DNA of 56,203 bases from Candidatus Methanoplasma glyptotermitis (GTDB taxonomy: Archaea; Thermoplasmatota; Thermoplasmata; Methanomassiliicoccales; Methanomethylophilaceae): assembly GCA_031267895.1 (NCBI GenBank), contig JAIRYF010000030.1, positions 1-56,203 of the forward strand, in the 5' to 3' direction. Every line of letters starts with the position of its first letter. Within the stretch, counting starts at the first letter, position 1. This document shows positions 1-56,203 of this stretch, one piece after another. A program made the translations under genes and the position numbers. The notes beneath the pieces were generated by a model, which searched no databases, was not told where the DNA came from, and worked only from the letters and a program-made list of their open reading frames with translations.

Positions 1-19
1 TCTGAACCACATCGTATGC

Positions 20-99
20 CATTGTTATTGGCAATAACAATGTTAATATATAAACGTTGCAGCAGGCCAGCATCGGAGGTCGATCATACATTGTTATTG
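20..99. repeat. CATTGTTATTG palindrome plus a third copy
   Basis: CATTGTTATTG (20-30) and its exact reverse complement CAATAACAATG (32-42) form a palindrome with an 11-base arm and one spacer base. The same 11-mer recurs in direct orientation at 89-99. A TATA-like stretch (TTAATATATAAA, 43-54) follows the palindrome. This looks like an operator beside a promoter, or an end of the decayed mobile element; which one cannot be decided from the sequence. Confidence 0.5.
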
Positions 100-114
100 C
101 AGAGTCGGGAGTTG

Positions 115-960
115 GGGGATGTCGCTGCGGCGAAACCATCGGTAAAGATAATTCCTTCTGACATTTTGATCCTGCAGGGACTGTCTGCTGTTCAGAGAAG
201 AGAATCCCCCGGACGGAAACCGTATGCACAGAAGGAGGTCATCCTCCAAATGAGATATGATGGAGCACATTATCAAAGTGATAGATAGGTGCCGGATGGA
301 TTGGGGATTCCGAAGTATTCCTCGGCCATTAATAGATTGTATGATGATCATTCGTAAAAAGACCGGAGGAAACGGGTCCGAAAAGGATAGCATAACTTAT
401 ACGGACGCAGTAAAGAGGGAGAGAAGGTTCTCAAAAGAATATCCTCCGCTGTATGATACCGAGGAAACTGAAATGATACCCGTGTGCGGCCGTGGGGATT
501 CCGACAGACATGACGTAAAAAGGATATAACATTCCCGACCGATGATCCTGCAGAAAGTTCATTCGGCATTATCCTTTGCGGCTGCAGACAGAGAATACGA
601 TGCAGAATACATTCTTACGCAGAGATAAGGGAAAGACCTCACTGAAAGACCGCGATCCTGACGGGGGAGACGGCAGAGCCGTCAAAAGGAAACATAAGGA
701 AAAAAGACAGAGGGTTTAACCGAGGCATTATAAGGCATCATTTTGATGAAGAGAGGTACACAGCAGATCCCGCCCAAACAGTTAATCCGACAGTCAAACG
801 CAATATGGGAGAAACAGCATACGGAAGAAGCGAGTCATCAGGACACAGAGAAGTTCTGTTCAGATGCACAGTTCACAGTATCAGGAGAATTATGGACTTG
901 GGATATTTGCTCCGAGGATGGTTTCATCGGTACTGGATACATAAATCATATATTCTAGTG
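115..960 (+). pseudogene. Decayed DDE transposase (IS relic)
   Basis: This stretch has no intact gene, but three pieces read in order as a methanogen-type IS transposase. The N-terminal part (about 205-354, frame 1) has GRKPY and, after an in-frame TAG at 286, GLGIPKYSSAINRL, which resembles the GRPY...VPDYSTINRR region of such transposases. The middle (452-628, frame 2) has YDTE, DRHDVK and FAAADREYDAEYI, matching the first and second catalytic Asp regions, and is interrupted by TAA at 527. The C-terminal part (about 742-957, frame 1) has FDEERY...NPTVKRNMGE followed by a CTVHSIRRIMDL-like helix, typical of the last catalytic block. At least two frameshifts and two stops make it non-functional. 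No terminal inverted repeats could be assigned. Recognition is by motif only. Confidence 0.55.
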
Positions 961-1001
961 TTCGAATACACCTTATGCGCTTAGGGCAAAACAATAAGGA
1001 G
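941..1001 (+). promoter_or_regulatory. Promoter and ribosome binding site of the LRR surface gene
   Basis: An AT-rich TATA-like stretch (ATAAATCATATATTC, 941-955) is followed by a near-palindrome GTGT-TCGAAT-ACAC (958-971). A strong ribosome binding site AAGGAG (996-1001) lies 9 bases before ATG 1011. The RBS is the main reason for placing the true start at 1011 rather than at GTG 1160. Confidence 0.5.
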
Positions 1002-1010
1002 CAAAACATC

Positions 1011-3574
1011 ATGAATCTTAAATCTCCGGAAGGAATTATTCCTTCCGCAAAAACATCCGCCCGCCCATACAGGGGGGGGGGGGAAATTACAATTTCCCCA
1101 GCCGTCTGAATATAACTGTATTATTTGCTGTTGCTCTGTTTCTCGCAGCGGCATTCTTTGTGACATGCTCTGAACCGAATGAGTCGGATGCCGTCACGAC
1201 CTTTACCATCGACGGTGTCAAATACAACGTGGCCTCCGGTTCGGAAGTTTCCGCAGTCGGATACGACAGTGGCGATGCGTCTACCGTCCTGGAGATACCG
1301 TCAACCGTGAATGACGGTGGTTCGGATGGCGGAACAGATTACAGCGTGACGTCCATCGGCGTCAGTGCATTCCGATACTTCTACGATCTGGAATCCGTAA
1401 ACATACCTAACAGCGTGACATCCCTCGGCAATTATGCATTCGCTGGATGCACCAGCCTGACTTCAATCGTCATACCTGACAGCGTGAAAACCATCGGCGA
1501 AAATACATTCTACGGTTGCGCCGATCTGGAATCCGTGACAATAGAAGGTGACGTGAAAACCATCGGCAACGGTGCATTTCAGGACTGCACCAGCCTGACC
1601 TCCATCGAGATACCGAAAAGTGTGGAAACCATCGGCGAAAATACATTCTACGGTTGCACCGATCTGGAATCCGTGACAATAGAAGGTGACGTGAAAACCA
1701 TCGGCAATTATGCATTCGCTGAATGCACCAGCCTGACTTCAATCGTCATACCTAACAGCGTGAAAACCATCGGTGCAGGAGCATTTATGGGGACTGGTCT
1801 GACCTCCATAGTCATACCGGAAGGCGTTACATCTATCGGATATGATGCATTCGCACAATCCAGTCTGACATTCCTAACAATACCTAGCAACCTGACATCC
1901 TCCGATACTGATTTTAATGGTTGCTACAGCCTGACATCCGTGACAATATACGGCGATGCGGAATCCATCGGCGCAGTATTCTTCGGCAACCAAACCCTGG
2001 AAACCGTTGAGATACTCGGCAATGTAACAAGCATAGACAACAATGCATTTCAGGATACTTCAAACTTGAAATCCGTGACAATTCAAGGTAACGTGGAAAC
2101 CATCGGCTACGCTGCATTCTTTGGCTGCACCGGCCTGACTTCAATCGTCATACCTGACAGCGTGAAAACCATCGATGAAGAAGCATTTTCAGGGGCTGGT
2201 CTGACATCTTTAGCCATACCAAACAGTGTGACAACCATTGGCGGGGGTGCATTCAGCGGCTGCGGGAGCCTGACCTCTATAGTCATACCTGACAGCGTGA
2301 CATCCATCGGCGGAAGTATGTTCAGCGGCTGCGCCAGTCTGGAATCCGTGACAATAGAAGGTGACGTGGAAACCATCGGCGACTATGCATTCTCCTACTG
2401 CACCAGCCTGACATCCATCGTCGTACCAGACAGCGTGATAACCATCGGCCTCGGTGCATTTCAGGACTGCACCGGTCTGGAATCCGTGACAATAGAAGGT
2501 GACGTGGAAACCATTGGCATGAGTGCATTCAGCGGCTGCGGGAGCCTGACCTCCATAGTCATACCCGACAGTGTGACAGAGATTGGCACCTATGCGTTCC
2601 GTGACTGCACCAGCCTGACATCCGTGACCGTAACAGGCGGACTCGGCGATGGCGGAAAAACAATCGCGAACGGAGTAATAGATACGTGTTTCAAGAGCGG
2701 AACGGACTGGAAACTGCCCGGAATGTCCGATGACACCATAGTGTCTCTGTTCCTTCCCGATATTGTTTCATCGGATTATGGTCCCGGCAACATAGCGGGA
2801 GGTTCCGGAAGAGAACTGATATACAGCGATACCAAATTCACATCCGGTGCTGAGTCAGGCTGGGCATACACCGTAACCCTTGCGGAGGAAACAGGAATAT
2901 CAGGTTTCGGATACACTGTAATCAGAGGCGGTTCTGTTATCCGTACAGAACAGTACGCAGAACCGTTCACAGTAGACCAAGGAGATACTCTTGTCATAAC
3001 CGCTGTACTGTCGGAAGGTTACGCATTCGTTTCTTGGTCCGGAGGTTCCGATTCCCGCACCAACCCGCTGACGGTACCGGAAGTAACGAAGAATATCTAT
3101 CTGACTGCAGCCGGAGGACTGATCGAGTATCGTGTTGCGTTTGATTTCAGTTCTGACTGTACAGTATACGTTAACGGTTCTCCCGTATCATCGTCGCCGA
3201 TAGGCGTTGCCGGAGGAGGAAGCCTTTCGTTTGCCTTACAGACACCCGAAGGATACTCTGCTGTTCCTGCCGTAAGCGGAATAGCAGACCTTCTTAAACA
3301 ATCTGACGGATCTTACGTTATACGGAACATACACTCTAACCTGAGTGTAACCGTAACCGTCTCCGCGGACATCGGAAACGGTTCGGATAACGGCTCAGGA
3401 AATGAAGGTTCCGGAAACGGTCCCGATGCAAGTCCGGGAAACAGCAATGATTCCGGCGGAGACTCCTCCGACGGTATACCTCTTTGGATTCCCGTTTTCA
3501 TAGCCGGAGCGTTCCTTGCATGTATAGCGGCAGCCGCAGCAGGACATACCGTCCTTAAGCGCAGGAAGGACTGA
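1011..3574 (+). CDS. BspA-like leucine-rich-repeat surface protein, frame broken at a G12 tract
   Basis: Predicted cell-surface, membrane-anchored adhesin-type protein. The open frame from 1160 (GTG) holds about 20 BspA/TpLRR (LRR_5) repeats of roughly 23 residues, with the pattern LTSIVIPDSVKTIG..AF.GC. Two beta-rich domains (about residues 540-730), a Gly/Ser/Asn-rich linker, a transmembrane helix and an RRKD tail follow. The 1160 frame lacks a signal peptide. Upstream, AAGGAG (996-1001) precedes ATG 1011, whose frame runs into 12 Gs (1072-1083) and stops at TGA 1107 after 32 residues. One extra G, or two fewer, joins ATG 1011 to the main frame and adds a hydrophobic helix (LFAVALFLAAAFFVTCS) as signal sequence. 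The gene is therefore OFF in this copy if the sequence is right; a homopolymer sequencing error is the alternative. A hairpin terminator follows. Confidence 0.8.
1027..1047 (+). other. Perfect hairpin just inside the LRR coding region
   Basis: CGGAAGGAA (1027-1035) and TTCCTTCCG (1039-1047) pair perfectly over 9 bp around a TTA loop. It starts 16 bases after the A of ATG 1011 and ends 24 bases before the G tract, so it could affect translation initiation or slippage at the tract. Confidence 0.5.
1072..1083 (+). repeat. G12 homopolymer (candidate phase-variation tract)
   Basis: Twelve consecutive Gs sit between the start codon at 1011 and the signal-peptide helix. I saw no other G run longer than about six in the window. 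Length 12 puts the start out of frame; 10 or 13 would put it in frame. Confidence 0.85.
1493..1707 (+). repeat. Near-identical tandem DNA repeat, 138-bp period
   Basis: The segment at 1493-1569 recurs at 1631-1707 with one mismatch (gcgcc versus gcacc). The offset is 138 bases, exactly two 23-residue LRR units. DNA-level identity, not just protein similarity, suggests recent duplication or gene conversion and makes the array prone to length changes. Confidence 0.75.
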
Positions 3575-3616
3575 TAAGAAACCGGAAAACATATGATAAC
3601 CGGTTCTCCGAACATA

Positions 3617-3644
3617 AGAGACCGCCGCACTCGCGGCGGTCTCT
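3617..3644 (+). terminator. Hairpin terminator after the LRR gene
   Basis: AGAGACCGCCGC (3617-3628) and GCGGCGGTCTCT (3633-3644) form a perfect 12-bp stem with an ACTC loop, 43 bases after the stop codon. A pyrimidine-rich, T-rich stretch follows (about 3660-3710). Confidence 0.75.
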
Positions 3645-4155
3645 ATCTCCGTTCGGCATTTCTATGCGTTTTCTTTTCTTCCTCTCTTTCTATCACTTTT
3701 TTCTTTTGATATTCACCCGAACACCTGTTATTTTGCTCCGAGAAACATCCTGTTCCGGATAATGCCGATCCTGCAATGACGGACCCCTCGCCCAAACATG
3801 CAGGATTGCAGAATAGACGGAGTTTGCGTGAGACACGGACTTTGTACTCTTCGGAAGAAGGTCTGTTTCCGAACTGTGTTCAGCGGTTCCCTCGGTGTTT
3901 GACATCTGGATACCGCGACTTTTTCTATCGATTCATATGGATTCATCGTGGGTGTGCTACAGAACCGCGATGTTCGGAAGATCGAAACTCCGCCGTTCGC
4001 TGCGTATGCAGGCACGGCGGCATACGCTTTTTCACAACGGACGCTTTTATTCTCTTCTCTCCAACCATGTTCGGAAGAAGAAGGGGAAGAAACGGTTTTC
4101 GAATTCAGTTCATCTGTACACTCTGATTTAATACCCATACATCCATCGCTCGCGC
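3645..4155. other. Intergenic region with no recognisable gene
   Basis: About 510 bases between the LRR terminator and the polyphosphate kinase gene. Overlapping short frames on both strands are Cys/Arg/Ser-rich, match no family I recognise and lack convincing ribosome binding sites. The first 60 bases are strongly pyrimidine-rich. No tRNA or other RNA gene was recognised. Confidence 0.5.
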
Positions 4156-5550
4156 ATGGATGCACTGATCCCGAGTGGGACCGTAGCCCGTCTGAACCGA
4201 CTGCAGCAGCGTTTGCTTCAAAAACAGATGCCCGTGCTGATCTTATTTGAAGGAAGCAGCGGAAGAGTGATCGGCAGGGTATGCAATGAACTGATAAGAT
4301 GTCTTGAGCCGAGAGGCGTGAGCTATAAACATTTCGATCCTTCCGATCAGGACGGCCCCCGGACGATGCTGGACTTCTTGCAGCATACTCCCGGGAAAGG
4401 ACAGATCGGCCTCTACGATAGGTCCTGGTACTCCTCGATGATAAAGAAATGCAACGTGAAGGAAAAAGAAAAGGAACTGGACAGAATGCTTGACATATGC
4501 AATGATTTCGAACGGTACCTTACAGATAACGGTGTCCTGCTGATCAAAATAGTTCTGAGGGCCGAACCGTCGGGAGAATACGTGCAGGAATATGGTTCCG
4601 GCGGACCGAAAAGGTCCTTCCTTTCTGCCGACTACATAGATCCGCTGGAGTATCGGGATGTTATGTTCGACCGCGTTTATGTGAGAACCGACACAGAATA
4701 TGCTCCGTGGAACAGTATCTCCGCAAGGGGTGTCGGAGAGACCGTGCTTAAAACGGCACATACAATAATAAAAGCTGTCGAAGACGGATTGGAACGGAAG
4801 CCTGCCGCCGCGCCGCTGTCTGATATAGAACGTATTTATTCCAACCCCCGGCACGGCACCGAATCCTGCTGCGTATGCACGCCGTATGAGGATGCCATAA
4901 ACGAACTGTCGGAAAAACTGGGGGAACTGCAGATGGATCTGTCCCTGAGCGATCGTTCGCTGGCTGTGTGCTTTGAAGGATGGGATGCCGCAGGCAAGGG
5001 ATCGTGTATAAAACACCTCTGCCACGCACTCAATCCGAGAGGCTATGAAGTGTTTCAGACAAAGGCCCCCTCCGATGAAGAGATGAAACACACATACCTG
5101 TGGAGATTCTGCGGCAGTGCCCCCCGGAAGGGTCACATAACTGTCTATGACAGGACGTGGTACGGAAGGATGATGGTCGAACATGTGGAAGGACTTTGTA
5201 CGGACGAAGAATACGGAAGATCTTCGTCAGAAATAAACAGCTTTGAGCACTTGATGGCCGACAGCGGAACAATCATACTGAAATTCTGGTTGGATATCAC
5301 TCGGGAAGAACAGCTGAAGAGATTCGAAAAAAGGAAGAACGATCCTCTGAAGCAATGGAAAATAACCGATGACGATTGGCGCAACCGTTCCAAATGGGAT
5401 GAGTATGATGTACACGTAGATACAATGATGGAATCCACTAATACACAATACGCCCGATGGACTGTCATCGAATCCGGCAATAAGAAGTGTGCGAGGGTCA
5501 AGGTACTCCAAACAGTCGTCGAAACCCTCGAAAAAGAATTAAATGATTAA
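4156..5550 (+). CDS. Two-domain polyphosphate kinase 2 (polyphosphate:AMP phosphotransferase type)
   Basis: 464 residues with two fused PPK2 domains, the class II layout that phosphorylates AMP with polyphosphate. The C-terminal domain (about residues 240-464) is complete: Walker A-like FEGWDAAGKGS, DRTWYGRM lid motif and the KFWLDI strand. The N-terminal domain keeps the fold signature (LYDRSWYSSM), but its P-loop reads FEGSSGRVIG and has lost the GKG Lys, so it is probably non-catalytic. This fits what is known for class II enzymes, where only the second domain is needed. The start at ATG 4156 is the first in frame. Monocistronic. Substrate preference (AMP or ADP) cannot be read from the sequence. 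Confidence 0.88.
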   Translation: MDALIPSGTVARLNRLQQRLLQKQMPVLILFEGSSGRVIGRVCNELIRCLEPRGVSYKHFDPSDQDGPRTMLDFLQHTPGKGQIGLYDRSWYSSMIKKCNVKEKEKELDRMLDICNDFERYLTDNGVLLIKIVLRAEPSGEYVQEYGSGGPKRSFLSADYIDPLEYRDVMFDRVYVRTDTEYAPWNSISARGVGETVLKTAHTIIKAVEDGLERKPAAAPLSDIERIYSNPRHGTESCCVCTPYEDAINELSEKLGELQMDLSLSDRSLAVCFEGWDAAGKGSCIKHLCHALNPRGYEVFQTKAPSDEEMKHTYLWRFCGSAPRKGHITVYDRTWYGRMMVEHVEGLCTDEEYGRSSSEINSFEHLMADSGTIILKFWLDITREEQLKRFEKRKNDPLKQWKITDDDWRNRSKWDEYDVHVDTMMESTNTQYARWTVIESGNKKCARVKVLQTVVETLEKELND

Positions 5551-5571
5551 ATGTTACGTCAATTGCCGTTA

Positions 5572-5599
5572 GACATATTCGACATGATTAAATAATGTC
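5572..5599 (+). promoter_or_regulatory. TATA box embedded in an inverted repeat, mevalonate cluster
   Basis: GACAT (5581-5585), GATTAAATA (5586-5594) and ATGTC (5595-5599) place a TATA box inside an inverted repeat, with another GACAT at 5572-5576. The TATA centre lies about 26 bases before ATG 5617, suggesting a leaderless mRNA. The arrangement fits a repressor operator; the XRE-type regulator encoded immediately downstream is the obvious candidate. Confidence 0.5.
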
Positions 5600-5616
5600 A
5601 ATCGATGTTCGGCCCA

Positions 5617-6327
5617 ATGGTGAATGAATTCGAAGAGAAGATCGCGGGAGAGATAACCCTGTCCCCCGATCCGGGAAAAGCCATACGCAAATGGAGAGAG
5701 GAATTCAAGCTCTCCCAACATCAGCTTGCAGATGCCATGGGCGTTTCGCACTCAGTCATAAGCGACTATGAATCCGGGCGCAGAAAATCTCCCGGAGTTA
5801 ACATGGTCCGAAAAATGGTTGATGCGCTCATCAAATTGGACAGGGAGGACGGTTCTTCGGTGGCCTCCCGGTATATGCCGGACATGAAACTCGAGTGCAT
5901 CATCGCAATGGATGAATTCTCCGAAGGCATCGAAGAACAGAGATTTATAGATGCCATCGGCGGCAAGAATCTGAACACCGAGAGAATGCCCACCAAAAGA
6001 ATCCACGGGTATACGATAGTGGATTCCCTGAAAGCCATTCTCAGTCTGGGTTCGGAAGACTATTTGAAAATATACGGATGGAGTCTCGAAAGGGCTCTTA
6101 TATTCACGAATGTGCACTACGGACGTTCTCCCATGGTTGCGATAAGGGCACATCCGCTGACGCCTGCGATGGTCGTGTATCAGCGGCCGGAGCAGACCGA
6201 TCCGCTTGCCGTAAAGCTGGCAAAGCTGGAAAGGATACCTTTGGTGACAACCAAGCTCAGCGTGGAGGACATCGTGGAGAAAATGAACATTTTAAAAGAG
6301 GGAAACAAATGGATACAGGAATTGTAA
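5617..6327 (+). CDS. XRE-family regulator of the HMG-CoA synthase cluster (COG1709-like)
   Basis: DNA-binding regulator of about 236 residues. A Cro/C1-type helix-turn-helix near the N-terminus reads [20 protein letters not shown], followed by a conserved archaeal C-terminal domain of unknown ligand. Genes of this type sit beside HMG-CoA synthase in many methanogens, so control of isoprenoid synthesis is a reasonable inference. ATG 5617 was preferred to ATG 5605 because it falls at the TATA-predicted transcription start. The 3' end overlaps the next gene by 19 bases, indicating co-transcription and translational coupling. Confidence 0.8.
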
Positions 6328-7361
6328 GCTATGGAGCATACGTCCCCCGATACAGGATAAGGCCTGAGGAGATCGGAAGGATATGGGGGGCGGACGGCAA
6401 AGGAATGGGAAAGGGTCTGATGATAAATCAGAAATCTGTTCCGGGTGCCGATGAAGATGTCATAACGATCTCGACCGAAGCAGCCAGATTCATGATGGCA
6501 AGAGTTCCGGATGTCAACCCCCGGGACATAGGTGCGCTGTACGTCGGATCCGAATCCCACCCGTACGCGGTCAAACCTACATCGACTGTCGTCGCGGAAG
6601 CTATCGAAGCGACACCCGCCCTTACCGCCGCAGACATGGAGTTCGCATGCAAGGCCGGCACCGCAGGTATCCAGGTCTGCATGGGAATGGTGGCATCCGG
6701 CATGATAAAATACGGCGTGGCGGTCGGGGCGGACACATCCCAAGGCGCACCCGGAGATGCTCTTGAGTATTCCGCATCCGCCGGAGGGGCAGCATTTCTT
6801 ATCGGGAGTGATAAGATCATCGCGAAAATCAATAAAACCATGAGTTTCACAACCGATACTCCCGACTTCTGGAGAAGAGAGGGACAGCCGTATCCGCTGC
6901 ACGGAGGGAGATTCACAGGAGACCCCGCGTACTTCAAACATATAACATCTGCGGCAAAGATGATGTTGGCCGAGATGGGTACCGTTCCGGGCGACTATAC
7001 TCATGCGATATTCCATCAGCCGAACGGAAAGTTCCCGACACGTGTCGCAGGCATGTTGGGATTCACACCGGAGCAGATAGAAACAGGACTCCTCACACCC
7101 AGCATAGGGAACACATACAGCGGCGCAGTGCCGCTGGGACTGTCGGCGGTGCTCGATACAGCCAAACCCGGAGACAGGATATTCGTCACATCGTACGGTT
7201 CCGGCGCGGGAAGCGACGCCTTTGACATTACAGTCACCGATGAGATCCTGAAATTCAAGAGAGAGAATGCCCCGACAGTCGGGAAAATTATACAGGATCC
7301 CATTTACATCGATTACGGCCTGTACACAAAATTCAGAAAGATGATCATTATGCCGGAGTGA
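6309..7361 (+). CDS. Hydroxymethylglutaryl-CoA synthase (archaeal)
   Basis: 350 residues. Condenses acetoacetyl-CoA with acetyl-CoA to HMG-CoA, the first committed step towards mevalonate and archaeal lipids. The catalytic Cys is present at about residue 114 ([10 protein letters not shown]), as is the conserved His region FHQPNGKFP. The N-terminus [17 protein letters not shown] is typical of archaeal HMGS, so ATG 6309 inside the upstream gene was chosen over the longer frame from 6078. In methanogens this enzyme forms a complex with a thiolase and a DUF35 protein, both encoded directly downstream. It looks fully active, unlike the neighbouring thiolase. Confidence 0.93.
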
Positions 7362-7365
7362 TAAT

Positions 7366-8535
7366 ATGAGAGAAGTAGCAATCATCGGAGTGGGAGCAAC
7401 GAAGTTCGGAGAACTTTGGGACAGGTCTTTCAGAAGCATAGGCATAGAGGCCGGCACAAAAGCGATAGAGGATGCAAACCTCTCGGGAAACGAGATAGAC
7501 TGTCTGTTCATAGGGAATATGTCGGCAGGCCGTTTCATAAATCAGCAGCACATAAACGCACTGATAGCCGACTATTCCGGAATGGCGACGAACAACATAC
7601 CCGCCACAAGGGTTGAGGCGGGCGGTGCGTCTGGGGGTGTTGCCTTCGGGCAGGCGGTAATGGCCGTTGCCTCCGGAGTGTATGATACTGTTCTGGTCGG
7701 AGGTGCCGAGAAGATGACGGATCTTGATGATACTTCGATTAACACGGTAATGGATGCAACAGCCGATGCCGACTGGGAGGCCGGAATGGGGCTGACGCTG
7801 GCATCTTTGTATGCAATGATAGCCAGAAGAGTGATTTATGAAGGAACGGCGACGCGTGAGGAGATTGCATCCGTCGCTGTCAACAGCCACTTCCACGGCG
7901 CGCTGAATCCGGGAGCGCAATTCAGAAAGGAGATCCCGTTGGAGACTGTTCTGAGATCGGGGCCTGTCGCGGAACCTCTGGGGATGTTTGACTGTGCGCC
8001 GATAACCGACGGTGCCGCTGCAGTGGTGCTGTGTCCGCTCGACGAGGCAAGGAAGCATACCGACAATTATGTCAAAGTGTCGGCAGTCGCACAGGGAAGT
8101 GATACCCTGGCTCTGTCGCAGAGACGCGACATAACAACATTCGGCGCAACTGTTGCCGCATCGAAAAAAGCGTACAAGATGGCAGGCATAACAGCATCTG
8201 ACATATCTGTAGCAGAGATACATGATGATTTCAGTGTCGCTGGTATACTTGCCCTTCAGGACCTCGGATTTTACAGGAAGGGGGAGGCGGGCAAAGCGTT
8301 CCTCAGCGGAGAAACCCGTGTGGGTGCCGGCAAGATAGCTATCAACACGTCCGGCGGTCTGAAAGCCAGAGGTTATCCGATAGGGGCCTCCGGGATCGCT
8401 CAGATCGCGGAAATCACCGAACAGCTGAGAGGAAGGGCTGACAAGAGACAGGTGGCCGGTGCAAAATACGGACTGGCGCAAAGCGTGGGGGGGACCGGTT
8501 CTGCCGTTTCGGTGAGTATAATGGAGGCGATCTGA
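7366..8535 (+). CDS. Thiolase-family protein lacking catalytic residues (acetyl-CoA C-acetyltransferase homolog)
   Basis: 389 residues, full length for the archaeal/SCP2-type thiolase that normally makes acetoacetyl-CoA for HMGS. Fold motifs are intact (GVGATKFGELWD, MDCxPxTDGAA-like, GGLKARGYPIG), but the active site is not. The nucleophilic Cys of the family motif VEAACASG is Gly at residue 87 (VEAGGASG, codon GGT at 7624-7626). HDCF is HDDF (286-289). The GHP His is Tyr 337. The HN before GGTG is QS (372-373). It therefore probably cannot do thiolysis or condensation and may serve as a scaffold or CoA-binding partner. Four bases after HMGS; its TGA shares a base with the next ATG. Confidence 0.88.
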   Translation: MREVAIIGVGATKFGELWDRSFRSIGIEAGTKAIEDANLSGNEIDCLFIGNMSAGRFINQQHINALIADYSGMATNNIPATRVEAGGASGGVAFGQAVMAVASGVYDTVLVGGAEKMTDLDDTSINTVMDATADADWEAGMGLTLASLYAMIARRVIYEGTATREEIASVAVNSHFHGALNPGAQFRKEIPLETVLRSGPVAEPLGMFDCAPITDGAAAVVLCPLDEARKHTDNYVKVSAVAQGSDTLALSQRRDITTFGATVAASKKAYKMAGITASDISVAEIHDDFSVAGILALQDLGFYRKGEAGKAFLSGETRVGAGKIAINTSGGLKARGYPIGASGIAQIAEITEQLRGRADKRQVAGAKYGLAQSVGGTGSAVSVSIMEAI

Positions 8536-8939
8536 TGTCATCCGTTGCAAGGGCATGGAGAGAATTCCCCGGTAAGTATAACCTTGAAGGAACCAAATGC
8601 GGAAATTGCGGAATGATTTTCTTCCCCAGACGCGATTTCTGTCCGAAGTGCCGCAGAGAAGGTGTCGGCAAGATGGAGAAGTACAAGGTGCAGAGAGAAG
8701 GAGAAGTATTCTCTTTCTCTGTAATCCACGATGCCCCGGCATGCAACAGCTTCCTGAGACCTTACGCTGTGGCGATAGTAAGAACTCTGGACGGAGTGCT
8801 TATCGGGGGGCAGCTCGCCGATGTTGAACTCGACAGTATATCCATAGGAATGCCGGTGCGTGCGGTCCTGAGGAAACTCGACGAGGACGGTGCGGCGGGT
8901 ATCATCCACTATGGGTTCAAATTCGTGCCTAAAATATAA
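8535..8939 (+). CDS. DUF35 zinc-ribbon/OB-fold protein of the HMGS complex
   Basis: 134 residues. An N-terminal rubredoxin-like zinc ribbon (CGNCGMIFF...FCPKC, about residues 23-40) precedes an OB-fold domain containing FSVIHDAP. In the methanogen thiolase/HMGS assembly the DUF35 protein bridges the two enzymes and helps channel acetoacetyl-CoA through a shared CoA site. The start codon overlaps the thiolase stop (TGATG), so the three proteins are probably made together. A terminator hairpin follows. Confidence 0.85.
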   Translation: MSSVARAWREFPGKYNLEGTKCGNCGMIFFPRRDFCPKCRREGVGKMEKYKVQREGEVFSFSVIHDAPACNSFLRPYAVAIVRTLDGVLIGGQLADVELDSISIGMPVRAVLRKLDEDGAAGIIHYGFKFVPKI

Positions 8940-8947
8940 ACCGCTTT

Positions 8948-8968
8948 CCCGCTCAGGCGGGATTTTTT
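8948..8968 (+). terminator. Hairpin plus T-run terminator
   Basis: CCCGC (8948-8952) and GCGGG (8957-8961) pair around TCAG, followed by six Ts (8963-8968). It closes the mevalonate cluster, and the T-run overlaps the stop codon of the convergent gene. Confidence 0.7.
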
Positions 8969-9428
8969 ATTGTTTCAGCAGGTCTACAGCGGCCACGTGT
9001 TCCAGGACCGCGTCTTCGCACGATACGCCGGCGAACATTTCCGCACCGATATTTTTTGCTTTCTCGGGAGATGCCTCTATCAGACTGTCACATCTGGCCA
9101 TGCATATTGCTTCAAGCATCGGTTCTTCAATGCCGAAAAGGACCGCAACCGCACCGCCTGCATTTTTCTTCGGTCTCATCGCCTCCGTTGCGCGTCCTAT
9201 CTGTCTGTCGCCGGCCGCATAGAGTATGGTTTCCGTGAGTATGGTCTTTGACCGATTGGTCCCGTTCTCGAATGCCCGCTCCGCATGCATGACTGCGGAC
9301 AGAAGATGATCTCTGCCGCAGACCATATCCGCATCCAAGATTACCGCGTCCCCGCCCAGCTGCTCAAAGTGCCGGACGATGTCGCTGAACCCGGCATCTC
9401 CTTTGATGCCCATAATCTGGATCCTCAT
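8967..9428 (-). CDS. cgi121: KEOPS complex subunit Cgi121
   Basis: 153 residues, resembling the archaeal Cgi121/TPRKB subunit of KEOPS, which makes the t6A modification of ANN-decoding tRNAs with Kae1, Bud32 and Pcc1. Recognised from the central pattern (AFENGTNRSKTILTETILYA, then GDRQIGRATEA) and from the size. Cgi121 is known to bind the tRNA CCA end and stimulate the Bud32 kinase. Convergent with the DUF35 gene and divergent from thrB. Another subunit, Pcc1, is encoded at 30117-30383. Confidence 0.78.
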   Translation of the reverse strand: MRIQIMGIKGDAGFSDIVRHFEQLGGDAVILDADMVCGRDHLLSAVMHAERAFENGTNRSKTILTETILYAAGDRQIGRATEAMRPKKNAGGAVAVLFGIEEPMLEAICMARCDSLIEASPEKAKNIGAEMFAGVSCEDAVLEHVAAVDLLKQ

Positions 9429-9525
9429 CGGTTCCCGGATGGCGTTGTATCCTTTAATTCTACCGCACCGGCCTGAAAAGCTTTATCAAATACGTAGCGG
9501 TACGGGCAGACGGGGAAGCATCAGC

Positions 9526-10458
9526 ATGTCAGATGAATGGGTAAAGATTGCGGCTCCGGCCACCACTTCGAATATAGGTCCGGGGTTTGATACGTTCGGA
9601 CTTGCGATGAGCGAACCTTTTGATGTTGTGGAAGGGAGAGCGGCCGATTCCGGTATCAGGATAGTCGAAGTGTCCGGACCGGGTTCCGAGAACATACCCA
9701 TGGATTCGAAGATCAATTCAGTCAGCATAGCTGCCGAACAGGTGCTGAAAAGATGCGGTGCCGATTTTGGCATAGAACTGAAAATCAGAAAAGGCATAAG
9801 GCCGTGCAGCGGTATGGGTTCATCCGGAGCCAGTGCTGCAGGCGGGGCGTACCTCGCGAATATCCTCTGCGGGGAGAGACTCAGCCCGACGGAGACGATT
9901 TTGTGCGCTGCGCACGCGGAAGACGTTATATCAGGAGGTTTGCACGCAGACAATGTTGCCCCCTGCATACTCGGGGGATTCACAGTCATAAGATCATACG
10001 AACCCTTTGAGGTCATAAGCATAGAACCCCCCAAAGATCTGGGGATGGTTGTTGCGCTTCCCGACATAATGGTCGCGACATCCGACTCGAGAAAAGTGCT
10101 TCCCGAAGACGTTTCCGTGAAGAACCTTGTTTTTCATGTTGGCAACGCTTCTGCACTGGTGTACGGGATGGTCTGCGGCGATCTCGGCATGATAAGCAGG
10201 TCCGTAAAAGATGCGGTATTCGAACCGGCACGGACGAAACTTGTGCCCCACCTCAAGGAAGCGGAGAAGGAGGCACTGTCCAACGGCGCGCTGGTCTCGT
10301 TCCTCGGCGGGTCCGGGCCGTGTATTATGTCCTTCTATGACGGAAACACGAACCTCGGAAACACGATAGCGGAGAGCGTTAAGGCCGTTTATTCGAAGAA
10401 TAACATAAAATGCGACACATGGGTGACAAGACCCGGTATCGGATGCAGGAGGATTTAA
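9526..10458 (+). CDS. thrB: Homoserine kinase
   Basis: 310-residue GHMP kinase that phosphorylates homoserine, feeding threonine synthase, the next gene. Hallmarks are the N-terminal KIAAPATTSNIGPGFDTFG block, the ATP-binding loop CSGMGSSGASAAG and a C-terminal FLGGSGPCIMSF block. The frame extends upstream to 9379, but homology begins at MSDEWVKI (ATG 9526), preceded by GGGGAAG. The stop is one base before the thrC start, so the two form a threonine operon. A TATA-like CTTTATCAAATA lies at 9480-9491. Confidence 0.92.
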   Translation: MSDEWVKIAAPATTSNIGPGFDTFGLAMSEPFDVVEGRAADSGIRIVEVSGPGSENIPMDSKINSVSIAAEQVLKRCGADFGIELKIRKGIRPCSGMGSSGASAAGGAYLANILCGERLSPTETILCAAHAEDVISGGLHADNVAPCILGGFTVIRSYEPFEVISIEPPKDLGMVVALPDIMVATSDSRKVLPEDVSVKNLVFHVGNASALVYGMVCGDLGMISRSVKDAVFEPARTKLVPHLKEAEKEALSNGALVSFLGGSGPCIMSFYDGNTNLGNTIAESVKAVYSKNNIKCDTWVTRPGIGCRRI

Positions 10459-10459
10459 G

Positions 10460-11677
10460 ATGGCAGATCACGAAGTCATATGCTGGGATTGCGGTGCGAA
10501 CGTTGAAGATCCTTTTGTTAACACGTGTCCGAAATGCGGAGGACTTCTGACCGTCAAAATGGATCTGGAACCTGTGAAAGAGATGCGTCCGCAGGACCTC
10601 AGAAGAGACATTTCCGGAGTATGGAGATATGCTCCGTTCATGCCCGTTGACCCGTCGCGCAAGGTCTCGATTCAGGAAGGCGGAACACCCCTCTACAGGA
10701 CCGACAGACTTGCCGGGGAACTCGGTATATCAGAGGTACACGTAAAATTCGAAGGTCTCAATCCTACGGGTTCGTTCAAAGACAGAGGAATGACGATCGG
10801 CGTCTCCCATGCCAAGGAACTGGGTGTGAAAGTCGTGGGCTGCGCTTCCACGGGCAACACATCTGCATCGCTGGCCGCATACGCCGCAAAGGCGGATCTT
10901 AAATGTGCAGTGTTTCTTCCCTCAGGCAAGGTCGCGGCGGGCAAGCTTGCCCAGGCCCTTTTTTACGGTGCAAAAGTACTTTCGGTAGACGGCAACTTCG
11001 ACGATGCACTCGATCTTGCCAGAAAGATGGCGGACGAGAAGAAACTGTACCTCCTCAATTCCATAAATCCATACAGGCCGGAAGGTCAGAAGTCTGTGCT
11101 TTTTGAGATTATGGATCAGTTGGAATACGATGTACCCGACAGAATAATACTGCCTGTCGGAAATGCAGCCAATATCTGGGCCGTGTACAAGGCGATACAG
11201 GAACTGAAGGAGGTCGGATGGATAGATAAGGTGCCTATGCTGACAGGAATACAGGCCGAAGGATCGGCCCCGGTCGCCAAAGCATTCTGTTCCGGCAAGA
11301 GAGACTTTGTTCCGGAGGAGAATCCCGAAACGATAGCCACGGCCATACGTATCGGGAACCCGGTGAGCGGGAGGAAGGCCCTGCATGCCATATATGACAC
11401 GGGAGGATTTTCCATCGCGGTTACGGACGAAGAGATCATAGAGGCTCAGCAGCTCATAGGCAGAAAAGAAGGCATCTGTGTCGAGCCTGCATCCGCGGCA
11501 TCCGCGGCTGGACTGAAGAAACTCATATCGACAGGTGTCGCAGACAGAGACGAGAGAGTTGTGTGCATATGCACGGGGAACGGACTGAAAGACCCTGAAA
11601 CGATTATCAAAAACTCACCCTCACCGATACAGTGCGGAAATTCTGTTACAGATGCAGAGAGGATACTTTACGGTTGA
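10460..11677 (+). CDS. thrC: Threonine synthase
   Basis: 405 residues, PLP-dependent. Converts O-phosphohomoserine to threonine. An N-terminal zinc ribbon (CWDCGANVEDPF...CPKCGG) typical of archaeal ThrC is followed by the PLP Lys motif NPTGSFKDRGMT at about residue 100 and the phosphate-binding ASTGNTSASLAAYA. The C-terminal region CVEPASAASAAGL is complete. The stop codon directly abuts the stop of the convergent Hel308 gene (TGATCA, no spacer). Confidence 0.94.
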   Translation: MADHEVICWDCGANVEDPFVNTCPKCGGLLTVKMDLEPVKEMRPQDLRRDISGVWRYAPFMPVDPSRKVSIQEGGTPLYRTDRLAGELGISEVHVKFEGLNPTGSFKDRGMTIGVSHAKELGVKVVGCASTGNTSASLAAYAAKADLKCAVFLPSGKVAAGKLAQALFYGAKVLSVDGNFDDALDLARKMADEKKLYLLNSINPYRPEGQKSVLFEIMDQLEYDVPDRIILPVGNAANIWAVYKAIQELKEVGWIDKVPMLTGIQAEGSAPVAKAFCSGKRDFVPEENPETIATAIRIGNPVSGRKALHAIYDTGGFSIAVTDEEIIEAQQLIGRKEGICVEPASAASAAGLKKLISTGVADRDERVVCICTGNGLKDPETIIKNSPSPIQCGNSVTDAERILYG

Positions 11678-13927
11678 TCAATAGTCGGATATCCTGGATT
11701 GTTTTTGGATATCTTCCTGATCTGTTTTTTCTCCGGCGTATTCCTCGGCCATTCTGCTGAGGTTGTACTCTTCCTCTTCGGCGGTACGGGGCGTTTCCCT
11801 TTCCCACGATGCGCCTCCTGCCTGGTTTTTCATACTCCTGGCCAGAGCCGGTCCGATTTTCGGCAGTCCCGAAAGCTGTCCCGTGTCCGCAGAGATCACG
11901 TCTGACCGTGAACGTATTCCGTTATCGTACAGCACCCGGGCCCTTGTTCTGCCAACTCCCCTGAAGGATACCAATCCGAGAAGCTCTTCTCTGACTCCGT
12001 AGCGGATGCGGGTCAGCAGCGGACGGATCTTCTTGGTCGCCTCCGGTTTGAAGATATATGCTACCTCGCACATTGAGTAAAGAAGCCAATCAGTCATATC
12101 CACTCGGGACCTTATATCGCCGGGTCCGATCCCCATCGACTGAGTTATCTCCTCTTCCGAGACCTCGTTGATCCAATCGCCGAGCAGCACCGCCACCTTC
12201 AGGCTGCTCATGAAACTCTCGAACATGAATTCATCGTCGCCGTCGGCCTGCTCTATAAGGAAACACCCCTGGTATTCAGTCGCCAGTCCGGACAGTCTGT
12301 CGAAATCATTTTTTTTCGGATATAGTCCCATGACATCCGGAGTGGAAGCAACGGCATGCAGTATCATCAGATCGTCCGTACCGTCCGTTATCTTGCTGAC
12401 GGCATCCCTCAGTATGACCGCTGATTTCGGATCTATGTAAAGATCAGAGATCCTTTTTCCGAACGGAAGTATACGCAGAATCCCTCCCTCCCGCTTGACC
12501 ATCTCTCGATCCTCCAGAAAATCGACAACATTCTCGACTACGCTTTCTATGCCGTACATCTGAGATGTGTTCCCGAAGAACGTATCGTTCATGAAGCCAG
12601 CGATGCTGTCTTCGGTATCCGCATCGCCGGTTGCTATGAGTCCCAGAATGTGGCTCCTAAGTATTGTTTCATTTCCTAATTTGGATGTCAGCCTCTCGGT
12701 GTCGTGCATCACATAATCTTCCATAAGCCGCTCGTAATCGCTGTAGCTCTTGCCGACAAGCACGGCTTCGCCGTACGGGTCGTAACCCGGTCTTCCGGCC
12801 CTTCCGCACATCTGTTTTACTTCCATGACTGATATCGGAACATTTCCCGCATTTGATTCGAACCTGTGCGTGTCCCTCACTATTACTCTTCTGGCAGGCA
12901 GATTTATGCCCGCAGCGAGGGTGGGTGTCGCGACTATACATTTTATTTTCCCGTTGCGGAAGCTGTCTTCAACGTATTTTCTCTGTCTGTATGTAAGTCC
13001 TGCATTGTGAAATGCCATGCCGCATCTGACGCATGCGGAGAGTTTTTTTCCTACAGATGTTGTCTCGGCATCCCCTTCAAGGATCTCTGTCTCTCTGTCC
13101 GAGAGTTCCCTGCCTGCGAGGGCTTTCATCTTGTCCGAGTATTTGACGGCGAGCGATTCGGCTGACTTTCTTGTGCTGACAAACACCATGCACTGGCCGC
13201 CGATTGTCACAACCTGCTCGATCAGATCCCATACGCTGTCTTTACTGAGTGTCACCTCCACAGAAGATGAATCGTCAAAACTTATCTCTCCGTTGTAGTA
13301 TACGCCTTCTTTCAGGGGTATCGGACGCCAGCTGCTGGTTACGAGTTCTGCGTTCAGCCATCTGGCCAGGTCCTCCGCGTTGGAGATCGTTGCCGACAGA
13401 GCAATTATCTGCATATCTGCTTTCTTGCGCATGAGCTTTGTGAGTATTACCTCAAGCGTTGGTCCTCTTCCCGGATCGTGTATCAGATGTACTTCATCGG
13501 CAATGACCAGTTTCACTCCGTCAATCCATTTGCTTCCGTGGCGCATCATCGAATCCGCTTTCTCGGACGTTGCGACTATTATGTCTGCATCCGCCAGCCT
13601 TCCGTCGTCGGAATCCAGATCGCCTGAACTCATCATCACATTGATCCCGAGATCTGAAAATTTCTCCAAATCGTCCTTTTTCTCCGAAGCTAAAGCCTTA
13701 AGCGGCACTATATACAGCACCTTTCCGCCCTTTCTGAGGACCGTGTCCACTGCAGGTATGAATCCGATAAGGGACTTGCCGCTGGCGGTTGGCATTGCAG
13801 CGATCAGGTTTCTGCCTGACAGAGCCACCGGCAATGCCTCGGCCTGCGGCGGATACAGATCGGTGAATCCGTTCCTGACCAGCGCATCCCGGACCCTTGT
13901 GTCGATATCTAGTTCCGTTACCTTCAT
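11678..13927 (-). CDS. hel308: Hel308-type DNA helicase
   Basis: 749-residue superfamily 2 helicase acting at stalled or damaged replication forks. Motif I AMPTASGKSL, motif II ADEVH, motif III LSATISNAEDLARWL and motif VI MCGRAGRPGYDP are all present. A winged-helix and ratchet region follows, then C-terminal helix-hairpin-helix elements (FRGVGRTRARVLYDNG and LPKIGPALARSM). The last roughly 50 residues are charged. A TATA box (CATAAATAAA, complement of 13951-13960) lies about 27 bases before ATG 13927, implying an almost leaderless mRNA. Confidence 0.93.
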   Translation of the reverse strand: MKVTELDIDTRVRDALVRNGFTDLYPPQAEALPVALSGRNLIAAMPTASGKSLIGFIPAVDTVLRKGGKVLYIVPLKALASEKKDDLEKFSDLGINVMMSSGDLDSDDGRLADADIIVATSEKADSMMRHGSKWIDGVKLVIADEVHLIHDPGRGPTLEVILTKLMRKKADMQIIALSATISNAEDLARWLNAELVTSSWRPIPLKEGVYYNGEISFDDSSSVEVTLSKDSVWDLIEQVVTIGGQCMVFVSTRKSAESLAVKYSDKMKALAGRELSDRETEILEGDAETTSVGKKLSACVRCGMAFHNAGLTYRQRKYVEDSFRNGKIKCIVATPTLAAGINLPARRVIVRDTHRFESNAGNVPISVMEVKQMCGRAGRPGYDPYGEAVLVGKSYSDYERLMEDYVMHDTERLTSKLGNETILRSHILGLIATGDADTEDSIAGFMNDTFFGNTSQMYGIESVVENVVDFLEDREMVKREGGILRILPFGKRISDLYIDPKSAVILRDAVSKITDGTDDLMILHAVASTPDVMGLYPKKNDFDRLSGLATEYQGCFLIEQADGDDEFMFESFMSSLKVAVLLGDWINEVSEEEITQSMGIGPGDIRSRVDMTDWLLYSMCEVAYIFKPEATKKIRPLLTRIRYGVREELLGLVSFRGVGRTRARVLYDNGIRSRSDVISADTGQLSGLPKIGPALARSMKNQAGGASWERETPRTAEEEEYNLSRMAEEYAGEKTDQEDIQKQSRISDY

Positions 13928-13950
13928 GGATGGCTCTCCAATGGACTTGG

Positions 13951-13960
13951 TTTATTTATG
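13951..13960 (-). promoter_or_regulatory. TATA box of hel308
   Basis: CATAAATAAA on the minus strand, centred about 29 bases from ATG 13927. The predicted transcription start is within a few bases of the start codon. Confidence 0.5.
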
Positions 13961-14023
13961 CATTCGTCGGAACAGGACGCACCTATTTTAAATACCGAGG
14001 TAGTATGGCGGTGATGAGTTGAT

Positions 14024-15082
14024 ATGAACCGGCCCCTTAATCCGTTGACCGTATTGCTTGTCATCGCAGTTCTTGCTGTTCCATCTGTTGCGGCGATATC
14101 GCCCGGATCAGATGGCACCGGAGAGTTCATTTCGTACTATGACCAGCTGGATGCCAACAGACGGGCGGTGTATGATGCCGTTAATTCAGCCGGCACTGAC
14201 ATTCTATCCGTTACTGTAGATCTTCCGGTGAAGCTCACGTTCAGTTCATACGATTCGGATGATGCGAAGTTGTTCGCAGTGAATGCCGCAAGATCCATAG
14301 CAGATGATGTGTTTGATGTTTTAAGATTGGTTTCTCCTCTTGCGTACTGGGGATGGGGCCTGACCGTGTCAGACCATACTGCAAACATTGAGGTCATGAA
14401 CAACGACGTGTCCCTGATCTCTCTGACGGTTACAGTCAATCTCAGCGGCTATCCCGCGGACCCGGATACGGATGGATCGGAGACCGTACAAAAAATGCTT
14501 GATGAAATAAAGAGCGCGGTTGACGGCTTCTCGACGGAAAGCACCAGCACCCGCGATAAAGTAAGGGATATCAATAACTACATCACAAATCTTGTGACCT
14601 ATGACCCGAATGCAGGTGATACCGGAGGGAGTCTGTACTCGCACGACGCTTACGGTGCCCTCGGGGACCCCAGCCACTACGCCGTCTGCGACGGCTACTC
14701 CAAAGCATTTCTCCTGCTGTGCGAAAAGGAAGGCATAGAATGCGTTGTGGTACTCGGTACGGCCATTCCGAGTATGGTAAATCATGCATGGAATTATGTT
14801 AAGATGGACAACGGACTGTGGTATGCGATGGATGTCACCTGGAATGATGACAGCGACAACGCGTACTTTCTTATGGGAGGGAAGAGCTTCTTCGTATCCC
14901 ACCAGCAGGGAGTGTATCTCGAATACGGCTTGATACCTCACCCGTTCGCGAGTCCCCCGATAAGCGACAGCGACTACGAATCCAGCGGAATGGGATACCA
15001 GCAATATGAGTGGATACTGGCCGTAGCAATAGTGGTACTGATGTCCGTGGCTCTGTACATGCATGCAAGGGGGAAGAACTGA
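14024..15082 (+). CDS. Secreted, membrane-anchored transglutaminase-like protein
   Basis: 352 residues. An N-terminal signal helix (LTVLLVIAVLAVPSVAA) leads into an extracellular domain with a transglutaminase-like Cys-His-Asp triad: YAVCDGYSKAF (Cys near 222), NHAWNYVKM and DVTWND. A C-terminal helix (WILAVAIVVLMSVALYM) and a short basic tail anchor it. Such proteins are probable cell-surface proteases or cross-linking enzymes; the substrate is unknown. TTTTAAATA (13986-13994) is the likely TATA box, and ATG 14024 the natural start. Confidence 0.8.
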   Translation: MNRPLNPLTVLLVIAVLAVPSVAAISPGSDGTGEFISYYDQLDANRRAVYDAVNSAGTDILSVTVDLPVKLTFSSYDSDDAKLFAVNAARSIADDVFDVLRLVSPLAYWGWGLTVSDHTANIEVMNNDVSLISLTVTVNLSGYPADPDTDGSETVQKMLDEIKSAVDGFSTESTSTRDKVRDINNYITNLVTYDPNAGDTGGSLYSHDAYGALGDPSHYAVCDGYSKAFLLLCEKEGIECVVVLGTAIPSMVNHAWNYVKMDNGLWYAMDVTWNDDSDNAYFLMGGKSFFVSHQQGVYLEYGLIPHPFASPPISDSDYESSGMGYQQYEWILAVAIVVLMSVALYMHARGKN

Positions 15083-15100
15083 TGTGGATTCATATGAGAA

Positions 15101-15109
15101 CTATTATAT
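15101..15109 (+). promoter_or_regulatory. TATA box of lonB
   Basis: CTATTATAT, followed by an RBS-like GGGGGG just before ATG 15144. The predicted transcript has a short leader of about 12 bases, so this gene is not leaderless. Confidence 0.45.
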
Positions 15110-15143
15110 ACAAGAACAAACTAATGACTGATGGGGGGAATGA

Positions 15144-17201
15144 ATGGAAACAGTCGTCAGCATAAAAGGAGCACCTATGCCTCTGGAAGATTGGATAGAA
15201 CAGCAGACATTCCGCACGACCGAGGACATTGAGATCCCCGAGAAGCTGTCAGACCGCGTTATAGGCCAGGACCAGGCCGTGGAAGTGATGAAAAAGGCAG
15301 CTTTCCAGAAAAGGCATGTTATGCTCATAGGAGAACCCGGTACCGGAAAGTCAATGCTGGCGAATTCCATGGTCGAGCACCTTCCCAAGGAAGATCTTCA
15401 GGACATAGTCTCCTATCATAATCCGGAGGATGTGAATGAACCCAGGATACGCGCGTTCGCCGCGGGGGAAGGCAGAGCCGTTGTTAACGAACAGAAAGCA
15501 CACGCCGCAGCACTGAAGAATCAGAAGAGTTCGTTCTATGTCTGGGCTTGTATGGGTCTCATGGTGATCGGACTTATAGGTGCACTTCTGCTCAATAACT
15601 GGACCATATTGCTGATTTCCCTCTTTGGAATAGTGATAATACTGATGTTTACGAGAACGCCGGGTCAGAGGCAGGAGACCATGATCGTGCCGAAGGTTTT
15701 GGTGGGGCATAATCCTAGCGATATGCCTCCCTTCATTGATGCGACCGGGGCACATGCCGGCTCTCTTCTCGGAGATGTGAGACACGATCCGTTCCAGAGC
15801 GGCGGTCTGGAGACCCCGTCGCATGACAGATTAGAATCCGGCGCGATCCACAAGGCCAACAAGGGTGTGCTGTATATAGACGAGATAAACATGCTCAGGA
15901 TGGAATCTCAGCAGGCACTCCTGACAGCGATGCAGGAGAAAAAGATGTCAATCACTGGGCAGTCCGAGCGGTCGTCCGGCGCATTGGTCAAATCGGAGCC
16001 CGTACCATGCGACTTCATACTGGTATGTGCAGGCAACCTTGATGCAATGCAAGGAATGCATCCAGCCCTGAGGTCCAGAATAAGAGGGTACGGTTACGAA
16101 GTCTACATGCGCAGCACCATGCCCGATACGGACGAGAACCGACACAAAATAGCCAGGTTTGTGGCGCAAGAAGTAAGAAAGGACGAGAAAATCCCCCATT
16201 TCGACAAGTATGCCGTCGGGGAAATCATAAAGGAAGCTCAGCGCCGCGCAGGGAGGAAGGGCGAACTTACTCTCCGGATGAGGGAACTCGGGGGCCTGGT
16301 GCGCGTGTCAGGAGATGTTGCCGTCGAGAGAGAATCAGACACGGTGACCACGAACGATGTGCTTTCGGCAAAAAAAACAGCCCGCAGTCTGGAGCAGCAG
16401 ATAGCCGACCGCCACATAGAAAACAGCAAAAAATATTCGCTGTTCGAGACAAGCGGTTCGGAAGTAGGTATGATCAATGGCCTGGCCGCACTGGGTGCCG
16501 ACTCAGGAATGGCAGAATATTCGGGTATTGTGCTGCCGATAGTCGCTGAAATAGCTCCTCCGCAGGCGAAGAAGGCCGGAAGGCTCATAGCCACGGGACG
16601 TCTCGGCGACATAGCAAAGGAAGCGGTCGATAACATATCGGCGGTAATAAAGAACTACACTTCCAAGTCAATGTCCGACTATGATATTCATCTCCAATAC
16701 ATAGGAACTTACGACGGAGTCGAAGGCGACAGCGCATCGATAACGATGGCTGCCGTAATACTGTCTGCCATGGAGGGAATCCCGGTAAGGCAGGACCTCG
16801 CCATGACCGGAAGCCTCAGCGTCAGGGGAAAGGTTCTTCCCGTGGGTGCTGTGACCGCTAAATTGGAAGCTGCGGCAGCATCGGGGATTAAGCTGGCACT
16901 GATACCGGCGGCAAATGCAAATGATGTGATGATTCAGAATAAGTATTACAGCGAAATGGACATATACACAGTTGAGAACTTCCGCGACGTAGTCGAATAT
17001 GCATTCGTTGACGGTCCGAAGAAAACTGATCTGATGAAGAAGCTCCTCCCGCTTGCGGATAACGGTGTATCGGCTGCGAAGAAAATCGAACCGCCGGCTG
17101 AACGCGTGCCCGACATTAAGCATGAGGAGCCCCGCGAACAGGATACTGCCACCGTTAAGAAGAAGGCGAGACAGAAAGATATCAGTCCCGCTCCGCAATA
17201 A
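15144..17201 (+). CDS. lonB: Archaeal Lon protease (LonB, membrane-anchored)
   Basis: 685-residue ATP-dependent serine protease. The AAA+ domain has Walker [11 protein letters not shown] (about residue 60) and Walker [10 protein letters not shown]. Between them lies the archaeal insertion with two transmembrane helices (about residues 130-175), which holds the protein in the cytoplasmic membrane. The C-terminal protease domain has the catalytic Ser in EGDSASI and Lys in [13 protein letters not shown] charged tail of about 50 residues is extra. No ClpP or FtsH is seen here; LonB is normally the main membrane protease of archaea. Confidence 0.95.
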
Positions 17202-17276
17202 ATTCCTTAAAATTTCTTCCCCCTATTTGTGTATTTTTGGAAAGAGCCTTATTATCCTTGATACTGATAAACCGCC

Positions 17277-17807
17277 ATGGTCTCCAAGAATTGTTTCGGC
17301 GAAAGATCGCTGATCATAGGACGGTTCCAGCCTTTTCATAACGGCCATATGGACGTCATGCGCAAGTGTGCATCCGAGTCGGAGAATCTGATCATCGGCA
17401 TCGGAAGTGCACAATACTCCCATGAATGCAATAATCCCTTCACCGCAGGTGAAAGATATCTCATGATCGATGAGGCAATGAAGGGCGGAGGAATAACCAA
17501 CTACTGTATTATACCGATAGAGGATCTTAAGCGTTACTCTCTGTGGGTCGCACAGGTCAGATCTCTGTCTCCCCCATTCTCGGGAGTATACAGCAACAAC
17601 CCGCTTACCAGACGTCTGTTCAGCGAGGCGGGATACGAGGTCAGAGATTCTCCGCTGTATAACAGAGAGATACATTCCGGAACTGCGGTGAGGCGCGAGA
17701 TGATAGAGGGGGACAAATGGCGTTCGCTCGTGCCGCGGGAGGTCGCCGAAGTCATAGACTGCATCGACGGCGTTCAAAGGCTGAGGGAGATATCGGGAGG
17801 GGAATGA
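17277..17807 (+). CDS. nadM: Nicotinamide-nucleotide adenylyltransferase (archaeal)
   Basis: 176 residues. Transfers AMP from ATP to NMN, making NAD+. The nucleotidyltransferase signature GRFQPFHNGH is at residues 13-22, and the C-terminal HSGTAVRREM is the conserved S/T-x-x-R ATP site. Length matches the archaeal family. A T-rich stretch at 17216-17235 may terminate lonB. The next gene, pncC, is also an NAD-cycle enzyme and starts two bases after this stop. Confidence 0.92.
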   Translation: MVSKNCFGERSLIIGRFQPFHNGHMDVMRKCASESENLIIGIGSAQYSHECNNPFTAGERYLMIDEAMKGGGITNYCIIPIEDLKRYSLWVAQVRSLSPPFSGVYSNNPLTRRLFSEAGYEVRDSPLYNREIHSGTAVRREMIEGDKWRSLVPREVAEVIDCIDGVQRLREISGGE

Positions 17808-17808
17808 A

Positions 17809-18288
17809 CTGACTTCCGCGGAAGAACTTGCGGATGTTCTGATCAGGAACGGCCTCACTCTTTCCGTCGCCGAGTCATGCACCGGCGGTATGCTGGGTTC
17901 TGCCGTCACATCGGTTCCCGGATCGTCCGGTTATTTTCTGGGCGGTGTCGTAGCATACGGCAATGACTCTAAAACGGAGATCCTGAGGGTTCCGAAAGAG
18001 ATCATAGCCGAAAAGGGCGCAGTCAGCGAAGAGACGGCGAGATACATGGCCATAGGCGTGAGAGACCTGTTCGGATCCGATATATCTTCATCGGTAACAG
18101 GCATCGCCGGACCGGGCGGAGGGACAGACTCGAAACATGCCGGACTTGTCTGGATAGGGATCTCCGCGGAAGGAGATACATTTGCCAGGAAGTTTGATTT
18201 CGGCGGATGCAGAGAGAGTGTCAGAAACAGCGCGGTGAATGCTGCGATGGGACTGATCTCCGAATATGTATTGGTCCGCTTTCACTGA
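17809..18288 (+). CDS. pncC: Nicotinamide-nucleotide amidohydrolase (CinA C-terminal type), apparent CTG start
   Basis: About 159 residues. Deamidates NMN to nicotinate mononucleotide, recycling NAD breakdown products. The family core is complete: LSVAESCTGG with the catalytic Ser, AYGNDSK with the conserved Lys, and VTGIAGPGGGTDSK. The first in-frame ATG (17890) lies after the catalytic Ser and would destroy the enzyme. From the in-frame stop at 17782 to that ATG there is no ATG, GTG or TTG codon. CTG at 17809, six bases after GGAGGGG and two after the nadM stop, is the only sensible start unless the sequence has an error. Confidence 0.85.
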   Translation: MTSAEELADVLIRNGLTLSVAESCTGGMLGSAVTSVPGSSGYFLGGVVAYGNDSKTEILRVPKEIIAEKGAVSEETARYMAIGVRDLFGSDISSSVTGIAGPGGGTDSKHAGLVWIGISAEGDTFARKFDFGGCRESVRNSAVNAAMGLISEYVLVRFH

Positions 18289-18318
18289 ATTTTAATATGA
18301 CCCATCGGATTGCCTTTC

Positions 18319-19221
18319 ATGAAGCACATAATGACCGGAAAGGTCAAAGAGGTCTATCAGATTGACGATGACACTTTGGAGTTCGCGTATACAGACAGTA
18401 TCTCCGTTTTCGATAAGATAATTCCGTCCAAAGTGCCTCATAAAGGGGAGACCCTGTGCAGAACCGCAAAGTACTGGTTCGAACTTCTGACTGAAAAAGG
18501 AGTATATAACCACTACATCGACGAACCGGCCCCTGACCGGATGAGGGTCAGGAAAGTTGATGTTATCAGAGACTACAGTAAGATCGACGGCAAGACCTCG
18601 AACTACCTGATACCTCTTGAGATCATCTGCAGGCATTATGTCGCCGGATCTCTCCTCGACCGCATAAAAACAGGAAGGATAACGCCTGAGCAGCTGGGAT
18701 TTCCCAAAGGCTATGCAATAAAATATGGCGAAAAACTCCCGAAACCTTTCATTGAGGCCACCACAAAACTTGAGGAACACGATATTAACCTTACCGAGGA
18801 AGAGGCCAAAAAGATGGCAGGCCTTACAGACGAGGAATACCGAAACATATCGGAAACTGTCCTGATGATCGATCGGATCATTCAGGAGGAAGTTTCCAAA
18901 CGCGGTCTGATCCACTGCGACGGCAAGAAAGAGTTCGGATACGACAGAGAAAGAAAACTCATGGTCATTGATACGTTCGGAACGCTGGATGAGGACAGGT
19001 GGTGGGATTCGGAAGAGTATGCCGAGAACAGAACAGTCGAACTTTCCAAAGAATTCGTAAGACAGTATTACAGGGAGACCGGTTATCACGAGGCACTCAT
19101 GAGAGCTCGCGATGCGGGTCTCGAAGAACCGGACATACCTGCCCTTCCCGATGAAATGATCTGCAGAGTCAGCAAACTCTACATCGATATGTTCGAAAGA
19201 ATAACAGGCGAAAAGTTCTGA
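18319..19221 (+). CDS. purC: SAICAR synthase (phosphoribosylaminoimidazole-succinocarboxamide synthase)
   Basis: 300 residues. Joins aspartate to CAIR in purine synthesis using ATP. The ATP-grasp-like SAICAR fold is clear: GKVKEVYQIDD at the N-terminus, DKIIPSKVPHKG, then RHYVAGSLLDR and the magnesium-site region VIDTFGTLDEDRWW. ATG 18319 matches the usual N-terminus; a TTG three codons earlier is possible. The stop abuts the stop of UPF0179 with no spacer (TGATCA). Confidence 0.93.
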   Translation: MKHIMTGKVKEVYQIDDDTLEFAYTDSISVFDKIIPSKVPHKGETLCRTAKYWFELLTEKGVYNHYIDEPAPDRMRVRKVDVIRDYSKIDGKTSNYLIPLEIICRHYVAGSLLDRIKTGRITPEQLGFPKGYAIKYGEKLPKPFIEATTKLEEHDINLTEEEAKKMAGLTDEEYRNISETVLMIDRIIQEEVSKRGLIHCDGKKEFGYDRERKLMVIDTFGTLDEDRWWDSEEYAENRTVELSKEFVRQYYRETGYHEALMRARDAGLEEPDIPALPDEMICRVSKLYIDMFERITGEKF

Positions 19222-19647
19222 TCAGATCATCCTTATGTGGACGAGGTCGAGACCGATCGGACATTCTGTGTTCCCTTCGATCCCGATCACGGAGCATTTC
19301 GCTCCGTTCTCCAGAGTGTACGGGTGACACAGCAGATAGTTCTTACAGTCCAGCCTCTTGCATTCCGGTTCCTGAAATGTTATCACGCTTCCCTCGATTG
19401 CGGACTTCTTTGGAACCGTTGATATCCTGGCGATTTTCTTTATTTCGACCACGCGGACTCGATCCTCGTTAAACGCGCATTCGTGGGTCTGATCTCTCAG
19501 TGCCTCTATTTCGTACAAAGCACCTGACTCAAGGTTGAAACAGACCCCTTTCAGTCTGCAGTCTCCGCACTCGGGCTGCGGTCCGATGTAATAGAACCGG
19601 TTGCCTTCTTTTGCCTGCGATTCGCTTATAAGCGTCAGAGCCGTCAT
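19222..19647 (-). CDS. UPF0179 family protein
   Basis: 141 residues of the archaeal UPF0179 family, function unknown. Several conserved Cys clusters (CGDCRLKGVC, CKRLDCKNYLLC and CSVIG...CPIG) suggest a metal or iron-sulfur site. It lies three bases after egsA on the same strand and is probably co-transcribed with it. Confidence 0.85.
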   Translation of the reverse strand: MTALTLISESQAKEGNRFYYIGPQPECGDCRLKGVCFNLESGALYEIEALRDQTHECAFNEDRVRVVEIKKIARISTVPKKSAIEGSVITFQEPECKRLDCKNYLLCHPYTLENGAKCSVIGIEGNTECPIGLDLVHIRMI

Positions 19648-19650
19648 TAT

Positions 19651-20709
19651 TCATATCACTCCGGTAACGGCTGCCACTTTTTCAGCGGCCTCTCTGGTCA
19701 GCCCTCTGTCTCCCAGTATGGTAAACCTTTCCCTGCGGATATCCTTGGCCCTCATGAGTGCCTCTATTATGTCTTCATCGGCGAATCCCAGTTCTTTTGC
19801 CGTTGTAGGTGCGCCGATATTCTTCAGAGCATCCCTTATCATTTTCCAGTTCCCGCCCTGAAGTTCCATCATCATTACTGCCCCGAGACCGCACTGTTCT
19901 CCGTGAAGGGCAGTGTCCGGTCTTATCACATCAAGAGCATGCGAAAACATGTGTTCGGAGCCGCTTGTGGGTCTTGAACTCCCAGCAATACACATGGAAA
20001 CGCCGGAAGCAATGACTGGTCTCATGACGGTCCATACGCCCTCTTCCATCCGAGGCTTTATCAGTTTACTGTTGGATATTATGTCTTCCGCTGCGTATTT
20101 GGATATTGCGTACGCAGAACTGCTTATAGTCTCGCCGGCTATCCTATTCGCAAAATCCCAGTCGCCCAGAGCGGTAAGATTCGATATTACGTCGGCACAG
20201 CCTGCGGCAAGGTATCTGAACGGAGCATTGTTGATGACCTCCGTGTCGGCTATTATCCCCGTAGGAGATACCGCAACCACCGATCTGGATCCCCCATCAG
20301 ATTTCAACGATGCCCGGTCGGATGCGATCCCGTCGTGTGAAACAGATGTCGGTATGCTGATAAAAGGTATTCCCAGATCTTTGGCGGTCATCTTGGCAAT
20401 GTCTATCTTGCTCCCGCCACCCACTGCCAGAAGGAATGACGCGCTGTGCTCTTTTGCAGCCCTGCTGACATCGTCCAGATTGGCATAGTTTGCATTGCCC
20501 GTGAGGATCGTCAGCATGTCGTATTTTCCGGACATAATGTCTTCGATTCTCCTGCCGGCGGCCTTATATGTTTCAGGACCGGTTATCATCATTCCGTTAT
20601 TCCCGAACTGAAGGTATCGGCATACATCGGCAATCTGATCTGTCACTCCGTGCCCTATGAGCACAGTTCTTGGAAAATCCATTGACTTTGTTTTCGTGAA
20701 AGCCGTCAT
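19651..20709 (-). CDS. egsA: sn-Glycerol-1-phosphate dehydrogenase
   Basis: 352 residues. Reduces dihydroxyacetone phosphate to sn-glycerol-1-phosphate, the backbone that sets the stereochemistry of archaeal lipids, so it is a strong archaeal marker. NAD(P)-binding VGGGSKIDIAKM (about residues 95-106), the phosphate/metal region SVSHDGIASDRAS, the zinc Asp in CADVISN, and His ligands in EHMFSHALD and LHGEQCG are all present. Pairs functionally with the mevalonate cluster upstream, though it is not linked to it. Confidence 0.95.
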   Translation of the reverse strand: MTAFTKTKSMDFPRTVLIGHGVTDQIADVCRYLQFGNNGMMITGPETYKAAGRRIEDIMSGKYDMLTILTGNANYANLDDVSRAAKEHSASFLLAVGGGSKIDIAKMTAKDLGIPFISIPTSVSHDGIASDRASLKSDGGSRSVVAVSPTGIIADTEVINNAPFRYLAAGCADVISNLTALGDWDFANRIAGETISSSAYAISKYAAEDIISNSKLIKPRMEEGVWTVMRPVIASGVSMCIAGSSRPTSGSEHMFSHALDVIRPDTALHGEQCGLGAVMMMELQGGNWKMIRDALKNIGAPTTAKELGFADEDIIEALMRAKDIRRERFTILGDRGLTREAAEKVAAVTGVI

Positions 20710-20747
20710 AACATCCCTCTGACGGCCATACGAATCCCCTCAGAACA

Positions 20748-20755
20748 TATAAAAG
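20748..20755 (+). promoter_or_regulatory. TATA box of the flavoprotein gene
   Basis: TATAAAAG, centred 26 bases before ATG 20777. This predicts a leaderless transcript beginning at or next to the start codon. Confidence 0.55.
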
Positions 20756-20776
20756 TAGTCTGCCCTACCGTCACGC

Positions 20777-21322
20777 ATGAAGGCCCTGATCATTTGCGGA
20801 AGCAGGAAAGACGGATTCACAGCGGAAATGTGCCGTTCCTTCTCCGAAGGTTTGAGGATTCACGGTATTTCATCGGAAATTTTTTTTCCGATAGACATGC
20901 ACATACACCACTGTACCGGTTGCGGTCTCTGTTCCGGAGACGCAGGATGCGGTATCCCGGATGACATGGATCTCATTTTTAATGCATTTGGAGAAAGCGG
21001 CCTGGTGATCTTAGCTACGCCCATCCGTTTCAGCGGCCCGTCCTCTGCAATAAAGACAGTTATTGACAGGTTTCAGCCTGTGTGGTTTGGGAAGGCCGGA
21101 CACCCCCATTACGCGGCAGCCCTGCTTGTCGGCGGCAGTCCAGATCCGTGTTTCGCAAATACGATATCCATATTCAAGGCGTTCTCCGCAACGGCGGGAA
21201 TGAAATGGCTGGGACATCTGGAGGTACAGGATGCAGATGTAAAGAAAGTATCTGATGTTAGCTTACCATCGTTCGATTACGGTAATGACCTCGGTTCTCT
21301 GCTCACCGGGAACCGTATATGA
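20777..21322 (+). CDS. NADPH-dependent FMN reductase / iron-sulfur flavoprotein-like
   Basis: 181 residues with a flavodoxin-like fold. ALIICGSRKDGFTAEMC is the FMN phosphate loop, and ATPIRFSGPSSAIKTVIDR is the second FMN-binding loop. Between them is a compact Cys motif (CTGCGLCSGDAGC, about residues 47-59) like that of iron-sulfur flavoproteins, so a cluster or redox thiols are likely. The electron-transfer partner is unknown. The last 20 bases overlap the convergent gene. Confidence 0.78.
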   Translation: MKALIICGSRKDGFTAEMCRSFSEGLRIHGISSEIFFPIDMHIHHCTGCGLCSGDAGCGIPDDMDLIFNAFGESGLVILATPIRFSGPSSAIKTVIDRFQPVWFGKAGHPHYAAALLVGGSPDPCFANTISIFKAFSATAGMKWLGHLEVQDADVKKVSDVSLPSFDYGNDLGSLLTGNRI

Positions 21323-21926
21323 TGTATTCCGGCCGTATATCTTCCGGTATTTGGTTTCTGTCTGTTACGTAAGGAATAATTCCGCGGAATTTTTTATACA
21401 GAGATGACCAGTCTTCCCGATTTATTGTGCAGTCCGTATCGAAAATGGAAATCTCCAGGAATCCTATTTTCTCCAATTTTCCCAATGTCTCTTCCAGATC
21501 CTCAGCCGCATTTTCCCTGCATATTGCCCTTCTGCCTGATACAAAAACAACTGGTATGCAACTGTCTGATACGTCGTACGCTTCCTCTGTGACAAGATCG
21601 TTTCTTACCGTGTGGTATGGCATAAGAACCTTTGTGATATTGCCCATGAAACAATCGAACAGATCTTCGACATCTTCTATATGTGTCATGAACCATATAT
21701 CGTTCCCGGGGAACTTCATGCCTGTCAGGAGACGGTCGTCGAGTTTTTTCCGGCCGAGTCCTTTGATATCTGCAACCACTATCGGCATTCTTTCTTCTGA
21801 TCTGCCGGCGGAATATTCTGGTCTTGCCGGCTCGGATGCAAAGGATATCCGGGACCCTTCGATTGCTGTGGGTGCCGTCATGACCTCGCCGCCTCTGAAC
21901 ACAGAGTATAATGCAGGTATGTCCAT
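21303..21926 (-). CDS. Uncharacterised protein, weakly HisA-like
   Basis: 207 residues. A TIM-barrel-like alternation is visible (IVVADIKGLGRKKLDDRL, IPVVFVSGR, FLEISIFDTDCTI), resembling archaeal HisA-related proteins of unknown function, but I cannot assign an activity. The length is somewhat short for a full barrel. Convergent with the flavoprotein gene, 20-base overlap. ATG 21926 is a plausible start. Confidence 0.6.
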   Translation of the reverse strand: MDIPALYSVFRGGEVMTAPTAIEGSRISFASEPARPEYSAGRSEERMPIVVADIKGLGRKKLDDRLLTGMKFPGNDIWFMTHIEDVEDLFDCFMGNITKVLMPYHTVRNDLVTEEAYDVSDSCIPVVFVSGRRAICRENAAEDLEETLGKLEKIGFLEISIFDTDCTINREDWSSLYKKFRGIIPYVTDRNQIPEDIRPEYIIYGSR

Positions 21927-22015
21927 GGGCGTACATGCTGCAACAGGTATAAGCTGTTTCAGTGCAGCGAATATGTAATATACTGCAGAGCGGGTTTTGT
22001 GTATGGTGATTTAGG

Positions 22016-22408
22016 ATGTCAAAGATAGAAAAGAGAGCAATATACATGTGTCCGACCTGCAAGAACTACGCGGAGGGCCTGTACTCGGAAGGAGGCCCCG
22101 TCCCGGTATGCTGCGGAAAAGAAATGACAAAACTGGAGCCGCAGACCGCTGATTTTGCAAAAGAGAAACATGTCCCATATATAGAGAAAAAAAGCAACGG
22201 CGTTCTCGTAAAAGTGGGGAAGGAAACGGCACACCCTATGCTTCCGGAACATTACATAATATTCATTGAGATCTGCGCCGACGGAGTGCTTATGAGAAAA
22301 TATCTTAAGCCAGGCGATTTGCCGGAAGCTTTCTTTGAGACCGGTGCGAAGAGCATCACGGCCCGGGAACTCTGCAATATCCACAAATATTGGAAATCGT
22401 CTCAGTAA
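22016..22408 (+). CDS. dfx: Desulfoferrodoxin (superoxide reductase)
   Basis: 130 residues. Reduces superoxide to peroxide without releasing oxygen, an oxidative-stress defence of anaerobes. The N-terminal desulforedoxin domain has the Fe(Cys)4 pattern (CPTCK...VCCGKEM, residues about 11-33). The C-terminal catalytic domain has EKHVPYI, HPMLPEHYI and LCNIHKYW, giving the four His and one Cys of the active-site iron. GTAATATACTG (about 21975) may be its TATA element. A perfect hairpin follows the stop. Confidence 0.94.
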   Translation: MSKIEKRAIYMCPTCKNYAEGLYSEGGPVPVCCGKEMTKLEPQTADFAKEKHVPYIEKKSNGVLVKVGKETAHPMLPEHYIIFIEICADGVLMRKYLKPGDLPEAFFETGAKSITARELCNIHKYWKSSQ

Positions 22409-22411
22409 GAT

Positions 22412-22437
22412 ATCCGGCCGCCCGCTGGCGGCCGGAT
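22412..22437 (+). terminator. Perfect hairpin after desulfoferrodoxin
   Basis: ATCCGGCCGCC (22412-22422) and GGCGGCCGGAT (22427-22437) form an 11-bp stem with a CGCT loop, three bases after the stop codon. There is no T-run, so it may protect the 3' end rather than terminate. Confidence 0.6.
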
Positions 22438-23050
22438 CGCATTATTGGCACCCGATTCTGTGAAGCACAGAGGGAGCTGTATAGGCAAGTCTCTTTCGGA
22501 CTGGAGTATTTGCTGCCGGCCGTTCGCGGCGGAAGCGGCCCCTAGGCCGCACTGTGTCCGTACGGCGAAACAGAACTCAGATGATATAGCGATAGGAGGG
22601 TATCAAAACACGATACTGCAGGCACGCAGAGTTGCGTCTCCGGACATGCTCAGCTATGCGCGGGAGATGGACTTTCTGTATAGCTAAATGCTAAACTCGT
22701 GAATACGAAATCCCGGAATAGAGCAGTATTCTCTTCAAAGTAGAACGGAGAGACACGTTCCGCGCGGTCCGACGGAAGACACGAATTCTCTGATTCCGGC
22801 GGCCGTATGCCTGGTAATGGGATTCCGTTTTCGGAAACCTTGTAATTACATTGTCACACAGACAGCCTCAGAATATTACGGAAATATCTCCAACAGGATA
22901 TCCTGGGCTATACAGGTGCAGTTCTATCTGCATCCGTACTTTAGGGCGGGGAAAACCCATTCAGACACATCCTTCCGGACTGTGTTAGCTTTAAATTAAT
23001 GTACGGCCATTGCGCCCACCGGTCCCGTATACCGAATGTGAGGTACAAAA
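22438..23050. other. Long noncoding region, possible structured RNA
   Basis: About 610 bases with no convincing gene. It holds a 6-bp GC-rich hairpin (GCGGCC, CCTA, GGCCGC at 22535-22550) and other short inverted repeats, for example around GTGCAG...CTGCAT near 22917-22934. I looked for RNase P and SRP RNA signatures and did not find them. CTTTAAATTAA (22989-22999) is a likely TATA box for the next gene. Confidence 0.4.
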
Positions 23051-23593
23051 ATGGCATCAGAAAAGAAAAACACTGTCAAGGACAGCAGCAAAGGATATCA
23101 GCCCAAAGCCACCGCCAGGCACGCCAAGATGACAAGGACAAAGCAAGAGGAAATAGATGCCTTCAAAAAGAAGATCGACACAGACAAGTACCTTTCGAAA
23201 AAATATGAATCGGACAGGAAGACGGAGATAAAGGAACTCCCCAAGGACGAGCGTGCGGCCGCAAAGGCAGAACTGAAAGAATCGATCGAACGCCGGAAAG
23301 AGACCGAGTACAAAGACAGAATGAAACTCCGTATGATGCATCATGAGGGGAGAGTGAGCCGCGTGAAGCAGAAGCAGGAGCCCTTTGACGAGGAAGCTTG
23401 GCTCAAAAACGGCAGGAAGAAAGACCGGAACAAACCCACCGACAAGAAATCTGCAGCCGCGCCGGAAGAGGATGCCAGTCTGGCGGACGGCAGATCTGAC
23501 ATTGATCCGACAGAAGATCAAATTCCAGATTCGGATGCGCCCGAGAATATCGGTGAAGAATCGGCACCGGAAGGATCGGACGAAAAATACTGA
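23051..23593 (+). CDS. Highly charged hypothetical protein
   Basis: 180 residues, not recognised. Lys/Arg/Glu-rich throughout the first 130 residues, with probable helical, coiled-coil character (AAKAELKESIERRKETEYKD), then an acidic, Pro/Asp-rich and probably disordered tail. No signal peptide, membrane segment or Cys. ATG 23051 is preceded by GAGGT. A nucleic-acid or ribosome-associated role is possible from composition alone but unsupported. Confidence 0.6.
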   Translation: MASEKKNTVKDSSKGYQPKATARHAKMTRTKQEEIDAFKKKIDTDKYLSKKYESDRKTEIKELPKDERAAAKAELKESIERRKETEYKDRMKLRMMHHEGRVSRVKQKQEPFDEEAWLKNGRKKDRNKPTDKKSAAAPEEDASLADGRSDIDPTEDQIPDSDAPENIGEESAPEGSDEKY

Positions 23594-23680
23594 TCCGCAC
23601 GCATAGTGTTTTAAACTGTTTCCCAATACGGCGTTGGTATCGTCAGCGATCCAAGACAGGCTGGCGGCAGAGGGAACAGG

Positions 23681-25537
23681 ATGACTGGTGGATCGACAAT
23701 TGCTCTGGTCATCGGTGTCGTTGTCATTGCGGCAGCCGGTGTATCAGGTGCGTTTTTCATATTCAGCGACGATGGCGAAGACTCATTCACTTTCACGTAT
23801 TACGCCGATGGTAACATATTACAGGAGATATCGGTCGCGGCCGGGACCTCCGTGACGATAACAGATAGTGCAGCGGGGGCTGAGAAAAATGGAAGGTTCA
23901 TCGGATGGAACACCAAACCCGACATGTCCGGCATGTTGGTGATTCCCGGATCGCAGCTGGTGGTTGACCGAAATATTTCGCTCCATGCGATGATCATCAT
24001 CGGCGGGATGTACGCTGTGATTCTTCCAAGCGAACAAAACGGATTCAGCGTGACTGCGGACCCTCAGCTGGTGATGGAAGGCGGGTCATCTGTGATCGAG
24101 TATTCCTTGCTGCCAAGCCATACAGATGAGGATCTGGTCATATCGGTGAACGGGAACCCTATGAAATTGGATGCTATGAAAAGGATACACCTGAAAGATA
24201 TAGCCGAAGATCAGACGGTAACTGTCTCAGGAGTATACGACAAACGCGAACACAGCATCTCTCTGCCGGAAGATCAGAGAGGATATGAACTTGTATCGTC
24301 CGCAGAAAAGGTGCATCACGGCGAATCGTACACACTTAAGTATCGGCTACTGCCAGGATACAGAGAATCCGCCGATTTCGGAATACACATAAACGGAGGC
24401 GATCTCAAGAGACCCTCCGGCGGGGAACTTCAGGTCATAGATGTTATGGACAATCACGAGATAACCCTGACTGGCGTAGAACCTATAATATTCGGTGTAT
24501 CCTCGGGGAAAAACATATCGGTTCTGGTCAACGGTGCGGCTGCCTCCGAGGCGACCGTGGAAGATATGATAACCATACTGCCCGCCGAAGGATACCTGCT
24601 GCCTAAAACATTCAACGACCAGATAACGGGAAGTTTCAAGGCGGAGAGGGACGGATACCGCATAACGGGGGATGTTTCGTTCCCATCTGTGCTTAAAATA
24701 ACCGAGGGCGAAAACGCGAGGATCGGCAACGGCGATTCAAAGAGTATTTTTGTCTGTCCGCATGACAAAATAGCTGTGTCTGCGGCACCCGGATATTCTC
24801 TGCCCGGCGATTACTCTGATAAACTGAGTGCTGTCGCAGGAGTATCCAGATCGGCCGATAAATTTTCGTTCGCCGATGATACCGTCATCCCATCTGTTTA
24901 CAAAGTTGTCTTCAACGGCCACAATAAAGTGCACGAAACCGTTTTCGTTGTTGGCAACACGCCACTACAAACTCCCCATGATAATCCCACCAGGATTGCA
25001 TACCGTTTTGACGGATGGGACACGAGTTTATCAACTTACGTCCGTCACGACATCTCAATAGATCCAATTTGGAGTCCAATGACACATAGTGTCTTTTTTG
25101 GACCCAATTTGATTGTTGAAGTTGGAAACAGGTACTATGTATTCAAAGAGAAGGACATTGATAATCCTCCGAGGACAATAAGTATCAAATCAGATGAAAA
25201 AGTGGCAATCTATAACACATTTGATCTTGATCTACCCAGCGGTTTTGGGCCGCAGAGTGGTAAGGCCAATTATATAAATGGACATTATGAGATCATTGAA
25301 AATTGTTCATTTCCAGGTATCACCTACATCATGTATTGCGAATCAGATACTGGCAAAGGACCCGCACATTCTGTTGTAATAGGGAGTGGATACACGCCAC
25401 CCACAGAACCAACAGAATATAAAGAGGGATTTGTTTTTCTAGGATGGACTTTGGATAATACTATCGTGAGTGGTCAGATTACTGTAGAAAATAGAATCTA
25501 TGCTCTGTATCCAGAATGGAGGAGTACTAGTGGCTAA
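23681..25537 (+). CDS. Surface protein with Listeria-Bacteroides (Flg_new) repeats, mosaic 3' end
   Basis: 618 residues. An N-terminal membrane anchor (STIALVIGVVVIAAAGVSG) precedes a long extracellular region. Flg_new/InlB-B-type modules are visible near residues 30-105 (FTYYADGN...FIGWNTKP), 405-470 (KVVFNGHN...FDGWDTSL) and 565-615 (GFVFLGWTLDN). Between them are two or more related beta-sandwich-like units beginning with ILPSEQNG and LPEDQRG. By hand count the coding sequence falls from about 50-58% G+C to about 39% over 25081-25500, so the last third looks recently acquired. Role probably adhesion; partner unknown. Confidence 0.75.
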   Translation: MTGGSTIALVIGVVVIAAAGVSGAFFIFSDDGEDSFTFTYYADGNILQEISVAAGTSVTITDSAAGAEKNGRFIGWNTKPDMSGMLVIPGSQLVVDRNISLHAMIIIGGMYAVILPSEQNGFSVTADPQLVMEGGSSVIEYSLLPSHTDEDLVISVNGNPMKLDAMKRIHLKDIAEDQTVTVSGVYDKREHSISLPEDQRGYELVSSAEKVHHGESYTLKYRLLPGYRESADFGIHINGGDLKRPSGGELQVIDVMDNHEITLTGVEPIIFGVSSGKNISVLVNGAAASEATVEDMITILPAEGYLLPKTFNDQITGSFKAERDGYRITGDVSFPSVLKITEGENARIGNGDSKSIFVCPHDKIAVSAAPGYSLPGDYSDKLSAVAGVSRSADKFSFADDTVIPSVYKVVFNGHNKVHETVFVVGNTPLQTPHDNPTRIAYRFDGWDTSLSTYVRHDISIDPIWSPMTHSVFFGPNLIVEVGNRYYVFKEKDIDNPPRTISIKSDEKVAIYNTFDLDLPSGFGPQSGKANYINGHYEIIENCSFPGITYIMYCESDTGKGPAHSVVIGSGYTPPTEPTEYKEGFVFLGWTLDNTIVSGQITVENRIYALYPEWRSTSG

Positions 25538-25540
25538 ACT

Positions 25541-25550
25541 TTTAAATATA
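25541..25550 (+). promoter_or_regulatory. TATA box of the leucine operon
   Basis: TTTAAATATA, four bases after the previous stop. The predicted transcription start is near 25572, leaving a leader of about 90 bases before leuA. Confidence 0.5.
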
Positions 25551-25588
25551 TTCTGTCTAATGGAGTTCCGCCGTCAAGAGGTCTAAAA

Positions 25589-25630
25589 ATGATCTTCAAG
25601 CTAGATGCTGAAATCCTTATTCTCAAGTAA
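25589..25630 (+). CDS. Candidate 13-residue leucine leader peptide
   Basis: ATG 25589 to TAA 25630 encodes MIFKLDAEILILK. Six of 13 residues are Leu or Ile, and the three Leu codons are CTA, CTT and CTC. A GAGGT ribosome binding site (about 25578) lies seven bases upstream, and the frame sits in the leuA leader. It could sense leucyl-tRNA supply, as bacterial leu leaders do. No clear terminator/antiterminator pair is seen, so this is speculative. Confidence 0.35.
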   Translation: MIFKLDAEILILK

Positions 25631-25663
25631 GTCAGTGGAAGCTAGGACGGTTTGGTGGTTTTT

Positions 25664-27256
25664 ATGAAAAAGCAACAAACCAGTGAAAGCGCCAAGAATT
25701 TGGAAAAAATGCTGGCAGTGAGTCCGTACAACCAGCTTGCGCTCTCCGGTGTGGATCCCATCAAGGATGTGAAGATCTTCGATACCACTCTGAGGGATGG
25801 CGAACAGGCCCCGGGAATAGCACTGAGTCCCGAGGACAAGATACGCATAGCTCTGGCCCTCGATGATCTCGGAGTGGATATCATAGAGGCCGGATTTGCT
25901 GCTTCGGGAGAGACGGAGAAGGAAATAATTAAAGAACTGGCAAAATCGAATCTGGATGCCAAAGTGTGCAGTCTGGCCCGCGCCGTGAAGTCGGATATAG
26001 ATGCAATCATAGACACGGGTGCGGGTTTCGTACACACGTTCATTGCGACTTCGAATCTGCACATGGAATACAAACTGAAGATGACGCCTGACCAGGTTAA
26101 AGCCAAAGCAGTTGAGACCGTGGAATACGCCAAGGCCCACGGTATGGAAGTACAATTCTCCTGCGAGGATGCAACCCGGTCTGATATGAGCTTTATCAAA
26201 GAAATGGTGGTTGCCGTTCAGGATGCAGGTGTTGATTCTGTAAATATACCGGATACAGTCGGAGTAATAACACCCCGGGCCATGAGCTACCTGATAGGTG
26301 AACTGAAGAGTACTCTGAGGGTCCCGATATCCGTGCACTGTCATGATGATATGGGCCTGGCAGTGGCCAACTCCATAGCTGCGGTCGAAGCCGGAGCAAC
26401 CATATGCCATGTCTGCATGAACGGAATAGGCGAAAGGTCCGGAAATGCTGCCCTGGAAGAGGTAGCCGTCAACCTGTTCGCGAACTATGGGATACAAACC
26501 GTAGATCTGAGCAAGATCGGCCAAGTGTCAAAATTGGTGGAAAGAGTTACAGGATTCAATATCGCCGGCAACAAATCGATAGTGGGAAGAAATGCCTTCG
26601 CTCATGAATCAGGGATACATGTTCATGGCGTAATGAGTAACTCGCTGACCTATGAACCGTTCAAACCCGAGATGGTAGGTGCTGACAGAGAGATAGTCAT
26701 CGGGAAACATTCCGGGGCACATTCGATACAGGGAAGACTGGACAAACTGGGAGTAGAGTTTCCGGCAGATCATATGCCGGAGCTGCTGGCAACCGTCAAG
26801 AAGATTGCTGTAACCGGCAAGATGATCGATGACGCAGAGCTGCTGGCGATAGTCGACAACATCATATGGAAGAGAGGCACCAAGACGAAGACAGTGTCTC
26901 TGGATGAACTGACCGTACTGACCGGAAAGAACACCACATCCACAGCCGTCGTCACTGTGACGGTTGACGGGGACGATAAAAGAACAGCCGCCGATGTCGG
27001 AGTCGGGCCGGTGGATGCCGCCATCAACGCCATCAAAAAAGCCATCAACGACAAGATAACGATGGAAGAATACAAACTGAGCGCTATAACAGGCAAGAGC
27101 GACTCGATCTGCGAAGTGACTGTCATGGTCAAAAATGTTCGAAACGACGGTGCTCTGTCTGTGGGCAAAGCGGTTGGTTTAGATATTGTGGAGACATCCG
27201 TAGATGCAATGATGGCTGCCATCAATAGGGACTTTGCAAGAAAGAGGAATGCGTAA
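25664..27256 (+). CDS. leuA: 2-Isopropylmalate synthase (or citramalate/homocitrate synthase family)
   Basis: 530 residues. A DRE-TIM metallolyase condensing acetyl-CoA with a 2-oxoacid. FDTTLRDGEQAPGIAL holds the catalytic Arg-Asp, SVHCHDDMGLAVANS the metal His residues, and HESGIHVHGVM the C-terminal catalytic His. A full LeuA regulatory dimer domain (about residues 390-520) implies end-product feedback. With leuCDB adjacent, leucine synthesis is most likely, but archaeal paralogs for citramalate or homocitrate look similar. ATG 25664 was preferred to TTG 25652. The stop overlaps the leuC start (TAATG). Confidence 0.88.
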   Translation: MKKQQTSESAKNLEKMLAVSPYNQLALSGVDPIKDVKIFDTTLRDGEQAPGIALSPEDKIRIALALDDLGVDIIEAGFAASGETEKEIIKELAKSNLDAKVCSLARAVKSDIDAIIDTGAGFVHTFIATSNLHMEYKLKMTPDQVKAKAVETVEYAKAHGMEVQFSCEDATRSDMSFIKEMVVAVQDAGVDSVNIPDTVGVITPRAMSYLIGELKSTLRVPISVHCHDDMGLAVANSIAAVEAGATICHVCMNGIGERSGNAALEEVAVNLFANYGIQTVDLSKIGQVSKLVERVTGFNIAGNKSIVGRNAFAHESGIHVHGVMSNSLTYEPFKPEMVGADREIVIGKHSGAHSIQGRLDKLGVEFPADHMPELLATVKKIAVTGKMIDDAELLAIVDNIIWKRGTKTKTVSLDELTVLTGKNTTSTAVVTVTVDGDDKRTAADVGVGPVDAAINAIKKAINDKITMEEYKLSAITGKSDSICEVTVMVKNVRNDGALSVGKAVGLDIVETSVDAMMAAINRDFARKRNA

Positions 27257-28515
27257 TGGGAAAAACGATTGCAGAAAAGATACTGTCGAATAAGTCTGGA
27301 ATGGATGCCAGAGCGGGCCGGATTGTCATCGCCGACGTGGACTACGTGATGGTCAATGATGTTACCGGACCCATTGCGTTCAGAGAATACAGTAAAATAG
27401 GCCGGAAGGAGATGTTCAGAGACAGGATGGTTCTCATTCCTGATCACTACGTGCCCAATAAGGATGTGGCTTCTGCGGAACAGGCCAAAGAGATGAGAGA
27501 GTTCGCTAAGAAGCACGGAATAAGCAACTATTACGAGATTGGGAAGGGCGGAGTATGCCACCAAGTCATGATCGAAGAAGGTTTCGCCGCCCCGGGCAGA
27601 CTGATAGTCGGTGCGGATTCGCACACCTGCACGTACGGGGGGATCAATGCATTTTCAACCGGCATAGGTTCCACAGAGGCTGCTGTCGCTTTTGCTACCG
27701 GGAGACTCTGGTTCAAGGTCCCGGAGACCATAAAGGTGGAGCTGACGGGAAAATTCAGGAAGAATGTCGGCGGGAAGGACCTGATCATAAAAATCATAAC
27801 CGACATCGGCGTGGACGGGGCGAACTATATGGCATTTGAGTTCCAAGGCGACGGCGTGGACACCATGAGTGTCTCGGACAGACTGACCGTATCTAATATG
27901 GCAATAGAGGCAGGCGGAAAGGCAGGAATATTCCCATGCGACAGTCTGACCGAGGAGTACATAAAAAATACCGTCAAGGGAGCATATACTCCGGTATCGG
28001 CGGACCCGGATGCGGAATACTGCAGGATCCTGAAATACGACCTTTCTAAAATAGAATCAATGGTTGCGTTCCCTCATCTGCCGAGCAACGGCCATGCCGT
28101 CAGGAACATCGACATCAAAATAGACCAGGCCTATCTCGGATCGTGCACAAACGGCCGCATAGAAGATATGCGTATCGCGGCCGATATAGTGAAGGGCAGG
28201 AAAGTACATCCCGAGGTGAGATTCCTGGTTGTTCCTGCATCTCAGAAGGTATACAGACAGATGCTGAACGAGGGACTGATGCAGATTTTCCTGGATGCCG
28301 GCGCATTCATATCCGGGCCGACGTGCGGCGCGTGCCTCGGAGGATACATGGGGATATTGGCTGCCGGAGAAAGAGCCGTGTCGTCCACCAACAGGAACTT
28401 CATCGGAAGAATGGGAGATAAGGACTCGGAAGTCTATCTGGCAGGACCGGAAGTCGTGGCAGCATCCGCGATCGCGGGCAGGATAGCGGTCCCGGAACAA
28501 CTGGAGAGATACTGA
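27256..28515 (+). CDS. leuC: 3-Isopropylmalate dehydratase large subunit
   Basis: 419 residues, aconitase superfamily, archaeal type. Isomerises 2- to 3-isopropylmalate with the LeuD subunit. The three Cys ligands of the [4Fe-4S] cluster are in YLGSCTNGR and GPTCGACLGG, with DSHTCTYGG contributing to the active site. Homoaconitase of coenzyme B synthesis is a close alternative; the gene order favours leucine. Its TGA shares one base with the leuD ATG. Confidence 0.9.
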   Translation: MGKTIAEKILSNKSGMDARAGRIVIADVDYVMVNDVTGPIAFREYSKIGRKEMFRDRMVLIPDHYVPNKDVASAEQAKEMREFAKKHGISNYYEIGKGGVCHQVMIEEGFAAPGRLIVGADSHTCTYGGINAFSTGIGSTEAAVAFATGRLWFKVPETIKVELTGKFRKNVGGKDLIIKIITDIGVDGANYMAFEFQGDGVDTMSVSDRLTVSNMAIEAGGKAGIFPCDSLTEEYIKNTVKGAYTPVSADPDAEYCRILKYDLSKIESMVAFPHLPSNGHAVRNIDIKIDQAYLGSCTNGRIEDMRIAADIVKGRKVHPEVRFLVVPASQKVYRQMLNEGLMQIFLDAGAFISGPTCGACLGGYMGILAAGERAVSSTNRNFIGRMGDKDSEVYLAGPEVVAASAIAGRIAVPEQLERY

Positions 28516-29000
28516 TGGCTGAGATACGGGGGAAAGTATGGAGATTCGGAGATAATGTCGACACAGACCAAATAATACCGGCCGAACGTCTGGTATCTTC
28601 GAATCTGACACACCTGAACGAATACATATTCGAGAAAGTAAGGCCCGGTGTCGCACGGGATATCAAAAAAGGAGATATATTGGTGGCAGGGAAAAACTTT
28701 GGATGCGGATCATCCAGAGAACATGCTCCGCTGTCTCTGATACAGGCAGGCTTTTCCTGCATAGTAGCAGAATCGTTCGCGCGCATATTCTATCGCAACT
28801 CGATGAACATCGGACTCCTGCTGATAGAATGCGGGACTGATATCGGAGAGGGGGACACCGCCGAGATAAGCACAGAGTGCGGCAGGATCAGAGACCTGAA
28901 CAGCGGGAAAGAGTACGAATTCCCCCGGTACCCGCCTTTCATAACCCGTCTGGTAGAGTGCGGCGGACTCGTGAACCTGATAAGGGAGGGTGAGTTTTGA
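28515..29000 (+). CDS. leuD: 3-Isopropylmalate dehydratase small subunit
   Basis: 161 residues, the swivel-domain subunit partnering LeuC. FGDNVDTDQIIPAERL is the N-terminal substrate loop, and NFGCGSSREHAPL is the family signature. The loop that separates isopropylmalate from homoaconitate enzymes reads RLVSS here, which is not decisive. The stop overlaps the TTG start of leuB by TTGA. Confidence 0.9.
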   Translation: MAEIRGKVWRFGDNVDTDQIIPAERLVSSNLTHLNEYIFEKVRPGVARDIKKGDILVAGKNFGCGSSREHAPLSLIQAGFSCIVAESFARIFYRNSMNIGLLLIECGTDIGEGDTAEISTECGRIRDLNSGKEYEFPRYPPFITRLVECGGLVNLIREGEF

Positions 29001-30115
29001 AACATCTTGCGGTGATCCCGGGCGACGGCATCGGAAAAGAGGTCATTGATGCCGGAATGGAGGTTCTGGATGCAATAAGTGAGATATCATCGTTCAACTA
29101 TGACGGGGAATTCTTAGACATAGGTTCGGAAAGGTATCTGAAAACGGGCGAACTCCTTACGGATGAGGATATATCCAGTATCCGCAGAAAGGATGCCGTG
29201 TATTTCGGAGCCATAGGCGACCCCAGGGTGAAACCCGGTGTACTTGAACAAGGAATACTTCTGAGAATGAGGGCGGTCTTTGACCAGTACATAAATCTCA
29301 GGCCCGTGACGTCATGGTTTCCGCTTGTGCCTCTCAAAAGGGAGGTACCTTTTGATATCCGCTTCCTCAGAGAGAACACGGAAGACTTCTACATGGGTGC
29401 GGGAGGAGTCTTCGGAGGGAGTAAGAAAGATGCTCATGTCAGTGTCAGGAGAGAATTATACGATCTCGAGATAGAACTCGGGACGAACTCGTCCGATGGC
29501 GATGATTTCGCATTCGAAATAGGATTGCTGTCGAAGAAAGGCACAACAAGATTCGCCGATTATGCGTTCAATTATGCCGGCATGAGAGGGGAGAAGAGAC
29601 TCACTCTTGTCGATAAAGCAAATGTATGCACGCACATCTATGGCATGCAGAGAACAATATTCGAAGAGAAGGCCGAAGAGTATGGAATGGGTTTGGATTT
29701 CATGTTCGTGGATGCGATGGCCATGGCTATGATCGTCAGGCCGGAGACATTCGGGACCGTTGCGGTACCCAATCTTTTTGGGGACATACTGACCGACCTG
29801 GGCGCACAGCTTCAGGGCGGACTCGGAATGGGCGGAAGCGGAAACATCAACCCGAACGGTGTCAGTATGTTCGAGCCGATCCACGGATCCGCTCCCGATA
29901 TCGCGGGACAGAAGAAAGCCAATCCTATAGCTGCGATACTCGCAGCTCAGATGCTTCTGGAAAATCAGGGCTATCATAAGGAAGGAAGCATCCTTAAAAA
30001 GTCTGTCAGACACTGTTTAGATAACAGATTTACAACGCCGGACCTCGGCGGAAAGATGACGACCGAAGAGGTTGGAAAGGCTGTATGCGAATACATTCTG
30101 AATCAAAAGAAGTGA
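28997..30115 (+). CDS. leuB: 3-Isopropylmalate dehydrogenase, TTG start
   Basis: 372 residues of the beta-decarboxylating dehydrogenase family. Oxidises and decarboxylates 3-isopropylmalate to 2-oxoisocaproate using NAD+. [11 protein letters not shown] at the N-terminus, the metal-binding [10 protein letters not shown], the [10 protein letters not shown] region, and [13 protein letters not shown] for the nucleotide site are present. A homoisocitrate dehydrogenase role cannot be excluded. The only start that fits homology is TTG 28997, inside the leuD stop (TTGA), after GGGAGGG. Confidence 0.9.
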
Positions 30116-30116
30116 G

Positions 30117-30383
30117 ATGATGATTACACTCGATCTCCGCGCTGAATATCGCGACGAAAGGACGGCAAAAGCTGTTTTCGATTCGATATCTCCGGATAAC
30201 GAGGGTTACATCCTAACTGAACTCCAAGGCAGACGCATCGTGATGAAGATGTCTGCGGCGAGTGCGGGAACGCTGAGGAATACCGCGGATGACCTTATGG
30301 TATGCATAAAGGCCGCAGAGGAGTCTTCAGGTCTCGTCTCCGGCCCCGCTCCTGACCTTGACTGCGACTCCTTTTTTGAATGA
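30117..30383 (+). CDS. pcc1: KEOPS complex subunit Pcc1
   Basis: 88 residues. Small dimerising KEOPS subunit that docks Kae1 for t6A tRNA modification. Typical pattern: LDLRAEYRDERTAKAVFDSI, then a central beta hairpin and AASAGTLRNTADDLMVCIKA. It follows leuB by one base and seems to ride on the leucine operon. Its last 57 bases overlap the convergent tgtA gene. ATG 30120 is an equally good start. Confidence 0.8.
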   Translation: MMITLDLRAEYRDERTAKAVFDSISPDNEGYILTELQGRRIVMKMSAASAGTLRNTADDLMVCIKAAEESSGLVSGPAPDLDCDSFFE

Positions 30384-32255
30384 TTTTATCTCATATGCAG
30401 TCATGGCCATACGTCCCGTGGCTATTACTCTGTCATGCCCGTCTGTGACGATCGCCTCCTCCATGGGTCTTAGGTTCTCGTCGCATTCCGTGACGAACTG
30501 GCAGAACACGTTCCTCCCTTCTGACACGAAAGGAATGGCATCATCCGCCACCCTGACCCTCATGAACGGTGTCCGTATCGCCGAGACAATCCTGTCAGCC
30601 CCGTCTTTTTTCAATGTATACAGGCCGTCGCCCGCACGCATGGACAGGATATGTTTCCCGTCGGATATCACGTTCCTTATCTTTCCCGTATTTTTGCTTA
30701 TGACTAGTTCTATTTTCCCCACAAAAAGGGCATCCGTGGCCTCTGTACCGAACTGATATCTGGATACTGCCTTTGCCCTTATGGTATCCGCATCGTATTC
30801 CTCGGTCCCGTCATCCGGGACATCCATACCATCGACTGTTTCTGTGAATTTACGCTCAAGAAGCTCAGCCGCAGAGGATTTGGACTCTATTTGGGTATCT
30901 GTATCCTCCGCTTGTGGGAACACAGATTGGGCGATCGGATATACCTCATCCAACTCGGCCGGAACGGGTCCGAACGGAGAAATAACCACCGGAGTGTATC
31001 CCGACCTCCTGACCCTGTCGAAATCCGCGGGCCTTGCCCTGCTGTACGGTTTGCTTCCCCCGTCATAGAATATGGCGGCTTTGTCGGTTGCGGGAATATA
31101 CCTGTCCTGTATTCTTGACAGGTATCTTCCGAATACAGGCCTGCCGCGGGTTTCGGTGCCGGTGTAGAACATTGCACCGTCCCTGCTGATCGGATCGTAT
31201 TTCTCCATGAATTCCCGGTGCTTTTTTAATTCCCTGAGTGCATCGAGCATGGCGGGATGCGCTCTGCATCTTGTCTCAGTCAGTTCCCAGAGGCGGCCCT
31301 CCCGTACGTATCTTTTGATAAGTGCCAGCTCATCGGTTATTTGGTATAGGTTATGTCTCGCGATGATTGCCGTTTTCTTCTTTTTATCCGTCTTTTTCAG
31401 TGATTCCAGAGTGAGTCCGCGGCATGCCGGGCAGTTGCAGCCGAGAGACTGCATGTCCTGCAGACGGCAGGTTCCGTCTATAAACATCATTCTGTCATCT
31501 CTGGCGAACTTGGCGTAGGATGCCGAATCAAAGAGGTCACAGCCCATCAACACTGCCAGTGCAAGCACCATCGGATGCCCGGCACCGAAAAGGTGGACAG
31601 GTCTGCTGGGGTTCAGTCCTCTTTTTGAAGACATAACAACATCCACAAGCTCGGAATACCTGTACTGTTCCATGAGAGGCACGACCCCTCCGATAGGATG
31701 CACGTCGGCATCCATATCTGCCATTTTACGTGCGCAGTACTCTCTGAGATCTGGATATACAGAACCTTGGACGACTCCGTTGATCATCATATCTCCTTTG
31801 ATTTCGCAGGCTTTTTCGGTCCTCTCGAGAGTCACCTCTATGGATTCCGCAGTCTGATCCTTTGTCCAATGCGGTTCGGTGAAAATATCAAGTACGGTTC
31901 CGATATCGGTCCCGATGCTTTTCTGGAACTCGACTATCTCCTCGTTGGTGACCTCCACCTCCCCGTACATGTGGCTTTGAAATGTTCCCGAATCTGTCAT
32001 TATGATTCCCGGAAAATCCAGCATCTCGTGGAGTCCGATCTCTTGGGCCTTTGCTTTAAGTTCGGGAGTGTTCTTTATGATGTATGAGTTCGTTATGATT
32101 GCGCTGAAAGCGAACTCGTCACAGAGTTCTCTCGGCGTCACGGTGCATATTTTGGGATTTATTACCGGGAGAAGCGCAGGTGTCTCCAGCACCCCTGATT
32201 TTGTCTCGAACCTGCCTATTCTGGCAAGCCCGTCTCTTTTTACGATCTCGAACAT
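30327..32255 (-). CDS. tgtA: Archaeosine tRNA-guanine transglycosylase
   Basis: About 642 residues. Swaps guanine 15 of archaeal tRNA for preQ0, the first step to archaeosine. The catalytic TIM barrel has MTDSGTFQSHMYGE (nucleophile region) and a zinc site CNCPACRGLTLESL. C-terminal domains end in a PUA RNA-binding domain (last roughly 75 residues). The N-terminus MFEIVKRDGLARIGRF is typical, so ATG 32255 was preferred to GTG 32276. Follows the small gene at 32281-32676 on the same strand and converges with pcc1. Confidence 0.93.
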   Translation of the reverse strand: MFEIVKRDGLARIGRFETKSGVLETPALLPVINPKICTVTPRELCDEFAFSAIITNSYIIKNTPELKAKAQEIGLHEMLDFPGIIMTDSGTFQSHMYGEVEVTNEEIVEFQKSIGTDIGTVLDIFTEPHWTKDQTAESIEVTLERTEKACEIKGDMMINGVVQGSVYPDLREYCARKMADMDADVHPIGGVVPLMEQYRYSELVDVVMSSKRGLNPSRPVHLFGAGHPMVLALAVLMGCDLFDSASYAKFARDDRMMFIDGTCRLQDMQSLGCNCPACRGLTLESLKKTDKKKKTAIIARHNLYQITDELALIKRYVREGRLWELTETRCRAHPAMLDALRELKKHREFMEKYDPISRDGAMFYTGTETRGRPVFGRYLSRIQDRYIPATDKAAIFYDGGSKPYSRARPADFDRVRRSGYTPVVISPFGPVPAELDEVYPIAQSVFPQAEDTDTQIESKSSAAELLERKFTETVDGMDVPDDGTEEYDADTIRAKAVSRYQFGTEATDALFVGKIELVISKNTGKIRNVISDGKHILSMRAGDGLYTLKKDGADRIVSAIRTPFMRVRVADDAIPFVSEGRNVFCQFVTECDENLRPMEEAIVTDGHDRVIATGRMAMTAYEIKSFKKGVAVKVRSGAGDET

Positions 32256-32280
32256 CGGTGTGGCAGATACGGTCACCGGA

Positions 32281-32676
32281 TTAAAGGATTCTGTCCTTCG
32301 TTATGTCCGCGTATGTCTTTGATATGGCATTCTTCACAAGAACGTCGGGTATATCTTCAATTACATCTCTGTTCCAATCAAGGGTCGGACGGCCCATGCT
32401 AACTATACTCAGTTTGCCCTGATCGCAGCTGTCCTCGGTTTCGGGCATCCTGATTTCCAAACCTCTGAGTAGGTCGAGTATGCTCTTACCGTTGACGAAT
32501 ATCATATTTTGTTCCTCTGATTCCATGCATACGAACTTGGAAGATATATCGGCCATCTGCATCTCGCACACCAGTTCTCTGAGGTAATCCGACATCTCTT
32601 TTACGGATTGTCTCCTTATGTTCCCGGCCTGCGGCGGCTCACAGGAATACCTGTATTCTATGTCGATCATGGCCAT
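32281..32676 (-). CDS. Small conserved protein, possibly DUF2703-like
   Basis: 131 residues. Not firmly recognised. IDIEYRYSC near the start and MIFVNGKSILDLL in the middle resemble the DUF2703 fold, but the paired cysteines often seen there are mostly missing. It lies 25 bases before tgtA and is probably co-transcribed. A TTTTAA element on the minus strand near 32700 is about 25 bases from ATG 32676, fitting a leaderless mRNA. Confidence 0.55.
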   Translation of the reverse strand: MAMIDIEYRYSCEPPQAGNIRRQSVKEMSDYLRELVCEMQMADISSKFVCMESEEQNMIFVNGKSILDLLRGLEIRMPETEDSCDQGKLSIVSMGRPTLDWNRDVIEDIPDVLVKNAISKTYADITKDRIL

Positions 32677-32751
32677 GGTCGGGCATCGGCATCATCGATT
32701 AAAAGCGTATTGCAATGACATCTTTATCACTGATAAGCATATTACGCGCAT

Positions 32752-33132
32752 ATGTTCCGTATTCTGGGCGCATGTGACGAAGAATTCAAATTGGTCATAC
32801 TGATGAGAAACGATCTGAAGATGACAAAGGGCAAGATTGCGGCACAGGCAGGACACGCAGCGGTTAACTGCGCTCTGAGCATCAAAAAGAAGGACCCCAA
32901 GACATTCGACAGATGGACAATGAGCGGCCAGACTAAAATAGTATTAAGGATAGATTCGGAAAGGGAACTTTTTGAATTTAAAGCGGTAGCCGATGCACAA
33001 AACATAAACAACTCCCTGATCTGCGATGCCGGAAGAACACAGATAGAGCCGGGTACCTGCACCTGTCTCGGCGTAGGTCCGGCTGCATCATCCGTTCTGG
33101 ACAAGATCACCGGCGGGCTGAAAATGCTTTGA
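32752..33132 (+). CDS. pth2: Peptidyl-tRNA hydrolase, archaeal type
   Basis: 126 residues. Recycles tRNA from stalled peptidyl-tRNA. Pth2 signature LVILMRNDLKMTKGKIAAQ (catalytic Lys region) followed by GHAAVNCAL, and the C-terminal DAGRTQIEPGTCTCLGVGP. Length is normal. TTTATCA (32722-32728) about 26 bases before ATG suggests a leaderless mRNA. Divergent from the tgtA pair. Confidence 0.94.
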   Translation: MFRILGACDEEFKLVILMRNDLKMTKGKIAAQAGHAAVNCALSIKKKDPKTFDRWTMSGQTKIVLRIDSERELFEFKAVADAQNINNSLICDAGRTQIEPGTCTCLGVGPAASSVLDKITGGLKML

Positions 33133-33189
33133 TCCGCTGTAACGCTTTATACATGCACGCAGATTACAGCCTTGGATTTTGGGGATAAT

Positions 33190-34503
33190 ATGCTCGCAAG
33201 AAAGAATCTGTATATCATTGCCTTTGCGATCGCATCCGTCGGACTGATGACCGCGTTCTCTTTTGCCGACGGTTCCGCGGACGGGGAGAGCACCGTACCG
33301 CTGGCAGACAGCGGAGGATTCGATCTGGCAGCTGCACTGGATGGTGCGGTGAGCGGAGACACCGTTACACTTAGGGAGGACAGTGTGCTTTCCCGCGATG
33401 CCGCAGTCAAATCCGGTGTCATCCTGAACGACAGCGGCTTTGCACTCAGGATCACCGCGTACTCGACACTCTGCGTTGAGGGAGAGTTCGTCTCCTCAGG
33501 AGATCTGATGATAGACTTCAGAAGCTCCGTCACAGTGGCCTCCGGCGGTGTCATGTCCGTAGACAACGGGGACCGCACAGCAACCGTGGCAGGCTCGCTG
33601 GAGGTTTACGGGGACGGAATCATCAGAATGGGGATGAACACAAGCAGTTCTGCTGAGTTCCTCGCCAACGGTGAACTGATAGTGGAAGGAACAATGGCGT
33701 TGGGGCAAGGTACTCTTAACTCATCCGTCGAAGTCAGGATGGCAACCGTGACCGGAACTCTTAGGATATCCGACGGCAGTTCCTTCAGAGTTGCCAATGT
33801 ATTGACCGTCGGGAGTGCCCCCGCACTCACGACCGACATGAAAAACACTGCTTCTGTAAACGGGAAGATTGTCCTCGCCGATTCCGCGTACGTTCTGGCA
33901 TACGGAGATTCGTCATTCAGCACCGGCAGCATAAGGTATCCTGCGGTGAGCACGCAGTTCATCATACAGGGCAAGGTCTATGCCACCGAATACAAAGACA
34001 ATACGGGAAAGAGGGCTATTGTGCTCCCCCTGACATCTGGCCTCAGAGACTTTGTTCTCTCCAACTGGAAGGATTCAAATGATAATTTGATACTCTCCGA
34101 CACCTCCGCGCAGATCGGAAGCATCCGTACAGCAGAGGGGGAAGTGGCCAAACGGGAATATAAGATAGTTCTCGCAGAAGACCCCAACATAAAATGGGTT
34201 GTGAACGGTATTGACAAAGGGAGTTCCGGGGAAGAAGTCGGCGTATATGGTGCATCCATGACCATAAACATAAGATTGGCACAGGGAAACACCGAGCTTC
34301 CGACAGTCAAGATGGACGGCATGCCATACAAAGCAGGAACATCGTTCACTGTCACCGGAGATACAATATTCACAACATCTAACAACTATCCGGTGCAGGA
34401 AGGGGATATAACGCCTATACTTCTGATTATATTGGCTGTATTGGCAGCGGTACTCGTAATATTCCTTGTTGCACTCAGAACGAGAAACAGCAAAAAGAAA
34501 TGA
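33190..34503 (+). CDS. Membrane-anchored surface protein, parallel beta repeat type
   Basis: About 437 residues, not assigned to a named family. A signal helix (LYIIAFAIASVGLMTAFSF) precedes a long region rich in Gly/Ser/Val with short beta-strand repeats (VEGEFVSSGDL, VEGTMALGQG, VAGSLEVYGDG), resembling right-handed beta-solenoid surface proteins. A C-terminal helix (PILLIILAVLAAVLVIFLVAL) and a basic tail RNSKKK anchor it. ATG 33190, after GGGGAT, was preferred to the upstream TTG. CTTTATACAT (33144-33153) is the likely TATA box. Confidence 0.72.
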   Translation: MLARKNLYIIAFAIASVGLMTAFSFADGSADGESTVPLADSGGFDLAAALDGAVSGDTVTLREDSVLSRDAAVKSGVILNDSGFALRITAYSTLCVEGEFVSSGDLMIDFRSSVTVASGGVMSVDNGDRTATVAGSLEVYGDGIIRMGMNTSSSAEFLANGELIVEGTMALGQGTLNSSVEVRMATVTGTLRISDGSSFRVANVLTVGSAPALTTDMKNTASVNGKIVLADSAYVLAYGDSSFSTGSIRYPAVSTQFIIQGKVYATEYKDNTGKRAIVLPLTSGLRDFVLSNWKDSNDNLILSDTSAQIGSIRTAEGEVAKREYKIVLAEDPNIKWVVNGIDKGSSGEEVGVYGASMTINIRLAQGNTELPTVKMDGMPYKAGTSFTVTGDTIFTTSNNYPVQEGDITPILLIILAVLAAVLVIFLVALRTRNSKKK

Positions 34504-34506
34504 GCA

Positions 34507-37500
34507 TCAGAGCATGCGGAACTCATTCATGGACATTACCGAGAAGCTCTGATCTCTTGCCACCCTCATCGCCCCCACTGCCGCATCCGCACCCTGAACC
34601 GTGGTGAGGAATGGTATCTCGAGTTCCACCGCCAGCCGTCTCATTTTATGTCCGTCTCTCACGGCTCCCGACTTCTGCGACGGAGTGTTTATTATCAGAT
34701 TTATTCTGCCCTCTCTCATCAGACCGATGGCGTTGGGTTTCATATTGTCGTCTATTTTGAATACGGTCGTGGTTTCCACGCCGTTTTCTCTTAGGTATGT
34801 GGACGTGCCCTTCGTGGCATATATGCGGAATCCCATCTCCGCAAGCTCCTTGGCGACCGGCAGAACTCTTTCTTTATCGGAATTATTGACTGTTATGTAG
34901 ACTCCGCCTTCTGCCGGCAGTCTGTTGCCTGCCGCAGTCAGTGCTTTGTAGCATGCGACATCGAAGTCTTTATCGATCCCCATGACCTCTCCAGTACTCT
35001 TCATCTCAGGGGTCAGTATGGAATCCACTCCCGGCAGTTTGAGGAATGGAAACACAGAAGCCTTCACTGCATAGTGATCGATGGCCCTGTATCCGGACAG
35101 TCCGAAATCGTTCAGGGTCTTCCCGAGCATTATCTTTGTGCTTATTTTTGCAAGAGGTATGCCCGTGGCCTTTGAAATGAAAGGTACCGTACGCGATGCT
35201 CTCGGGTTGGCTTCGATCATGTAGATTTCATTATCTTTTACCGCAAGCTGTATATTCAGAAGCCCTTTGATTTCCAGTGCCAAGGCTACCTTTTCGGATG
35301 TTCTGACTACGCCGTCGATTATATCTTTGGAAAGCGTGAAAGGCGGCAGAACCATCGTCGCATCCCCCGAATGACAGCCGGCATATTCGATATGTTCCAT
35401 TATTCCGCCGATATAGACATCTTTCCCGTCAGAAACAGCATCAACATCAATCTCTATAGCCTCTGTCAGATACTTGTCCACCAATATCGGGTGATTTCTG
35501 GACACCTTCACCGCAGTCTCGACATATGTTTTGAGTTCTTCTGTGGAGTATACTATTTCCATAGCCCTTCCGCCGAGGACGTACGACGGTCTCACCAGCA
35601 CCGGGTAGCCGATTGATTCCGCGATATCTTTTACTTCTTCGAAAGAATAACCGGTACCAGACTTTGGCTGTCTTATCCCGAGATCGTCCATGAGTTTAGA
35701 AAATCTTCTCCGATCCTCGGCAACATCCATTTTATCTGGACTGGTGCCGAGCACTGCAGTTTTCTTCCCGGCCAGTGCCTTCTCGAGATCCAGTGCAAGG
35801 TTGACACCGGTCTGTCCACCGTATTGAACAATCACCCCGTCTATATCCTCGGCCTCGATTACATTCAGCACATCCTCCGGAGTTATCGGATCAAAATAAA
35901 GGCGATCGGAGATATCATAGTCTGTGGAGACAGTCTCCGGATTGTTGTTGATTATCACCGCACTCACCCCCTCTTCCTGAAGAGCCATGACTCCGTGTAC
36001 GCAGCAGTAATCGAATTCTATCCCCTGTCCGATCCTTATCGGCCCTCCTCCGATGATGAGCACCTTCTTTTTGCCGTGATCTTTCTTGACCTCGCTTGAC
36101 CTTCCGTAGGAGGAATAAAAGTACGGAGTCTCTGCATCGAATTCCGCCGCACATGTATCTACCATCTTGTATACGGGCACGATCCCCATGGACAGCCTGC
36201 TTTTCCTTATGTCCGATTCGGATCTGCATGTTATTTCCGCTATCTTCTCGTCCGAGAATCCCAGGTATTTTGCATTTTTCAGGAGATCTGCCGTCAGCGG
36301 ACCTTCCTTTATTTTCTTTTCCATCCCGACGATGTTTCTGAGCTTGTTGACAAAGAAGACATCCCACTTCGTGAGATCTGCGATCCTCTCCGGTTTCCAG
36401 TCTCTTCTGAGTGCTTCTCCGATAGCGAATATGCGTCTGTCGGTGGCATCAGTGAGTTCTTCGGTTATCTCCGCATCCGTCATATGGATACTGTCGAGAC
36501 CTTTTGCGCCTATCTCAAGAGACCTTAATCCTTTCAGAAGAGCCTCTTCAAATGTGCGGCCGATAGCCATTATCTCCCCCGTGCTTTTCATCTGCGTACC
36601 GAGGTGTCTGTCGACTGTACGGAACTTGTCGAACGGCCAGCGGGGGATCTTCACCACAACGTAGTCTATTGCCGGCTCGAATGCGGCACATGTCGTGCCG
36701 GTTATCTCATTCGGTATCTCGTCGAGCGTGTATCCTACGGCAACCTTCGCAGCCACGCGTGCTATGGGATATCCGGTCGCTTTCGATGCGAGAGCGGATG
36801 ATCTGGATACACGAGGATTCACTTCGATCAGTCTGTAATCCCCGTTCTCCGGATTGAAAGCGAACTGCACGTTGCATCCTCCCTCTATGTTCAGTGCCTT
36901 TATTACTTTCAGCGAGGCAGTCCTCAGTCTCTGGTGGTCTTTATCGGACAGCGTCAGACACGGGGCGCACACAATGCTTTCTCCGGTGTGTATGCCCATC
37001 GCATCCAAGTTTTCCATGCTGCATATTATGATGCAGTTATCCTTGGAGTCTCTCATAACCTCGTATTCATACTCTTTCCATCCGAGTACGCTTTCTTCAA
37101 TGAGTACCTGATGTATACGCGAATACGCAAGACCTCTGGCGCATATCTCTGCAAGCTCCTGTTCGCTGTGGGCGATCCCTCCGCCTGTCCCACCCAGAGT
37201 GTATGCCGGCCTCACAAGAACAGGATATTTACCTATTTCTTTGACGGCTTCGACCGCTTCCCGTACTGATGTCACGCTTCTGCTGAGGGGAACCGGCTCG
37301 CCTATTCTCTTCATGGTCTCTTTGAAAAGTTCGCGGTCCTCGGACATTGCGATCGCCTCCGGCTGTGTTCCTATGAGCGACACTCCGAGCCTCTTTAATT
37401 CTCCGCTGTCCGCCAGTTCTGAACATATATTCAGGGCGGTCTGCCCGCCCATTCCCGAAAGTACTCCGTCGACTCCCTCCTTCTCGATTATCTTTGCGAC

Positions 37501-37713
37501 AGCCGATGCCTGAAGCGGTTCTATGTAGACGCGGTCCGCCGTTTCAAGGTCGGTCTGGATCGTTGCAGGATTGGAGTTCACGAGCACGGTTGAATATCCT
37601 TCTTCTTTCAGCGAACGGCAAGCCTGTGTTCCCGAGAAATCGAACTCGGCCGCCTGGCCGATTATTATGGGGCCGGAACCGATTATCATGAGTTTCTTGT
37701 AATTCTTTTTCAC
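34507..37713 (-). CDS. carB: Carbamoyl-phosphate synthase large subunit, GTG start
   Basis: 1068 residues. Makes carbamoyl phosphate from bicarbonate, ammonia and two ATP for pyrimidines and arginine. Two tandem ATP-grasp halves each begin with a GSGPIIIGQ/GGGPIRIGQ loop (about residues 12 and 552), and each half has a metal-binding EVNPRVSRSS/EANPRASRTV motif. The C-terminal MGS-like allosteric domain (about residue 930 on) ends the protein. The GTG start overlaps the carA stop (GTGA). The stop lies three bases from the convergent surface-protein gene. Confidence 0.96.
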   Translation of the reverse strand: MKKNYKKLMIIGSGPIIIGQAAEFDFSGTQACRSLKEEGYSTVLVNSNPATIQTDLETADRVYIEPLQASAVAKIIEKEGVDGVLSGMGGQTALNICSELADSGELKRLGVSLIGTQPEAIAMSEDRELFKETMKRIGEPVPLSRSVTSVREAVEAVKEIGKYPVLVRPAYTLGGTGGGIAHSEQELAEICARGLAYSRIHQVLIEESVLGWKEYEYEVMRDSKDNCIIICSMENLDAMGIHTGESIVCAPCLTLSDKDHQRLRTASLKVIKALNIEGGCNVQFAFNPENGDYRLIEVNPRVSRSSALASKATGYPIARVAAKVAVGYTLDEIPNEITGTTCAAFEPAIDYVVVKIPRWPFDKFRTVDRHLGTQMKSTGEIMAIGRTFEEALLKGLRSLEIGAKGLDSIHMTDAEITEELTDATDRRIFAIGEALRRDWKPERIADLTKWDVFFVNKLRNIVGMEKKIKEGPLTADLLKNAKYLGFSDEKIAEITCRSESDIRKSRLSMGIVPVYKMVDTCAAEFDAETPYFYSSYGRSSEVKKDHGKKKVLIIGGGPIRIGQGIEFDYCCVHGVMALQEEGVSAVIINNNPETVSTDYDISDRLYFDPITPEDVLNVIEAEDIDGVIVQYGGQTGVNLALDLEKALAGKKTAVLGTSPDKMDVAEDRRRFSKLMDDLGIRQPKSGTGYSFEEVKDIAESIGYPVLVRPSYVLGGRAMEIVYSTEELKTYVETAVKVSRNHPILVDKYLTEAIEIDVDAVSDGKDVYIGGIMEHIEYAGCHSGDATMVLPPFTLSKDIIDGVVRTSEKVALALEIKGLLNIQLAVKDNEIYMIEANPRASRTVPFISKATGIPLAKISTKIMLGKTLNDFGLSGYRAIDHYAVKASVFPFLKLPGVDSILTPEMKSTGEVMGIDKDFDVACYKALTAAGNRLPAEGGVYITVNNSDKERVLPVAKELAEMGFRIYATKGTSTYLRENGVETTTVFKIDDNMKPNAIGLMREGRINLIINTPSQKSGAVRDGHKMRRLAVELEIPFLTTVQGADAAVGAMRVARDQSFSVMSMNEFRML

Positions 37714-38795
37714 AAGTGTCCCTCCTTAACGACCTTTGCGAATCTGTCGAAGAGGAAGGAGGTGTCCGTCGGACCGGGCGATGCCTCCGGATGATACTGC
37801 GACGTGAATATCGGAAGGTTCTTGTGTCTGAGTCCCTCCACCGTGCCGTCGTTAACGTTTGTCTGATCCACAATCAGATCATTTCCGTCTAAACTGTCCC
37901 CGTCAACGGCGAATCCGTGGTTTTGCGACGTTATGTATACTTTTCCGTCATACTTCACAGGCTGATTTGTCCCGCGGTGGCCGAATTTCAGTTTGTATGT
38001 TTTTCCGCCCATGGCGATCCCGACAATCTGACTTCCGAAACAGATGCCGAAGAGGGGCACACGGGACGAGAGGTCTGCGGCTGTCTTTGCTGCGGTCTTC
38101 AGTATCGCCGGATGGGATGGGTCTCCGGGTCCGTTTGAAATAAGTACGCCTCTGATTTTGCTCTCGGTTATGACATCCGCCGGGGTGTCATACGGGAATA
38201 CGGTGACATTGAATCTTTGGGACAGATCCCTCAATATCCCGCTCTTCCCTCCGCAGTCCAGCAGCCCCACGCGCGTGTCCTTCCCAAAATCGTATTCCTG
38301 TATGCGGTCGCACGTAACCTCGGCCACAAGATTGCTCTCAGACGGTGCCGGCATGCGTTTCAGTTCTTTCACCAGACTATCTATTCTGTCTTTGTCTTCA
38401 GTTATGGCTCCTTTCAGAGTCCCCATGGTCCTTATTTTTATGACGAGGTCCCTTGTATCTATTCCTGATATCCCCGGAACCTTGTTGCATCTGAGAAAAT
38501 CATCCAGAGTGCGTCCTCCGTACATGGGCGACGGTTCTTTGCAGTACTCGCGGACCGCCAGTCCCCTGGCATGAATATGCCCAGACTGGCAAAAGCTGTC
38601 GTTTATCCCGTAATTGCCTATCAGAGGATAGGTCGTGACAAGTATCTGACCCCTGAACGACGGATCCGTGAGACTTTCCTGGTAACCGGACATTCCAGTG
38701 GAGAAAACAACTTCTCCGACCGCAGATGTCCTGTATCCGAAGGGTTCTCCTTCGAACACACTTCCGTCCTCAAGGACCAAGTAACTTTCCGCCAT
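37710..38795 (-). CDS. carA: Carbamoyl-phosphate synthase small subunit
   Basis: 361 residues. Glutaminase that feeds ammonia to CarB. The N-terminal CarA domain starts SYLVLEDGSVFEGEPFG; the class I amidotransferase domain has the catalytic Cys in FGICFGSQI and His-Glu in SQYHPEASPGP. The residue after Cys-Phe-Gly is Ser where His or Gln is common, but the triad is complete. TTATTAAATAC (minus strand, near 38826) lies about 30 bases from ATG, so the leader is very short. Confidence 0.95.
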   Translation of the reverse strand: MAESYLVLEDGSVFEGEPFGYRTSAVGEVVFSTGMSGYQESLTDPSFRGQILVTTYPLIGNYGINDSFCQSGHIHARGLAVREYCKEPSPMYGGRTLDDFLRCNKVPGISGIDTRDLVIKIRTMGTLKGAITEDKDRIDSLVKELKRMPAPSESNLVAEVTCDRIQEYDFGKDTRVGLLDCGGKSGILRDLSQRFNVTVFPYDTPADVITESKIRGVLISNGPGDPSHPAILKTAAKTAADLSSRVPLFGICFGSQIVGIAMGGKTYKLKFGHRGTNQPVKYDGKVYITSQNHGFAVDGDSLDGNDLIVDQTNVNDGTVEGLRHKNLPIFTSQYHPEASPGPTDTSFLFDRFAKVVKEGHL

Positions 38796-38935
38796 TGAGA
38801 ATCGATCAGAGTTAAAGACTGTATTTAATAACTTGGGGACGGCACTGACACCCGGAATCGCCTATTGTCCGATACCAGACAAACTACTGTTCATTGAACG
38901 AAATACGGATAAGCCTATAGTTCTTCGGGGGTTCC

Positions 38936-39964
38936 ATGCGGATTCTCGAGAAGGATATAGGCAGCGGGAATGTAAAGGTTATGCTGGAGACCGACGAGGA
39001 TATCTGGCACCTGTATAATGTACTTGAGGTCGGAGACATCGTCACGGCATCTACGACAAGAAGGGAAGAGAAGTCTGCCGATAAACTCAGAGCGGAAAGA
39101 TCCGAGAAGAAAAGAATGACTCTCGGCGTAAGAGTAGAAAAAATAGAATTCTCGGAAGACGATGTGAGACTCAGAGTTCTGGGAACCATCGAAACCGGCC
39201 CCCAGGATATAGGGCAGCATCATACACTGACGTTCGAAATAGGAGATCATCCGCTGATCGCCAAATCAAAATGGAAAATATCGCAGCTTGACAGACTGGA
39301 CAGGGCCGTGAAGGATTCCAGAAAACCAAAGATACTTTTTGTCTCGCTTGATCAGGATGATGCAACGGTAGCGGTACTCAGACAGTTCGGACTGAAAGAG
39401 ATCGCGAATATCAGATCCATGAGGTCCGGGAAGCAGTACAGCGAAAAATCCAAAGAAGACGGATACCATGGAGAAATAATTTCGAAGATCGAATCTCTCG
39501 TTTCCGAGAACATGCCGATCGTGCTGCTGGGTCCCGGTTTTGAGAAAGAGTCGCTTGCCGACAGCCTCAAGAGCAAAGGATACAAGGGGCTGCACGTACA
39601 CCATACCGGCCAGTCGGGAATGGCAGGTGTCAACGAACTTATAAAATCAGGAATGGGCGCGGATATTTTGAGAGAGTCTTCCGTAGGAGCGGAGATGGAA
39701 GCAGTCGAAAATCTGATGTCCGAGATAGGAAAGGACGGTTTGGCCGCATATGGAACGAAGGAGATCGCCTGCGCAGCAGATTCCGGGGCGATAGAGACGT
39801 TGCTCATAACAGATCTGAAACTGAGAGAACAAGACCTGGACAGCCTCATACGGACGGTGGAATCTCAGCAGGGCAAAGTTCTTATCGTATCCGGACAGCA
39901 TGACTCTGGAAAGGCACTTTCAGCACTGGGCGGAATGGCTGCAATGCTGAGATACAAACAATAA
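38936..39964 (+). CDS. pelA: Pelota (archaeal mRNA surveillance factor)
   Basis: 342 residues. Rescues stalled ribosomes together with aEF1A and ABCE1. Three domains: an N-terminal Sm-like domain (MRILEKDIGSGNVKVMLE...DDIWHLYNVLEVGD-like region), a central RNase H-like domain beginning near residue 130 (KILFVSLDQDDATVAVL) and a C-terminal L7Ae-like domain (about 260-342, LLITDLKLREQDLD). Length and order match the archaeal protein. Followed by a hairpin. Confidence 0.94.
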   Translation: MRILEKDIGSGNVKVMLETDEDIWHLYNVLEVGDIVTASTTRREEKSADKLRAERSEKKRMTLGVRVEKIEFSEDDVRLRVLGTIETGPQDIGQHHTLTFEIGDHPLIAKSKWKISQLDRLDRAVKDSRKPKILFVSLDQDDATVAVLRQFGLKEIANIRSMRSGKQYSEKSKEDGYHGEIISKIESLVSENMPIVLLGPGFEKESLADSLKSKGYKGLHVHHTGQSGMAGVNELIKSGMGADILRESSVGAEMEAVENLMSEIGKDGLAAYGTKEIACAADSGAIETLLITDLKLREQDLDSLIRTVESQQGKVLIVSGQHDSGKALSALGGMAAMLRYKQ

Positions 39965-39985
39965 GCCCCGGATGAACTCCGGGGC
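39965..39985 (+). terminator. Hairpin after pelA
   Basis: GCCCCGGA (39965-39972) and TCCGGGGC (39978-39985) pair perfectly around TGAAC, directly after the stop codon. No T-run follows immediately. Confidence 0.6.
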
Positions 39986-40161
39986 AGATGCTGACTTCTG
40001 TTTCAGAGGTTTTGTCAAAACCGAAGGGGGAAAATTTATGAGTATTATTTGATGGTAAACTTGCGTGAATTATACATTTTTGAGCCTGGAAATGTGAGGC
40101 AAATGAGATTGCCATAAATTCAAATCAAATATTTGCGGATATGAATCAATCCGAAACATCT

Positions 40162-40215
40162 GTCCGGCTTCGCGGACGATCCATCCATGCACCTCTGCGG
40201 AACACCATCCGCAGA
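40162..40215 (+). promoter_or_regulatory. Two hairpins ahead of the cobyric acid synthase gene
   Basis: GTCCG/CGGAC (40162-40166, 40173-40177) and TCTGCGGA/TCCGCAGA (40194-40201, 40208-40215) lie in a 280-base intergenic region. They could be leader structures of a regulatory RNA. They do not show the consensus of the cobalamin riboswitch that I would recognise. Confidence 0.35.
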
Positions 40216-40268
40216 ACATGGAATGTAAAGTTCTTATCCGAACATCATTATGTGCGTCGCAGAATAAC

Positions 40269-42086
40269 ATGGATAATATAACCAAGAAGGTGAAAGAAGA
40301 GATAGAGAGAGGATGGATAGGTTCTGACACGAACTGTCCATACCACCCCTGCCACTTCGGGGGCCAGGATTGTACATTCTGCTTCTGTCCCTTCTATCCG
40401 TGCTGCGACGAGAATTTCGGGCGGAACATAATATCCAGGAGAGGCGCGGACATATGGGAGTGCACCTTCTGTCTTTTCATACACAGGCCGGAGGTCGGGA
40501 AGTTCGTCATGTCCGAATTCGGAAGACTGGGAATAATCGACCCTAAAGACCCCCGGATCGGGTCTGTGTTCGGGGCCGCAAAGAAAAAATTCTTCAGGAG
40601 AGGCCGTGCGATCATGGTCCTAGGAGCGACATCTGACGCAGGCAAATCGATAACGGTCGCCGCAATATGCCGTATCCTGCATAACAGAGGTTACTTGGTG
40701 GCCCCGTTCAAATCCCAAAATATGAGTCTCAATTCCAAAGTCACCAGAATGGGTCATGAGATTGCTATGATACAAACCATACAGAGCAAGGCGGCCGGAC
40801 TCAAGAACCCGGATCAGCATATGAATCCGATCCTTTTGAAGCCGAAAGGGGATACAATCTCTCAGGTGATGGTTGAAGGGGAGTCATACGGCGACTTCAA
40901 CGTGGAGGACTACTACGGAAAATTCGTTCCCGGACCGGGAATCGAGACAGTGCGGAAGAACATAGATTTTCTGAAAAACCGTTACGATTTTATTGTGATG
41001 GAGGGAGCGGGTTCCCCCGCCGAGATTAACATATACGACCGGGACATCGCCAATATCGGTGCGGCAAAGATCGCCGATGCACCGTGTATTTTGGTGGTGA
41101 ATGTCGAATGGGGAGGGGCGTTCGCATATGCGGTGGGCACTGTCAGACTGATGCCCGAGGAGGACAGAGGACGAATAAAGGGTGTAATCCTGAACAATAT
41201 CCGAGGAGATATTTCGAAAATATCTCCTGGCGCAAAGGAACTCGAAAAGATCCTCAGGATACCGGTGATGGGACTGATACCACACATAAATGTGGAACTC
41301 CCGATGGAGGATTCCGAGGCAATGAGGGGGATGAAAAGCAGAGGGAACGGAAGCATGGTGGTATCAGTGATAAAACTTCCGAGAATAGCCAACTTCACCG
41401 ATCTTGATCCACTGTATATGGAAGACACGGCAATCAGATTCGTCACGGAACCGGAGGAACTGGAAGGTTCGGGTGCGATAATAATTCCTGGGACCAAGAA
41501 CACCACAGATGATCTTATATGGATGAAAGAGAAAGGGCTGGATAAGGCTGTAGCTGGCAAAAAGGGAAAGATACCGATATTGGGCATATGCGGGGGGTAT
41601 CAAATGATGAGCCGTGTGCTGGAGGACCCGAATGGTATTGAGGGTTCCGTTTCTGGCTCGTTCGAGGGACTCGGACTGTTCGACAACATCACGAGGTGGG
41701 ATGAGTACAGGAAAAAAGTGATCCAGGCTGAAGGGATGCTGCTGCGAACGGGAGAACCCGTCACCGGTTACGAAATACATATGGGAACCAGCGAGGTGAA
41801 CGAGGAACCGCTCTTTTGCATCAAAGGTATATCAGGGGATGAAAAAGAAGGCTCGTTCAGGGAAAAAGAAATGCTTTTCGGAACGTATCTGCACGGAATC
41901 CTCGAAAAACCGGCTTTCAGAAGATTCTTTTTATCTTATGTCAGAGGAGGAAAGGCAGTACTTTCGGCATCCGAACCTATAGATTATGACGATCTTATCG
42001 AAGAGAACATCAGAAAACTGTCATCCGCATTCGAGGAAAACATGGATACGGAAAGACTGATGAAAATATTGGAGGGAGAGCCTTGA
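40269..42086 (+). CDS. cbiP: Cobyric acid synthase with N-terminal Cys-rich metal-binding domain
   Basis: About 605 residues. Amidates four side chains of adenosylcobyrinate diamide using glutamine and ATP in cobamide synthesis. The first roughly 65 residues form a Cys-rich small domain (CPYHPC, CTFCFCPFYPCC, ECTFC) of the PF04071 type, probably binding zinc or a cluster. The CobQ P-loop domain has GATSDAGKSIT, and the GATase domain has GICGGYQMM (Cys) and GTYLHGILEKP (His). ATG 40269 gives a typical KKVKEEIERGW start; ATG 40218 is possible but abuts the hairpin. The stop overlaps the next TTG start (TTGA). Confidence 0.85.
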   Translation: MDNITKKVKEEIERGWIGSDTNCPYHPCHFGGQDCTFCFCPFYPCCDENFGRNIISRRGADIWECTFCLFIHRPEVGKFVMSEFGRLGIIDPKDPRIGSVFGAAKKKFFRRGRAIMVLGATSDAGKSITVAAICRILHNRGYLVAPFKSQNMSLNSKVTRMGHEIAMIQTIQSKAAGLKNPDQHMNPILLKPKGDTISQVMVEGESYGDFNVEDYYGKFVPGPGIETVRKNIDFLKNRYDFIVMEGAGSPAEINIYDRDIANIGAAKIADAPCILVVNVEWGGAFAYAVGTVRLMPEEDRGRIKGVILNNIRGDISKISPGAKELEKILRIPVMGLIPHINVELPMEDSEAMRGMKSRGNGSMVVSVIKLPRIANFTDLDPLYMEDTAIRFVTEPEELEGSGAIIIPGTKNTTDDLIWMKEKGLDKAVAGKKGKIPILGICGGYQMMSRVLEDPNGIEGSVSGSFEGLGLFDNITRWDEYRKKVIQAEGMLLRTGEPVTGYEIHMGTSEVNEEPLFCIKGISGDEKEGSFREKEMLFGTYLHGILEKPAFRRFFLSYVRGGKAVLSASEPIDYDDLIEENIRKLSSAFEENMDTERLMKILEGEP

Positions 42087-42916
42087 AGATAATATTTTTA
42101 GGGACCTCTTCCGGAGCGGGTAAGACAACGATCACAGCATTGTATTGCAGATACATCAGCAGAAAAGGCATCAGGACCGCGCCTTTCAAAGCCTCAAATC
42201 TTTCTCTTAATTCGTTTGTTACCAAAGACGGGCACGAGATTGGGATGGGGCAGGCATTCCAGGCTCTGGCATCCGGTACGGAACCTTCGGGTGACATGAA
42301 CCCGATACTGCTCAAGCCGTCGGGAAACGGTGTGATGCAGATTATAGTAAACGGGGAAGCAAGAGACAGCATCGGGGGGTGTACACACACAGACATCTCT
42401 GTGATGATGAAAGAGGCATATACAGCATTCGACAGACTGTCGGAGGAGTATGAGGCTGTAATATGCGAAGGTTCCGGATCTCCCGCAGAATTGAATCTCA
42501 TGGACAGAGATATTGCGAACATAGGTTTGATGAGGGAACGCAAAGTACCGGCGATTCTCGTCGGCGACATAGAGAGGGGAGGAGCATTTGCTGCACTTTA
42601 CGGAACATGGCTGCTCATGCCGGAGGATGTACGCCCGCTGCTGAAAGGCTTTATCATAAACAGGTTCAGAGGAGATCCGTCAATATTGGCCGGAGCCACA
42701 GACAAGATAACCGAGCTGACCGGTATGAAATTCATCGGCACCGTACCTTACATGGAACTGAAATTCCCGGAAGAGGATACTATGTCGGATACAGGCGGCA
42801 GGCTGGAGGGTCCGACTCCGGCTGATGCTTTCCTCAATAACCTGGATTCACTTATGGAAACTGCTGAAAGAGTCGGTTTTGGTATTGAAATCATTGATGA
42901 AATCTTATCCTCCTGA
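42083..42916 (+). CDS. CobQ-type P-loop protein lacking the amidotransferase domain, TTG start
   Basis: 277 residues, clearly paralogous to the P-loop half of the preceding CbiP: GTSSGAGKTTI, PFKASNLSLNSFVT against PFKSQNMSLNSKVT, NPILLKPSGNG, SGSPAELNLMDRDIANIG. It ends where the GATase domain would begin, and the stop is clean with no remnant afterwards, so it is a natural short form rather than a fresh truncation. It may borrow the glutaminase of CbiP, use free ammonia, or act as a ligase of another kind. The TTG start overlaps the cbiP stop, implying coupled synthesis. Confidence 0.82.
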   Translation: MKIIFLGTSSGAGKTTITALYCRYISRKGIRTAPFKASNLSLNSFVTKDGHEIGMGQAFQALASGTEPSGDMNPILLKPSGNGVMQIIVNGEARDSIGGCTHTDISVMMKEAYTAFDRLSEEYEAVICEGSGSPAELNLMDRDIANIGLMRERKVPAILVGDIERGGAFAALYGTWLLMPEDVRPLLKGFIINRFRGDPSILAGATDKITELTGMKFIGTVPYMELKFPEEDTMSDTGGRLEGPTPADAFLNNLDSLMETAERVGFGIEIIDEILSS

Positions 42917-43099
42917 GGCCACCTTTATTGCTTTAATCAGGGTGCCGTCAGCGATCGGCGCATCCATAGGAACGGGCCTTCCTTCGACTGTGAATATAAA
43001 TACGTTCGGCATCATGCCGAGCGAGAGTACGGCCTCGCCTGCGGTCATTCCCGGTGCGACATCGTGTTCTGTATTGTTGATTATTACTTTTGCGCCCAT
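42905..43099 (-). CDS. Ubiquitin-like sulfur carrier (MoaD/ThiS/SAMP type)
   Basis: 64 residues ending in the Gly-Gly that is activated by an E1-like enzyme to carry sulfur or to be conjugated to proteins. A beta-grasp pattern is visible (AKVIINNTEHDV, GMTAGEAVLSLG, NVFIFTVEGRPV). Whether it serves molybdopterin, thiamine, tRNA thiolation or SAMP conjugation cannot be told. It is convergent with the CobQ paralog, and its last 12 bases overlap that gene. Confidence 0.8.
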   Translation of the reverse strand: MGAKVIINNTEHDVAPGMTAGEAVLSLGMMPNVFIFTVEGRPVPMDAPIADGTLIKAIKVASGG

Positions 43100-43178
43100 G
43101 ACACTGTGAGAATGTACCCTTATTTTGACTTTATGACGATTGGTTCCTTATTTATAGAAAAAAGTTATCAGCGTGCCC

Positions 43179-43754
43179 ATGGAAGTACTCGGCAAGACGA
43201 TGGCCGTATTGGCGATAGCGTCTGCGGTCGCGCTGTTTGCTCTTCCCGTATTGTCTCCGTCCGCAGATGCAGCATCGGAGACTGTAAAGATCTACTACAG
43301 GGAAGATCAGAACATAAATGTCGATTTTCCGGACGGAATAGAGATCGGTAAAGGGGGTGAATTGACAGTGGTTGTTTCATCCCAGCGGTATGACATGGCA
43401 AAAAGCGGAATAATGTTCTATGAACGCGATTCTGACGGAAATGTTGACATGACTTCATCGGTTCATCCGGATCACACATCCGTCGCCGACGGCAATACAG
43501 TTACTCATGTTTTCAGGAACATTGTTTCCGATATCGAGATGAGTTTCAGCGATCTTGTGGAACTGGAACCGCAGAATTCCGAAGAAGAGGGAACGGATTC
43601 ACCTCGGAAAGATACTGCGGAACTGCTTGACAGTACAACGGTCGTGACAGCGATGTCCGTCGTGCTGGCGGCCGTTCTGCTTGCTGCGATCGTTTGTGCA
43701 AGGAGGAACATAGATTCCATCGTTGAAAATCGGAGCGGATCACATGAAAATTGA
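43179..43754 (+). CDS. Small surface or membrane protein
   Basis: About 191 residues, no family recognised. Signal helix (MAVLAIASAVALFALPVL), an extracellular domain of about 110 residues, an acidic linker (EEEGTDSPRKD), a transmembrane helix (VVTAMSVVLAAVLLAAIVC) and a short tail. ATG 43179 follows the TATA-like CTTATTTATAG (43149-43159); GTG 43173 is an alternative. The 3' end overlaps the exonuclease gene by 11 bases. Confidence 0.65.
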   Translation: MEVLGKTMAVLAIASAVALFALPVLSPSADAASETVKIYYREDQNINVDFPDGIEIGKGGELTVVVSSQRYDMAKSGIMFYERDSDGNVDMTSSVHPDHTSVADGNTVTHVFRNIVSDIEMSFSDLVELEPQNSEEEGTDSPRKDTAELLDSTTVVTAMSVVLAAVLLAAIVCARRNIDSIVENRSGSHEN

Positions 43755-44352
43755 AGATTTCTTCGAGACCCCAAGTGAAATATACGTTCTGGATACGGAG
43801 ACGACCGGACTTGACGGAGGCCCTCAGGATTTGGTGGTGGACATAGGTATTTGTCTGGCAGATCTGAAAAAGGGCAATGTCAGAGATGTGTATTCATCCG
43901 TCGTTGGTTATAATATTGCCGAGTGGGATGGCCGAATGAAGAATGCGTGGATATTCGAGAACACTGACCTCACTACAGACATGGTGGCGGCAGCCCCGCC
44001 TTTCGCGGAGGTCAGGAGTAATATCGCAAAACTTCTCGGTGGAAAGACCGTAACATCATACAACACAGCGTTTGACATGGATAAGTTTCTCTACAGAGAG
44101 CCATGGTGTATGAGAGGTGTTTTCTATGTGTGTACGGACATAATGAAGGCAGCCTCCGATGTGTGCAAACTCCCAAGCCAATATTACGGAAGAGATTACA
44201 GATTCCCGAAGCTGGATCATGCATACCGAACCATACTCGGCAATGATCCGGCCGGCATCGGAGACAGACAGGACCACCGTGCTCTGTCCGACGCGCGGAT
44301 GGCATCGTATGTCATGATTGAAATGTATAGATGCGGAAAATATTATCCCTGA
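43744..44352 (+). CDS. DnaQ-like DEDDh exonuclease
   Basis: 202 residues, 3'-5' exonuclease fold. ExoI motif LDTETTG (Asp and Glu near residues 16-18), ExoII SYNTAFDMDKF, and ExoIII DHRALSDARMA with the His and Asp are all intact, so it should be active on DNA or RNA ends. It is a stand-alone domain, not fused to a polymerase. A dead paralog lies at 52698-53273. The stop abuts the convergent ATPase stop (TGATCA). Confidence 0.88.
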   Translation: MKIEDFFETPSEIYVLDTETTGLDGGPQDLVVDIGICLADLKKGNVRDVYSSVVGYNIAEWDGRMKNAWIFENTDLTTDMVAAAPPFAEVRSNIAKLLGGKTVTSYNTAFDMDKFLYREPWCMRGVFYVCTDIMKAASDVCKLPSQYYGRDYRFPKLDHAYRTILGNDPAGIGDRQDHRALSDARMASYVMIEMYRCGKYYP

Positions 44353-46905
44353 TCATTCTTCCTTTTTCATCTCCGTCTCAAGCGACTTTCTGTACGCCGA
44401 TTCCGTAGCATATGATATCTTTCGCATGAATTTGCTCTTGAGAAAGAGCACCGTAAGTAAAAACCAGACAACGACCAAACCTATGATGAGTGCGTAGTAT
44501 TCCGGGGGGAATATTGCCAGTGAAGCGATCCCCAGAGCGATTCCGGGTACGTTATAGACAAGTGCTGTCAGACCGAAAAGAAGCAGAGCAAGCATGGTAG
44601 GTTTAAGATCTCGGGACACCTCCCCGTTGACAGAGTAACGTTTGGACAGAGGATATATGAAGAACAGCTGAGATATGCCTGAAAGCACTAGGAACACAAG
44701 CAAAGCATTTCTTGCGGTGATGTCCTCGAAACTCTCGTTCCCGAAGGACATGTGCTGCATGAATCCCGCCCAGTCGCTCCACATCGGAATGCCGCTGTGC
44801 CCCTCATACAAAGTGCGGTAGAAATCTTCTCCGAGATCGAACAATCCGCTGCCTGTGCCGTGCAGGAACAGTACGTATACCGCCAATCCAGATGCGGCTA
44901 TCATCATGGCCATGGGAATCGAGAATCTGAGCACTCCCGGCAGTATAAGCGCGTTGTTGTTTGACGGTTTGGCCCACAATGCCATGAGGAATGCGGCAAC
45001 TGATACCGATGCAAGCGCATAGAATGTGTTATGTACGGGAAGCATCGGCAGTCTTCCGAGCGCAAGAAGCAACACTCCCGCAAGCACAGCAAGCACGAAA
45101 TTCCTTGTGAGGTAAAGACGCAGAATGTCTCTCATTCCTGTGACTGTTTTTTTCCCCTCGGATATCGCTTTCGGAAGTGCCGAGAATCGGTCGTTGACGA
45201 GCACCATGTCGGCAACGCCTCTGGCGGCACCGCTTCCGCTTTGGAGTGCCACACCGACATTGGCGGCTTTTATTGATCTTACATCGTTGACTCCGTCCCC
45301 AACCATAGCGACGTATTTTCCGTTCTTCTTAAGCGATTCCACAACCATTTCTTTCTGTTCCGGTTTCATTCTGCCGAAAATATTGGTCTCCAGGACGGTA
45401 CTGTCGAATTCTTCCCCGGAAAGTGCCGCCAATCCCTCACCGGATATAATCTTCCGTTTGTCGGATATCTTCGCTAAATTGAAAAGGGCATCAACCGTTT
45501 CGGGGTCATCGCCGGATATGACTTTGATGTCAATTCCGCTGTTCTGGAATTCGCATATGATCGCTCTGCAGTCGGGTCTGATTTCATCTCTTATGGAAAT
45601 GATGGCGATCAGTTCAAGGTCGGGTATGACGGGTTCGTCGTGCATATACAGAGGACAGTCGGGGCCTTTGCAGAGAACTACGGTTCTGAGACCTTTCTTC
45701 GATAGATCCGATATCTTATCCGAGATATCCCCGCACTTAATGTGGTCTCTGAGCGAGGGCCATGCACCCATGAATATTGTCCGAGGGGAACCGCTGAAAA
45801 CGACTCTCACGGCACTGTATTTCCTGTCCGATGAGAACTGGATCTCTTCTATAAGGTCGCACTTTTCATTTCCGAACTCGTTTTCCAAAGCTTTGACGGT
45901 GCGGTTCGCGCTCCCTGTAGACGAGACGAACAGTTTTATTAACTCTATTGCTTCTTCGTTCCCGACAAACGTATCAATTCCGTCGTATACGAGATTGTTA
46001 GTTGTTATCGTGCCGGTCTTATCCATGCAGACAACATCTACGTGGCTCATAGATTCCACAGAATTCGAATTCAGGAGCAGCACGCCGCCGTTTGCCATGC
46101 GCACGGCTGCTATCATGTATGTTATTGTGATCAGAAGAAACAAGGCTACGGGCACAATGTCCAGAACCAACACGGATTTTATCGCAAAAAGTTTGGCACC
46201 GCCGCCTCCCAGTGTATTGGTTATCGCAAGTATCAGCAGGAAAATGAAAGCTATCACCGTCAGCATTTTGGTTACGGTTGAGGTCTCCCTCTGCAGAGGA
46301 GTGCTCTTGCGTTTATATTTCTTGGCACTTGAGAGCATCTGCGACGCGAAAGTATTCTCTCCCAGAGCGGTCACTCTGTAGTAACCGTCGCCGGTGACAC
46401 AGAAAGCACCCGAATAGACGATATCGCCCGCATGTCTTCTCCTGGTGCTTGACTCCCCCGTTAGAAGCGACTCATCCATCTCCAGAGAACTGGCGGAGAC
46501 CAGTTCTCCGTCAACCTGGGCCTGGTCACCGGGTCTGAGACGGATGATATCATCCATCACTATGCCGGAGGGATCAATCTGCATCTCCCGGCCGTCTCTC
46601 ATTGCCTGAACAGTGGGTCTGAGCAACAATGCGATCTTATCCAATCTTCTTTTTGCTCTGATCTCCTGTATCGTAGATATCAGTATGTTGAGTGCAATCA
46701 CACCTGTTGCCGAGAGAGCACTTATCGGCTCCTTGAAATAAAGGAGAACGATCCCCAGAACAAATAATATGAGGTTGAAGGTGGTGCAAACGTTTTTTAT
46801 GATTATATCCAGATAACTTCTGCTGACAGGAGACTCGAAATGATTGACCCTGCCGTCGGAGGTCCGGTCTTTCACTTCTTTGTCACTGAGTCCCGTGAGG
46901 TCCAT
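44353..46905 (-). CDS. P-type cation-transporting ATPase
   Basis: About 850 residues. Integral membrane pump with the actuator loop DESLLTGESS, phosphorylation motif MDKTGTIT, the hinge GDGVNDVRSIKAANVGVAL and about ten membrane helices. There is no N-terminal heavy-metal-binding domain and no CPx motif; the M4 helix has VLDIVPVALFLL. It resembles CtpE-like or calcium/general cation pumps, but the ion is uncertain. ATG 46905 (MDLTGLSDKEV) lies at the position predicted by the TATA box, so it was preferred to ATG 46920. Confidence 0.88.
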   Translation of the reverse strand: MDLTGLSDKEVKDRTSDGRVNHFESPVSRSYLDIIIKNVCTTFNLILFVLGIVLLYFKEPISALSATGVIALNILISTIQEIRAKRRLDKIALLLRPTVQAMRDGREMQIDPSGIVMDDIIRLRPGDQAQVDGELVSASSLEMDESLLTGESSTRRRHAGDIVYSGAFCVTGDGYYRVTALGENTFASQMLSSAKKYKRKSTPLQRETSTVTKMLTVIAFIFLLILAITNTLGGGGAKLFAIKSVLVLDIVPVALFLLITITYMIAAVRMANGGVLLLNSNSVESMSHVDVVCMDKTGTITTNNLVYDGIDTFVGNEEAIELIKLFVSSTGSANRTVKALENEFGNEKCDLIEEIQFSSDRKYSAVRVVFSGSPRTIFMGAWPSLRDHIKCGDISDKISDLSKKGLRTVVLCKGPDCPLYMHDEPVIPDLELIAIISIRDEIRPDCRAIICEFQNSGIDIKVISGDDPETVDALFNLAKISDKRKIISGEGLAALSGEEFDSTVLETNIFGRMKPEQKEMVVESLKKNGKYVAMVGDGVNDVRSIKAANVGVALQSGSGAARGVADMVLVNDRFSALPKAISEGKKTVTGMRDILRLYLTRNFVLAVLAGVLLLALGRLPMLPVHNTFYALASVSVAAFLMALWAKPSNNNALILPGVLRFSIPMAMMIAASGLAVYVLFLHGTGSGLFDLGEDFYRTLYEGHSGIPMWSDWAGFMQHMSFGNESFEDITARNALLVFLVLSGISQLFFIYPLSKRYSVNGEVSRDLKPTMLALLLFGLTALVYNVPGIALGIASLAIFPPEYYALIIGLVVVWFLLTVLFLKSKFMRKISYATESAYRKSLETEMKKEE

Positions 46906-46924
46906 GCAGACTAACAGCATGTAT

Positions 46925-46934
46925 TATTATAAAT
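46925..46934 (-). promoter_or_regulatory. TATA box of the P-type ATPase gene
   Basis: TTTATAATAA on the minus strand, centred about 25 bases upstream of ATG 46905 and too close to ATG 46920 to use it. This decides the start and implies a leaderless mRNA. Confidence 0.5.
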
Positions 46935-47096
46935 CAGTTATACTTTGAACAGTTCAATTGGAAGAATCCTGTTCGCGTTCAGCATGATCCCGGCCGCCGA
47001 TCCCTGTCTCGAAACCTGAATTTGACATGTTAATTTCCGCACTGACGTACGGGATGGGATGCCATCGCACCTCCGGCGGATTCTGCCGAAGAACAG

Positions 47097-49967
47097 TTAA
47101 ACGCGACATTCCCTGATTCTTTCGGCAATCGTCTCTTTGGGAAGCGGTTCGAATTCAACGGCCCTGTTCAGGGATACATAATCGATTATGCATTTCGCCG
47201 GTCTGCGATAGTATTCGGATGCGGCATGTGCATACACACTAAGCTGCACGCGGTATTCGCTCTCGTATGAGGTGTTGACATCTGTTTTGTAATCATGTAT
47301 CTCTATGATGCCGGGCCTGATCACAAGCAGATCGATTATCCCTTTGAGCGTGACATCAAGATCGTTGAAAGGCAGCGAACATTCTGTCTCGGTAAGGATA
47401 ATATCCGCATCGGATGCTGCGGATATGATATCCCGTATAACAGAAACCTCCGGTCTCCCGTCATCTACAGCATGTCCTACTGCTATCGCGTGCGCCAGTT
47501 CATGTATTTCCGTACCGTATTCTTTTCCTTTTCCGGAGAGTTCGTCGGTTTCCGCATCCGGGCGGAATGAACCAACCGAACGCATTATGTCATGTACTCC
47601 GAGGTTGATCCTCCTTGGTTTAAATTCCCCTATAGCCGGCACGGAGATAATTTCTGTCTCTTCACGCATGTTCAGCGGATCTATTATGCCTTTGCCGCAT
47701 GCTCTTTTCCTTCCTGCCGAAAGACCTTTGAAAAATGAGGAGGGTCTGGGGCCGGATATCACGGACGCGTACTGTTTTGCTCTGGACAGCGCGACGAACA
47801 TAAGTCTTCTTTCCTCGCTGTAGTCCTTTGCCACAGTGTACTCGGCGAGAGCGGTTTTCCACGACCGTGTTATCTTCGAATAATCTCCGCCGAACATGGA
47901 GACATCCTGCCTGCATCTTATTCCTGTAAGGTCGCCGAAGGAGTATACCGATTTATCGCCCTGCGTACTCGGCATGACTCCCTGATCCATTCCCGCTATT
48001 ATCACTATCGGATACTCCAGCCCTTTGGATTTGTGCATTGTCTGTATCGTGACGGCCCTGCGGTCAAGCATTACGTCTACAGGATACGCCGTGTGGTCTT
48101 CGATATCTCTTTCTATCATGCCTATAACATCAGATATCGTCAGCAGGGAGTTCCTGTGTGATGACGATATTACAGAAATTATCGTCTGAGTTGTATCATT
48201 GTTCAAGTCATAGAATGCGAATATAGAGGAAAGAAGGTCTGTTATGCGCCTTTTCTTCTTTATGAGCGACCTTCTTGTTTCGGAGAATGCCACGGGGGGA
48301 TCGGATCTCATTCTTATGATGTCATTCAGAGAATAACCGGCATCGGCCATGATAGGACCGATCCCCCAGTCGTCATTCCTGTTGTTGATGTACTTGAGCC
48401 ATGCAAGGGCAAGTTTTCCTTCCCTTGTGCTCATCACTTCAATGTCCCCCTGAAGGAATGCAGGTATTCCGGACGACGCAGCCGCTTCAGTTATCGTACG
48501 GCAGAGTTTGGAATTTCTGCACAGTACGGCGATGTCTCCGAAATGCGGGCATCTCGGGCCGTCTTCGCCGTGTATAACAAACTTTCCGCCTGCATATCCT
48601 GCTATAGTCCTTATTACCTCTGTGACCTCTTCATCCCGCGACGGCGCAGATATGAACTCGACATGAGTATTACTAAGGATGTCTTCTCTTCCAGCGGTTA
48701 TCTTGGTTATATTTTCATCAAGATATTTCTTATCCACACTCTCTTTCTCGGTCGCTTTGACGTAAAGGCTCTCGTACGCGGCATCGATAATCGTCTGAGA
48801 ACTGCGGTAGTTTATATCAAGGGACAGTCTTCTGACTTCCGGAATCGAAAACGGCACTCTTACAGTATCATCGTTCAGTACCTTTCTGAGCGATTTTACG
48901 CGATTTTCAAAATGGATGATGTTATCTATCGATACATGTCTGAAACCGTAAATGCCCTGTTTCCAATCGCCCACGGCGCAGAGGTTCGGCTCTCTGAGCA
49001 GCATGAGGGCGATCATGAGCTGGTTCTCGTTCGTATCTTGGAATTCATCAATCATCAGGTACTTCACAGACATTCTCTCTCTGGTCCTTCTGTCACCGTA
49101 CAGGATGATGAATGCGAAGGATGACACAAGGCCGTATGTCAGCCTGTCATCGTTTATGCAGTTCCTCACATACTCGTAATAGATGTCATGTATGAGTGCC
49201 AAAAGGCCGGACCTATCATCAAACGAAGCCTTCTCGATTATCTCGTCGGACAGCGGTTCGAGGGGAGAGACACCGAGCGATTCGAAGGTTTGATCATCGG
49301 AGAACCTGTCACACAGGAAATGTGACAGTTTACAGTTTCCCCTTGCGCTGGCCTCGAGGTTCAGCACCGAGAGGGCGTCTCTGATTTTCTCAGGCTGTCC
49401 CTTAAGGATCTTTCCGTCATCATCGCCGAACCAGCCGTTCTTCAGCGGTACAATGCATCTTGACATCAATTTGTTTATGATTCCGTACAGCTCGAATACG
49501 TTCTGCGACGCGATTATTCCATGCGATCCGTATTCGTCCGGGTGTCTTGCCATAAAGCGGTCGAAATAATCAGAGAAATACTCTCTGTTCAGAGTCTCGT
49601 TCTCGATGAGGGAAGCTCCTCTTGTGAGCACTTCATCCATTCTGAAGAACCTGCTCACCGTGCCCGGGGATTCCATGACGACAGAGTAACAGAATGAATC
49701 GAAAGTAGATGCGCGTACGAACTCGGATGATGCTGCCAAGCCGGTGTTTGCCGTTCTGTTCCTTATGCGTTCTTCCATCTCGCCTGCCGCATTCTTTGTG
49801 AAAGTAAGAAGAAGCACGTCTCTGACATCTACGTCTTCTTTCATGAGGATATTCAGAAATCTGTCCACAATTGTATGGGTCTTTCCGGTGCCGGGTCCCG
49901 CATCCACGATTATCATTCCCTCCAGTTCCTCGGCAATTGCCCTCTGGGACTCATTAAGTTCACTCAT
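47097..49967 (-). CDS. AddA/UvrD-like helicase with C-terminal RecB-type nuclease
   Basis: About 956 residues. Superfamily 1 helicase: motif I VDAGPGTGKTHTI (about residue 25), motif II MIDEFQDTNENQ, a central region with QTMHKSKGLEYPIVII, and motif VI FVALSRAKQYA. The C-terminus carries a PD-(D/E)XK nuclease: EIHELAHAIAVG, LKGIIDLL and EIHDYKTDVN. This is the AddA layout, processing DNA double-strand ends. ATG 49967 (MSELNESQRAI) begins the homology; the frame extends further upstream. It overlaps the AddB-like gene by 8 bases, so the two are translationally coupled and probably form one complex. Confidence 0.88.
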   Translation of the reverse strand: MSELNESQRAIAEELEGMIIVDAGPGTGKTHTIVDRFLNILMKEDVDVRDVLLLTFTKNAAGEMEERIRNRTANTGLAASSEFVRASTFDSFCYSVVMESPGTVSRFFRMDEVLTRGASLIENETLNREYFSDYFDRFMARHPDEYGSHGIIASQNVFELYGIINKLMSRCIVPLKNGWFGDDDGKILKGQPEKIRDALSVLNLEASARGNCKLSHFLCDRFSDDQTFESLGVSPLEPLSDEIIEKASFDDRSGLLALIHDIYYEYVRNCINDDRLTYGLVSSFAFIILYGDRRTRERMSVKYLMIDEFQDTNENQLMIALMLLREPNLCAVGDWKQGIYGFRHVSIDNIIHFENRVKSLRKVLNDDTVRVPFSIPEVRRLSLDINYRSSQTIIDAAYESLYVKATEKESVDKKYLDENITKITAGREDILSNTHVEFISAPSRDEEVTEVIRTIAGYAGGKFVIHGEDGPRCPHFGDIAVLCRNSKLCRTITEAAASSGIPAFLQGDIEVMSTREGKLALAWLKYINNRNDDWGIGPIMADAGYSLNDIIRMRSDPPVAFSETRRSLIKKKRRITDLLSSIFAFYDLNNDTTQTIISVISSSHRNSLLTISDVIGMIERDIEDHTAYPVDVMLDRRAVTIQTMHKSKGLEYPIVIIAGMDQGVMPSTQGDKSVYSFGDLTGIRCRQDVSMFGGDYSKITRSWKTALAEYTVAKDYSEERRLMFVALSRAKQYASVISGPRPSSFFKGLSAGRKRACGKGIIDPLNMREETEIISVPAIGEFKPRRINLGVHDIMRSVGSFRPDAETDELSGKGKEYGTEIHELAHAIAVGHAVDDGRPEVSVIRDIISAASDADIILTETECSLPFNDLDVTLKGIIDLLVIRPGIIEIHDYKTDVNTSYESEYRVQLSVYAHAASEYYRRPAKCIIDYVSLNRAVEFEPLPKETIAERIRECRV

Positions 49968-52623
49968 TCTCTTCATCCTCTTCGATATCTGCCGGGTTCC
50001 TCGTGCAGGCCTTGAAGAAAGCGCACATACCGCAGTCCCCTTTAGGGGCCGCCGGAAACTCCGAATACATCTGCTCGGAGGCAAGTTTGTGATCTCTGTC
50101 CACATTTGAAAGAAACTTTTCCAGCGTGTTGCATGGAACGATCACCTTCGTGCCGTCGATGAACATACCCGAAGATATGGCATCCGACAGCTTTCCCAGT
50201 GCTTTGGAAACAGAATCGAAATTTTTTCTGTCGTCTCTGATTCCGAGTGCGCGGATAACCGAAGCTATCAGTTCGGAATTTTTCCTCCAGGACAGACAGT
50301 CGTCGGTTCCGGCCTCGAAGGCCTTACCGACGAAAAGCCCCCACTGCTCCGTTATCATATCGTATGATTTTCCGAACAGGTCTCTGACCGGGGAATCCGG
50401 ACGGGATGCAAACTCTTCCAGATTTTCTTCAGTCAGTATCACGTCGCGGATGTTATCCTGTATGCTGAATCCGCTGTCCGTGACCGAACGCACATCATTA
50501 TCGGCGACATAAACAAGACTGAATCTATACGGGGGAAGAGAGTTGTCTCTAAGCAAAGACAGGTAGATCAGGGGCTGAAATTCAAAAAAATTCTGCCTGC
50601 GTGCCGTTTCCATATGTTCCTTGATATTTTTGGGAGGATCCGGTCTCCCCGTTTTGTAGTCGACTATTCTTCCGTCGGCAATGAGGTCAAAGTTGCCGGA
50701 CAAAGGGTGTGCGCGCGATGTGAATCTTGTCTCGGTTATGCTGCTGTACATGGTGCAATCGTGCATGTCCATGAACATGTTCTTATACTCTCTTTTTGAG
50801 TAATCCCGATCCAGCGGGGCGTTCCCTATGTCAAGCGAATCGATGAACCGGATGATATTGGCCATGCAGATCCTGATTCTGCTCCCATCGATATCTTTCA
50901 TCTCCCGGCTTGACAGTCCTGAATATCTGTCCCGTATTATTTCGGTGTATTGTTCAAGTCTGCCCCTGACAAGTTCTGGATAACATACACAAAACTCTGC
51001 GAATTCGTGTATGATGCTGCCGAATATTGTCTGTTCCGAATCCGGCACCGAGATGATCTTTCCGTACATATAGGCGCGGGGGCACGCGAAGTAGTTGTTG
51101 TATGCGGATTTGGAAAATTTCCAATCTGTTTTGTCAGCGGAGTCCGGCCTGTCCTCTCCTCTCGTCACAGCATTGATTTTCCGAGGGGATGACCATTGTC
51201 CTTTGATTACGGTTCCGGAGATGTCTTTGAATCCGGAGATCGGTTCATCCGCGGAGGTGCGGCGGTCTCTCCTCATTTGTTCGAATATCCGGCAGGGGTG
51301 TGACTCCTTTCCCTCTTTCATTGAATTCACAGCGTACAGTCTCGAGACACCCTGTTGCAGAAGGACCGAAAATCTGCACAAGTCTGTCTCGGCTTCGGTC
51401 TCCCTGTCTATGTATTCCTTTCCCGTCACGGTTTTGGACCACTCAGGTCCGAGGCCCAGATATATGACAAACGGACGATCCACGTATACCGATTTCAGGC
51501 AGTCCGCCAAAAGCACGCCCCTCTTTTCATTATCAGGTATTTCTTCGTTATGACGGAGATCGTCTATGTTATTCACGGCATAGTTCAGCTCGTTTACGAG
51601 CCTGGATGTGACTTTTGTATCTTTCAGCTTCATATCTTCAAGGAGTATCTTGATTTGCGGGCGGTGCACTTTCCTTACAGCCACATCGCATATTTCCTGG
51701 AATGTTCTGTCTCTTACATTTTTCATGACATCTGCAAGCTCTCCGGTGCGGGGGCTGAAACGGTCTTCGATTCTATGCAGGAAATACTTGTCATCGTGTT
51801 TGTCGAAATATCCTCCGTAACCGGAGAACAGTTCCCTGACGTGCCTGACTCTCAGCGTATCATACGACAGAGACATCGAAAGGAACTGCAGATAATCTCT
51901 CACCTGAGACAGGTCTCTCACAGACATTGTGTTCCTGAAAGGTATCTTCCTGCGGTACAGTGCGGCTCTTACGGCATCTGCGATAGGGCCGGCTGTGTCA
52001 AGGACTATTGCGGTGTCATCTGCTTTCCCGGGATCTATTATGTCGGTGACGTTTTCGGCCATCTGCCTGTCGTTACCTATTTCGTATATCACATCTACCT
52101 TGTACTCATCGTCCGTGAACATATCTATTTCATCATGTTCTGCTGGGATGAAGTGTTTATCAAGGTCGTCAAAAAGCTCTGTTCCGATTACCGCTACTCT
52201 CTTCCCCGTGAAAAACTCCCTCTCCTCCGGCACGTATGTGTCCATCAGACTCTCCGTTGTTCTGAGTCCGAGAAATGAATCACATATCTTTTTTGACGGA
52301 ACCGAGTACAGATACTTCCGAACATCTTTCTTGTATTTTCTTATAGTGCGTATATTGTCGAGTTCACTGTGCACATGTTTGAAACTGTATCCGGTTTCGT
52401 TGGCTATTTCAGATACTATCTTCAAATCTCCCAGCATACTGGTGCCGAATATCGGTATGGCCTCATTCTCCGCTATATGTCTCGGGGTGTATGCGAATCC
52501 CCCTATTCTTGGAATATCTATCCTGCCGTTGAGTGCCGTGGCTAAAGCAGCGTCGTTTGTTATGGCAAGGTCGTATTCTTTAACCTCTTCATACAGCTCA
52601 TCTATGCTCTTCGCACGGCGCAT
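49960..52623 (-). CDS. AddB-like nuclease with iron-sulfur cluster motif
   Basis: About 887 residues. The C-terminal third is a RecB-family nuclease: GSIIHEFAEF, LSGNFDLIADGRIVDYKTG with the catalytic Asp and Lys. The four Cys that staple AddB-type nucleases around a [4Fe-4S] cluster are present: one in YFACPRAYMYG and three in GDCGMCAFFKAC near the C-terminus. No Walker A is visible in the N-terminal half, which looks like an inactivated helicase. Paired with the AddA-like gene by an 8-base overlap. ATG 52623 fits the TATA box; TTG 52635 is the longer option. Confidence 0.82.
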   Translation of the reverse strand: MRRAKSIDELYEEVKEYDLAITNDAALATALNGRIDIPRIGGFAYTPRHIAENEAIPIFGTSMLGDLKIVSEIANETGYSFKHVHSELDNIRTIRKYKKDVRKYLYSVPSKKICDSFLGLRTTESLMDTYVPEEREFFTGKRVAVIGTELFDDLDKHFIPAEHDEIDMFTDDEYKVDVIYEIGNDRQMAENVTDIIDPGKADDTAIVLDTAGPIADAVRAALYRRKIPFRNTMSVRDLSQVRDYLQFLSMSLSYDTLRVRHVRELFSGYGGYFDKHDDKYFLHRIEDRFSPRTGELADVMKNVRDRTFQEICDVAVRKVHRPQIKILLEDMKLKDTKVTSRLVNELNYAVNNIDDLRHNEEIPDNEKRGVLLADCLKSVYVDRPFVIYLGLGPEWSKTVTGKEYIDRETEAETDLCRFSVLLQQGVSRLYAVNSMKEGKESHPCRIFEQMRRDRRTSADEPISGFKDISGTVIKGQWSSPRKINAVTRGEDRPDSADKTDWKFSKSAYNNYFACPRAYMYGKIISVPDSEQTIFGSIIHEFAEFCVCYPELVRGRLEQYTEIIRDRYSGLSSREMKDIDGSRIRICMANIIRFIDSLDIGNAPLDRDYSKREYKNMFMDMHDCTMYSSITETRFTSRAHPLSGNFDLIADGRIVDYKTGRPDPPKNIKEHMETARRQNFFEFQPLIYLSLLRDNSLPPYRFSLVYVADNDVRSVTDSGFSIQDNIRDVILTEENLEEFASRPDSPVRDLFGKSYDMITEQWGLFVGKAFEAGTDDCLSWRKNSELIASVIRALGIRDDRKNFDSVSKALGKLSDAISSGMFIDGTKVIVPCNTLEKFLSNVDRDHKLASEQMYSEFPAAPKGDCGMCAFFKACTRNPADIEEDEENE

Positions 52624-52643
52624 ACTCCGAAACAAGCGGTCAG

Positions 52644-52656
52644 AATATTTATACTT
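52644..52656 (-). promoter_or_regulatory. TATA box of the addB-addA-like operon
   Basis: AAGTATAAATATT on the minus strand, centred about 27 bases before ATG 52623. Predicts a leaderless transcript starting at MRRAKSIDEL. Confidence 0.55.
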
Positions 52657-52697
52657 AGGAGAAAGGATTCCGAATTTGGCGAAAGTACAATTATCAC

Positions 52698-53273
52698 ATG
52701 ATCATAACATGCATCATGTCCGAGGAGATATTCGTCATACAAGCACTCTCAACCGGTCCTGACGGCTACCCGTACGATGAAATTGCAGACATAGCCATCT
52801 GCAGGGTAGATCTTGATGTCAAAGAATATTGGACTGTTTACCACAATGTAATATCCTATGATCCGAAGGACTTGGGTAAAAAGAAGCTTGATTATCTTTC
52901 GGCTTCGGGCGGACCGTTCCCGGAAGAGATATACGCCGGAGACCCGGAGAGGAAGGTTGCGGAAGATGTGTCAAAGATTATCGGAGGCAGAAACATAGCC
53001 GCATTCGACGGGAGACAGGAATTCGGGAGGTACATGGTGTGCGACCCGTGGGATATAACGTTCAGATCAACGGTTATGCCGTCCGTATCGGCGAAGATGC
53101 CGATAAGTCTCAAATGCAGATCACCGTCCGATGAGCCTGTGACCATAAGGAAGGCTTACAGAAGACTTACCAGGAATGACCCGGCATGCATCGGAAACGG
53201 AAGGAGAGCTATGCATCTGGCACAGATGACATCCGAATTGATGATCCATATGAGGTCAAACGGCAAATATTAA
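52698..53273 (+). CDS. Catalytically dead DnaQ-like exonuclease paralog
   Basis: 191 residues, paralogous to the exonuclease at 43744-44352. EIFVIQALSTGPDGYPYDEI aligns with EIYVLDTETTGLDGGPQDLV; AAFDGRQEFGRYMVCDPW with TAFDMDKFLYREPW; and RNDPACIG with GNDPAGIG, each followed by the C-terminal helix. The ExoI Asp-x-Glu is Gln-Ala-Leu, and the ExoIII His and Asp are Arg and Leu. Only the middle Asp seems kept, so nuclease activity is very unlikely. The intact frame and normal composition argue for a selected pseudoenzyme. Divergent from the AddB-like gene, 74 bases away. ATG 52716 is an alternative start. Confidence 0.8.
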   Translation: MIITCIMSEEIFVIQALSTGPDGYPYDEIADIAICRVDLDVKEYWTVYHNVISYDPKDLGKKKLDYLSASGGPFPEEIYAGDPERKVAEDVSKIIGGRNIAAFDGRQEFGRYMVCDPWDITFRSTVMPSVSAKMPISLKCRSPSDEPVTIRKAYRRLTRNDPACIGNGRRAMHLAQMTSELMIHMRSNGKY

Positions 53274-53713
53274 AACCTGAGTATTTTGAAAACTGAACCG
53301 AACACAGTTTCTATGAAGGCGGCTACAGCCGCAGAGGCATATAACAATAATATCACGGCGATCGCCGCGAGCAGCAGCATCGCCGACAGGAGGCCTGAAT
53401 CGCGCATCGTGAAGAACAGTATAATAATGGGCAAAAACAGTGCCAGTCCGGCCGCTAGGAACCAATAGCCTCTGCGTTCCCTCGGATTCAGATATATCAT
53501 GCCCAATCCGAGTATGCCGGCGAACGCCGGGGCGGCAGCCAGGAACAAGGCGATACCTAAACTCTTCTCGGGGTATTTTTTCTGTACATTGTCTGTGGTT
53601 ATCCGAGAACAACCAGCCTGCGGTTCCCTGGGTATCTCTCTGAAACATCTCGGACATGTCAGATTGTTTCTTTGAATACGTTCTCCGCAGAATGGACACC
53701 TATTTTGGCTCAT
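53270..53713 (-). CDS. Zinc-ribbon membrane protein
   Basis: 147 residues. An N-terminal zinc ribbon (CPFCGERIQRNNLTCPRC, residues 6-23) precedes about 50 linker residues and three transmembrane helices (IALFLAAAPAFAGILGLGM, YWFLAAGLALFLPIIILFF, SAMLLLAAIAVILLLYASA). Function unknown; similar small proteins are common in archaea and gut bacteria. The stop overlaps the convergent gene's stop (TTAA). The start overlaps the thioesterase stop (ATGA). Confidence 0.75.
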   Translation of the reverse strand: MSQNRCPFCGERIQRNNLTCPRCFREIPREPQAGCSRITTDNVQKKYPEKSLGIALFLAAAPAFAGILGLGMIYLNPRERRGYWFLAAGLALFLPIIILFFTMRDSGLLSAMLLLAAIAVILLLYASAAVAAFIETVFGSVFKILRF

Positions 53714-54147
53714 TTTTCCTCCTTTTTGGATTTAAAACCTACACATACCGCAGAAGCGACAAGTTTACTGTTCGATGAAAGCTGAACTTCGATCGTCATC
53801 AGCGATCTGGATTCGTTAACGATTTTTGCTTCGGCCTCTATCAGTGGTCCGGTGCACGGACGATGATAGACAATGTTGCATGACAGACCGACGGCGGGGG
53901 CCTTGAGGTTGCTGAGGACCGCGAATGTATGATCAATCAGGCCAAAAGAGGTAGCACCGTGAACGACACCGTTGCTGTTGAGGTCACGGGGAACGATAGT
54001 CTTCTTCATTTTCACAGATTTTCTGTCTGCACTGACCAGTTCAATGCCGTTGCTCACCGCGAAAGGTGCATTGCACATCTCGAGTACACCGTTGAGTTCT
54101 TCGTGCAACTCGGAATCAACCAAACCTCTCAGAGTATCCAGGTCCAT
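53710..54147 (-). CDS. Hotdog-fold thioesterase (PaaI type)
   Basis: About 145 residues. Hotdog domain with the signature NSNGVVHGATSFGLIDHTFA (about residues 60-80), the Asp of LIDH being the likely catalytic residue, and a Cys-rich VYHRPCTG strand. It probably hydrolyses an acyl-CoA; the substrate is unknown. ATG 54147 (MDLDTLRGLV) was preferred to the TTG 11 codons upstream because TTAAATATTA near 54172 fits a TATA box for it. Confidence 0.8.
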   Translation of the reverse strand: MDLDTLRGLVDSELHEELNGVLEMCNAPFAVSNGIELVSADRKSVKMKKTIVPRDLNSNGVVHGATSFGLIDHTFAVLSNLKAPAVGLSCNIVYHRPCTGPLIEAEAKIVNESRSLMTIEVQLSSNSKLVASAVCVGFKSKKEEK

Positions 54148-54502
54148 ACATATGATATGAAAAGGATAATATTTAACCAAACAGATTGAAAAATTGTAAA
54201 TCGTGACCCGAAATTTGATTTACGATTTCAGGAAAATCTGATAGTTGAGCGTACCTGCGATAATAGATGGGCCCCCAGTTGTGTCCGTCAATCATTTGAC
54301 TTGCTTATTATGAAAGATGCGGCAGTCTTTCCGGTGGCAGGGATAGGTGGGGGTAAAAGCCCCCTTCAGTATCAGAAACATCATCGAAACAAGAACTGCG
54401 GTTTCGGATTGAATGAGCTTTGTGACAGTCAAGATGCGTAAAAAGTCGTATTTTCACCCGAAGGAAATAAGACAAACGAGAAAGGGAAATTCCGCAAAGA
54501 AT
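54148..54502. other. Intergenic region with inverted repeats
   Basis: About 350 bases between the thioesterase promoter and the 3' end of the adhesin gene. GTAAATC (54196-54202) and GATTTAC (54217-54223) form an inverted repeat 50 bases upstream of the thioesterase start. GGGGG/CCCCC (54349-54353, 54360-54364) form a short hairpin. On the minus strand the first bases after the adhesin stop are T-rich and may terminate it. No gene recognised. Confidence 0.4.
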
Positions 54503-56203
54503 TCAGATTCCGTTTCCGGAATCTGTATTCCAATCTTCTAAGTTCTCTTCCTCTTCGGATCTGAAACTCAGGAAAGATGATACAAGAGCCGCAAACATCA
54601 GTATAAGCATAAGAACAGTCCAGACATCCGCAAGAACAGGCGGAAGACTGATATCCTCTGTCACGAAGAATACAATAACGGATACTATTCCGAGTATGAG
54701 TGATACAATCTCCGGAATAAATCTCTTGGGTTTTCTTTCTTTGTTATCGTTATCTTTTTCCTCTTCTCCTTCCTCTTTTTCCTCTTCTTCTTTGTAAAGA
54801 TCGCTTACCGTACTGACTGTTTCTTCTGTTTTTTCCGATTGGCTGTCTTTGTCTTCTCCTTCCTCTTCCTTGTAACGGTTCCTTCCGGCAGCTACGGCAA
54901 CAATACCTGCAGCTATTGCTATCAGTGCGAATACCAGGTTAAGTACGGCCCATCCCGAGTTTCCTCTTCCGGATTCTGAGTTTCCTTCTTCTCCTTCCGA
55001 TCCGGGGTCTCCATCTCCTCTCGATTCGGAATCTCCTCCCTCAGGAGATGCGGAATAAGGTGTTCCTGTTGCTTCGATGGTGTGGTTGCTTTGTACGTTA
55101 TAGAACGTATACCTGCCGGAGGCTAAGGCCTCCGCTGATATAGGAGAACCGTCAACATATACTGCAGATATTCTGTATCCTGATCTTGCCGAGAATACGA
55201 ACGTCATATCTCCGCCTTCCCTTACGGATATGTTTCCTGTCGGGGATATTAACGCGCCGTCTCTGGCGGATGATGTTATGGTATGATCTCCCGGACCGGG
55301 AGGAGATGCGGTTTCGAATACCGCAGTCACATGCATGTTTCCCGTTACGGAAATATCGGCGGGATTGTCTGTAATCTCTTCATCCGTTTTGTCCTTCACA
55401 AAGTTGACGAATACGTAACCTTCCCTGGCATCCGCCGAGAAGGTTACCGAACCGACAGCAACAGGAACGAGAATGTATGTGTCCTTTGTAAGAACACCGT
55501 ATATCATTGTATTGTCTTCGGTATCCGAGACTGTAACGGACCCCGCCCCGTCAGGAATTATTTCAATCGTTATAACGTACGAGTCTCCAGGGTAGTTGAT
55601 ATCATAGTTGTTGTATGCCGGAGCATTCTTATTCGGACCTGCAAGCGCACTCAGTACAAGATCTGACAGTTTAACCGAACCGATGTTGATGTTATAGTCA
55701 ACAACATCCGTTATACCGTTACTGTCAGCGTCGTCATTATCTGCAATGTCTTTAGTTCTCAGAGTGGGAGCTGTGTTACCTGAGAATTTTACACCCGCGT
55801 CCACCGTAAGCTGAGAGAAATAGATAGCATAGATTCCGCCTCCGGACCCCCTGGACCCAGAACCAGTTGCCGTATTTTTTGTGATTTCTCCGCCTTTCAC
55901 TTCGATTGTGCCATTGTTGCTGTACAGTCCGCCGCCGCGAGAGGCCTTGTTTTCGCTGATCATGCCAGCATTCATTGTGAACTCTCCCCCACTGGTGCTG
56001 GACACACCTCCGCCGTTGATACCGCTGTTGTCAGAAATCTCTCCGTTGATCATGATAAACGTGCTGGAATTAGAATTAGATACACCTCCGCCGTTGAATG
56101 ATAGATTCGCATGATCTGATTCCGTACCCCCGATTATACCGCCGGTCATGGTGAATATACTTCTGTTGCATACGCCTCCTCCGCCCAGGTTTACAAAAAT
56201 GGT
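54503..56203 (-). CDS. Beta-helix adhesin, 5' end beyond the window
   Basis: Partial: 566 residues seen; the frame is open through the window edge, so ATG 56149 is not the true start. N-terminal repeats with GGGV/GGGI turns (NGGGVSNSNSS, NGGGVSSTSGG, RGGGLYSNNG) are right-handed beta-helix units, as in polymorphic outer-membrane-type adhesins. Two Flg_new/InlB-like modules follow, then a Gly/Ser/Glu linker, a transmembrane helix (WAVLNLVFALIAIAAGIVAVAAG), a very acidic Glu/Lys loop and two further helices. The extra helices are unusual for a surface adhesin and suggest a cytoplasmic loop. Confidence 0.78.
   Translation of the reverse strand, partial: TIFVNLGGGGVCNRSIFTMTGGIIGGTESDHANLSFNGGGVSNSNSSTFIMINGEISDNSGINGGGVSSTSGGEFTMNAGMISENKASRGGGLYSNNGTIEVKGGEITKNTATGSGSRGSGGGIYAIYFSQLTVDAGVKFSGNTAPTLRTKDIADNDDADSNGITDVVDYNINIGSVKLSDLVLSALAGPNKNAPAYNNYDINYPGDSYVITIEIIPDGAGSVTVSDTEDNTMIYGVLTKDTYILVPVAVGSVTFSADAREGYVFVNFVKDKTDEEITDNPADISVTGNMHVTAVFETASPPGPGDHTITSSARDGALISPTGNISVREGGDMTFVFSARSGYRISAVYVDGSPISAEALASGRYTFYNVQSNHTIEATGTPYSASPEGGDSESRGDGDPGSEGEEGNSESGRGNSGWAVLNLVFALIAIAAGIVAVAAGRNRYKEEEGEDKDSQSEKTEETVSTVSDLYKEEEEKEEGEEEKDNDNKERKPKRFIPEIVSLILGIVSVIVFFVTEDISLPPVLADVWTVLMLILMFAALVSSFLSFRSEEEENLEDWNTDSGNGI

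Follow-up and report, generated by a model that had tools for sequence, protein, structure and literature searches.

Multi-gene switching through repeat tracts is well known in pathogenic bacteria. In Neisseria, several Opa paralogs have CTCTT repeats where the signal peptide is encoded, and NgoAV of N. gonorrhoeae, a type I HsdS, varies in phase through a poly-G tract. In the archaeal world, phase variation of adhesion proteins has a precedent in phiCh1, where it is viral rather than part of a cellular repertoire and relies on recombination (inversion) instead of repeat slippage. A review of archaeal recombinases (PMC8371274) cites Klein et al. 2012 for phase variation in this haloarchaeal virus. 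The poly-G/C phasomes of Campylobacter, Helicobacter and Neisseria are covered by a 2025 review, according to which archaea have yet to be surveyed (PMC11868660); a cut-off of 9 has been used for meningococcal poly-G tracts (PMC7371114), and a survey including 18 archaeal genomes reported mostly poly-A/T tracts (PMC2831843). In the open-access literature, to which our search was confined, subscription papers being outside its scope, no account of tract-based phase variation within archaeal cells came up. A prior sequence-only reading of this DNA called G-tract switching little described in archaea.

The window analysed here, contig C22 at its full length of 56,203 nucleotides, belongs to a genome of 1.717 Mb in 72 contigs that is 97.9% complete. 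The genome encodes McrA (E 1.2e-60), and the organism is therefore a methanogenic archaeon, placed tentatively in the order Methanomassiliicoccales by its kinship. At the locus under study, all elements that the sequence-only reading had described were present: ATG 1011 preceded by AAGGAG, a run of exactly 12 Gs, and a stop after 32 residues (Table 1). Tract length decides the reading frame of this gene. One G more or two fewer joins the start codon to the LRR frame, as had been proposed, so that 13 or 10 Gs give 854 or 853 aa, while 11 Gs give 53 aa and 12 give 32 aa. With 12 Gs, the window gene is hence OFF in the assembly. The signal peptide likewise lies in the upstream continuation of the LRR frame, where it had been placed, and is in frame with the ATG at 10 or 13 Gs.

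Table 1. Features of the G-tract gene, in window coordinates.
Feature	Position	Strand	Remarks
AAGGAG, Shine-Dalgarno-like	996..1001	+	9 nt 5' of start codon; also before most module copies
OFF-state frame	1011..1109	+	ATG, 32 codons via G tract, TGA
Perfect 9-bp hairpin in leader, 3-nt loop	1027..1047	+	some paralogs keep it, others have a weak one or none
G12 tract	1072..1083	+	ATG joins surface-protein frame at 10 or 13 Gs
Palindrome GGGGAAATTACAATTTCCCC	1080..1099	+	takes in last four Gs of tract; kept in nearly all of 45 copies
Post-tract surface-protein frame, 829 codons + stop	1085..3574	+	signal peptide, BspA-type LRR_5 repeats, InlB-B-like repeat, C-terminal membrane anchor
Signal-peptide segment LNITVLFAVALFLAAAFFV	1106..1162	+	readable only in frame tied to ATG by 10 or 13 Gs
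Best-scoring LRR_5 stretch (PF13306)	1349..1738	+	one of four stretches; protein total E 5.7e-138, 453 bits, cut-off 27.7
Weak Flg_new_2 / divergent InlB B-repeat (PF18998)	2963..3109	+	E 6.5e-05, slightly below curated cut-off
C-terminal hydrophobic anchor + basic tail IPLWIPVFIAGAFLACIAAAAAGHTVLKRRKD	3476..3571	+	similar ends in other family members

By its LRR_5 repeats, the encoded protein falls among the BspA-like LRR surface proteins. Its signal peptide and C-terminal anchor predict that, at 10 or 13 Gs, the product would be an exported, membrane-anchored protein of ~850 aa.

The window gene is one of 45 copies of a shared module. The module comprises AAGGAG, a start codon, a leader mostly of 50-70 bases, a tract of 10-13 Gs, a palindrome of the type GGGGAAATTATAATTTCCCC, a signal peptide of the type LNITVLFAAALFLAAAFFVTYSEPNESDA and a large surface protein, so that the dependence of frame on tract length at the window gene recurs as the same layout in the other copies. 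LRR_5 repeats were found in every module protein tested and CarboxypepD_reg domains in some, and most of the members assembled in full have a C-terminal membrane anchor followed by a charged tail. No fewer than 12 copies come within 250 bp of the end of a contig or stretch, as expected if a repeated module breaks assembly; the number of distinct loci is therefore approximate, and it is for these copies that both the length of the tract and the identity of the partner gene are most in doubt. By analogy, this family layout appears most like that of the Neisseria Opa genes, a surface-protein family whose copies all have one kind of hypermutable repeat in the leader region before the mature protein and switch independently by frame. 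The Opa system differs in being bacterial, in using a pentamer repeat, in encoding outer-membrane barrels and in having about a dozen loci; here, the host is an archaeon, the repeat is poly-G, the products are LRR proteins and the copies number ~45.

The copies share a frame rule as well as a layout. In 36 of the 41 copies with an assigned start, the gene is ON when the number of Gs, n, equals 1 mod 3, despite varied leader lengths, which means that leader indels keep the frame. Two of these 41 starts (L089 and L100+8859) are loosely assigned; L100+8859 read from the ATG at 52 stays ON. Beyond the tract, pN/pS in the module was 0.16 in the ON frame versus 1.00 and 1.83 in the other two. These values point to purifying selection on the post-tract module in the predicted ON frame only, and the downstream gene is intact and bears this signature in its signal-peptide module. 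Selection on the leader peptide was also considered and set aside, as its signal was weak and inconsistent. Two further family members provide natural controls for the switch: L093:4160 (-) has no tract and reads directly from an ATG into a frame of ~690 aa that is always in frame, while L067:6942 (+) has an interrupted tract and is out of frame.

The same features bear on the idea that an internal start 3' of the tract gives constitutive expression and that the G run is untranslated or regulatory. A GTG at 1160 does open an 804-aa frame in the window gene, yet initiation there would lose the signal peptide; no other part of the family is as well conserved, and this part is under selection in the ON frame. 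The window gene contains no ATG, GTG or TTG ahead of the last codon of its signal-peptide segment, and most copies, the window gene among them, lack such a codon before the signal peptide. We consider expression from an internal start very unlikely.

Tract length differs between close paralogs. Among ten paralog pairs within this single genome that have no more than 4 mismatches over 105 flanking bases, six differ in the length of the tract; the family copies are homologous, so counts of this kind are not independent. Lengths of 11 and of 12 are both frequent in the family, which argues against a consensus error hiding true lengths of 10 or 13 with all genes on. Such an error, or decay of the OFF genes into pseudogenes, is what one would suspect in a draft genome with error-prone homopolymers in which 36 of 41 copies read OFF. 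Against both stand post-tract frames that remain open for hundreds of codons and the purifying selection on the signal-peptide module, and a one-base error is irrelevant to the genome-wide excess of tracts described below. Consensus error or decay is thus very unlikely.

We propose that the G12 tract is a contingency switch and that slipped-strand phase variation of a surface repertoire is the best explanation, a reading drawn from sequence that we hold to be very probably correct. The tract would be translated as part of the 5' region of a BspA-like LRR gene, after the start codon and before the signal peptide, where replication slippage would add or remove Gs and so change the reading frame. 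With 10 or 13 Gs, the cell would make the exported, anchored ~850-aa protein, with 12 a 32-aa peptide, and with 11 a 53-aa peptide. The same switch module would act before ~45 family genes, with tracts also in restriction-modification and solute-binding genes. The phase variation suggested by the sequence-only reading gains far more support than a single locus could give, from the 45 module copies, the frame-keeping leader indels and the selection confined to the ON frame, and further from the scarcity of internal starts, the length differences between paralogs and the tracts in restriction-modification genes. Tracts, frames, selection and gene types are all explained together if slipped-strand phase variation operates. 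On this basis, tract lengths should change often and reversibly, expression should follow the tract frame, and the family proteins should reach the cell surface. Variation of this kind would probably serve to change surface proteins at random in the face of viruses, hosts or competitors, each cell keeping most of the genes off.

Long G tracts are a property of the whole genome. Counting either strand, G runs number 94 at a minimum length of 10 and 97 at a minimum length of 9, against ~2.4 G or C runs of at least 10 expected under a first-order Markov model; both the 12 Gs of the window gene and the genome-wide total are therefore longer or more numerous than chance predicts. In the stretches around tracts, G/C run lengths are sharply bimodal, with 55-59 runs of six per strand, 5-6 of seven, nearly none of eight or nine, and a second peak at 10-13. 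A/T runs in these stretches have no comparable second peak. In a sample of 390 genomes from the phylum, this genome ranks first with 94 tracts, a congener, G014, comes second with 63, and no other genome in the sample exceeds 16; two further congeners outside the sample have 37 and 21. A simple ORF test gave no clear protein-gene fusion for ~36 tracts outside the module family, so the coding switch does not hold for every tract. Tracts of this kind may have other modes of action, or none, and a general tendency of G runs to persist in this genome is likely.

This pattern resembles the phasomes of Campylobacter, Helicobacter and Neisseria, where many G tracts of similar length also occur in surface and restriction-modification genes. 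It differs from them in its archaeal host and in a module of leader, tract, palindrome and signal peptide copied across one family. We know of no single bacterial genome with as many tracts as this one. The genome is a candidate for multi-locus phase variation in a methanogen, in which surface and restriction-modification genes are affected together, as in bacteria.

Loss of mismatch repair was considered as a specific cause of the tracts and rejected, since NucS is missing almost throughout the order. Searches of this genome with MutS_V and NucS gave no match, while control genomes did; the MutS search covered this genome only. NucS is absent from nearly the whole order, tract-free genomes included, and lost repair alone therefore does not explain the tract excess. 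Missing repair is a permissive background rather than the specific cause.

Most switchable genes are OFF in the assembly. By consensus length, 5 of 41 family copies are ON, as are 2 of the 13 other clear tract genes (11 OFF), a set that leaves out the doubtful fusions L053 and L083. The total of 7 ON among 54 lies below one third (one-sided binomial p = 6e-4), and lengths of 10 or 13, which are in frame, make up a smaller share of the family (3/45) than of the other tracts (20/50; p = 2e-4); because the copies are related, these p-values overstate the evidence for an OFF excess. The OFF state may be favoured for most genes at any one time.

The deficit of in-frame lengths also weighs indirectly against the main rival to DNA-level switching, in which the G run acts as a slippery site. 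RNA polymerase or the ribosome would then slip there, perhaps aided by a hairpin, and give constant low expression whatever the DNA length. Slippage of this sort would leave tract lengths unconstrained, yet in-frame lengths are less frequent in the family than in the other tracts. What it would explain best is the conserved palindrome, a potential hairpin directly 3' of the tract that includes the tract's last four Gs and recurs in nearly all copies. Several palindrome variants have no more stable synonymous coding, a result of the synonymous-coding test that is suggestive, although the copies are related and the apparent selection on the hairpin, among homologous copies, is not independent evidence. 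The DNA frame leaves most loci OFF, and these are nevertheless intact, which would also fit. We judge a slippery site unlikely as the sole account; transcriptional or translational slippage could coexist with phase variation.

The sequence-only reading had drawn attention to another hairpin, the one between start codon and tract. It is real and forms a perfect 9 bp, and only part of the paralogs keep it. On comparison of the copies, the more conserved element of the two is the palindrome 3' of the tract, not the upstream hairpin. We found no tract-palindrome element in viral contigs; a match in one cyanobacterial MAG was taken as chance.

A fuller version of the phase-variation reading would be an archaeal system akin to antigenic variation, in which selection keeps most of ~45 surface proteins OFF, few are displayed per cell, and the palindrome acts in switching or expression. 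We offer this version tentatively and think it rather more apt to fail than to hold.

Outside the module family, tracts occur in genes of surface and restriction-modification type, with matches to LRR_5, MethyltransfD12, Methylase_S and Peripla_BP_2. A D12 adenine methylase (MethyltransfD12, L037) contains one, as do two Peripla_BP_2 binding proteins (L044 and L073), two further LRR_5 proteins (L095, ON; L101, OFF), two zinc-ribbon membrane proteins recognised by eye (L091, ON; L099, OFF) and a ResIII-like gene (L050) whose family match is weak and under the cut-off. In a type I HsdS (Methylase_S) at L039:10000 (-), a G10 tract stands between the two specificity domains, so that the frame determines whether the subunit is a half or a full one. 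NgoAV is alike in that its tract has this effect; the present case is archaeal and known from sequence alone. Three small genes that look ribbon-helix-helix-like by eye (L075:8456 (-), L081:1662 (-) and L102:7774 (+)) each have a G11 near the 3' end, and in L075 and L102 a membrane-protein-like gene follows within ~60-220 bases. At L035:75-3836 (-), a frame of 1254 codons with no Pfam match lies 3' of a G12 and is OFF in the assembly.

Congeners carry tracts behind other leaders. In G014, a different repeated leader (ATGACAGCATCAAGA or variants) precedes the tract in about a dozen copies (L104-L152). Most cassettes of this type lead into frames of only ~40 codons, and several large frames (L111, L141 and L147) have in succession a start of 5-7 residues, the tract and an arginine-rich signal peptide. 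In G003, large frames have tracts in their N-terminal portions. None of 16 congeners had the exact tract-palindrome element. With other leaders in congeners and the exact element absent, it is the architecture that is repeated and not the sequence. Also in G003, L177:4002 (+) has a G11, in frame, within a frame longer than 1300 aa and resembling, by eye, a restriction-system helicase.

The polyphosphate-kinase-like gene next to the window gene is present in 16 of the 17 genus genomes searched, this genome counted. We examined its neighbourhood in ten congener regions, several of which end early at contig ends. None contains a G tract of at least 8, nor does any show a tract-bearing LRR gene next to the polyphosphate-kinase-like gene, and the comparison of tract length across related genomes that the sequence-only reading had proposed thus met no orthologous tract at the window locus in these regions. 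Beside the polyphosphate-kinase-like gene (window 3574-4156; L194 and L197), congeners have other surface-protein-like genes, recognised by eye, or none. The flank of this gene is an apparent site of surface-gene turnover.
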